Positions 1 to 36,736 of a DNA stretch of 36,736 nt are shown piece after piece. The stretch lies in the NCBI GenBank assembly GCA_944350445.1, contig CALVOW010000015.1:1-36736 (forward strand), in the 5' to 3' direction. The notes under the pieces were generated by a model. That model was not told where the DNA came from, did no database searches, and saw nothing but the letters and a program-made list of their open reading frames with translations. Source of the stretch: an uncultured Bacilli bacterium. Its GTDB lineage: Bacteria > Bacillota_I > Bacilli_A > RF39 > UBA660. Position numbers and translations under genes: made by a program. How positions within the stretch are numbered: position 1 is the first letter of the stretch; each line of letters opens with the position of its first letter.

Positions 1-330
1 ACTAGTAATTACACTTTAACTGGAGCAACGAAGGCCTTTACAATTAGGAAAGCAACCCCAACTTTAACATTAAGTGCTACAAGTGGAAGTGTAGATGCTG
101 ATGCAACAATAACGTTTACTGAACGAGCCAACGTTGCTGGAAGTTTTACTAATATATCAAGCAATACTAGTGTTGCCACAGTAAGTCCAGCAAGTTTAAC
201 AAATGTAGCTGCTAATACAGCTAGAACGGTAACTATAACTGGTGTTAGTCATGGAACTAGTACGATAACTGTAACTTTCAAGCCAACTGATACAACCAAT
301 TACAATACAAGAACAGCAACTTATACGGTA
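1..330 (+). repeat. Direct repeat copy A of the adhesin module (period 732 bp)
   Basis: Bases 1-77 are identical to 733-809. Similarity continues with scattered differences to about 330, matching to about 1062. The period of 732 bp equals 244 codons, so changes in copy number keep the reading frame. More copies may lie upstream of the window. Confidence 0.9.
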
Positions 331-2160
331 ACTGGTTCTTATAAAGAAGCAACCGTTGGAAGTTGTAATAATTTAACTTATAATGGGGTCAGTCAAACTT
401 TAGCTAGTGGTGGAGATAATGTAACATATAAAAATGCATATGGAACTAATGCTGGAAGTTATACTGTAACAGTAACAGCTTTATCAGGCTATAGATTCTC
501 TGATAATACAACAACTAAAACTTTAAATTGTACTATAAATAAGAAATCAGTAGCTGTAAGCTGGGGAAGTACTACAACTTTTACATATAATGGGTCAGCT
601 CAAGCTCCAAGTGCTAGTGCTAGTAGTGGCGTAAGTGGTGAGACTTTAAATATAACAAGAACTACAGGAAGAAATGCGGGAAGTTATACCTCAACAGCAA
701 CCATTAGTAGTGTAACTGGAGGTCAAGGATTAACTAGTAATTACACTTTAACTGGAGCAACGAAGGCCTTTACAATTAGGAAAGCAACCCCAACTTTAAC
801 ATTAAGTGCCACAAGTGGAAGAGTTTATGCTGGTGCAACTTCATCATTTACCGTACAAGCAAGTGTAGCTGGAAATTTTTCTAATGTTTCAAGATCAACA
901 AGTATAGCCACAGTAAGTCCAGCAAGTTTAATAAATGTAGCTGCTAATACAGCTAGAACGGTAACTATAACTGGTGTAAATAGTGGAAATACTACTATAA
1001 CTGTAACTTTCACGCCAACTGATACAACCAATTATAATACAAGAACCGCCACTTATACAGTGATTGCTAATTTAGTTTCATATAGTGTAAAACATTATCA
1101 AATGAATAATGATGGAACGAATTATACTTTAGTTAGTACAATATATGGAAGTGGAAAAGTAGGACAAACCGTAACAGGTAAAGTAAATACATATGCTAAT
1201 TTTTCTAGTCCGTCAGCTAAATCTATAACTTTAACTTCAAATTCTTCTAATAATGTAATTAGTTATTATTATACAAGAACTTGTTATGGTTCAACTTGTG
1301 ATTATTGTTCTCAAGGAAGTCCGCTTGGAGAATGTTTAATCGAAAATGCTTCCACAATTGGTTTATGGCAATCAGGCTTGAGTCAAGAAGATGTAGATAC
1401 TTATCGCTTTATTGGAACAACATCTGATCAACCTAAAAATTATATTTGTTTTGGAACAAAAACAGATTGTACAGGTAATAATTTTCTTCATCGTATTATT
1501 GGTGTTTTTGGATCTGAACATCAAGTAAGATTAATTAAAGCTACTTCAAGTGGAACTACCTATTTTAATAGAGGTGCTATGTCTACCGCTTCTTATAATA
1601 ATTCTAATTTAAGATCTACAATAGAGGCTATTGCTAACTCTTCTACTTTTGGTTGGACTAGTATTATAAACGGAACAACAAAATGGTCAGATATTGTTGT
1701 GACAAGGCCTGTCGGCTATTTTGTATCAGCAAGTGTTTATACTACTTCAGCAAGTACAAGTTTAAATGCTGAACGAGTAGTTTCATCTTATTTTGGGCTT
1801 CGTAATGCGAAAATTTTTCCAATTGCTATAAGTGATTTGTTATTATCTACAGGTTCAACTTCGCTTAATTTTAAAAATAATTATGCAACAATTGATTCTT
1901 CTTGGATGGCTTTACAAGCTAGTGAATGGACTTTCCATCTTCGTAATACTACTCGTGCTTGGGTAATTAATGGAACTGGTAGATTATGTAATGGAGAATC
2001 AAGTTTAGATTCATATTGCTCTACCTCTGGTTATTTTTCAAGCGGAAGTAGTTATGTTCACAATTATCGAGCTAATTTCCAACTATCCGAAAATGCTTTA
2101 TTTTGTGGTGGTTCAGGAACTAGTACAGATCCTTATATAATTGGATATGGGAGTTGTTAA
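1..2160 (+). CDS. Large surface adhesin, 5'-truncated: Ig/MBG repeats plus lectin-like C-terminal domain
   Basis: The frame is open from the first base, so the start lies outside the window; 719 residues are visible. A GTG at 1060 is internal, because the frame continues upstream through the same repeats. Residues 1 to about 350 are Ser/Thr/Asn-rich beta domains of two kinds. One is a BIG2-like Ig module ending near VTITGVSHGTSTITVTF. The other is an MBG-type module with YNG and NAGSYTVT motifs and a Cys pair. They form a 244-residue tandem unit. A MucBP-like stretch follows (about 354-425). The C-terminal ~290 residues resemble the DUF6273/C-type-lectin-like fold, with HRIIGVF, a late Trp-rich strand and a GGSGTSTDPYIIG ending. 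The same ending pattern occurs in the gene at 10817. An extracellular adhesin is inferred; the ligand is unknown. No sortase motif or membrane anchor is seen at the C-terminus. Confidence 0.85.
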   Translation, partial: TSNYTLTGATKAFTIRKATPTLTLSATSGSVDADATITFTERANVAGSFTNISSNTSVATVSPASLTNVAANTARTVTITGVSHGTSTITVTFKPTDTTNYNTRTATYTVTGSYKEATVGSCNNLTYNGVSQTLASGGDNVTYKNAYGTNAGSYTVTVTALSGYRFSDNTTTKTLNCTINKKSVAVSWGSTTTFTYNGSAQAPSASASSGVSGETLNITRTTGRNAGSYTSTATISSVTGGQGLTSNYTLTGATKAFTIRKATPTLTLSATSGRVYAGATSSFTVQASVAGNFSNVSRSTSIATVSPASLINVAANTARTVTITGVNSGNTTITVTFTPTDTTNYNTRTATYTVIANLVSYSVKHYQMNNDGTNYTLVSTIYGSGKVGQTVTGKVNTYANFSSPSAKSITLTSNSSNNVISYYYTRTCYGSTCDYCSQGSPLGECLIENASTIGLWQSGLSQEDVDTYRFIGTTSDQPKNYICFGTKTDCTGNNFLHRIIGVFGSEHQVRLIKATSSGTTYFNRGAMSTASYNNSNLRSTIEAIANSSTFGWTSIINGTTKWSDIVVTRPVGYFVSASVYTTSASTSLNAERVVSSYFGLRNAKIFPIAISDLLLSTGSTSLNFKNNYATIDSSWMALQASEWTFHLRNTTRAWVINGTGRLCNGESSLDSYCSTSGYFSSGSSYVHNYRANFQLSENALFCGGSGTSTDPYIIGYGSC
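400..471 (+). repeat. 72-nt exact repeat shared with the next adhesin gene (copy 1)
   Basis: These 72 bases are identical to 3912-3983 in the separate prepilin-adhesin gene. They encode the core of an MBG module (ASGGDNVTYKNAYGTNAG and on). Identity at this level between different genes implies recent module exchange or conversion. Confidence 0.9.
733..1062 (+). repeat. Direct repeat copy B of the adhesin module (period 732 bp)
   Basis: This is the second copy of the unit starting at base 1. It covers the end of an MBG module and the following Ig-like module. The copies diverge most at 88-165 versus 820-897, and the flanks are nearly identical, which suggests recent duplication or gene conversion. 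Confidence 0.9.
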
Positions 2161-2162
2161 AA

Positions 2163-2564
2163 ATGCAAAAAAATAAAAAGATAATTATAATTATTGCTAT
2201 TTTAATTGTTTTTCTAGTTGTTACGACAATTTTATACTTTTTAATATTTCATCGACCAAAAGAAGAGGAAATCATATATAATAATAATCAAGAGACAAAA
2301 ATGGCGAAACAAGAGAAAGTAACAGATTTGATTAATAATTATGTTGATAATAATCCAGAGATTTTTAATTATGCTAAGAATAACAATTTAGAACAATTAA
2401 CTTTATTAGAACTAAAAAATATCTTAAAAATTGATATAAGTGAATTTAATGAATTACCTTATAAATGTAATGAAGAAGAAACATTTATTAAATTTGAAGA
2501 TAATTATTCAAAATATTTTATTGTTATTGCTTGTGATGAATTTTTATTAAATGAAGAAGATTGA
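2163..2564 (+). CDS. Small membrane-anchored protein, unknown function
   Basis: 133 residues. Lysines (MQKNKK) are followed by one hydrophobic segment (about 7-29) and then a charged, Asn/Glu-rich domain with two cysteines. This topology suggests a membrane anchor with an outside domain. I chose the ATG at 2163 because GGGAG lies 9 bases upstream, inside the end of the adhesin gene; a TTG at 2154 is also possible. The gene follows the adhesin with no gap and is probably co-transcribed with it. No family is recognised. The gene at 6657 has the same size, topology and position behind an adhesin, so both may help export or hold their adhesin; that role is inferred from position only. Confidence 0.75.
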   Translation: MQKNKKIIIIIAILIVFLVVTTILYFLIFHRPKEEEIIYNNNQETKMAKQEKVTDLINNYVDNNPEIFNYAKNNNLEQLTLLELKNILKIDISEFNELPYKCNEEETFIKFEDNYSKYFIVIACDEFLLNEED

Positions 2565-2588
2565 TGAGTTTTTCCATCAATTTTTTTT
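2561..2588 (+). terminator. Rho-independent terminator of the first adhesin unit
   Basis: TTGATG and CATCAA form a 6-bp stem around an 8-base loop, followed by eight T. The stem overlaps the stop codon of the small membrane protein. Confidence 0.7.
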
Positions 2589-2606
2589 ATATTTTTATTT
2601 AATTTA

Positions 2607-2615
2607 TGCTATAAT
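2607..2615 (+). promoter_or_regulatory. Extended -10 promoter for the prepilin-adhesin gene
   Basis: TGCTATAAT is a perfect TGn extended -10 element, 27 bases before the start codon. The -35 region is only T-rich, which extended -10 promoters tolerate. A good ribosome site (AAGGTGAG, 2633-2640) follows. Confidence 0.6.
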
Positions 2616-2642
2616 TATTTTATAAATATAATAAGGTGAGTT

Positions 2643-5600
2643 ATGGAAAATAAAAAAGGATTTACATTAGTAGAATTAATAGGTGTAATAGTAATATTAG
2701 GTATAGTTTTAGGATTAGTAAGTATTGCTTATATTGGAATAAGTAATCATATTAAAATGACATATTATAATGGGATTGAAACGGTTTTACTAGAAGCAGG
2801 TGGTGAATATTATACTTATAATAGTGAAAAAGCACCTCAAATCTTTGGTAATAATGTAGAAGTTAGTATTGAAACATTAGTAAATGAAAAATATGTTGAA
2901 GAAGTAAAAGCTCGATCTGGAAATAGTTGTACTGGAAGTGTTGGTGCTTATAAAAATAGTTATGATCGGACTAATTATTATGTATGTTTAATATGTGATG
3001 AATATCAAAGTGAAAATCCTGTCTGTTCTGGTGAAGTTGATTATTCATTGCAAATGACAGCTACTATAAGCGATACAACTACACTGTATCAAGAAGGAAA
3101 TTTTGTCAAAGATTATGTAACTTTAACATTTAGAACTTTTAATGATATAAAAGAAATTCAAGTTGAAGATGAAAATGGAGCTGTAGTTAAAACTTGTAAT
3201 TTAGAAGTTAAAAATGATTTAGCAAGTTGTAAAATTCAAATCGACGAAACCGGTCAATATAAAGCTTATGGAGTATCAGAAAATGGAACAAAAACAGAGG
3301 AAAAAGAAATAGAAATTAAAGTTGATAATCAAAAACCAAGTTTTGACATATATGAAAATGATGTATTAATAACAAATAATCAAACAAAAGATGGTAGTAA
3401 TGGAAATATAAATTTAATAATAGATGTACGGAATATAAAAGATTTAGAAAGTGGTATTAAAAGTATTCGTTATAGTTTTGAAAAAGATGAAACTAATTTT
3501 CAAACCGTAACAACTCCAAGAGAAGAATTTACAATTGAAAAAACACTTGAAATTGGTAAATATGAATTAATTGTTGAAATAGAAGATAATGTAGGTAATA
3601 AAGAAACTAAGACAATTATATATGAAGTATACAAAAGAATAAGTATTCCAACTAGTAATCTTTATTGTAATGATTTAACTTTTAATGGATATGAGCAAGT
3701 TTTAACTAAAGAAGCGGGAACGGGTTTTACATTTTTAAATAATCGCGGTACAAATGTTGGAGATTATACAGTAACAGCTAAGTTAGAAGAAAATTATTAT
3801 TGGAGTGATGGAACGAATACTGATAAGACTCTAACATGTACAATTAAGAGGTTACAAACAGCAAATATTGGAAGTTGTAAAACGCTAACATATAATGGAA
3901 TAAGTCAATTATTAGCTAGTGGTGGAGATAATGTAACATATAAAAATGCATATGGAACTAATGCTGGAAGTTATACTGTAACAATAACTGCTACTAATAA
4001 CTATGCATTTAGTGATGGAAGTACAACTAAGAATCTAACTTGTTCTATTAATAAAAAGAATTTGACAGTAACACCAAATAGTAATCAATCTAAAACATAT
4101 GGAAGCAATGATCCAACTTTAACTTATACATATTCAGGACAAGTAAGTGGAGAAACTCCAAGATTTAGTGGTAGTTTATCAAGAACAAGTGGTGAGAGTG
4201 TTGGAACTTATGTTATTAATAAAGGAACTTTAACTTTAGTAAATAATAGTCCTTTCTTAGCTAGTAATTATAATTTAGTATTATCAGGAAATGTTAGCTT
4301 TCGAATCAATAAAAAAAATGTAAGTGGATTAGTAGTTACTTTGCAAACAACTAGTTATACTTATGATGGAACCGCGAAAACTCCATCGGTAACTGTAAAA
4401 GATGGCACTAAAACTCTTACGAATGGAACGGATTATACAGTAAGTTATACTAATAATATCAATGCGGGAACCGCAACAGTAACGATAACAGGAAAAGGAA
4501 ATTATTCAGGTACAACAACGAAAACATTTACAATTTCCAAACGAAATGTAACTATAAAGGCTAATAATCAAACTTTAAATGGCACAACAACTATCGATAA
4601 ATCTTTATCCCAAATTACAGCTAGTAATTTAGTTGTTGGTCATAGTATTACAAGTATTACTTTAACTCAATCGACAACAGCAGCTACAACATCAGGAACT
4701 ATTACACCATCAAGTGCCATTATAAAATCAGGAACTACTGATGTAACAAGTAATTATAATATTACTTATCAAACCGGAATATTAGTTATTTATTCAACAC
4801 AATTTTGTGCTAATTTTATGTTAAATGGTGCTAGTCAAATTGATGGAGTTGCAGCTAATAAAACAAATGTTTGTTGTAATGCTTCATCGGATGGAACATG
4901 TACCATAACTTCACCAATCATTACTCCAAAAACAAATTTCGAGGTGGTAGGATGGTCAGATAATGCTAGCAAATTGCAAGAAATTACTCATAATGCTGTT
5001 GATGAAAATGGAAATCCTGCAACAATTACCTTAAATGGAAATAAGACTTTTTATGCGGTTACAATAAGTAAAGCTAGTGCTTTGAAGACTTATTCAGTTG
5101 AATTTAATTTAAATGGTGCTGATTCTTTTGCTTTTCAAGGTATAACTTATAGACAAACTTATACTTTTACTTGTCGAACTAATTATGTTTATAATGGAGC
5201 ATCTATTCCTAATACGTGTACATTTACACTTCCAACCATTACAAGAAGTGGTGGAACAGTATATGGTTGGGATCCTGATGATGAAAATGAAGGAAATCCT
5301 AAGTATTCAGTAGGCGAGACAATTACCATTTCTAGTGATTTAGTTTTAAATGCTATTACTTCCAAACGAATAACTTTATCATATGATGGAAATGGTGGTG
5401 CAACAGCTTTACCTGATCAAGTAGGAATTGTCTACAATGATAAAGATGGTTATTGGTTTGATATACCAGCATATAATTATGCCAATATGTGTCGAAGTCG
5501 GGATACAGAATATGTTGGTTATAAAAGTATTGGACTTGTAACTAATCCTAATAATGATACAGCTGAATTTTGCTTAGGAGGAAAAATTTATTTAGAAGAT

Positions 5601-6647
5601 GATCAAACATTATATGGATTATGGAAAAAAGTATATGCAACCGGAACCATAAAAACAAATGGTTCAAATTTAAATATCCGTGCATCCCAAAGTACGAGTG
5701 CTACAATTGTTGGAAAAATTCCTAATGGCAAAACAGCCTATATAACTGGTGCGAAATCAGGTAGTTGGTATCCAGTTATATATGGAAGTGTTTCCGGCTG
5801 GGCCTCTTCCAATTATATACCTAGTGTAACTCCAGTTGAGGCAAGTAGTTGTAATTATACTGATTATTCTTGTGGGGGAACAGATTATGTCTTTTCAGTT
5901 ACGCCAACTAATATAGAATTAAATTTATATGAAAATGAACTATCTTATCAATTAATAATAGAAAATCAATGTGGTGATATAGTATCAGCTACAAGTAGTA
6001 ATAGTAAAGTTTCTGTAACAAGATCAGGACTTGTGTCAACAACAAGTAATGCTGTTTCATATGGTGAGACTTTAACAGCAACTTTAACTTTTACAACTGA
6101 AGGTGGATGTACTGCAACTGTAACAGTAAAAGTTAAAAATATAAATGAAACACCACCAACTGTTAATATTTCCATTAGTGGTAGTACTTATAGTTCAGGA
6201 TATAAATCGGGAGCTAAAGTTACAGTTACTTGTGAGTCAGACGAAGGAATATCATCATTTACAGCCAAAGATAATACCGGAGATACTGGAACATTAACAG
6301 TTAATGAAACTAATAGAAAACAAAGAGTAATTACGCTTAGTAGTGCAAGTAGTTCACGTAAAGTATCAGTTTCATGTACTTCTAATAATGGTATGACAAC
6401 TAGTGATTCAAGAACGTATCGAATTTATGTATATTCTAAATCTTCTGCTTGTGGAGTGGATTATTATAATTATAAAGGTGGTTATACATGTTGTAATTCT
6501 AGTGGTAGTGCCTGTGACACATATACTTGTACAGCATCTAGATACCCTTATAATGCATATTCTTACTGTCGAAATATGGGATACACTGGTGCAACAAGCG
6601 GGACTTGTACAAGATCAGCCGTTTATGATTCTTGTTGGCATACATAG
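2643..6647 (+). CDS. Giant adhesin with type IV prepilin signal, MBG, InlB-type, SH3 and Ig domains
   Basis: 1334 residues. The N-terminus MENKKGFTLVELIG is a class III prepilin signal: cleavage after Gly6, Phe at +1, Glu at +5, then a hydrophobic helix to about residue 33. A pilin-like head (to about 130) is followed by Ig-like segments. An MBG/beta-sandwich array spans about 335-718, including an MBG_2-type unit with SKTYGSNDPTLTY. Two or three InlB B-repeat/Listeria-Bacteroides-like units come next (about 719-995), then a bacterial SH3 domain (about 997-1060, NLNIRASQS... GWASSNYI) and two more Ig-like domains. The last ~70 residues carry eight cysteines. The protein is presumably processed by a prepilin peptidase and displayed at the surface, maybe as a pilus-tip adhesin. 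Pilins are usually 100-200 residues, so this architecture is very unusual. Start supported by AAGGTGAG two bases upstream. Confidence 0.88.
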   Translation: MENKKGFTLVELIGVIVILGIVLGLVSIAYIGISNHIKMTYYNGIETVLLEAGGEYYTYNSEKAPQIFGNNVEVSIETLVNEKYVEEVKARSGNSCTGSVGAYKNSYDRTNYYVCLICDEYQSENPVCSGEVDYSLQMTATISDTTTLYQEGNFVKDYVTLTFRTFNDIKEIQVEDENGAVVKTCNLEVKNDLASCKIQIDETGQYKAYGVSENGTKTEEKEIEIKVDNQKPSFDIYENDVLITNNQTKDGSNGNINLIIDVRNIKDLESGIKSIRYSFEKDETNFQTVTTPREEFTIEKTLEIGKYELIVEIEDNVGNKETKTIIYEVYKRISIPTSNLYCNDLTFNGYEQVLTKEAGTGFTFLNNRGTNVGDYTVTAKLEENYYWSDGTNTDKTLTCTIKRLQTANIGSCKTLTYNGISQLLASGGDNVTYKNAYGTNAGSYTVTITATNNYAFSDGSTTKNLTCSINKKNLTVTPNSNQSKTYGSNDPTLTYTYSGQVSGETPRFSGSLSRTSGESVGTYVINKGTLTLVNNSPFLASNYNLVLSGNVSFRINKKNVSGLVVTLQTTSYTYDGTAKTPSVTVKDGTKTLTNGTDYTVSYTNNINAGTATVTITGKGNYSGTTTKTFTISKRNVTIKANNQTLNGTTTIDKSLSQITASNLVVGHSITSITLTQSTTAATTSGTITPSSAIIKSGTTDVTSNYNITYQTGILVIYSTQFCANFMLNGASQIDGVAANKTNVCCNASSDGTCTITSPIITPKTNFEVVGWSDNASKLQEITHNAVDENGNPATITLNGNKTFYAVTISKASALKTYSVEFNLNGADSFAFQGITYRQTYTFTCRTNYVYNGASIPNTCTFTLPTITRSGGTVYGWDPDDENEGNPKYSVGETITISSDLVLNAITSKRITLSYDGNGGATALPDQVGIVYNDKDGYWFDIPAYNYANMCRSRDTEYVGYKSIGLVTNPNNDTAEFCLGGKIYLEDDQTLYGLWKKVYATGTIKTNGSNLNIRASQSTSATIVGKIPNGKTAYITGAKSGSWYPVIYGSVSGWASSNYIPSVTPVEASSCNYTDYSCGGTDYVFSVTPTNIELNLYENELSYQLIIENQCGDIVSATSSNSKVSVTRSGLVSTTSNAVSYGETLTATLTFTTEGGCTATVTVKVKNINETPPTVNISISGSTYSSGYKSGAKVTVTCESDEGISSFTAKDNTGDTGTLTVNETNRKQRVITLSSASSSRKVSVSCTSNNGMTTSDSRTYRIYVYSKSSACGVDYYNYKGGYTCCNSSGSACDTYTCTASRYPYNAYSYCRNMGYTGATSGTCTRSAVYDSCWHT
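3912..3983 (+). repeat. 72-nt exact repeat shared with the upstream adhesin gene (copy 2)
   Basis: Matches 400-471 exactly, in the same direction. The flanking module sequence is similar but not identical. Confidence 0.9.
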
Positions 6648-6656
6648 GAGGATAGA

Positions 6657-7088
6657 ATGAATTTAAAAAATAAAAAGATTTTAGCAATTATTTTCTTAAT
6701 CTTGGGAATTATTATAATTTTTGTTTCAGTTATTATCGTTTTTGTAGAAAAAAATAAAAATCTAAATAATAATACCAATACAGAAAGTGAAATGAAATTA
6801 AATATATTTAATTTTCAAGTTGATACTAATACTACTAATGCAGTAAGAATAATTTTTGATTTACGAAATGAAGGAGATAAAACCATTTCTAATCAAGATT
6901 TATTACTTAACTTTTATCATAATGATGATATTATTTATGTATATGAATATACAATTGATGAACTTGCTTCCTTAGATGAGACTACAATCGAAACAAATTT
7001 ATCTTTTGAATATGAAGAAATTACAAAATATGAATTTGTTATAGATAATTTAAAACAAGAATTAGTGCCATTTTCTATTACTAATTAA
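6657..7088 (+). CDS. Small membrane-anchored protein, unknown function (second copy type)
   Basis: 143 residues. A basic start (MNLKNKK) is followed by a transmembrane segment at about 8-31 and a beta-rich outside domain with an alternating pattern such as AVRIIFDLRNEGDKTI. That pattern recalls Ig-like or FxLYD-type small domains, but I do not recognise a family. A strong AGGAGG (6646-6651) overlaps the adhesin stop codon and fixes this start. The tight spacing means co-transcription with the giant adhesin. It parallels the protein at 2163 in size, topology and context. Confidence 0.8.
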   Translation: MNLKNKKILAIIFLILGIIIIFVSVIIVFVEKNKNLNNNTNTESEMKLNIFNFQVDTNTTNAVRIIFDLRNEGDKTISNQDLLLNFYHNDDIIYVYEYTIDELASLDETTIETNLSFEYEEITKYEFVIDNLKQELVPFSITN

Positions 7089-7095
7089 TAAATAC

Positions 7096-7132
7096 AAAAA
7101 AGGGAAAAATTAATAACTATTTTTTCCTTTTT
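7096..7132 (+). terminator. Probable terminator after the second adhesin unit
   Basis: An A-rich arm with GGGAAAAA pairs imperfectly with TTTTTTCC and runs into TTTTT. The stem is AT-rich, but the position just after the stop codon fits. Confidence 0.5.
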
Positions 7133-7159
7133 AAATGCTCTTTAATTTTTGACTAGTTC

Positions 7160-7188
7160 TTTTCATTTAACTAACTTTGTAGTATAAT
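7160..7188 (+). promoter_or_regulatory. Promoter of the minor pseudopilin gene
   Basis: TTTTCA (7160-7165) is spaced 17 bases from a perfect TATAAT (7183-7188). A better -35 sequence, TTGACT at 7149, is 28 bases from the -10 and so too far. Confidence 0.55.
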
Positions 7189-7208
7189 TTATTCAGAATG
7201 GAGAATTT

Positions 7209-7658
7209 ATGAATAAAAAAGGTTTTGTTTTAATGGAGACATTAGTTGTAACAGTTTTTACGATGTTCATTTTTACTATTTTATATAATAGTGTCGTTCC
7301 TCTTTTAGGAAAATATACAGAATTATCATATTACGATGATTTAGATACTACTTATGATTTATATCATATTGTAAAATTAATTAAAAATGATCCTAATTAT
7401 GAAGAAATAGCAAATAATCATTATAAAATATTAAAATGTCAAGATCTAGAAAGTGAAAAATGTAATACATTATTTAATTTTTTAAATATTGATAATACGA
7501 TGGATGAAGTAATATTTTTAAATACAACTTATATGGATGAATTAAAAAATAATCAAGAAGTATCTAATATGATTAAAGATTATTTGCAATATATAGATAC
7601 AACTGGAAATATTATATTACTTCAAAATGATGGCTATATATCATATTTAAATTGTTAG
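7209..7658 (+). CDS. Type IV pilin-like minor pseudopilin
   Basis: 149 residues. MNKKGFVLMETLVV is a prepilin cleavage motif (Gly5, Phe +1, Glu +5) followed by a hydrophobic helix to about residue 30. The rest is an acidic, Asn/Asp-rich domain with three cysteines and no recognised family. Minor pilins of type IV pili and of Com-type pseudopili have this size and layout. It has its own promoter and a GGAG ribosome site 5 bases before the ATG. No assembly ATPase, platform protein or prepilin peptidase is encoded here, so the machinery must be elsewhere in the genome. Confidence 0.8.
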   Translation: MNKKGFVLMETLVVTVFTMFIFTILYNSVVPLLGKYTELSYYDDLDTTYDLYHIVKLIKNDPNYEEIANNHYKILKCQDLESEKCNTLFNFLNIDNTMDEVIFLNTTYMDELKNNQEVSNMIKDYLQYIDTTGNIILLQNDGYISYLNC

Positions 7659-7707
7659 TTTTAATAATCTTTTCTCCTTATTATACTAAATTAGAAAGTG
7701 GTGTTTT

Positions 7708-10641
7708 ATGTACTTAAAAGAAATAGAAATATCTGGTTTTAAATCATTTGCAGATAAAATAAATATTAATTTAGATAATCAAATAACATGTATAGTTGGA
7801 CCTAATGGATCAGGTAAAAGTAATATTGTTGATGCCATTAGATTTGTTCTTGGGGAGCAATCTGTCAAATCACTTCGCGGTGACAATTTAATGGCTGATG
7901 TTATTTTTTCAGGTTCCAAAAACCGTCCTCCTATGCATGCTGCTTCCGTTACTTTAACTTTTGATAATCAAGATAATTATTTAAATGTTCCCTTTCAAAA
8001 TGTAGCTGTTAGAAGACGATTATATAAAACTGGTGAAAATGAATATTTTTTAAATGGTGAAAAATGTCGATTAAAAGACATTGTGGATCTTTTTTTAGAT
8101 AGTAGTATTGGAAGAGACTCTTTTAATATTATTGGTCAAGGAGAAATAGCTAAGATTTTGTCAAATTCATCCTATGAAAGAAGATTAGTAATTGAAGAAG
8201 CAGCTGGCATTTTAAAATATAAAAAAAGACGTGAAGAAGCTTTTAAAAAATTAGATAAAACTAATTTAAATTTAGATCGAATTAAAGATATTATTGAAGA
8301 AGTTAAAAATCGCCTTGATCCTTTAAAAAAACAAAGTGAAAAAGCTAAAAATTATTTAGAATTTAAAAAAAAGCTAGAAACTGTTGAAGTTTCCTTGTTA
8401 GTAAATGAAATTACAACTTGGAATTTAACTTATCAAGATAGTAAAAATAAACTAAAAAGTTATGAAGAAGAAATTGTTAATTTAAATAATAAAATAAATA
8501 ATCCGGAAATAGAAACTTTAAAATTACAAGTTTTAAACATGGAAAAAAACATTCAAAGTAAAAATAATGATCTCATTAATTTAACAAGAGAAAAAGCCGA
8601 AATTAACACCAAAAGAAGTGTTTTAAAAGAAAGAAATAAATATAAATTAGAAAATATTAAACTTCAAGAAAATATTAATTATTTAAATGAAACAAAACTT
8701 TCTTTAGAAAAAAATATTGAAATTAATAATCAAGAAATTACGAATTTAAATTTAAAGAAAAATAATTTAGAACAAGAATTAAATACGGATTTAGATTCTT
8801 TAAATCAAGAAAAAAGGAATAAAGATAATATAGAAAAAGAATATCAGTTTAAAAAGAAAGAAATTTGGGAATTAACTAATAAAATTGAAATATTAAATAA
8901 TAATATACGTGATAATGTTTATTTAAATAATAATACAAGAAAAGTTTTAAATAATCCCAAATTAACTGGAGTACATGATGCTTTAATTAATCTTGTTAAG
9001 ACAACATCTTTATATCAAAAATGTTTAGATGTTATTATGTCATCTATTAAAAACTTTATAATTGTTGATAATCCTGAAAGTGCGAATTCTTGTATTTCTT
9101 ATTTAAAAGAAAATCATTTAGGAAGAGTTACTTTTTTACCACTTGCTGTTATCAAGGCTCGTTATATTGATTTGGAAACCAAAAATATCTTAGAACATGA
9201 AGTAGGTTATCAAGGTGTTTTAAGTGATTTTTTAGAGTATGATAAAAAATATCAAAATATTATATTAAATCAATTTGGAAATATTATTGTTGTTGATAAT
9301 TTAGTAAATGCTAATTCAATTAGTAAAAAGATAAATAGTCGTTATCGAATCGTGACAATTGACGGTGATATAATTCATACTTCGGGAAGTATTACGGGAG
9401 GTTCTTTAGAACCGTTAAAAAGTACGGTTAGTTTAAAAAATGAGTTAATAGAATTAGAACTAAAGATAAATAAGAATAAAACAAGTCTTTTAGAATTTGA
9501 AAGAAAATTAAATGAAGTAAGTGATAAGATAAGTGCTTATGATAAAAAAGTATATGAGGCACGTCATCAGTTATTAGAAATAGTTGATTCTTTAAATGAT
9601 ACTAGAAAAAGACAAGAAAGTAAAAAACAAGAGTTAGAAAATGTTCTTTTAGAGCTTAAATCATTAGATAGTAATAATACTTTAAAAGAAAGTGAAGAAT
9701 TAGATAAAACTTATTTTGATAAATCTTTAAAATGTGATTTATTAGAAAAAGAAATTAATGATTTAATTAAAGAAAAAGATAAAATACAAGCTCATATTTT
9801 AGAAGAGGAAGGAATTAGAAAAGTAAACCAAGCTAATTTAAACCAAATTGAAAAAGAAATGGCTAACTTAAATCTTTTGCTTCAGGATTTAGATATAAAA
9901 ATGGATACCAATTTAAATATTTTAAATAATGAATATAGTATGACTTATGAAAGAGCTAAAGAAGAATATGCAAGTAGTTTAGATATTGAAGAATCAAGAA
10001 GAGAAGTAGAAGAAATTAAGAAAGTCTTAAAAAGTATTGGTATGGTAAATTTAGAGGCAATAGAAGAGTATGAGGAGGTAAATAAGCGATATACTTATTT
10101 AACGAAAGAACGAGATGACCTAATGCATGCTAAGGATATGCTATATTCAATTATTGAAGAGATGGATGAAGTCATGCAAAGTGATTTCTTGAAGACTTTT
10201 CAAGAACTTGAAAAAGAATTTAAAAAAGTTTTTAAAGAGTTATTTAGAGGCGGAGATGCTTCTTTAAAATTAACAGATCCTAATAATTTATTAGAAACAG
10301 GAGTCGAAATTGAAGCATCCCCACCAGGAAAGAAATTAAAGACGGTGACGCTTTTATCAGGTGGAGAGAAAACGTTAACAGCTATTAGTTTATTATTTGC
10401 TATTTTAAATATTCGTAGTGTACCTTTTTGTATTTTTGATGAAGTAGAAGCAGCTCTTGATGAAGCTAATGTTGATAACTTTGGAGAATATTTAAGTCAT
10501 TATCAAGATAAAACACAGTTTTTATTAATTACTCATAAAAAAAGAACAATGGAATATGCAAAGACTTTATATGGAATTACCATGCAAGAATCAGGCGTTT
10601 CTAAACTTGTTAGTGTAAAGTTAGAAGATAATTTAGTTTAG
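7708..10641 (+). CDS. smc: Chromosome segregation ATPase SMC
   Basis: 977 residues. SMC dimers load with ScpA/ScpB and organise and resolve the chromosome. The N-terminal ATPase half has a Walker A motif (GPNGSGKSN, 31-39). A long coiled coil runs to a hinge at about 418-565, with LTGVHDALI at its start and TSGSITGG at its end. The returning coil leads to the ABC signature LLSGGEKTLTA (about 882) and Walker B CIFDEVEAALDEA (about 907). Bacterial SMC is usually near 1180 residues, so each coiled-coil arm is clearly shortened while heads and hinge are complete. AAGTGGTG precedes the ATG. The usual neighbours rnc and ftsY are absent; the gene stands alone between adhesin blocks and ends at its own terminator. 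Confidence 0.97.
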   Translation: MYLKEIEISGFKSFADKININLDNQITCIVGPNGSGKSNIVDAIRFVLGEQSVKSLRGDNLMADVIFSGSKNRPPMHAASVTLTFDNQDNYLNVPFQNVAVRRRLYKTGENEYFLNGEKCRLKDIVDLFLDSSIGRDSFNIIGQGEIAKILSNSSYERRLVIEEAAGILKYKKRREEAFKKLDKTNLNLDRIKDIIEEVKNRLDPLKKQSEKAKNYLEFKKKLETVEVSLLVNEITTWNLTYQDSKNKLKSYEEEIVNLNNKINNPEIETLKLQVLNMEKNIQSKNNDLINLTREKAEINTKRSVLKERNKYKLENIKLQENINYLNETKLSLEKNIEINNQEITNLNLKKNNLEQELNTDLDSLNQEKRNKDNIEKEYQFKKKEIWELTNKIEILNNNIRDNVYLNNNTRKVLNNPKLTGVHDALINLVKTTSLYQKCLDVIMSSIKNFIIVDNPESANSCISYLKENHLGRVTFLPLAVIKARYIDLETKNILEHEVGYQGVLSDFLEYDKKYQNIILNQFGNIIVVDNLVNANSISKKINSRYRIVTIDGDIIHTSGSITGGSLEPLKSTVSLKNELIELELKINKNKTSLLEFERKLNEVSDKISAYDKKVYEARHQLLEIVDSLNDTRKRQESKKQELENVLLELKSLDSNNTLKESEELDKTYFDKSLKCDLLEKEINDLIKEKDKIQAHILEEEGIRKVNQANLNQIEKEMANLNLLLQDLDIKMDTNLNILNNEYSMTYERAKEEYASSLDIEESRREVEEIKKVLKSIGMVNLEAIEEYEEVNKRYTYLTKERDDLMHAKDMLYSIIEEMDEVMQSDFLKTFQELEKEFKKVFKELFRGGDASLKLTDPNNLLETGVEIEASPPGKKLKTVTLLSGGEKTLTAISLLFAILNIRSVPFCIFDEVEAALDEANVDNFGEYLSHYQDKTQFLLITHKKRTMEYAKTLYGITMQESGVSKLVSVKLEDNLV

Positions 10642-10701
10642 AATTATTGATGTTAATTATTTTTGAAGTTAACTCGATGGTATCATTAAATATCAAAATT
10701 C

Positions 10702-10750
10702 GACATATAAAAAATAGTAAAATATTTGCTAGGTTTTTATATGTCTTTTT
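10702..10750 (+). terminator. Terminator of smc
   Basis: GACATATAAAAA (10702-10713) pairs perfectly with TTTTTATATGTC (10734-10745), a 12-bp stem, followed by TTTTT. The loop is 20 bases. Confidence 0.8.
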
Positions 10751-10763
10751 ATTATAGAAATTA

Positions 10764-10792
10764 TTGAAAAATCTTATAGATTAATTTATAAT
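10764..10792 (+). promoter_or_regulatory. Strong sigma-A-type promoter of the putative DGR target gene
   Basis: TTGAAA (10764-10769) and TATAAT (10787-10792) are separated by exactly 17 bases. AAAGG at 10801-10805 serves as ribosome site for the ATG at 10817. Confidence 0.8.
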
Positions 10793-10816
10793 ATTATTAT
10801 AAAGGTAAGATATAGT

Positions 10817-12697
10817 ATGAAAAATTATTTAAAATTTAATAAAAAGTATGCATTAATTTTTTTGATTTTATTAGCAATTATTCTTTTAATCGGAACAAGT
10901 TATGCTCTTCTTCGAAGCAGTTCCCGAGGAGAAAATACTTATGTTATGAATGTAGGTTTATTAGAAGTAACTTTTCAAGATAGTGAAACAAATAATTTAA
11001 ATCTTGAAAATGCTGTTCCGATGACAGATAATGAAGGAATGAATCAGTCTAATGAACTTACTTTTACGATTAAAAATACAGGCGATTTAGCAGCTGGTTA
11101 TGATGTTTATATTGAAGAAACATCAACAAGTCCTGAGTTTAAAACGGTAATTAGATTTATTTCAAATAAAAATGATACCGGGTATAATAGTCCTAAAACT
11201 TTATCTGAAGATTACTATATTGAACAAGGTGGAGTTTTAGCAGTAGGAGAGAGTGCAACTTATAAAGTAAAACTATGGTTATCAAAAACAGCCGATAATA
11301 CTTATATGAATAAAACTTTTACAGCCAGAATTGTGGTTGATTCATATCAAACTAATGATTTAAGAGCTAATATTAAGTCGCAAATAATATCTAATCAAAC
11401 CGATACTTGTCAAACTTATGTTGAAGAAGATGGAATAACTTATATATCAGGAACGTCTGATTGTATAGATTTTAATTATGTTTGGTATAGTGGTAAATTA
11501 TGGCGAATAACGGCGATTTATCCGGATGGTACGATGAAAATGATAACTGATGATACAATAACAGCAATTCGATATGGAAGTAATGTCAATTTCTATACGG
11601 ATGAGAGTAACAGTTCTTATATATATCAATGGTTAAATGAAGATTTTTTGAGTACTTTAGTAAATTCAGAAAATATCATTGTCACCGATGCTAGTTGGAA
11701 TGTTACAAATTCAAATGCCTCTTCGACATCAGAAATTAGTACTAAATTAGAAGAAACTACCATTGTTACAGTTCCTGTAGGTTTATTAAATAGTTATGAA
11801 TACTATAAGAGTTATCAAAATACGAATTATGGTAGTGGATATTTAAATATAGGTTATAGTTGGTGGTTGTTGAATCCTTATTCCTCCTTGGATATGTGGT
11901 ATGCGAGCTACAACGGCGATGCGTATCACTACTCTCCGTCCAACTACAAGTTTGGCGTTCGCCCATCCGTCAATCTGCAATCAGGAATCACGATAAATGG
12001 TGGAAATGGAACCAGTAGTGATTCATACACAATAAGTGGAGATATAGAAACAATAACAGCTGGTACTACTCTTTTAAACACAAGAGAAAGTGGCGAATAT
12101 GTCAATTTTGATGGTGACCTATATCGAATCGTCGCCATTGAAAACAATACTACCAAATTAAATAAAATGGATTATGTAAGAGATAGTAATAATATTGTAA
12201 GAACTAAGAATTTTTCAAGTAATGTAACCTATGGAAGTGGAGATAGTGAGACCTACCTCGATTATTATTTGAATAATACATGGTACAATTCTATTGCTGC
12301 AAACTATAAAAATATGTTAGTTGAAGGAACATATTATTTGGGAACAACCAGCATCAATTATAAAGGAGCTATTTGTGCTACCGCCAGTAATACAGTTACA
12401 ACCAAAGACTGTGAAAAAACAAGCAGTACTTGGATCGGATATGTAGGACTTCCAAGATATGGTGAAATGTTTGCAAGTCAGCAAGAAAGTGGATATTCTT
12501 CATCAAGTTCTATGTGGTTAATAACCCCAAATTCTACCTCGCGTGTCTGGTACATTGGCACCAACGGCGCCGCCGCTGAAAGCGATAGTCCGTCCAGCAA
12601 CTTGTACGGCGCCCGCCCATCCATCAATTTGTCATCAGCGGTTAAGATAACAGGCGGTTTAGGAACTAAAGAATCACCATTTGAAATTAGTCTTTAA
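10817..12697 (+). CDS. Surface protein with TasA-like leader and two DUF6273/C-lectin-like domains; putative DGR target
   Basis: 626 residues. An N-terminal hydrophobic segment ends in GTSYALLR. A beta domain follows (about 40-185) that resembles the TasA/camelysin family exported by SipW-type signal peptidases, with NELTFTIKNTGDLAAGYDVYI. Two homologous C-terminal domains follow (about 193-410 and 411-626), each with a WRI/YRI strand, a WxL strand and an ending like GVRPSVNL...GGxGT. This is the DUF6273/C-type-lectin-like pattern, a scaffold that DGRs elsewhere diversify. The last variable stretch of each domain (11873-11977 and 12524-12631) is GC-rich and differs between domains mostly at codon positions 1 and 2. 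I infer a ligand-binding surface protein diversified by a DGR acting in trans. No sortase motif is present. It could also be an ordinary duplicated lectin domain. Confidence 0.82.
   Translation: MKNYLKFNKKYALIFLILLAIILLIGTSYALLRSSSRGENTYVMNVGLLEVTFQDSETNNLNLENAVPMTDNEGMNQSNELTFTIKNTGDLAAGYDVYIEETSTSPEFKTVIRFISNKNDTGYNSPKTLSEDYYIEQGGVLAVGESATYKVKLWLSKTADNTYMNKTFTARIVVDSYQTNDLRANIKSQIISNQTDTCQTYVEEDGITYISGTSDCIDFNYVWYSGKLWRITAIYPDGTMKMITDDTITAIRYGSNVNFYTDESNSSYIYQWLNEDFLSTLVNSENIIVTDASWNVTNSNASSTSEISTKLEETTIVTVPVGLLNSYEYYKSYQNTNYGSGYLNIGYSWWLLNPYSSLDMWYASYNGDAYHYSPSNYKFGVRPSVNLQSGITINGGNGTSSDSYTISGDIETITAGTTLLNTRESGEYVNFDGDLYRIVAIENNTTKLNKMDYVRDSNNIVRTKNFSSNVTYGSGDSETYLDYYLNNTWYNSIAANYKNMLVEGTYYLGTTSINYKGAICATASNTVTTKDCEKTSSTWIGYVGLPRYGEMFASQQESGYSSSSSMWLITPNSTSRVWYIGTNGAAAESDSPSSNLYGARPSINLSSAVKITGGLGTKESPFEISL
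11873..11977 (+). repeat. Putative DGR variable region 1
   Basis: This is the 3' end of the first lectin-like domain, residues about 353-387. 11881-11980 has 51 G/C in 100 by hand count, well above the AT-rich flanks, and uses TAC, AAC, GGC and CGC codons that the rest of the gene avoids. Aligned with the second region it keeps a fixed scaffold (W-Y, N-G, P-S, G-x-R-P-S-x-N). In 13 codons the first and/or second base differs while the third is the same, for example TAC/AAC, AAG/TTG, TCT/GAT and GAT/CGT. Confidence 0.72.
12524..12631 (+). repeat. Putative DGR variable region 2
   Basis: This is the 3' end of the second lectin-like domain, residues about 570-605. 12541-12620 has 51 G/C in 80 by hand count (64%). 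It is one codon longer than region 1 (an AGT before CCGTCC). The shared 3' stretch CGCCCATCC-RTC-AAT-YTG would be the candidate for the mutagenic-homing initiation end. Confidence 0.72.
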
Positions 12698-12702
12698 GAT
12701 GT

Positions 12703-12756
12703 AAAAAATCAAGAATTAAAATAAACTAAATTTAAATTTAATACTTGATTTTTTTT
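12703..12756. terminator. Bidirectional terminator between convergent genes
   Basis: AAAAAATCAAG (12703-12713) pairs with CTTGATTTTTT (12744-12754). The T-run serves the plus-strand surface-protein gene. The A-run becomes a T-run for the minus-strand protease gene, whose stop codon lies within the loop. Confidence 0.75.
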
Positions 12757-13805
12757 ATAATTTTTTTATTATTAATACTAATAGAATAGTTTTTATTATT
12801 ATTTATAACAAAAAATTTAAAAAGTAAATTATTTAAAAACATATGCAGACTTTTATTAAAATCTTCTTCGGTTATCTTACCTTGGTTAAATTCTTCTTTT
12901 AATTTATTATAATAACAGTTAATTAAAAATTTATTAATGACTAATAAACTTCTTTTTAACATCATTCTTGTTAAAATATCCGTATTTTTTAAATTTATAT
13001 AACTATGTAAAAAGTCAAATTTAGTTATAAAGTCCATTATTTCATCAAGGCTTATATATTTAGTTAATTCTTTGATTAAACCTTGTAAATTGGCAGTAAA
13101 ATAAAAATCTTCCATTAATTCTTGACCAATTATTAATTCTAAACTTTTAGCAATTACAACTTCGGTTTTATAAGCATTAATTGTTTCAAAATCCGGAAAA
13201 TATCTTTTGACTAAAACTTCGGTATAACCTTCATTAAGACCAAGACCAATTCCTTTATCATTTTTTTCTTGATGGAAACCACAAAAAGTTATAATATCAT
13301 TATCATTTTTTATATTACAAGAACTAGCAACATGGAATAATTCATGAAATATAATTTTATTTACTTCTTTTTCATTAAGCAAGAGATAATTTTTTTCACT
13401 ATGATATCCACCAAGTGTTATTGATGTTACTGATTTATTTTTGGAAAAGTTATAATTAATAATTAAAAGATCTTTTAAATTATTAAAAAATAAAGGAAAT
13501 TCACTATTTGGCTTTTTTTCTTTTAAGCGATTATAAAATAATGTTATTAAGTCATTATATAATCGGTTTTTTTTGAGACTTTCCTCTTGGATTTTTTCTA
13601 TTACTTTTTTACTTTCAACATCTTTAAAACTTTTTCTTTGTAAATCTTTTTTTAAAACCTTTGTTTCTTTCCTAAGTTTAAATAACTTCTCAGTTAAATT
13701 GGCTAAGATAATACCAGAACTACTTCCAGCTAAAAAAGTTAAGAACATCATAAGTATATCATCTTCTTTTAAATAATTAATATTTTGTTTATTAAATTCT
13801 TGCAT
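12738..13805 (-). CDS. Putative membrane-anchored zinc metalloprotease
   Basis: 355 residues. A short leader is followed by a transmembrane segment (about 17-37) and a basic coiled-coil-like stretch (about 38-85). Then comes a predicted catalytic core with HELFH at 154-158 (HExxH zinc motif). NEGYTE at 191-196 could supply the third, glutamate ligand, as in gluzincins. The C-terminal half is helical and of unknown family. AAAGGAGG precedes the ATG and fixes the start. The gene has its own transcript on the strand opposite both neighbours. The substrate is unknown. Which side of the membrane the core sits on cannot be told from sequence alone: the lysines following the segment suggest it faces the cytoplasm. 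Confidence 0.7.
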   Translation of the reverse strand: MQEFNKQNINYLKEDDILMMFLTFLAGSSSGIILANLTEKLFKLRKETKVLKKDLQRKSFKDVESKKVIEKIQEESLKKNRLYNDLITLFYNRLKEKKPNSEFPLFFNNLKDLLIINYNFSKNKSVTSITLGGYHSEKNYLLLNEKEVNKIIFHELFHVASSCNIKNDNDIITFCGFHQEKNDKGIGLGLNEGYTEVLVKRYFPDFETINAYKTEVVIAKSLELIIGQELMEDFYFTANLQGLIKELTKYISLDEIMDFITKFDFLHSYINLKNTDILTRMMLKRSLLVINKFLINCYYNKLKEEFNQGKITEEDFNKSLHMFLNNLLFKFFVINNNKNYSISINNKKIIKKIKY

Positions 13806-13852
13806 ATTCCTCCTTTTAAAAATATAGTCAAAATATGTTAAGTAGAAGAATT

Positions 13853-13881
13853 TTAACTGTATTTTTTTGTCGTATTATGAT
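13853..13881 (+). promoter_or_regulatory. Promoter of the rlmN-rpe operon
   Basis: TTAACT (13853-13858), 17 bases, then TATGAT (13876-13881), 20 bases before the rlmN ATG. Confidence 0.5.
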
Positions 13882-13901
13882 ATTATTAAGTGGGTGTTTG
13901 T

Positions 13902-14927
13902 ATGGAAAATATATATAATATGACATATTCTAAACTAGAAAAATATTTTTTGCAACTAGAAAATAAAAAATACCGTGCTCGTCAATTATTTGATTGGCTT
14001 TATAATAAAAGGGTTGATTCGTTTGATTCTATTACTAATATAAAAAAAGAAGTACTTGAAAAATTAAAAGGAGATTTTTACTTTGATAAATTAGAAATTG
14101 TCAAAAGAGAAAGTGATGATTTAGTTTATAAATATTTATTAAAACTTAGTGATGCTAATACCATTGAAGCTGTTTTAATGGAACATGATTATGGCAATAG
14201 TTTGTGTATTTCCTCAGAAGTTGGTTGTAATATGGCTTGTTCTTTTTGTGAAAGTGGAAAAATAAAAAAAATTCGCAATGTTACAAGTGGTGAAATGGTC
14301 GAAGAAATTTTAACAATTGAAAAAGATTTAAAGAAAAGAATTAGTCATGTAGTTATTATGGGAATAGGGGAACCTTTTGATAATTATCAAAATATTTGTG
14401 ATTTTATAGAAATAGTTAATAGTAATTTTGGTCTTAAGTTAGGAAGTAGGCATATTACTGTTTCAACTTGTGGAATTGTCCCAAAGATTTATGAGTTTGC
14501 TAATTTCCCTTATCAAGTTAATTTAGCAATTAGTCTTCATGCTCCAAATGATATATTACGAAGTAGTCTAATGCCAATTAATAAAGTTTATCCTTTAAAA
14601 GAGTTAATGAAAGCTATTGTCTATTATTTAGAGAAAACGAATCGTCGCGTAACATTTGAATATATTATGTTAAAAGGAATAAATGATACTAAGGAATTAG
14701 CCTTAGAACTTGTTAATTTAGTTAAAAATATGAATTGTTATATTAATTTAATTCCTTATAATGAAACGAATACTTTAGAATATAAAAGAAGTAGTAAAGA
14801 GACAATTTTAAAATTTTATGATATACTTAAAAAAAATAAGATAAATGTAACTATACGAAAAGAATTTGGTAATAATATTAATGCTGCCTGTGGGCAATTA
14901 AAAACAATTAAGGAGAATTTGGCATGA
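13902..14927 (+). CDS. rlmN: Dual-specificity RNA methyltransferase RlmN
   Basis: 341 residues, the normal length. This radical-SAM enzyme methylates C2 of A2503 in 23S rRNA and of A37 in some tRNAs. C109-x3-C113-x2-C116 (CNMACSFC) binds the 4Fe-4S cluster. C102 (LCISSEVGC) and C330 (NAACGQL) match the two mechanistic cysteines. The ATG at 13902 is preferred because AAGTGGGTG lies just upstream; a GTG at 13890 would add four residues and overlap that site. It heads the conserved Firmicutes series rlmN-prpC-prkC-rsgA-rpe and overlaps the next gene by four bases (ATGA). Confidence 0.97.
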   Translation: MENIYNMTYSKLEKYFLQLENKKYRARQLFDWLYNKRVDSFDSITNIKKEVLEKLKGDFYFDKLEIVKRESDDLVYKYLLKLSDANTIEAVLMEHDYGNSLCISSEVGCNMACSFCESGKIKKIRNVTSGEMVEEILTIEKDLKKRISHVVIMGIGEPFDNYQNICDFIEIVNSNFGLKLGSRHITVSTCGIVPKIYEFANFPYQVNLAISLHAPNDILRSSLMPINKVYPLKELMKAIVYYLEKTNRRVTFEYIMLKGINDTKELALELVNLVKNMNCYINLIPYNETNTLEYKRSSKETILKFYDILKKNKINVTIRKEFGNNINAACGQLKTIKENLA

Positions 14928-15670
14928 GAAGTTTTTATTTAACAGATGTTGGAAAAGTACGAGATCATAATGAAGATAGTGTTATTATTTTAAAAAATCA
15001 TAATAATGATTATATGTTAGCTGTTGCTGATGGAATGGGAGGACATCGAGCTGGAGAAGTAGCTTCTAGTATTGCTATTAGTTATTTAGGAAGGCACTTT
15101 CAAGAGACTTTTTATAATTTAGATAAAGAGCAAGCTATTTTATGGATTAATGATAGTATTGATGCTATTAATAAACAAATATTTAAACATGAAGAAGTAG
15201 ATGCTTTAAGTGTTGGAATGGGAACAACCTTAGTAATTGCTCTTTATACTAGCGATTATTTATTATTTGGAAATATTGGTGATTCCAGTGGTTTTGTTTT
15301 AAAAAATAATCATCTTCATAAAATAACAGTTGATCATTCACTTGTTAATTTATTAGTTGAAGCTGGCGAATTAACTCTTGAAGAAGCAAAGGATCATCCT
15401 CGAAAAAATGTTTTAATGAAAGCGCTTGGAGCTAGTTTAGAAGTTGAAGCTGATATTTTTGATTGTGATCCGGATGTTGATGGTATATTACTTGCAAGTG
15501 ATGGCTTGACTAATATGTTAGAAATTAGTAAAATAGAAAGTATAGTGAATAGTAGTGAAGAGATTGAAGAAAAAGTTGTTAGTTTGATTCAAAAAGCTAA
15601 TAATTTAGGAGGCACTGATAATATATCAATTGCCTATTTGGAAAAAGAAAAAGAAGGTGGAAAAAGTTGA
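14924..15670 (+). CDS. prpC: PP2C-type Ser/Thr protein phosphatase (PrpC/Stp)
   Basis: 248 residues, full length. It removes phosphate from proteins phosphorylated by the adjacent kinase PrkC, using two metal ions. RDHNED (13-18) and ADGMGGH (35-41) supply metal-binding aspartates. GMGTTLV, GDSSGFVL, DHSLVNLLVEAG, LLASDGL and GGTDNIS are the remaining PP2C motifs. Its start overlaps the rlmN stop and its stop overlaps the prkC start, so the three are translationally coupled. AAGGAG lies upstream inside rlmN. Confidence 0.96.
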   Translation: MRSFYLTDVGKVRDHNEDSVIILKNHNNDYMLAVADGMGGHRAGEVASSIAISYLGRHFQETFYNLDKEQAILWINDSIDAINKQIFKHEEVDALSVGMGTTLVIALYTSDYLLFGNIGDSSGFVLKNNHLHKITVDHSLVNLLVEAGELTLEEAKDHPRKNVLMKALGASLEVEADIFDCDPDVDGILLASDGLTNMLEISKIESIVNSSEEIEEKVVSLIQKANNLGGTDNISIAYLEKEKEGGKS

Positions 15671-17397
15671 TTACCAAAGGACAAAAAATAAATGATCGTT
15701 ATGAAATTATTCGCAGTATTGGCGAAGGTGGAATGGCCAATGTTTATTTAGCTCGGGATATTATTTTAGAACGAAATGTTGCCATTAAGATTTTAAGAGG
15801 TGATTTAGCTGGAGATGAAAAATTTGTCAGACGTTTTCAAAGAGAAGCTTTATCAGCTTCAAGTTTATCACATCCTAATATTGTTGAAATGTATGATGTA
15901 GGGGAAGATAATGGAACTTACTATATTGTTATGGAATATGTTGAGGGAATGACTTTAAAACAACTAATAAAAAAACGTGGTAGTTTATCTTTATCAGAAG
16001 CTATTGATATTATGTTACAAATTACGGATGGTATTAAAGAAGCTCATGATTCTTATATTATTCATCGGGATTTAAAACCCCAAAATATTTTAATTAAAGA
16101 AAACGGTGAAGTTAAAATTACAGACTTTGGAATTGCTATGGCTTTAAATAGTACACAGTTAACCCAAACTAATTCTGTTATGGGTAGTGTTCATTATTTA
16201 CCACCAGAGCAAGCTAGTGGTAAAGGAGCGACAATTAAAAGTGACATTTATTCAATGGGAATTCTTTTTTATGAACTCTTAACTGGTAAGCTTCCATTTA
16301 AAGGTGATAATGCTGTTGAAATTGCTTTAAAACACATGAAAAATGATATTCCAAGTGTTAGAGAAATTAATGATTCTATTCCTCAAAGTGTTGAGAATAT
16401 TATTTTAAAAGCCACGGCTAAAAATCCCAAAAATCGTTATGAAAGTGCTGCCGAGATGCATGATGATTTATTAACTTGCTTAAATGAAGATAGATTAAAT
16501 GAAAAAAAGTATGTTTTTATGTACCCAGAACATGATGGTGATTTAGAAAATAAAAAACCAGTTTTATTAGAAGAGAATAAAGAAGAGACAAAAAAGGTTG
16601 TTGAAGATGATTTAGATGATGAGAAACAAAAAAATACTTGGATTTGGATTTTATCTTCGGTTTTTATCTTTATTGTCTTAGTTTTAGTAGGAATTTTTAT
16701 TGTTTATCCAAAATTAACGGAAGTTCCTGATGTTGTTATTCCAAATGTTGCAGGAATGACAGTTCAAAAAGCTGAAGAAACTTTAAAAAATAGGGGTTTT
16801 GAAGTAGCCTTAGAAGTTCAAAAAGTAAGTGATGAAGAAATTGATGCGGGATTAGTTGTGAAAACTTCTCCTAGTATTGGTCGGAAGGTAAAAAAAGGAA
16901 TTACGATTACTCTTTATGAATCCCTTGGAAGTGCTGTTTATGAAATTGAGGATTATACTGGTAAAAATTATATTGAAGTAAGAACCATTTTAACAACTCA
17001 GTATGAATTAGATGTTGTCATTGAAAAAATTGATGTTGAAGATGGCGAAGAATATGGTGAACAGGAAATTATTGATCAAGATTTAGAAGTAGGTACTAAA
17101 GTCTCTAAGGGTAGTAAAATTACACTTTATATTCCAAATGTTGTTGATGAGTATCCAAATTTCGTTGAGGAAGAGTGGACTTTAGAAGAAATTCAAAATT
17201 TCTGCGATGAATACGGAATTGTTGTTACCTTCGTTCCAAAACCAACTGATGAATTTCCAGAAAATACGATTATTAGTCAAAGTAGAGCAGCTGGAACAAC
17301 TATTGTCAATGGAGCAACCTTAAGAATTGTTTATGCAGTTAAATATGAAGAAGAGACACCAACTGATCCTGATGTTAATATTGATGAGGAATCATAA
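15667..17397 (+). CDS. prkC: PASTA-domain Ser/Thr protein kinase PrkC
   Basis: 576 residues, slightly shorter than B. subtilis PrkC. The cytoplasmic kinase domain (about 10-270) has a glycine loop IGEGGMANVY, Lys41, HRDLKPQN (133 on), DFG (153-155) and GSVHYLPPEQ. An acidic linker is followed by one transmembrane segment (about 323-345) and three PASTA repeats outside (about 350-417, 418-487, 490-560) that bind peptidoglycan fragments. The start is TTG, overlapping the prpC stop (TTGA), with GAAGGTGG upstream. The family acts in cell-wall growth, dormancy and germination, which fits the cotJ genes nearby. Confidence 0.97.
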   Translation: MITKGQKINDRYEIIRSIGEGGMANVYLARDIILERNVAIKILRGDLAGDEKFVRRFQREALSASSLSHPNIVEMYDVGEDNGTYYIVMEYVEGMTLKQLIKKRGSLSLSEAIDIMLQITDGIKEAHDSYIIHRDLKPQNILIKENGEVKITDFGIAMALNSTQLTQTNSVMGSVHYLPPEQASGKGATIKSDIYSMGILFYELLTGKLPFKGDNAVEIALKHMKNDIPSVREINDSIPQSVENIILKATAKNPKNRYESAAEMHDDLLTCLNEDRLNEKKYVFMYPEHDGDLENKKPVLLEENKEETKKVVEDDLDDEKQKNTWIWILSSVFIFIVLVLVGIFIVYPKLTEVPDVVIPNVAGMTVQKAEETLKNRGFEVALEVQKVSDEEIDAGLVVKTSPSIGRKVKKGITITLYESLGSAVYEIEDYTGKNYIEVRTILTTQYELDVVIEKIDVEDGEEYGEQEIIDQDLEVGTKVSKGSKITLYIPNVVDEYPNFVEEEWTLEEIQNFCDEYGIVVTFVPKPTDEFPENTIISQSRAAGTTIVNGATLRIVYAVKYEEETPTDPDVNIDEES

Positions 17398-18243
17398 ATG
17401 CAAGGACAAGTTGTAAAAGTCATAAGTGATCAATTCTTTGTTGATTTAGAAAATGAAGTTATTGTTTGCAAGCAACGCGGAAAATTAAGAAATTTAAAAA
17501 CACTTCCCCTTGTTGGGGATTTTGTTTTGATTGATAAAGAAAAGAAGGTAATTCTTGAAATTCTTCCTCGAAAAAATGAAATTATACGACCAAATGTTAG
17601 TAATATTGATCAAGCTTTAGTTGTAACTAGTTTAAAAAATCCTGATTTTAGTACGAATCTTTTAGATAAATTATTAGTTCAACTAGAAATAAATAATATC
17701 AAACCAATTATTTGTTTAACTAAAAAAGATTTACTTAAAAAATCAGAATTTGAACTATTAGAAAGTACAATTGCTTATTATAAAAAAATAGGTTATTTAG
17801 TAGTTGAAAACACCGAAATTTTAAAAATTAAAAAGTATTTAGTCTCTAAAGTAACGGTTTTAATTGGTCAAACAGGAGCTGGAAAAAGTACTTTATTAAA
17901 CAATTTATTTAAAGATTTAAATTTAAAAACAGGGGAAGTTTCTTTAGCTCTTGGAAGAGGAAGACACACAACAAGACATGTGGAAATTATTAAAAAAGGT
18001 TTAATTAAAGTTTTAGATACTCCAGGTTTTTCGGCTCTTTCGTTTGCTGATTATACTCCGATGATGGTTCGCGATGCTTTTATAGAATTTAAAAATTTTC
18101 CTTGTCCCTACAAAGATTGCATGCATTTAAAAGAGGGTGAGTGTAAGGTCAAAGAGGCGGTTAGCAAAAAAGAGATAATCGAAAGTAGATATTTAAATTA
18201 TAAAAATTTTCAAGAAGAATTTAAAACAAGTAAGAGGTGGTAA
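17398..18243 (+). CDS. rsgA: Ribosome small-subunit GTPase RsgA
   Basis: 281 residues. It is a circularly permuted GTPase that checks late 30S subunit assembly. An N-terminal OB fold is followed by G4 (TKKD, 108-111), then G1 (GQTGAGKS, 157-164) and G3 (DTPG, 207-210), so the G motifs are in permuted order. A zinc site of C236, C241, H243 and C249 (CPYKDCMHLKEGEC) closes it. The ATG directly follows the prkC stop, with GATGAGG inside the end of prkC as ribosome site. Confidence 0.97.
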   Translation: MQGQVVKVISDQFFVDLENEVIVCKQRGKLRNLKTLPLVGDFVLIDKEKKVILEILPRKNEIIRPNVSNIDQALVVTSLKNPDFSTNLLDKLLVQLEINNIKPIICLTKKDLLKKSEFELLESTIAYYKKIGYLVVENTEILKIKKYLVSKVTVLIGQTGAGKSTLLNNLFKDLNLKTGEVSLALGRGRHTTRHVEIIKKGLIKVLDTPGFSALSFADYTPMMVRDAFIEFKNFPCPYKDCMHLKEGECKVKEAVSKKEIIESRYLNYKNFQEEFKTSKRW

Positions 18244-18244
18244 G

Positions 18245-18874
18245 ATGAAAGTATCAGCATCATTTTTAGGAGCCAAGAATATTCCAAAAACTTTAACGGA
18301 TTTAAATATAACGGATGTTGATTATATCCATGTTGATGTAATGGATGGTAAATATGTTAAGAATAAAACAATGTCTTTTAAGGAATTAGCAAATATTACT
18401 TATTATACAAGAAAACGTTTAGATGTTCATTTAATGGTTTTAAATCCTTTAAAATTAATTGATTTATATGCAACATTAAATGTTGAATATTTAACTTTTC
18501 ATCTTGATATTAAGGATGATTTTGCAAAAATATTTGCAAGGTGTCATGATTATGGTATTAAAATAGGCCTAGCTTTAAATCCTAAACAAGATGTTACAAT
18601 GTTATTTCCTTATCTTGAAAAAATTGATTTAGTTTTATTAATGAGTGTTGAGCCTGGTCTTCCGGGTCAAGAATTTATTACTGATACCATTTCAAAAATT
18701 AAAGTCTTAAAAGAGGAAATAAAAAAACGTAATTTACATACTTTAATTAGCATTGATGGAGGAATTAACTTTGAAAATGTTAAAGAGTTAAAAGATGTTG
18801 ATATTGTTGTCTCAGGTACGACGATTACAAATTCTCCTAACTATCAAGAGGCAATTACAAAATTAAGAGGATAA
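18245..18874 (+). CDS. rpe: Ribulose-phosphate 3-epimerase
   Basis: 209 residues, TIM barrel. It interconverts ribulose 5-phosphate and xylulose 5-phosphate in the pentose-phosphate pathway. Metal and catalytic residues are visible as H29 and D31 (HVDVMDG), H62 (DVHLMV) and the aspartate of SIDGGI. VEPGLPGQ replaces the common MxPGxxGQ loop, and the N-terminus (SASFLGAKN) departs from the usual PSILSAD. It is the last gene of the conserved operon; the thiN gene that often follows is not here. Confidence 0.93.
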   Translation: MKVSASFLGAKNIPKTLTDLNITDVDYIHVDVMDGKYVKNKTMSFKELANITYYTRKRLDVHLMVLNPLKLIDLYATLNVEYLTFHLDIKDDFAKIFARCHDYGIKIGLALNPKQDVTMLFPYLEKIDLVLLMSVEPGLPGQEFITDTISKIKVLKEEIKKRNLHTLISIDGGINFENVKELKDVDIVVSGTTITNSPNYQEAITKLRG

Positions 18875-18875
18875 T

Positions 18876-18904
18876 TTGCAAATTTTTCCAACCTATTATA
18901 TAAT
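18876..18904 (+). promoter_or_regulatory. Promoter of the adenosine-deaminase-like gene
   Basis: TTGCAA (18876-18881), 17 bases, TATAAT (18899-18904). A strong AAAGGAGG (18913-18920) follows, 4 bases before the ATG. Confidence 0.75.
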
Positions 18905-18924
18905 AAGTTACCAAAGGAGGCCTC

Positions 18925-19896
18925 ATGACTTTATTTGAAAGTTTAAAAATATTTCCAAAAGTTGATTTACATATTGATTTTTTAGGATCAATTCCCAAAG
19001 AGGCAATTTATAAATTAACAAATGATGAAAATGCCGAAGAAATAATTGATTCCATGTTAGAACTTGATAGTATAAAAAATTATGACAATGCTAAAAATTT
19101 AGTTGCAACTCTTTTAAATAACTTAGATAATTTAGAATTAGCAACAACATCTTTAATTCAAAAATTAAAAAATGATAATTTAATATATGGAGAAATTTTC
19201 TTAAATTTAGATTTATTTTTAAAAAGTTTAAAAAAAGAAGATATTATAAAAACAATATTAAAAGTAATAAAAAAAAGTAATTTAGATTTAAATATTGTCT
19301 TAGAAATATCATCAGAAACTTCTAAAGAAGATTTATATCAAAATTTAGATATTTTATATACTTATTATCAAAAAGGAATTACCGGTGTTTATTTTAAGAA
19401 GAATAAATTTGAAAATTTAGATTCTTATCAAGCTTTATTTGATAAATTTATTAAAGATAAAATTGAATATATTGTTCTTTTAGATTCTAAGCTTACAAAT
19501 CAAAATAAAGAAATTTATTATAATGCTAGTAGAATTATCTATAATCTTTTTGAAGCCCCAAGTTCTAATTTCATAAGTGTAATTAGAGATAGTAATATTA
19601 TTTTAGAATTTCCAGTTACTTACCAAAGTTATTTTAATTTATATGATGAATTAAGTAATCACTTTGTTTATGATCTTTATAAAGAAAATGTTAAAATAAC
19701 TTTTACGACATGGGATATGACTTTGTTGGATACCGATCTTTTAAATGAATATTGTAAACTCTTTAATGTCTTTCCTTTTAATTTACATGATTTAGTTACA
19801 ATTACTTTAAATGTTTTAAGTAAGTTAAATGTTAAAGACGATATAAAAAATAATTTAATGAACGAATTTAGAGAAAAGGCTAATGAATTATTTTAG
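18925..19896 (+). CDS. Degenerate adenosine/AMP-deaminase-superfamily protein
   Basis: 323 residues, the size of adenosine deaminase. Two ends of the family are recognisable. FPKVDLHIDFLGSIP at the start matches PKVELHxHLxG. The stretch from TTWDMTLLDTD to NEFREK follows the pattern of the family's NTDDP...EY...NA...SF tail. The residues that make the enzyme work are missing: the second His of HxH is Asp18, and neither the HAGE nor the GHG motif can be found. I infer a loss of zinc binding and deaminase activity, perhaps with a binding role. It shares a transcript with prs just downstream, so a link to purine or ribose metabolism is possible but unproven. Confidence 0.6.
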   Translation: MTLFESLKIFPKVDLHIDFLGSIPKEAIYKLTNDENAEEIIDSMLELDSIKNYDNAKNLVATLLNNLDNLELATTSLIQKLKNDNLIYGEIFLNLDLFLKSLKKEDIIKTILKVIKKSNLDLNIVLEISSETSKEDLYQNLDILYTYYQKGITGVYFKKNKFENLDSYQALFDKFIKDKIEYIVLLDSKLTNQNKEIYYNASRIIYNLFEAPSSNFISVIRDSNIILEFPVTYQSYFNLYDELSNHFVYDLYKENVKITFTTWDMTLLDTDLLNEYCKLFNVFPFNLHDLVTITLNVLSKLNVKDDIKNNLMNEFREKANELF

Positions 19897-19923
19897 TTTT
19901 TTCTTTAAATAAATGGAGGTAAA

Positions 19924-21000
19924 ATGGAGAATTTAAGACTTGTCGTAATGGAGAACATGAAAGAATTTGGTGAAAAAGTTAATTTTCACTTGAAAGAGAT
20001 GATGAATACATCGTCTGATTTAATTATTCCTATTGATGAAGTAAGATTCAGTAATGGGGAAGGGAAAGTAGTTTTAAAAGAAAGTGTCAGGAAAAAAGAT
20101 ATTTTTATTTTAAGTGATCCGATGAATCATTCAATTACTTATAAGATGTATAACTATTATAATCATAAAAGTCCTGATGATCATTATGTTGATGTCATTA
20201 GAACGCTTTGTGCGATTCGTAATCAAGCTAATTCCGTTTCTTTAGTTATGCCATTTTTATATGGTTCAAGACAACATAAAAGAGAAGGAAGAGAGTCGCT
20301 TGATTGTGCCCTTGCTTTACAAGAATTTATTCATCAAGGGGTAAAAAATATTATTACTTTTGATGTTCATGACTCAAATGTGCAAAATGCTATTCCTAGA
20401 TCATCATTTGATAATTTTTATCCAACTAATATTATTTTAGAAAAATTTGTTAGTGAAGAAGATTTAGAAAATGATAATTTGTTAGCTGTTTCACCTGATA
20501 ATGGGGCTTTAAAAAGGACAAGATTTTATGCTAATATGTTAGGATGTAGTTTAGGAGGCCATTTTGAAAAACATAGAGATTTATATACTGTCGTTGATGG
20601 TAAAAATCCTATTTTAGAGCATGAATATATTGGAAAAGATGTCAAAGATAAAGATATTATTATTGTTGATGATATGATTGCTAGTGGTGAATCAATGTTA
20701 GATGTTGCAAGAGAACTTAAAAAACGTGGAGCTAAAAGAATTTATTTATTGTCTGCTTATGCAATGTTTACAAAGGGAATCGAAGTATTTGATGAGGCTT
20801 ATAAAGAAGGGTTATTTACCAAGTTATATTCAACTAATTTATCTTATATATCCGATGAAGCAAAAAGTCGTTCATGGCTAAGTATTGCAGATTGTTCTTT
20901 GTATTTAGCTAAAATAATTTATACATTCCATATAGGCGGTTCGGTTTCTCCAATTTTATCAGCAACTAGTAAATTATTAGAAGATTTTGCTAAAAAATAG
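19924..21000 (+). CDS. prs: Ribose-phosphate pyrophosphokinase (PRPP synthetase)
   Basis: 358 residues, longer than the ~315 of typical bacterial Prs. It makes PRPP from ribose 5-phosphate and ATP for nucleotide synthesis. Both phosphoribosyl-like halves are present, with RFSNGEGKV, the substrate loop PFLYGSRQHKR, ITFDVHDSNVQ, SPDNGALKR and the PRPP loop IIIVDDMIASGES (about 245-257). The DVHD stretch and the loop differ from the canonical DLHA and RQDRK, so this is a divergent branch. GGAGG precedes the ATG. Probably co-transcribed with the deaminase-like gene. Confidence 0.9.
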   Translation: MENLRLVVMENMKEFGEKVNFHLKEMMNTSSDLIIPIDEVRFSNGEGKVVLKESVRKKDIFILSDPMNHSITYKMYNYYNHKSPDDHYVDVIRTLCAIRNQANSVSLVMPFLYGSRQHKREGRESLDCALALQEFIHQGVKNIITFDVHDSNVQNAIPRSSFDNFYPTNIILEKFVSEEDLENDNLLAVSPDNGALKRTRFYANMLGCSLGGHFEKHRDLYTVVDGKNPILEHEYIGKDVKDKDIIIVDDMIASGESMLDVARELKKRGAKRIYLLSAYAMFTKGIEVFDEAYKEGLFTKLYSTNLSYISDEAKSRSWLSIADCSLYLAKIIYTFHIGGSVSPILSATSKLLEDFAKK

Positions 21001-21012
21001 ATTTTTACACTT

Positions 21013-21042
21013 AGAAGTAATCGAAAATATTACTTCTTTTTT
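21013..21042 (+). terminator. Terminator of prs
   Basis: AGAAGTAAT pairs with ATTACTTCT (9 bp) and is followed by a run of T. Confidence 0.8.
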
Positions 21043-21062
21043 ATTAATATTATTGTTTTATA

Positions 21063-21098
21063 ATTTAAAAGAGTAATGAATTTTTAAACATTACTCTT
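21063..21098 (-). terminator. Terminator of the minus-strand Rpn-like gene
   Basis: AAGAGTAATG (21069-21078) and CATTACTCTT (21089-21098) form a perfect 10-bp stem. Read on the minus strand it runs into TTTTAAATT. Confidence 0.6.
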
Positions 21099-21159
21099 CA
21101 AAACTATAAAAGTACAATTTTACTAAATCAGATTTTTGAGAAATATTTCTCTTTATATT

Positions 21160-22218
21160 TTAATCTTTCTTATTTAAAGAAAGATAATCTTGAATTATTT
21201 TTCTGGCTTCTTCTTTTTTTATGTTTACACATGAACTAATTAAATCTATATCTAATTTTTGTTTATACATGTTAATAACAACATCTTTTTTTGTTTCGGC
21301 TCTTACTTCATTCTTTACTTCATTTCTGACTTCTGCCTTTACTTCTGCCTTTACTTCTGCTTTTACTTCTGCTTTTACTTCTGCTTTTACTTCATCTCGT
21401 AATTCTTCTTTGGCTTCCGCACGTTCTTCTTTTCTAATACCAGCCCAAATCCTAGCTTCTTCTTCCTCTTTGTTGTAAAAACGTCCCCACATTCTTTCGT
21501 CTTCGGTCATTTCCGTCAATACTCCTTCCATTAAATTTTTAATTTCCGGTTTCGTTCGAACATGTTCAATGATACTTTCAAAATCTTTTTGTTTAGTTAC
21601 ACACATGGCAGCTGATAGTAACATTAAATCCTCTTCATATGGTTCAAACATCCCTTGATAATTATTATCATACCAAAGATTATAACATTCGACAATATTA
21701 ATATTTAAAACTTTTTGCTTTTCAGATAAAATATAACCTTCTTCGTTACGAAATACATATTCATCAAAGACTTTTTTATTTATTTTATCAACATAAAAAG
21801 TATTAAAGTTAACTAAGAAAGTTATGTCTAAGTTTTCAAAATCAGCTCCTTCTTCAAAACCACTGGTTGCAACTTCTTGCATATAGAAAATATTTCTATC
21901 TATAATACTTTGATAAAACTTTTTCTTAACATTAACTTCTAAAATAATCTTTTTGGAATTAGTCGTATTAATAGAGACAACTACATCTCTTTCGGTTTTT
22001 TTCTCACCCAAAGTATGATTTGGGATACTTAAAGGAGCAAGACTAACGCGACCAACAATATCTTTATATTCAACTTTTAAAATTCTTGATAATAATAAAG
22101 TTAGAATTTCTAAGTGATCTGGATTAGCAAACATTATTTTAAAGGCCTCATCAAAGTAAAGGGGAATAATTTCTCCATCTTGCAAATTTCTTTTTTTCGT
22201 TAATATATTCTGTTTCAT
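21160..22218 (-). CDS. Rpn/PD-(D/E)XK nuclease-family 'transposase'-like protein
   Basis: 352 residues. The opening IIPLYFDEAFKIMFAN and ERDVVVSI...KKIILEVNVKKKF fit the PD-(D/E)XK family that databases label transposase and that includes the Rpn recombination-promoting nucleases. The usual E-x-Q of the active site reads E-V-N here. A Lys/Glu/Ala region (about 255-315), predicted as a helical spacer, contains four-residue AEVK repeats encoded by 12-bp tandem repeats. The C-terminal ~45 residues (DLISSCVNIKKEEARKII) look helix-turn-helix-like. AAAGGAGG precedes the ATG. No terminal inverted repeats or target duplications are visible, so I do not call a transposon. A second member begins at 36360. 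Confidence 0.8.
   Translation of the reverse strand: MKQNILTKKRNLQDGEIIPLYFDEAFKIMFANPDHLEILTLLLSRILKVEYKDIVGRVSLAPLSIPNHTLGEKKTERDVVVSINTTNSKKIILEVNVKKKFYQSIIDRNIFYMQEVATSGFEEGADFENLDITFLVNFNTFYVDKINKKVFDEYVFRNEEGYILSEKQKVLNINIVECYNLWYDNNYQGMFEPYEEDLMLLSAAMCVTKQKDFESIIEHVRTKPEIKNLMEGVLTEMTEDERMWGRFYNKEEEEARIWAGIRKEERAEAKEELRDEVKAEVKAEVKAEVKAEVKAEVRNEVKNEVRAETKKDVVINMYKQKLDIDLISSCVNIKKEEARKIIQDYLSLNKKD
21326..21393 (-). repeat. 12-bp tandem repeat array within the Rpn-like gene
   Basis: About 5.5 units of TTTACTTCTGCY (plus-strand reading) encode Ala-Glu-Val-Lys on the minus strand. Being a multiple of three, slippage changes spacer length without frameshift. Confidence 0.9.
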
Positions 22219-22249
22219 TTTACCTCCTTTTAAAAAATAAATAGTTCAT

Positions 22250-22270
22250 AAAAAAAGAGAAATACTTCTC
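22250..22270 (-). promoter_or_regulatory. Attenuator-like hairpin in the leader of the Rpn-like gene
   Basis: On the minus strand GAGAA-GTAT-TTCTC is followed by seven T, 31 bases before the start codon. The 5-bp stem is weak, so this may be chance. Confidence 0.3.
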
Positions 22271-22322
22271 AATATAATATAAACGGTTTTTAATGGTAAA
22301 AATAAATTGGCAGTAAAATTTA

Positions 22323-22361
22323 AAAAAAATACTATCTAATATTATTTAGGTAGTATTTTTT
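22323..22361. terminator. Terminator of the cotJ genes (usable in both directions)
   Basis: AAAAAATACTATCTAA pairs with TTAGGTAGTATTTTTT over 16 bp with one G-U pair. On the minus strand the A-run gives the T-tract just after cotJC. Confidence 0.75.
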
Positions 22362-22381
22362 ATTAATATATATTTTAAATA

Positions 22382-22939
22382 TTAAAAGCCTTCTTTTTCA
22401 TACATTTCATATAATTCTTTAAAACGATTGAAATGAACAATTTCTCTTTGTCTTAACCAAAGTAAAGGAGCAATTACATCGGGATCATCAGTTAAATCAA
22501 TTAAATTTTCGTAGACAGCTCTAGCTTTTTGTTCGGCTGCCATATCTTCCATTAAATCAGCTTTAAAGTCTCCGGTTGTTGCAAAATAAGCAACGGTAAA
22601 GGGAACACCATTAGCATCAGTTGGATAAATAGCTCTACTATGTTCAGCATAATGCGAGTCAAGTCCTGCTTCTTTTAGTTCTTCAATCGTCGCATCTTTC
22701 ATTAATTGATAAATCATGGTTGAAATCATTTCCACATGAGCTAGTTCTTCGGTGCCAATATCTGTAAGTAAAGCTTTTCCACGATTGTCTGGCATTGTAT
22801 ATCTTTGGTTTAAATATCGAAATGCAGCAGCTAATTCGCCATTAGATCCCCCATATTGAGTTACTAGATATTTAGCTAATTTTAAATCTTTCTTTTTAAT
22901 ATTTACAGGATATTGTAATCTTTTCTCATACTTCCACAT
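22382..22939 (-). CDS. cotJC: Spore coat protein CotJC, manganese-catalase family
   Basis: 185 residues. MWKYEKRLQYPVNIK is the typical CotJC start, so I place the ATG at 22939 and not at the upstream ATG at 22966, which would overlap the preceding gene. The four-helix ferritin-like fold carries candidate metal ligands in GELAAAFRY, TEELAHVEM, EQKARAVYENL and REIVHFNRF. GDFKADLMEDMAAEQ lies between. CotJC sits in the inner coat of endospores and resembles manganese catalase. The start is one base after the stop of the CotJB-like gene, with GGGAG upstream. Its presence suggests the organism, or a recent ancestor, makes spores. Confidence 0.93.
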   Translation of the reverse strand: MWKYEKRLQYPVNIKKKDLKLAKYLVTQYGGSNGELAAAFRYLNQRYTMPDNRGKALLTDIGTEELAHVEMISTMIYQLMKDATIEELKEAGLDSHYAEHSRAIYPTDANGVPFTVAYFATTGDFKADLMEDMAAEQKARAVYENLIDLTDDPDVIAPLLWLRQREIVHFNRFKELYEMYEKEGF

Positions 22940-22940
22940 C

Positions 22941-23414
22941 TTACATCTCCCATGGCCATTTATCATTTTCCCATTTAAAAGGAATTGTTTTCATATCCAT
23001 ACTAGATACATTTAAAGGACCATATCTCCTTTCATAATTTTTAATTACTTCATCCGTCATTCGTTGATATTTATTAAATAAATCAAGAGCTTCTTGGTTA
23101 TTTGGATAATTATCTAATAATAAATTCAATTCATGAGCAGCAAAAGCCATTTGACCAATATTTAAAAGCATTTCCTCTTGTTCACTATTTATCTTTATTT
23201 TTCCAGGTTGAAAATTTTTATATTGATCATACATATTTTTAAATAAATTACCTCGTATATATCCTTCATATGGAGTATATAAATCTAAATTATTATTTTC
23301 AATATATTCTAAAGTATTTAAATTATTATTAAATTCATTTTGAAAATTAGGAATTTTTTGATTTCCTTTGAAGTTTGTAAAATAATCTATTTCATCAAAC
23401 ATACTATAATTCAT
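22941..23414 (-). CDS. cotJB: CotJB-type spore coat protein with CotJA-like N-terminal segment
   Basis: 157 residues, nearly twice a usual CotJB (~87). Residues about 78-157 are CotJB: a helical LLNIGQMAFAAHELNLLLDNYP core, NYERRYGPL, and the W-rich end KWPWEM. Residues 46-70 (LYTPYEGYIRGNLFKNMYDQ and on) resemble the CotJA core, where GTLW...YDYYENP is common. No separate cotJA is present, so I read this as a CotJA-CotJB fusion. The start at 23414 (MNYSMFDEI) is chosen because AGGAGG lies 4 bases upstream; an ATG at 23429 has no ribosome site. Confidence 0.82.
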   Translation of the reverse strand: MNYSMFDEIDYFTNFKGNQKIPNFQNEFNNNLNTLEYIENNNLDLYTPYEGYIRGNLFKNMYDQYKNFQPGKIKINSEQEEMLLNIGQMAFAAHELNLLLDNYPNNQEALDLFNKYQRMTDEVIKNYERRYGPLNVSSMDMKTIPFKWENDKWPWEM

Positions 23415-23444
23415 CTTTCCTCCTATCATTATAATTTATTAAAT

Positions 23445-23477
23445 AAAAAAAAATAGTTATAGGACAAATAACTATTT
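23445..23477 (-). terminator. Terminator of the 111-residue unknown gene
   Basis: AAATAGTTAT (23451-23460) and ATAACTATTT (23468-23477) form a 10-bp stem. The A-run at 23442-23453 gives the T-tract on the minus strand. It separates this gene from the cotJ genes. Confidence 0.7.
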
Positions 23478-23814
23478 ATTTTAAAATTTTAATATCTTGC
23501 AAATCATCTATTTTAATAATTTCATTATCCATGGTAATAATATGATTATTTAAAACTCCAGCAATTTGACATGCTTTTTCATAATCAGGAAAAATTAAAA
23601 TAACTTTGGTATTAAAAATATAACGATTTTGGTCAATTAAAGCTTTTATTTTTTCTTTTACAGATAAATTTTTTAATGAATCAGTAAATGAATTATTATC
23701 TACTTCTAAATTAGTTATTTCTTTATTATAATCTTTTAAACTATCAAAAACACTTTTATTGTTTCTGTGTTTTAAATTTAATTCATTCTGATAAATTTTT
23801 GGTAATTTTTTCAA
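23476..23814 (-). CDS. Small protein of unknown function upstream of cotJ
   Basis: 112 residues, Lys/Asn/Asp-rich with no signal peptide, membrane segment or cysteine pair. The N-terminal half (KKLPKIYQNELNLKHRNNKS) is basic and probably disordered or helical. The C-terminal half looks alpha/beta (TKVILIFPDYEKACQIAGVL, then NHIITMDNEIIKIDDLQDI). I do not recognise a family. The start is TTG with GGAG eight bases upstream. It lies next to cotJ on the same strand but has its own terminator. Confidence 0.65.
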   Translation of the reverse strand: MKKLPKIYQNELNLKHRNNKSVFDSLKDYNKEITNLEVDNNSFTDSLKNLSVKEKIKALIDQNRYIFNTKVILIFPDYEKACQIAGVLNNHIITMDNEIIKIDDLQDIKILK

Positions 23815-23880
23815 AATATCAACTCCTATTTCATTTTATGCAATTTGTATATTTTTATTGATTAAGTTCATATTAATAAT

Positions 23881-24996
23881 ATGAAAACAAATAAAACTAG
23901 TTTAAATATTATCTTTTCACTTTTAATATTCTTTTTAGTTAGTGTTTTATCAATATATGCAACAAGAGTATTTTTAAATGATGCTTTTAAAAATCTTTAT
24001 TTAAAACAAATTGCTTTTTATTTAGTAGGTACCTCTTTTGTTGCTTTTTTAACTTATAAAGGCTTTTTTTTATTAAAAAAATATCATTTTTTAGTCTATA
24101 TAGGAATTAATATTTTGCTTTTATTTTTATTAATTTTTGGAGTTTCTATTAATGGTAGTAAATGTTGGTTATTTATTGGGCCGATTAGCTTTCAGCCAAG
24201 TGAATTTATGAAAATTAGTTTAATTATTACTTTGGCTAGAACAGTTGAAAAATATAGAAATAAGAAAAAATATGATTTGAAACAAGAATTTATAATACTT
24301 TTAAAACTTTTTCTTTTAACACTTATTCCTAGTGTTTTAACTTTTTTAGAACCGGATACTGGAGTTGTTATAATTTATTTTTTAATTTTTCTTGTCTTTG
24401 TTTTCTTTTTAAAACTTAATAAACGATGGTATATCTTTTTTTCTTTAAGTTTTTTAGTTTTAATTCTAAGTTTTTTAGGTTTATATTTTTTTAAACAAGA
24501 TCTATTTTTAAATCTTGTTGGCGAAGATATTTTTTATCGCTTAGATAGAATTTTAAATTGGGCTAGTAGTAGTGGATACCAATTAGAAAATAGTTTAATA
24601 GCCATTGGAGCTAGTGGTCTTACGGGCTTTGGATATTTACAAAATCCTGTTTATTTTCCCGAACCACAAACGGATTTTATATTTGCAACTTATGCTGCTA
24701 ATTTTGGTTTTTTAGGTTGTTTGTTTTTAATTTTTGTTATTATTATTTTTGATACGACAATCTTAAAAATGTTAAAGAAAAAAATAAAATTGGTTGATAA
24801 ATATATTATTTTAGGTATTTTTATTATGTTATTTTATGGTCAAGTGCAAAATATTAGTATGACTTTAGGTCTTTTACCAATTACAGGAATTCCCTTGCCT
24901 TTCATTAGTTATGGGGGAACTAGTTTACTTTCTTATATGGTTTCGATTGGACTTATTTTAAATATTCATGCAAATTTTTTAAAGTATAGGAATTAA
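23881..24996 (+). CDS. SEDS-family peptidoglycan glycosyltransferase (FtsW/RodA/SpoVE type)
   Basis: 371 residues with about ten transmembrane helices. SEDS proteins polymerise lipid II with a partner class B penicillin-binding protein. Family motifs are present: GSKCWLFIGPISFQPSEFMK (92-111), EPDTG with the key Asp159, PEPQTDFIFA and GIPLPFISYGGTS near the C-terminus. Whether it serves division, elongation or cortex synthesis cannot be settled. Adjacent cotJ genes and the signal-less LysM gene make a SpoVE-like role reasonable. No Shine-Dalgarno sequence precedes the ATG, so translation may be weak or leaderless. Confidence 0.93.
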   Translation: MKTNKTSLNIIFSLLIFFLVSVLSIYATRVFLNDAFKNLYLKQIAFYLVGTSFVAFLTYKGFFLLKKYHFLVYIGINILLLFLLIFGVSINGSKCWLFIGPISFQPSEFMKISLIITLARTVEKYRNKKKYDLKQEFIILLKLFLLTLIPSVLTFLEPDTGVVIIYFLIFLVFVFFLKLNKRWYIFFSLSFLVLILSFLGLYFFKQDLFLNLVGEDIFYRLDRILNWASSSGYQLENSLIAIGASGLTGFGYLQNPVYFPEPQTDFIFATYAANFGFLGCLFLIFVIIIFDTTILKMLKKKIKLVDKYIILGIFIMLFYGQVQNISMTLGLLPITGIPLPFISYGGTSLLSYMVSIGLILNIHANFLKYRN

Positions 24997-25032
24997 GAAT
25001 TTTTTTAAGAATAAAATAAGTTAGGTGGTAAA

Positions 25033-26229
25033 ATGCAAAAAGTTATTATTAATCCTGGATCTGGGGGGAGTGATTCAGGCAATGTTAGTTCTAATTTAAT
25101 TGAAAAAGATTTTAATTTAGAAATTGCTAAGGCTATTTATGATAATTTAAAAGATTTAGGAATTGATGCTTATTTACTAAGAGATAGTGATGAAACTTTA
25201 TCGAACTCAGAGAGATTAAGAAAAGTAGAAAGTTTAATTAATGAAGGAGATACTGTAATTCTCTTAACTAATGTTTTATCAGGTGGAAATGATTCGGGAG
25301 CGGAAATTATTTATGCTTTAAAAGATGAAGATAAATTAGCAAGTATGATTAGTAATAATATTGAAAGTATTGGTCAAAATGTTATTAAATATTATCAATT
25401 ACGAGATCCCTTAAATACTTCTCAAGACTTTTATGAAATAATTAAAGACGCCGGTAATACTGAAAGTTTAATTGTTAGTTTTGGTTATGTTGATAATGCT
25501 TTTGATAATAATTTTGTTTTAGATAATACCATAGAATTAGCATCAGCTGTTAGTAATGCTATTTATGATTATTTAAAAGGAGAAAACATCTATATAGTTA
25601 AAGCAGGCGATAATTTATATCAAATAGCTAATAAATTCAATACGACAGTTTTAAAAATTAAAGAGTTAAATAACTTAGGAAATAATGCTTTAACAATAGG
25701 TCAAGAATTAATTATTCCCAAAGAAGAAACAACAGAGTTACCATCTTCAAATGAAAATTTTATCATTTATACAGTAAAATCTGGAGATTCTTTATATTCA
25801 ATTGCTAGAAACTATGGGACAACCATTAACGTTTTAAAAGATGTTAATAATTTAACCAGTGATACATTAAGTAATGGACAAGTTTTAAAAATTCCTGGTA
25901 AAAGCGATGAAAATATTAAAAATTATATTAATTATACAGTAAAACCAGGGGATAGTTTATATAAAATAGCCGGACTTTATGAGACATCAGTTAACGAAAT
26001 TAAAAATATAAATGGTTTAGTAAATAATAATTTAGAAATTAATCAAGTTTTAAAAATACCAACTACTTCTTCTAATCAAGTTAATTATATTAATTATAAA
26101 GTTAAATCAGGGGATAGTTTATATAAAATTGCTAATCTTTATGATGTAACAGTTAATGAGATTAAAAATTTAAATAATTTAACAAGTAATAATTTAGCAA
26201 TTGATCAAGTTTTAAAAATACCTATTTAA
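25033..26229 (+). CDS. Degenerate amidase_3-like protein with four LysM domains
   Basis: 398 residues. Residues 1-182 follow the amidase_3 fold of N-acetylmuramoyl-L-alanine amidases, but the zinc and catalytic residues are changed. The usual DPGHGG is NPGSGG (Ser10), the second His is Thr79, and the catalytic Glu of VExGF is Ser149; only Glu24 remains. Four LysM modules follow (from about 187, 246, 296 and 353), each starting Y-x-VK-x-GD and ending near Q-x-L-x-IP. There is no signal peptide, so the product should stay in the cytoplasm, as mother-cell spore-coat LysM proteins such as SafA do. I infer a peptidoglycan-binding structural protein, not a hydrolase. AGGTGG lies upstream. Confidence 0.85.
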   Translation: MQKVIINPGSGGSDSGNVSSNLIEKDFNLEIAKAIYDNLKDLGIDAYLLRDSDETLSNSERLRKVESLINEGDTVILLTNVLSGGNDSGAEIIYALKDEDKLASMISNNIESIGQNVIKYYQLRDPLNTSQDFYEIIKDAGNTESLIVSFGYVDNAFDNNFVLDNTIELASAVSNAIYDYLKGENIYIVKAGDNLYQIANKFNTTVLKIKELNNLGNNALTIGQELIIPKEETTELPSSNENFIIYTVKSGDSLYSIARNYGTTINVLKDVNNLTSDTLSNGQVLKIPGKSDENIKNYINYTVKPGDSLYKIAGLYETSVNEIKNINGLVNNNLEINQVLKIPTTSSNQVNYINYKVKSGDSLYKIANLYDVTVNEIKNLNNLTSNNLAIDQVLKIPI

Positions 26230-26242
26230 GAAAGAAATTAAG

Positions 26243-26268
26243 GAAAGAAATTAGTTCTTTCTTTTTTT
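26243..26268 (+). terminator. Terminator after the LysM gene
   Basis: GAAAGAA-ATTAG-TTCTTTC gives a 7-bp stem and 5-base loop followed by seven T. Confidence 0.75.
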
Positions 26269-26370
26269 ATTACGAATAAAATAGAATGGGATAAAAAGGA
26301 GTTCTTTTTTTTAGTTTTCGGTTTAAAAATAATTAAAAATAAAAAATTTACACAATTTGACAATTAATTT

Positions 26371-26399
26371 TTGATTTTAAGAGTGATACTAATTATAAT
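26371..26399 (+). promoter_or_regulatory. Promoter of the sortase-pilus operon
   Basis: TTGATT (26371-26376), 17 bases, TATAAT (26394-26399). A perfect TTGACA at 26357 lies 31 bases from this -10 and is not matched to another. The transcript leader is about 65 bases. Confidence 0.65.
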
Positions 26400-26468
26400 A
26401 GTTAGCCATAAAAGTTATATGTGTTTGTAGTTTTGGTTTTAAATTAGAAAATTTTGAGGTGGGTTTTG

Positions 26469-26849
26469 ATGAATGATAAAGAATTAAAAAAATTAAATCG
26501 AAAAGAATTGTTAGAAATTTTATTATCTCAGGCCAAATTAATTGAAGAATTAGAAAGTGAATTAGCAAGAACGCAAAAAGAGTTAAATAATAAAACTATT
26601 ATCCTTAAAGAAGCTGGTTCAATTGCTGAAGCAACTCTTAGGTTAAGTGGCATTTTTGAAAAAGCTCAAGAAGTTGCTGACGAATATTTAAATAGTATTA
26701 AAGAAAGCAAAGATTTATTAGTTAAAAATGAAAAGAATAAAAAAAATAGTAAAACAAGTGATGGTTTAAAAGCTCATGTTACTTGTCAAAAAGATGATAA
26801 AAATTTTAAAAGAAGAAAAGGGAAAATGAGTGATGAAAAAAATAATTAA
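26469..26849 (+). CDS. Small coiled-coil protein at the head of the pilus operon
   Basis: 126 residues. Charged and helical throughout; residues 8-45 form a likely coiled coil (LIEELESELARTQKELNNK). GSIAEATLRLSGIFEKAQEV is followed by a Lys-rich, disordered tail with one Cys. There is no membrane segment, so it is cytoplasmic. Small proteins of this kind are often seen before the signal peptidase in Gram-positive pilus operons, but I know no assigned function. ATG at 26469 is chosen because GAGGTGG ends six bases before it. The end overlaps the signal peptidase start. Confidence 0.75.
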   Translation: MNDKELKKLNRKELLEILLSQAKLIEELESELARTQKELNNKTIILKEAGSIAEATLRLSGIFEKAQEVADEYLNSIKESKDLLVKNEKNKKNSKTSDGLKAHVTCQKDDKNFKRRKGKMSDEKNN

Positions 26850-27435
26850 TAAGAGTAAGGAGAAAATAGATTGTAAATCTTTAACAGTCGAGCAATTAGA
26901 AAAAGAGTTAAAGCGTGAGACTTATCGATCTAGGTATTTTAAAATATTAACTAGTACAATTTATGCTTTGATAATAGTTGCGGCGGTAGCAGCCTTGGTT
27001 GCAACGTTTGTAATACCGGTTTTACAAATTAGTGGATCATCAATGCAACCGACTTTTACCGAAGGGGAAATAGTACTTTCGGTTAAAACGAATAATTTAA
27101 AACAAGGTGATATTATTGCGTTTTATCATGGGAATAAAATTTTAGTTAAAAGAGTAATTGCTGGACCTGGAAGTTTTGTAAATATTACAATTGATGGAGA
27201 TGTTTATGTGGATGGAGTTTTATTAGATGAACCTTACATTCAAGAAAAAATGTTAGGAGACACGAATATTACTTATCCTTATCAAGTACCAGATGGTGAG
27301 TGGTTTGTCCTTGGTGATCAACGGGAAGTTTCAATTGACTCTAGAAATACAGAAATTGGTTGTGTTAGTCAAGATGATCTTGTTGGAAAAGTTGTTTTTC
27401 GAGTTTGGCCACTTAATAAATTTGGAAAAATATAA
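26833..27435 (+). CDS. lepB: Type I signal peptidase of the pilus operon
   Basis: 200 residues. A cytoplasmic helical N-terminus (about 1-36) leads to one transmembrane segment (about 39-62). The catalytic Ser70 lies in SGSSMQPT and Lys106 in LVKRVIAGPG; the Ser/Lys dyad marks the P-type enzyme. GDQREVSIDSR is the late family motif. It likely removes the signal peptides of the pilins encoded downstream. A GTG three bases earlier (26830) could also start translation. It overlaps the coiled-coil gene. Confidence 0.93.
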   Translation: MKKIINKSKEKIDCKSLTVEQLEKELKRETYRSRYFKILTSTIYALIIVAAVAALVATFVIPVLQISGSSMQPTFTEGEIVLSVKTNNLKQGDIIAFYHGNKILVKRVIAGPGSFVNITIDGDVYVDGVLLDEPYIQEKMLGDTNITYPYQVPDGEWFVLGDQREVSIDSRNTEIGCVSQDDLVGKVVFRVWPLNKFGKI

Positions 27436-27483
27436 TTATTTAAATATGTTTTGTTTCAAAGACATTTGGAAAGGAAAATACCT

Positions 27484-30400
27484 ATGAATAAAAATTTGTT
27501 AACAAAAATTAAAAATTATTTATCTAATTACGATAAAAAGGTAAGGCATCGAAAAATATTTGCTGGGTTAGCAGTTATTGTTGCTTTTTGTACGATTTTG
27601 GCTTTAATTAAACCAGCTATTACCTTAGAAAACACATTGATTTGTGAAAGGGAAGAGCATGTTCATAGTGAAAATTGCTATACTGATGAATTTATTTGTG
27701 AGGAAACTGCTGAAAATTTAAATAATGATAGCTGTTATCAGTTAGTTTTAACTTGTGAAAAAGAGGAACATACTCATGATGAAAATTGTTATCAAAAAGC
27801 TAAGAGTTCTAGTACGGAAATTGAAATAACTCCAATCGAAGATAATTTCGAAATAGCAACTTTTGAAGCTCGAAGTACAACTTCTGTAATTGCTAATTTA
27901 ACTATTTATGCTACTAATTATTATAGTTCTGCTTATAATAATGCTATTTTGGCTTATAGTAATGCCTCAGGGCAAACAGTTGCTAATGTTTTATCAACAA
28001 CTATGTCATATACATATTGGACAGCCTTAGTTGTTGAAAATCAAAATGGAAATTATGTGGTAAATAATATTATTGGAAGTGGTTCTCCAAAAAACACCTT
28101 AGTAGTTCCTCAAAATGGTTTTATAATTTTAGTTAATGATTCTACTTCAATTGCTGCTATTTCTCAGGTTATTGTTGGAGCGATTGTTACTTCTAATTTT
28201 GATTTTACAAATCAAAATTATAATCCAGCCGGTCTTGGTACTTTAAGTTTTTCTATGGAAGTAGATGTAGGTGAAGAGAAACCAACAATTGATAATAGTT
28301 CAAAATTGCATATTGTTGAAGGGGCTGACACTAAGGATTTAATTGAAGTTAATTTATATAATTATGGTACAGCTATTAATAGTATGTATGATCAAAATAA
28401 AAAATATCCTGGTTTTCAACAAAATGGTGGAACTAAAAACATTAGTACTTTCGATGAATATAGTTTTAATTTTGGTGATAATATAACAGCTGAAATTTCT
28501 AATATTAGAAATAATATTACACATTCCGGTGATACATTAGATATTAATTCAACCAATACTAAAGAAAATAATAGTATTAATCGCCCAATTTCTGGGGTTA
28601 TGAATTCGACTTTAATTAATGGCTATCCAGCTTTAAAAGATGGTAGTAGTTTAGCTTATTTATTTACGCAAAATGCTAGTACTTCAACTACAAAGAAAAA
28701 TACAGAAAGTATTAATGGTTTATTTCAATATAATAGTACAACTGGGGCTTATAGTTATAATAGTCGAGAAAATCATGCCCAGTTTAATGCTAGCAATAAT
28801 ACTTTCACTTTGTATCAAGAAATTATTACTTCTAATTTTATGATGTATCCATTTGGAAACTTCTTACCATTTAATAGTATAGTAACGGAAGCAACCCAAG
28901 CAAGCACCATTGATCGTAGTTATTTTGAAATGATTGCTAATAGTGCTTTATATAAAGCCAATAATGGTTATGGTAGTAGTTATTCGCAATTAGCATCATC
29001 TCTAACGCAATTTATTAAATTAATGGATGCGGAATATGGTTCTAATTGGGATTCGGGAACCGCTGCTAGTGCTTATTTTAAATATGCTGCTAATTTAAAT
29101 GATCAAGTTATTTCGACAAGTAGTTTAAGTAATGTTTATTCGATTGATTATGATGAAGCAACTGATTTCTTTTTTGGACTAGAAATGAAAATGAATTTCA
29201 TGCAACCAAAAGATGGAAAAACCGGGCAAACCGGTGAAGAGTTGATGAAATTCTACTTTACTGGTGATGATGATGTTTGGGTTTATATAGATGGAATTTT
29301 ATTTCTAGATTTATCAGGAATTCATCGTCATGTCGGTGGAGAAATAGATTTTTACAATGGTGTTGTTAATTATTATGATTTAGATATTGCAACAGGTGAT
29401 GTTAAAGAAACACCAACGAAAACTGTAACTTTTAGAGAAATATTAGAAAGTGCAACGGGAAACGCTAATAGTTTAAATGAAAAAGGAACTTTTGAAAATT
29501 ATTCTACACATACTTTTAATTTCTATTATATGGAGCGTGGTTCTGGATCAGGAGTTATGCGAATGAATTTTAATATGCCTCTTTTAAAGAAAAATTCTAT
29601 TTCGGTAACCAAAGAATTAACAGTTGATGATGGATCTTCGCTTGGAAATCCTGATTTTAAATTTCAAATATTAAAGGCAACTGGCGATATTAAAACGGAA
29701 ATTCCTTTTATTGGTGAAGGAACAATATATGATGTTTACAATGAAAGTGGTATAAAAGTGCGAACTGGTACGGTTTTAGCAAACGGAATTTTTACTTTAA
29801 AAGCTGGAGAAACAGCTGTTTTTAGTGAAATAGATGAAAATGCTGGTCAATATTATGTTCGGGAATTACTAGATAAAGAATGGGCATCTCAATATAAACA
29901 AGTGACTGTTGATGGTGAGGTTACTTTGGTAAATTCTTATAATGATATTACAATTGGAACAGAAAAATTTTCGGGAATTGAAACAGCAATTAAAGATGCT
30001 AGTAGTGGTAATACATATTTTAACTTTAATAATCGAATTGATACCAATAAATATGGTTCTTTAAAAATATTAAAAGTAATTTCTGGATCAGGGACAACTT
30101 CTTTAACAAGAAACTTTAATTTTACGGTTAAAATAGATGGAATTCTTTTACCAGTTGGTACAACTTATTATGTTAAAAACAAAGAAACTAACGAAGTAGT
30201 TACCAAAACGGTTCAACTTGAAGGAATTATTACTTTTTCTTCTCAAGAAGAAGTAGAAATTAACAATATATTAGTTGGTAGTACTTATGAAGTAGTCGAG
30301 GAAACTTTAAGTGATTATACAACAAGTTATGATAATAATACGGGTTTAATTAGTGAATTAAATCAAGAAGTAACTGTTACAATTACTAATACGGAAAAAA

Positions 30401-31296
30401 GTTCAAATATTGAAATTCCTATTTTAAAAACGATTGAAAATCCTGATGGTAAAAAGCATGATTATACGTTTAAATTAATTCAGGTAACTGATGAAACCGG
30501 TTTAACTGGTATTCCAGGTTCGACAATGACAACAACGATTGAAGATGTTGAAACAAGTAAAGAAGGAAGTTTTACAATTACTTATTATGAGCCTGATTAT
30601 AATTCTGGTGATAAACTTTACTATAAAATTAGTGAAGAAGTTAATAACAGTGACTCTAATACTAAATATGATGAAACTTTATATATTGTTGAAGTTACAA
30701 TTCAAAAAGAAACTGATTTTCAAGCTATGATTACCAAAATTATTAAAAATGGTGAAAATGTTTCAAATATTGAATTTAAAAATCAAATACTTACTAATTT
30801 AATTGTTTCCAAAGAAGTAAGAGAAAATATTTCTAATTCAGCTATTTTTGATTTTACGATTGAAGGTACTTATCAAGGAAAAGATGTTAATGCAACTTAT
30901 AAAGGTCTTTTAAAAAGTGGTCAAGAGACAATTGAAAAAGATATAATTTTTACAAATGGAAGGGCAACAATTCAATTAAAACATAATGAAGAGCTTACTA
31001 TTCTTGGACTTCCATATGGAATGGATTATAAAATAACGGAAACTAGTACAGATGGTTATGTTGTTTTATATCAAATTAATCCTGATAATAATGAAGATAT
31101 TTATGAAGGAAATTTCGTATCTGGAGAATTAAGTGATAATAATCATGTTAAATTTATAAACGTTGGAGGTTATCAACTTCCGGAAACTGGTAGTAGCCAG
31201 ACTTTAATTTTGTTAATAATAGGTACATTATTGACAATAATTCCTATTATTTATACAGGATATATGTTTTACATTAAGGAAAAGAAGGTGAGCTGA
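27484..31296 (+). CDS. LPETG-anchored ancillary (tip) pilin with fibro-slime-like and Cna-B domains
   Basis: 1270 residues. A long leader with hydrophobic segment (about 25-42) ends in KPAITLE. Two C-x4-H-x-H-x3-CY motifs follow (C54/H59/H61/C65 and C91/H96/H98/C102). A large beta region includes a PA14/fibro-slime-type segment near 592-630 (TGDDDVWVYIDGILFLDLSG, then HRHVGGEIDF). Several Cna-B/SpaA-like repeats occupy about 705-1225. The sorting signal is LPETG at 1232, a hydrophobic helix and a basic tail. By position and size it should be the adhesive tip subunit, joined by the pilus sortase. ATG at 27484 is chosen from AAAGGAAA upstream; a TTG at 27451 lacks such a site. Confidence 0.92.
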   Translation: MNKNLLTKIKNYLSNYDKKVRHRKIFAGLAVIVAFCTILALIKPAITLENTLICEREEHVHSENCYTDEFICEETAENLNNDSCYQLVLTCEKEEHTHDENCYQKAKSSSTEIEITPIEDNFEIATFEARSTTSVIANLTIYATNYYSSAYNNAILAYSNASGQTVANVLSTTMSYTYWTALVVENQNGNYVVNNIIGSGSPKNTLVVPQNGFIILVNDSTSIAAISQVIVGAIVTSNFDFTNQNYNPAGLGTLSFSMEVDVGEEKPTIDNSSKLHIVEGADTKDLIEVNLYNYGTAINSMYDQNKKYPGFQQNGGTKNISTFDEYSFNFGDNITAEISNIRNNITHSGDTLDINSTNTKENNSINRPISGVMNSTLINGYPALKDGSSLAYLFTQNASTSTTKKNTESINGLFQYNSTTGAYSYNSRENHAQFNASNNTFTLYQEIITSNFMMYPFGNFLPFNSIVTEATQASTIDRSYFEMIANSALYKANNGYGSSYSQLASSLTQFIKLMDAEYGSNWDSGTAASAYFKYAANLNDQVISTSSLSNVYSIDYDEATDFFFGLEMKMNFMQPKDGKTGQTGEELMKFYFTGDDDVWVYIDGILFLDLSGIHRHVGGEIDFYNGVVNYYDLDIATGDVKETPTKTVTFREILESATGNANSLNEKGTFENYSTHTFNFYYMERGSGSGVMRMNFNMPLLKKNSISVTKELTVDDGSSLGNPDFKFQILKATGDIKTEIPFIGEGTIYDVYNESGIKVRTGTVLANGIFTLKAGETAVFSEIDENAGQYYVRELLDKEWASQYKQVTVDGEVTLVNSYNDITIGTEKFSGIETAIKDASSGNTYFNFNNRIDTNKYGSLKILKVISGSGTTSLTRNFNFTVKIDGILLPVGTTYYVKNKETNEVVTKTVQLEGIITFSSQEEVEINNILVGSTYEVVEETLSDYTTSYDNNTGLISELNQEVTVTITNTEKSSNIEIPILKTIENPDGKKHDYTFKLIQVTDETGLTGIPGSTMTTTIEDVETSKEGSFTITYYEPDYNSGDKLYYKISEEVNNSDSNTKYDETLYIVEVTIQKETDFQAMITKIIKNGENVSNIEFKNQILTNLIVSKEVRENISNSAIFDFTIEGTYQGKDVNATYKGLLKSGQETIEKDIIFTNGRATIQLKHNEELTILGLPYGMDYKITETSTDGYVVLYQINPDNNEDIYEGNFVSGELSDNNHVKFINVGGYQLPETGSSQTLILLIIGTLLTIIPIIYTGYMFYIKEKKVS

Positions 31297-31318
31297 CTTC
31301 CGAGACTTAAAAGTAAAA

Positions 31319-31324
31319 TATAAT
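31319..31324 (+). promoter_or_regulatory. Possible internal -10 element before the major pilin
   Basis: TATAAT lies 31 bases before the major pilin start. No good -35 is found at 16-18 bases, so an extra promoter is only possible. Confidence 0.3.
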
Positions 31325-31354
31325 CCATACATAAAAAAGAAAGGAAACACAAAG

Positions 31355-32848
31355 ATGAAAAAAATATTTAAAATGATGTTTGTATTAGCTTTATTACTAG
31401 TACAACTTGTACCAGCAACATTGGTAAATGCTGTATCTGGTACGAATACAAATAATGGTAAAATTACCATCAATAATGTTTCAGAAGATAAGACTTATGC
31501 AATTTATCAAATTTTACAATTAGAGTCTTATAATACTGACACGAATTCATATTCTTATAAGGTAGTTTCTGATACTTGGAAAACATTTCTTAATGGTGCA
31601 GGATCTGCTTATGTTGAAGTAAATGAACAAGACTATGTAACATGGAAAAGTGGTGCTGATGAAATAGCTTTTTCAAAATTAGCTCTTGAATATGCTAAGG
31701 AAAATAATATTCCTGCAACGAAAACAATTACAGCCAATGAGGAAACTATTAAAAATGATGCTGGAGTAGATTATATTGAATTTACTGATTTAAATCTTGG
31801 TTATTATTTAGTAGATTCTTCACTTGGTACTTTATGTGGCTTAACAACAACTAAACCAAATGCTTCTGTTAACGAAAAAAATACAGTGCCTACTGTTAAC
31901 AAGGAAGTAAAAGAAGATTCAACTGGAGAATATACCGATTCTAATACAGCTCAAATTGGTCAAGAAGTTGAATTTAAAACAACAATTACAATTGGTGAAG
32001 GTGCTATTAACTATGTCTTATATGATAAAATGAGTGAAGGACTTAGTTATGTTCCAAATTCAATTGTTGTTAATAAAGTAGCAAGTGATGGAACTGAAAG
32101 TTTAGTTACTGATACAAATTATACTGTTACAACACCTAGTGAGTATACATTTGTAATTACCTTTAATAATACTTATATTGCAACATTAAGTGATACAGAT
32201 AAACTTGTTGTTACTTATAAAGCTATTTTAAATGATAAAGCTGTTGTTGAAGGAAATGGAAATCCTAATGAAACTTTCTTAAAGTATGGTGATGATACTA
32301 ATCATACAACTGATACTGATACAACTTTAACTTATACTTATGATTTTGAAATAGTAAAAACAAAAACTGATTATAAAATATTAACAGGAGCGGAATTTGC
32401 TTTATACACATCAGCAACTGGTGGTACTGCTATCCCACTTATAGCTTTAACAGATGAAGGAGATTATAAGGTATATCGTGTAGCAACCACAGAAGAAGCA
32501 AGTGATCCTGAATTCAAATCAGCTGTAATTCAAGCTGGAAAAGTAATAATTAGAGGCTTAGATAAAGATACATATTACTTAGAAGAAACGAAAGCCCCAG
32601 AAGGATACAATAAATTACCAGCTCGAGTAGATTTTACTGTAACTGGAACTAGTAGTGATGATTTATTAGTTACTGATGAAGTATATCAAACTAATCATGG
32701 ATTAGTAGTTGTTAATAAAACAGGTGCTGAACTTCCATCAACAGGTGGTATTGGTACAATGTTATTCATTTTAATTGGTTCAGTAATGGTAATTGGCTTT
32801 GGAATATTACTAGTAACTAAATTAAGAATGGCAAAAATTGAAGACTAA
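31355..32848 (+). CDS. Major pilin (SpaA/Cna-B type, LPSTG-anchored)
   Basis: 497 residues. The signal peptide ends near VNA (24-26 region). NTVPTVNKEVKED (about 175-187) is the pilin motif whose lysine (182 or 185) would be joined to the next subunit. A central isopeptide-type domain follows. The C-terminal Cna-B/SpaA domain contains the E-box YYLEETKAPEGYN, whose Glu promotes an intramolecular Lys-Asn bond. The sorting signal is LPSTG at 460, then a hydrophobic helix and a charged tail. Being the middle gene before the class C sortase, it is the likely shaft subunit. AAAGGAAA precedes the start. Confidence 0.94.
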   Translation: MKKIFKMMFVLALLLVQLVPATLVNAVSGTNTNNGKITINNVSEDKTYAIYQILQLESYNTDTNSYSYKVVSDTWKTFLNGAGSAYVEVNEQDYVTWKSGADEIAFSKLALEYAKENNIPATKTITANEETIKNDAGVDYIEFTDLNLGYYLVDSSLGTLCGLTTTKPNASVNEKNTVPTVNKEVKEDSTGEYTDSNTAQIGQEVEFKTTITIGEGAINYVLYDKMSEGLSYVPNSIVVNKVASDGTESLVTDTNYTVTTPSEYTFVITFNNTYIATLSDTDKLVVTYKAILNDKAVVEGNGNPNETFLKYGDDTNHTTDTDTTLTYTYDFEIVKTKTDYKILTGAEFALYTSATGGTAIPLIALTDEGDYKVYRVATTEEASDPEFKSAVIQAGKVIIRGLDKDTYYLEETKAPEGYNKLPARVDFTVTGTSSDDLLVTDEVYQTNHGLVVVNKTGAELPSTGGIGTMLFILIGSVMVIGFGILLVTKLRMAKIED

Positions 32849-32860
32849 AATAAGAATAAT

Positions 32861-32884
32861 CTAGGGAAGATTTTTCTTCCCTAG
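32861..32884 (+). other. Perfect hairpin between major pilin and sortase genes
   Basis: CTAGGGAAGA and TCTTCCCTAG form a perfect 10-bp stem with a TTTT loop. The sequence after it (AAATTATATA) is not a T-run, so it is not a standard terminator. It may protect the abundant pilin mRNA from 3' decay or reduce read-through. Confidence 0.6.
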
Positions 32885-32911
32885 AAATTATATATAATGG
32901 AGAGGAGACTT

Positions 32912-33802
32912 ATGAAAAAACATAAAATAACTTTTATAATGATATTATTTTTTTTCATAGGCCTTTTAGTCCTATTATACCCATCAATTAGTAATTATCA
33001 TAATCAAAAAGTACAATCACAAGCTATTTTTGATTATGAAACAATATTAAATAATTATGATGATAACGATTATGAAAATTTCTTTTTGGAAGCTAAAAAA
33101 TACAATGATCAATTAAGTAAATTAACTAATCCTTTTATCACTCATGAAACTCTTAAAGGTTATAATGAGGCTTTAAATATTAATGGAAGTGGCATGATGG
33201 GGTATTTAACCATTAATAAAATTAAAGTCGAACTACCAATTTATCATGGAACAAGTGAAGATGTTTTAAATAAAGCTGTTGGTCATTTAGAAGGATCATC
33301 ACTTCCTATTGGTGGAGTAGGAACACATAGTGTTTTATCGGCTCATCGCGGATTACCTTCATCAAAATTATTTACTGAATTAGACAAATTAGAAATTGGT
33401 GATACATTTACAATCACTATTTTAAATCAAGTATTAACTTATGAAATTGATCAAATAACAATTGTTGAACCGTCAGATATTTCTAATTTAGAAATTAATC
33501 CAGATGAAGACTATGTTACTTTATTAACTTGTACCCCTTATGGTATTAATACTCATAGGTTATTAGTACGAGGGGTAAGAGTTTTAGATGGCGAGAAAAA
33601 AATCTATATTACAACTGAGGCTTTTCGAATTAATACTTTAATAGTTATGCCAGTAGTTGCTTTGCCAATAATTTTCATGTTATTAATTATAATATTAGTA
33701 AAACCTGTTAAAAATAATAAAAAGGTAAAAAAATATCTTCTTAATTTAAAAAATAAAATAAATAAATACGAGGGGGTAGGAGATAATGATAAAAAAATTT
33801 AG
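32912..33802 (+). CDS. Class C (pilus-polymerising) sortase
   Basis: 296 residues. An N-terminal membrane anchor (about 6-25) and a second one near the C-terminus (about 243-265) surround the catalytic barrel, the class C layout. Catalytic His145 is in SAHRGLPS, Cys207 in TLLTCTPYGINTHR and Arg216 follows. The lid region that usually carries D-P-F/W reads NPF at 73-75. It should link pilin subunits through LPXTG and pilin-motif lysine. ATG at 32912 is preferred (AGAGGAG just upstream); an ATG at 32897 overlaps that site. It overlaps the next gene by 17 bases. Confidence 0.94.
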   Translation: MKKHKITFIMILFFFIGLLVLLYPSISNYHNQKVQSQAIFDYETILNNYDDNDYENFFLEAKKYNDQLSKLTNPFITHETLKGYNEALNINGSGMMGYLTINKIKVELPIYHGTSEDVLNKAVGHLEGSSLPIGGVGTHSVLSAHRGLPSSKLFTELDKLEIGDTFTITILNQVLTYEIDQITIVEPSDISNLEINPDEDYVTLLTCTPYGINTHRLLVRGVRVLDGEKKIYITTEAFRINTLIVMPVVALPIIFMLLIIILVKPVKNNKKVKKYLLNLKNKINKYEGVGDNDKKI

Positions 33803-34667
33803 TTATTTATTTGTAATAGCATTTATATTTTTAAATTTTGTGCCAACGGTTTTGGCTCAAAATGATAATCTTATTGACTTTTCTAAAAAAGGAAGTATTG
33901 CAATTACTTTAAAAGAAAGTGAGTCAAAAGCACCAATATCAGGAGTCGAAATAACTATTTATAAGGTTGCTTCAATGGATATAAAAGATAATAATCTTAT
34001 TTTCAATTATGCCAGTGGTTTTGAAAATTGTAATGTTAGTTTAGATAATTTAAATAATGAAAATCTAGCAAGTAGTTTAGAAAAATGTATGGTTGCAAGT
34101 TCGGCTTTAAAATTTACGGAGACAACCTCTACAAATGGGACTGTATCTTTTAATAATTTAGATTTAGGTATTTATCAAGTTATCCAAACTAAAGAAAAAG
34201 AAGGTTATTCAAAAATTGCTTCATTTTTAGTTATGATACCAGAAAATATAAATAATAAATGGACTTATGATATTATAGCTGAGCCTAAAACTTCTATTTT
34301 TGAAGTAATGGATTTAACTATTCGTAAAGTTTGGAATAATACTATTTTAGAAATTACTGATAAAGTTACCGTTTCACTTTTAAAAGGTGAAGATGTTATT
34401 GAAACAGTTGAATTAAATCCTGATAATAATTGGACTTATACTTTTGAAAATATTGAAAAAAGTGATGATTATTCTGTTTTAGAAGTTAATGTTCCAACTG
34501 GATATGTTGCTACTTATCAAGAAAATAACAATATCTTTACTATTACTAATACTGATAAATTAGTACAAACAGGACAAAATAAAATTTTGCTTCTTTCTTT
34601 AGCAAGTATTGGTTTAATACTTTTAATAGTTGGCTTATTATTTGAAAAAAGGAAAAAATATGAGTAA
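33786..34667 (+). CDS. Basal/minor pilin with LVQTG sorting signal
   Basis: 293 residues. A signal peptide (about 1-24, ending VLA) is followed by a SpaA-like domain (about 36-170) with GSIAITLKESESKAPISGVE and LDLGIYQVIQTKEKEGY, then a Cna-B domain (about 175-250) with TIRKVWNN. The sorting signal is LVQTG at 259 with a hydrophobic helix and KRKKYE tail. Val replaces the usual Pro of LPXTG. This type of signal is common in the basal pilin of clostridial pilus operons, where it is read by its own sortase. That partner is probably the next gene, which it overlaps by eight bases. Confidence 0.9.
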   Translation: MIKKFSYLFVIAFIFLNFVPTVLAQNDNLIDFSKKGSIAITLKESESKAPISGVEITIYKVASMDIKDNNLIFNYASGFENCNVSLDNLNNENLASSLEKCMVASSALKFTETTSTNGTVSFNNLDLGIYQVIQTKEKEGYSKIASFLVMIPENINNKWTYDIIAEPKTSIFEVMDLTIRKVWNNTILEITDKVTVSLLKGEDVIETVELNPDNNWTYTFENIEKSDDYSVLEVNVPTGYVATYQENNNIFTITNTDKLVQTGQNKILLLSLASIGLILLIVGLLFEKRKKYE

Positions 34668-35253
34668 ATTGGGAAAAGTTTTTATTACTAGTGGCATTAT
34701 TTTAATTCTTTTTTCTTTTTCTTTATTAATAATTTATAATGTTGAAGATTACAAGGCCAAAGATGCTTCTTTAAAAATTTTAAAAGCAATTGAAGAAGAA
34801 AGAGAAATTGCTAGTAATATAGAAAATTTAAATAGTAACGATACCAAAAAACAAACTCTTACTATTGATGGAAATGATTATCTTGGTACTATAAATATTC
34901 CAGCTCTTAATTTAAATTTACCAATCTTGAATGATTTTAGTTATGATAAATTAAAAATAGCACCTTGTAGATATTATGGTTCGCTTTTAACTAATAATTT
35001 AATTATTTGTGGACACTCTTATAAGTCGCATTTTGCTTATCTTGGCAATTTAAAACAAAATGATTTAATTATCATAACAGATGCATCAAATAATAATTAT
35101 TTTTATGAAGTCTTAGAAGTGGAAATATTAGGATCAACTGATGTAGAGGAAATGATTAATAATGATTTTGATTTAACTTTATATACATGTACAAGTGATA
35201 GTCAAAAAAGAGTTACAATTCGTTGTAATCGTATTTATAAATCTTTTGAATAA
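34660..35253 (+). CDS. Second sortase, probably wall-anchoring
   Basis: 197 residues. One membrane anchor (about 7-27) and a linker are followed by the sortase barrel, starting YLGTINIPALNLNLPIL. His119 is in CGHSYKSHF, Cys177 in LYTCTSDSQ and Arg184 in RVTIRC. There is no C-terminal membrane segment and no lid, unlike the class C enzyme, so it likely joins the finished pilus (through the LVQTG basal pilin) to peptidoglycan. ATG at 34660 is chosen from AAGGAAA upstream; TTG at 34630 is less likely. It is the last gene of the operon; no clear terminator follows. Confidence 0.9.
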   Translation: MSKLGKVFITSGIILILFSFSLLIIYNVEDYKAKDASLKILKAIEEEREIASNIENLNSNDTKKQTLTIDGNDYLGTINIPALNLNLPILNDFSYDKLKIAPCRYYGSLLTNNLIICGHSYKSHFAYLGNLKQNDLIIITDASNNNYFYEVLEVEILGSTDVEEMINNDFDLTLYTCTSDSQKRVTIRCNRIYKSFE

Positions 35254-35266
35254 TATTTCTGGCATA

Positions 35267-35294
35267 ATTTGTCATTTGCTTTAAGATGATAAAT
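35267..35294. promoter_or_regulatory. Possible operator dyad over the 3D-domain promoter
   Basis: ATTTGTCAT (35267-35275) and ATGATAAAT (35286-35294) match as inverted repeats at 8 of 9 positions and enclose the -35 box. Confidence 0.35.
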
Positions 35295-35304
35295 ATGATA
35301 CAAT
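35276..35304 (+). promoter_or_regulatory. Promoter of the 3D-domain protein gene
   Basis: TTGCTT (35276-35281), 17 bases, TACAAT (35299-35304) with a TG one base before it (extended -10). AAGGAG lies 7 bases after and precedes the ATG by six. Confidence 0.75.
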
Positions 35305-35323
35305 ATTTTTGCAAGGAGATTTT

Positions 35324-36121
35324 ATGAAATTATTTTTAAATAACTTATTAAAGGGGTTATTAACAGCATTGGTAGTTGTTTCGTTAGGAGGATTTATTTC
35401 TTTAAATATAAAAATACCTCCAACAAAAACGATGGTTTTGGTTTCATCTAGCCTTGTAAATTCTATTAAAACAGAAGATAGTACTAATGTAATAGAAATT
35501 GCAGATGAAAATGAAGAAGAAATAGATGTTCAAATAGAAGAAAATATAGAGTCAAATGAAGATGAAAAAGATTTAGATAGTAACGAAGATACTGAAGATC
35601 AGGTAATTGAATCAGATAATACTGATAATTCTAATAGTTCTAGTCAAGAAACTAATACTCCGGTTCAAGAACCAAGTCAAGAAGAAAACACCGAAACTGA
35701 AGAAGTATCAGTTAAAGGCGAATATGCTCCTAATTTAGAAGTTGTAAATACTATTTCCCCTATTGAAACTTATTATGGAAAAATAACCGCCTATGGACCA
35801 GATTGTTATGGTTGTACAACTGGTATGACGGCTAGTGGGCAATATGTTATGGATGGCAATATCTATTATTATGATGAAACATTTGGCAATATTCGTATTG
35901 TTGCAGCTGATAGTTCTATTCCATTTGGTAGTATCATTAAAATAACCGGTTTAAATATTTCCAGTGATCCAGTAATTGCTATTGTTCTCGATCGAGGTGG
36001 CGCAATTGGTTTTGCCAGTGGTAAACATGCTTATTTTGATTTATTATATAAAAGCGAACAAGATGCTTTATCTTTTGGAGTCCAAACAGCAACTTTTGAA
36101 TTATTAAGAAAATCTTATTAA
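35324..36121 (+). CDS. 3D-domain (YabE/RpfB-like) cell-wall protein
   Basis: 265 residues. An N-terminal signal or membrane anchor (about 9-29) is followed by an acidic Glu/Asp/Ser/Asn linker (about 45-140) and a 3D domain (about 150-265). The three conserved aspartates are in VAADSSIPFG, LDRGGAIG and AYFDLLY. TAYGP and TASG complete the motif set. 3D domains have the MltA-like double-psi barrel and occur in proteins that remodel peptidoglycan, such as B. subtilis YabE and YocH. The G5 domain common in longer relatives is missing. ATG at 35324 is chosen from AAGGAG upstream; TTG at 35309 is less likely. Confidence 0.9.
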   Translation: MKLFLNNLLKGLLTALVVVSLGGFISLNIKIPPTKTMVLVSSSLVNSIKTEDSTNVIEIADENEEEIDVQIEENIESNEDEKDLDSNEDTEDQVIESDNTDNSNSSSQETNTPVQEPSQEENTETEEVSVKGEYAPNLEVVNTISPIETYYGKITAYGPDCYGCTTGMTASGQYVMDGNIYYYDETFGNIRIVAADSSIPFGSIIKITGLNISSDPVIAIVLDRGGAIGFASGKHAYFDLLYKSEQDALSFGVQTATFELLRKSY

Positions 36122-36135
36122 AAAGTAAAATATCG

Positions 36136-36166
36136 ACTATTAGTTATTTATCTAATAGTTTTTTTT
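36136..36166 (+). terminator. Terminator of the 3D-domain gene
   Basis: ACTATTAG (36136-36143) pairs with CTAATAGT (36152-36159), followed by a T-run. Confidence 0.75.
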
Positions 36167-36293
36167 AATTTTTTTTAAAATATAGTAATTTGATAAATTC
36201 AGCCAATTTTTCTTTGGAATTTTTTTGGGTTTTGTTGATTTTATTGATACTTGTAATTTTCAATTTGCTTTTTTGTGTTAGTTTTCTGTTGTA

Positions 36294-36330
36294 ATTTGAA
36301 AAAACATTGATTTGCTTCTCTTTTTCAAAT
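36294..36330. promoter_or_regulatory. Inverted repeat flanking the -35 of the second Rpn-like gene
   Basis: ATTTGAAAAA (36294-36303) and TTTTTCAAAT (36321-36330) are perfect 10-bp arms separated by 17 bases that hold the -35 box. The right arm touches the -10. A repressor site is a reasonable reading. Confidence 0.45.
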
Positions 36331-36335
36331 ATGCT
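36307..36335 (+). promoter_or_regulatory. Promoter of the second Rpn-like gene
   Basis: TTGATT (36307-36312), 17 bases, TATGCT (36330-36335). GGAAAGGAGG follows, four bases before the ATG. Confidence 0.5.
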
Positions 36336-36359
36336 ACCTTTAATTGGAAAGGAGGTTAA

Positions 36360-36736
36360 ATGGTTACAAAAAGTTTTTTAACAAGAGATGATTTGGTTAA
36401 ACTAGATAAAGAATTAAAGCTTATTCCTTTAACGTTTGATAAGATGTTTAAAAGTGTTTTTACTTATGATTTAGAGATTTTCAAAGAATTTTTAATTTTA
36501 GAAACAAATCTTGACTTAGATATAGAATCAACTAGTATCTCTTTATTAAATAGTGAACTACCTAAAGGAATTATTAAAGAATATCAAAAGACGATTGATA
36601 TTTATGTTTCTTTAAATGATAATACAAGAATTGATGTTGAATTAAACAATGCCAGTTACAATGACCTTTTAAGTATCAGAAATAGTTTATATGAAAGTAA
36701 ATTATTTAGTATGAGTCTTGAAAGTGGAGAGAGTAT
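36360..36736 (+). CDS. Second Rpn/PD-(D/E)XK nuclease-family protein, 3'-truncated by the window
   Basis: 125 residues are visible, with no stop before the window end. LIPLTFDKMFKSVF and KTIDIYVSLNDNTRIDVELNN correspond to the FDEAFKIMF and ERDVVVSI...KKIILEVN stretches of the gene at 21160. The Asp and Glu of the nuclease core are kept, and again Asn stands where Gln is usual (E-L-N). The two proteins are otherwise very different, so they are old paralogs. AAAGGAGG upstream gives a strong start. Whether the C-terminal part also has repeats cannot be seen. Confidence 0.82.
   Translation, partial: MVTKSFLTRDDLVKLDKELKLIPLTFDKMFKSVFTYDLEIFKEFLILETNLDLDIESTSISLLNSELPKGIIKEYQKTIDIYVSLNDNTRIDVELNNASYNDLLSIRNSLYESKLFSMSLESGES

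Follow-up and report, generated by a model that had tools for sequence, protein, structure and literature searches.

Two DGR-type variable regions in a chromosomal tandem lectin-like protein of an uncultured Bacilli bacterium, probably written from a template related to those of its genus

The window analysed here is a stretch of 36,736 nucleotides that forms the entire 36.7-kb contig C15 of a 1.34 Mb genome assembly (46 contigs, 94% complete), with related species that are represented in the genome collection by uncultured Bacilli/Clostridia MAGs. On its plus strand, the open reading frame at 10817-12697 encodes an exported protein of 626 aa (Pfam DUF6273, E 1.2e-7; AlphaFold mean pLDDT 85.6), in which an N-terminal signal/TM helix precedes a TasA-like domain and then two lectin-like DUF6273 domains, with a variable region (VR) at the end of each of the two. 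The TasA-like beta-sandwich domain (residues 47-179; 10955-11353, plus strand) was aligned to the TasA fibre 8aur_A by VIA-align with Z 8.2 and rmsd 2.8 over 122 residues, a score close to the level reachable by unrelated folds. The first DUF6273 domain (residues 180-408; 11354-12040, plus strand) was recognized by Pfam and by VIA-align to 9qa6, where it matched the N-terminal part of the Thomasclavelia ramosa IgA peptidase with Z 16.8 and rmsd 2.6 over 185 residues. The second (12179-12694, plus strand) was assigned by homology to the second domains of its paralogs and by a PF19789 match at C15:12179-12634, which lies under the curated cut-off. The AlphaFold model places the VRs in the strands and turns that close each DUF6273 domain. 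A C-type lectin was absent from the matches listed by Foldseek and VIA-align for the whole model, which is not evidence of absence, and the domain-only model was poor (pLDDT 34).

The gene is preceded by smc (7708-10641) and followed by an uncharacterised minus-strand gene (12738-13805), rlmN (13890) and a PASTA kinase (15667). No phage genes were found around it, and no relatives of the 626-aa protein were found on viral contigs (IMG/VR) with the patterns used. Since its neighbours are smc, rlmN and the PASTA kinase, the locus was assigned to the host chromosome and not to a phage. The protein is probably a surface or fibre-linked binding protein with both tips diversified. Elsewhere in the window, a surface-protein cluster at 27451-32848 contains a DUF7601 protein and an LPXTG pilin backbone (GramPos_pilinBB, SpaA), and a 1334-aa protein with an N-terminal methylation motif and MBG and SH3 domains is encoded at 2643-6647.

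VR1 (YSSLDMWYASYNGDAYHYSPSNYKFGVR; 11879-11962, plus strand; GC3 0.71) and VR2 (NSTSRVWYIGTNGAAAESDSPSSNLYGAR; 12530-12616, plus strand; GC3 0.72) are the two DGR-type variable regions. VR1 runs into a conserved 3' end common to other targets (CCATCCGTCAATCTG; 11963-11977, plus strand), and VR2 into its own conserved 3' end (CCATCCATCAATTTG; 12617-12631, plus strand). An earlier note on this DNA had described both regions as GC-rich islands with the marks of DGR mutagenesis. Its coordinates and reading frame for the gene and the VRs were correct, and its G+C counts (51/100 and 51/80) were close to our recount of 52/105 at 11873-11977 and 63/108 at 12524-12631. Third-codon G+C was 0.73 in the VRs versus 0.19 in the remainder of the gene. 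When the two VRs were aligned over 31 codons, base 1 or 2 differed in 19/31, and base 3 was kept in 13 of these 19, exactly the number the note had claimed, whereas shuffles expect 7.3 (p=0.0056). The note had left out that third bases differ as well: by codon position, the differences between VR1 and VR2 number 14, 12 and 9. Since nine third bases differ, and the lengths differ by one codon, VR1 and VR2 cannot both be unaltered copies of a single template. Against the nearest paralog, on contig 1, the ratio of base-1 and base-2 to base-3 differences was 1.96 inside the VRs and 0.96 outside (p=0.011, uncorrected, for one among many paralog pairs compared).

The earlier note had made its reading depend on a reverse transcriptase (RT) and a template repeat (TR) elsewhere in the genome, and both were found, in two DGR cassettes on contigs C6 and C19, each with an RT, Avd, a MutS-I-like gene and a TR. 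The C6 cassette consists of an 856-aa target gene, TR1, a MutS_I-domain protein (E 2.3e-7), bAvd (E 1.2e-10) and an intact 373-aa RT. TR1 differs from its C6 VR at 18/31 A sites and 0/78 non-A sites, and this target belongs to another family than the DUF6273 lectins. The C19 cassette contains the 3' end of a DUF6273 gene, TR2, a small MutS_I-related protein, Avd (E 1e-4) and an RT; in the assembly, the reading frame of this RT is broken between its N-terminal and YxDD parts (L010:13757-14730, minus strand). RTs of the C19 type are open in most congeners, with a single in-frame stop in one of them, so the break is particular to the assembly studied; it may be a genuine recent loss or an assembly error. 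The best solved relative of this RT type is PDB 8ub7 ('Reverse transcriptase', E 4.8e-18), which we take to be a BPP-1 DGR RT structure, and this RT type also resembles phage DGR RTs such as that of nd12. Throughout the genus, a small MutS-domain-I-like protein is encoded upstream of Avd in the DGR cassettes (L009:11211-11654 on C6; L010:15037-15342 on C19), a stand-alone domain of the mismatch-recognition type inside a mutagenic element. Congeners share, at 71-83% identity, a stretch of about 250 bases that surrounds the template repeat and continues beyond it (L010:15340-15665 on C19; L123-L128); this stretch is probably the DGR RNA, and the TR region gave no match in Rfam.

TR2 was compared with VRs of the same protein family on C19, C22 and C9. 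A sites were changed at 9/25, 12/25 and 16/25 respectively, while non-A changes were 0/53 in each and 0/159 in total (Fisher 1e-5 to 1e-10). The C9 target lies distant from the C19 cassette; contig C22 ends within its VR gene, and its VR is probably that of domain 1 in the gene to which the C19 VR belongs. The absence of non-A changes from the three VRs is strong support, at the level of sequence comparison, for a DGR that diversifies the tandem DUF6273 lectins of this genome in trans. The action in trans that the earlier note had assumed is thus supported for the protein family, alongside action next to the cassette, but the assembly contains no template that matches VR1 and VR2 themselves. 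Diversifying selection of the ordinary kind, acting on ligand-binding loops without a DGR, would be a very improbable source of the pattern. Lectin binding loops can change fast at bases 1 and 2, which speaks for such selection, but it leaves unexplained both the GC-rich third bases in an otherwise AT-rich gene and the homologous regions of sister genes that have an exact DGR template.

The two window VRs behave differently from this matched trio. VR1 differs from TR2 at 13/25 A sites and 18/53 non-A sites, and VR2 at 14/25 A sites and 15/53 non-A sites (Fisher p 0.025 for VR2); pooled, A sites were changed more than non-A sites (p=0.008). Their lengths also depart from that of TR2, by one or two codons. 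Homing depends on homology at the 3' end, as established for BPP-1; there, TR2 reads GGGGCTCGT and the window VRs read GGCGTTCGC and GGCGCCCGC, with 3/9 positions mismatched in each. TR2 was therefore ruled out as the template of VR1 and VR2 by 33/106 (31%) non-A mismatches, and none of the templates of five congeners fitted better. With 3 mismatches tolerated, a pattern search for the VR2 template in 291 genomes of the family returned only poly-A runs and VR2 itself, and a search for the VR1 template in its own genome returned only VR1 itself. The matching TR that the earlier note had expected was thus not found, and an exact template for either VR is absent from the assembly, which is incomplete. 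Since published TR-VR pairs have about 1.5 non-A changes on average (PMC6642488), the 15-18 seen here are unlikely to come from RT error. Six third bases are common to VR1 and VR2 and different in TR2; this suggests that a shared or related template, since lost and here called 'TR3', lies behind both.

It is unlikely that the roughly 5% of the genome missing from the assembly contains the matching template and an RT, with both VRs being rewritten now. In favour of this possibility, the assembly of 46 contigs is 94% complete and is broken at members of this repeat family, C19, C22 and C35 each stopping within a VR gene, and the GC3 of the window VRs is as high as that of exactly matched VRs. 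It has to face the nine third-base differences between VR1 and VR2, as opposed to no non-A difference from one template in the matched trio, and the presence in the genome of just one full-length copy of the conserved sequence surrounding TR2, the other clear matches being only two VRs.

The VRs of the paralogs form a series that grades from exact match to a TR to full AT drift (GC3 0.16 on C9B). Exactly TR2-matched VRs have GC3 about 0.70, and the C35 VR and one C9 VR show 5 non-A differences from TR2. The C1 and window VRs show 11-18 such differences with GC3 0.61-0.72, while GC3 falls to 0.46-0.48 in the C5 VRs and to 0.14-0.17 in the fully AT-drifted C9B VRs. Since the window VRs kept a template-like composition, they were probably written later than those of C5 or C9B, although not from the present TR2. 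A similar picture could arise by gene conversion, with another paralog that bears a VR as donor. An origin of the window VRs by such conversion or by duplication, followed by drift, with the DGR never writing the locus directly, is nevertheless improbable: a large family of scattered members whose 3' flanks are nearly identical speaks for copying, but the VR haplotypes of the window occur in no paralog of the genome, and the remainder of the gene stands at ordinary divergence from its paralogs.

Remote DGR targets, targets with several VRs, DUF6273 targets and orphaned targets all have precedents in known systems. In Treponema denticola, one template serves several dispersed chromosomal targets, and in isolate SP32 the VR of a remote target fits the template type of another strain, which was read as a leftover after DGR turnover (PMC4891356). 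The genome studied resembles that system in the dispersed remote targets of one template and in a remote target that would be of the leftover type. It differs in that the matching template is known in other T. denticola strains and none was found for the window VRs, and in that the window protein bears two VRs in one protein on a different scaffold. DUF6273 is a DGR target with the VR at its C-terminal end in Faecalibacterium prophages (PMC11792537), and the DUF6273 targets of gut phages nd4 and nd12 have a C-type lectin-like fold by DALI (PMC10743442). The same VR-bearing Pfam domain occurs in the window protein; however, those targets are phage proteins, whereas the present gene belongs to the host, lies between smc and rlmN and has a TasA-like N-terminus. 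Multiple VRs within one target ORF were reported for 31 surveyed DGRs (PMC6642488), found with their template, unlike the window VRs. Within the genome itself, the C19 cassette is the nearest comparison: TR2 fits tandem DUF6273 lectins from the family of the window protein, one of them remote, yet has mismatches to the window VRs at 31% of non-A sites.

Taken together, the gene at 10817-12697 is most likely a chromosomal remote (trans) target of a DGR family resident in the genus, last written from a related template that is now lost, changed or unassembled. By the established DGR mechanism, the RT and Avd, here with the small MutS-I-domain protein, would copy a GC-rich template RNA rich in AAC and AAT, with misincorporation at adenines during copying, and the cDNA would then replace the VR in the target. 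The window VRs, one per tandem lectin-like domain, would have been last written from 'TR3', and 'TR3' would since have been lost, changed or missed by assembly, in which case the two visible cassettes probably do not rewrite these VRs. Points against this reading are the missing template, the third-base and length differences between VR1 and VR2, and the interrupted RT frame of C19. A DGR origin is supported by the composition of the window VRs, which is that of written VRs, and by their shared third-base haplotype. Of the DGR reading in the earlier note, the part that stands is that DGR-type VRs lie on a known DGR target domain in a genome whose RT and TRs act on the family; a template that fits VR1 and VR2 is missing from its assembly. 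Because no template in the assembly fits, we describe the locus as DGR-written in origin and not as an active DGR target.

Genes of this kind were found in 17/17 genomes of the genus, with 1 to 23 matches per genome. The templates of congeners differ from one another at third bases, and some are without former adenines. The template of G006 (record CAMBUO), the closest relative, has CTC and TTC at places where NAC stands in several VRs of that genome (L101:6957-7040; L123), and it looks as if it had itself been changed at adenines. On C6 of the genome studied, a second TR1-like copy lies downstream of the intact RT, with a stop codon and a TR-type 3' flank (L009:9465-9677); it differs from TR1 at 19/51 A sites and 16/115 other sites, an A-biased pattern, and looks like a rewritten or decayed template copy. 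These observations hint that templates themselves are rewritten in the genus, which would explain template turnover. We tentatively propose, as a possibility that is still rather doubtful, that templates of the genus turn over fast through occasional adenine rewriting, by self-targeting or in copies. The dispersed lectin VRs would thereby record successive templates, as a dated record of those that have vanished, and the window protein would bear the prints of at least one lost template.

The analysis ties an apparently isolated pattern to a repertoire that spans the genus, in which very few templates serve the lectin genes, many of them with two DGR-type VRs. Should targets outlast the templates that wrote them, with new templates taking over, the genus would allow the birth, change and death of DGR templates to be measured, and would show how a surface lectin repertoire of gut bacteria, encoded by the host and not by phages, stays diverse.
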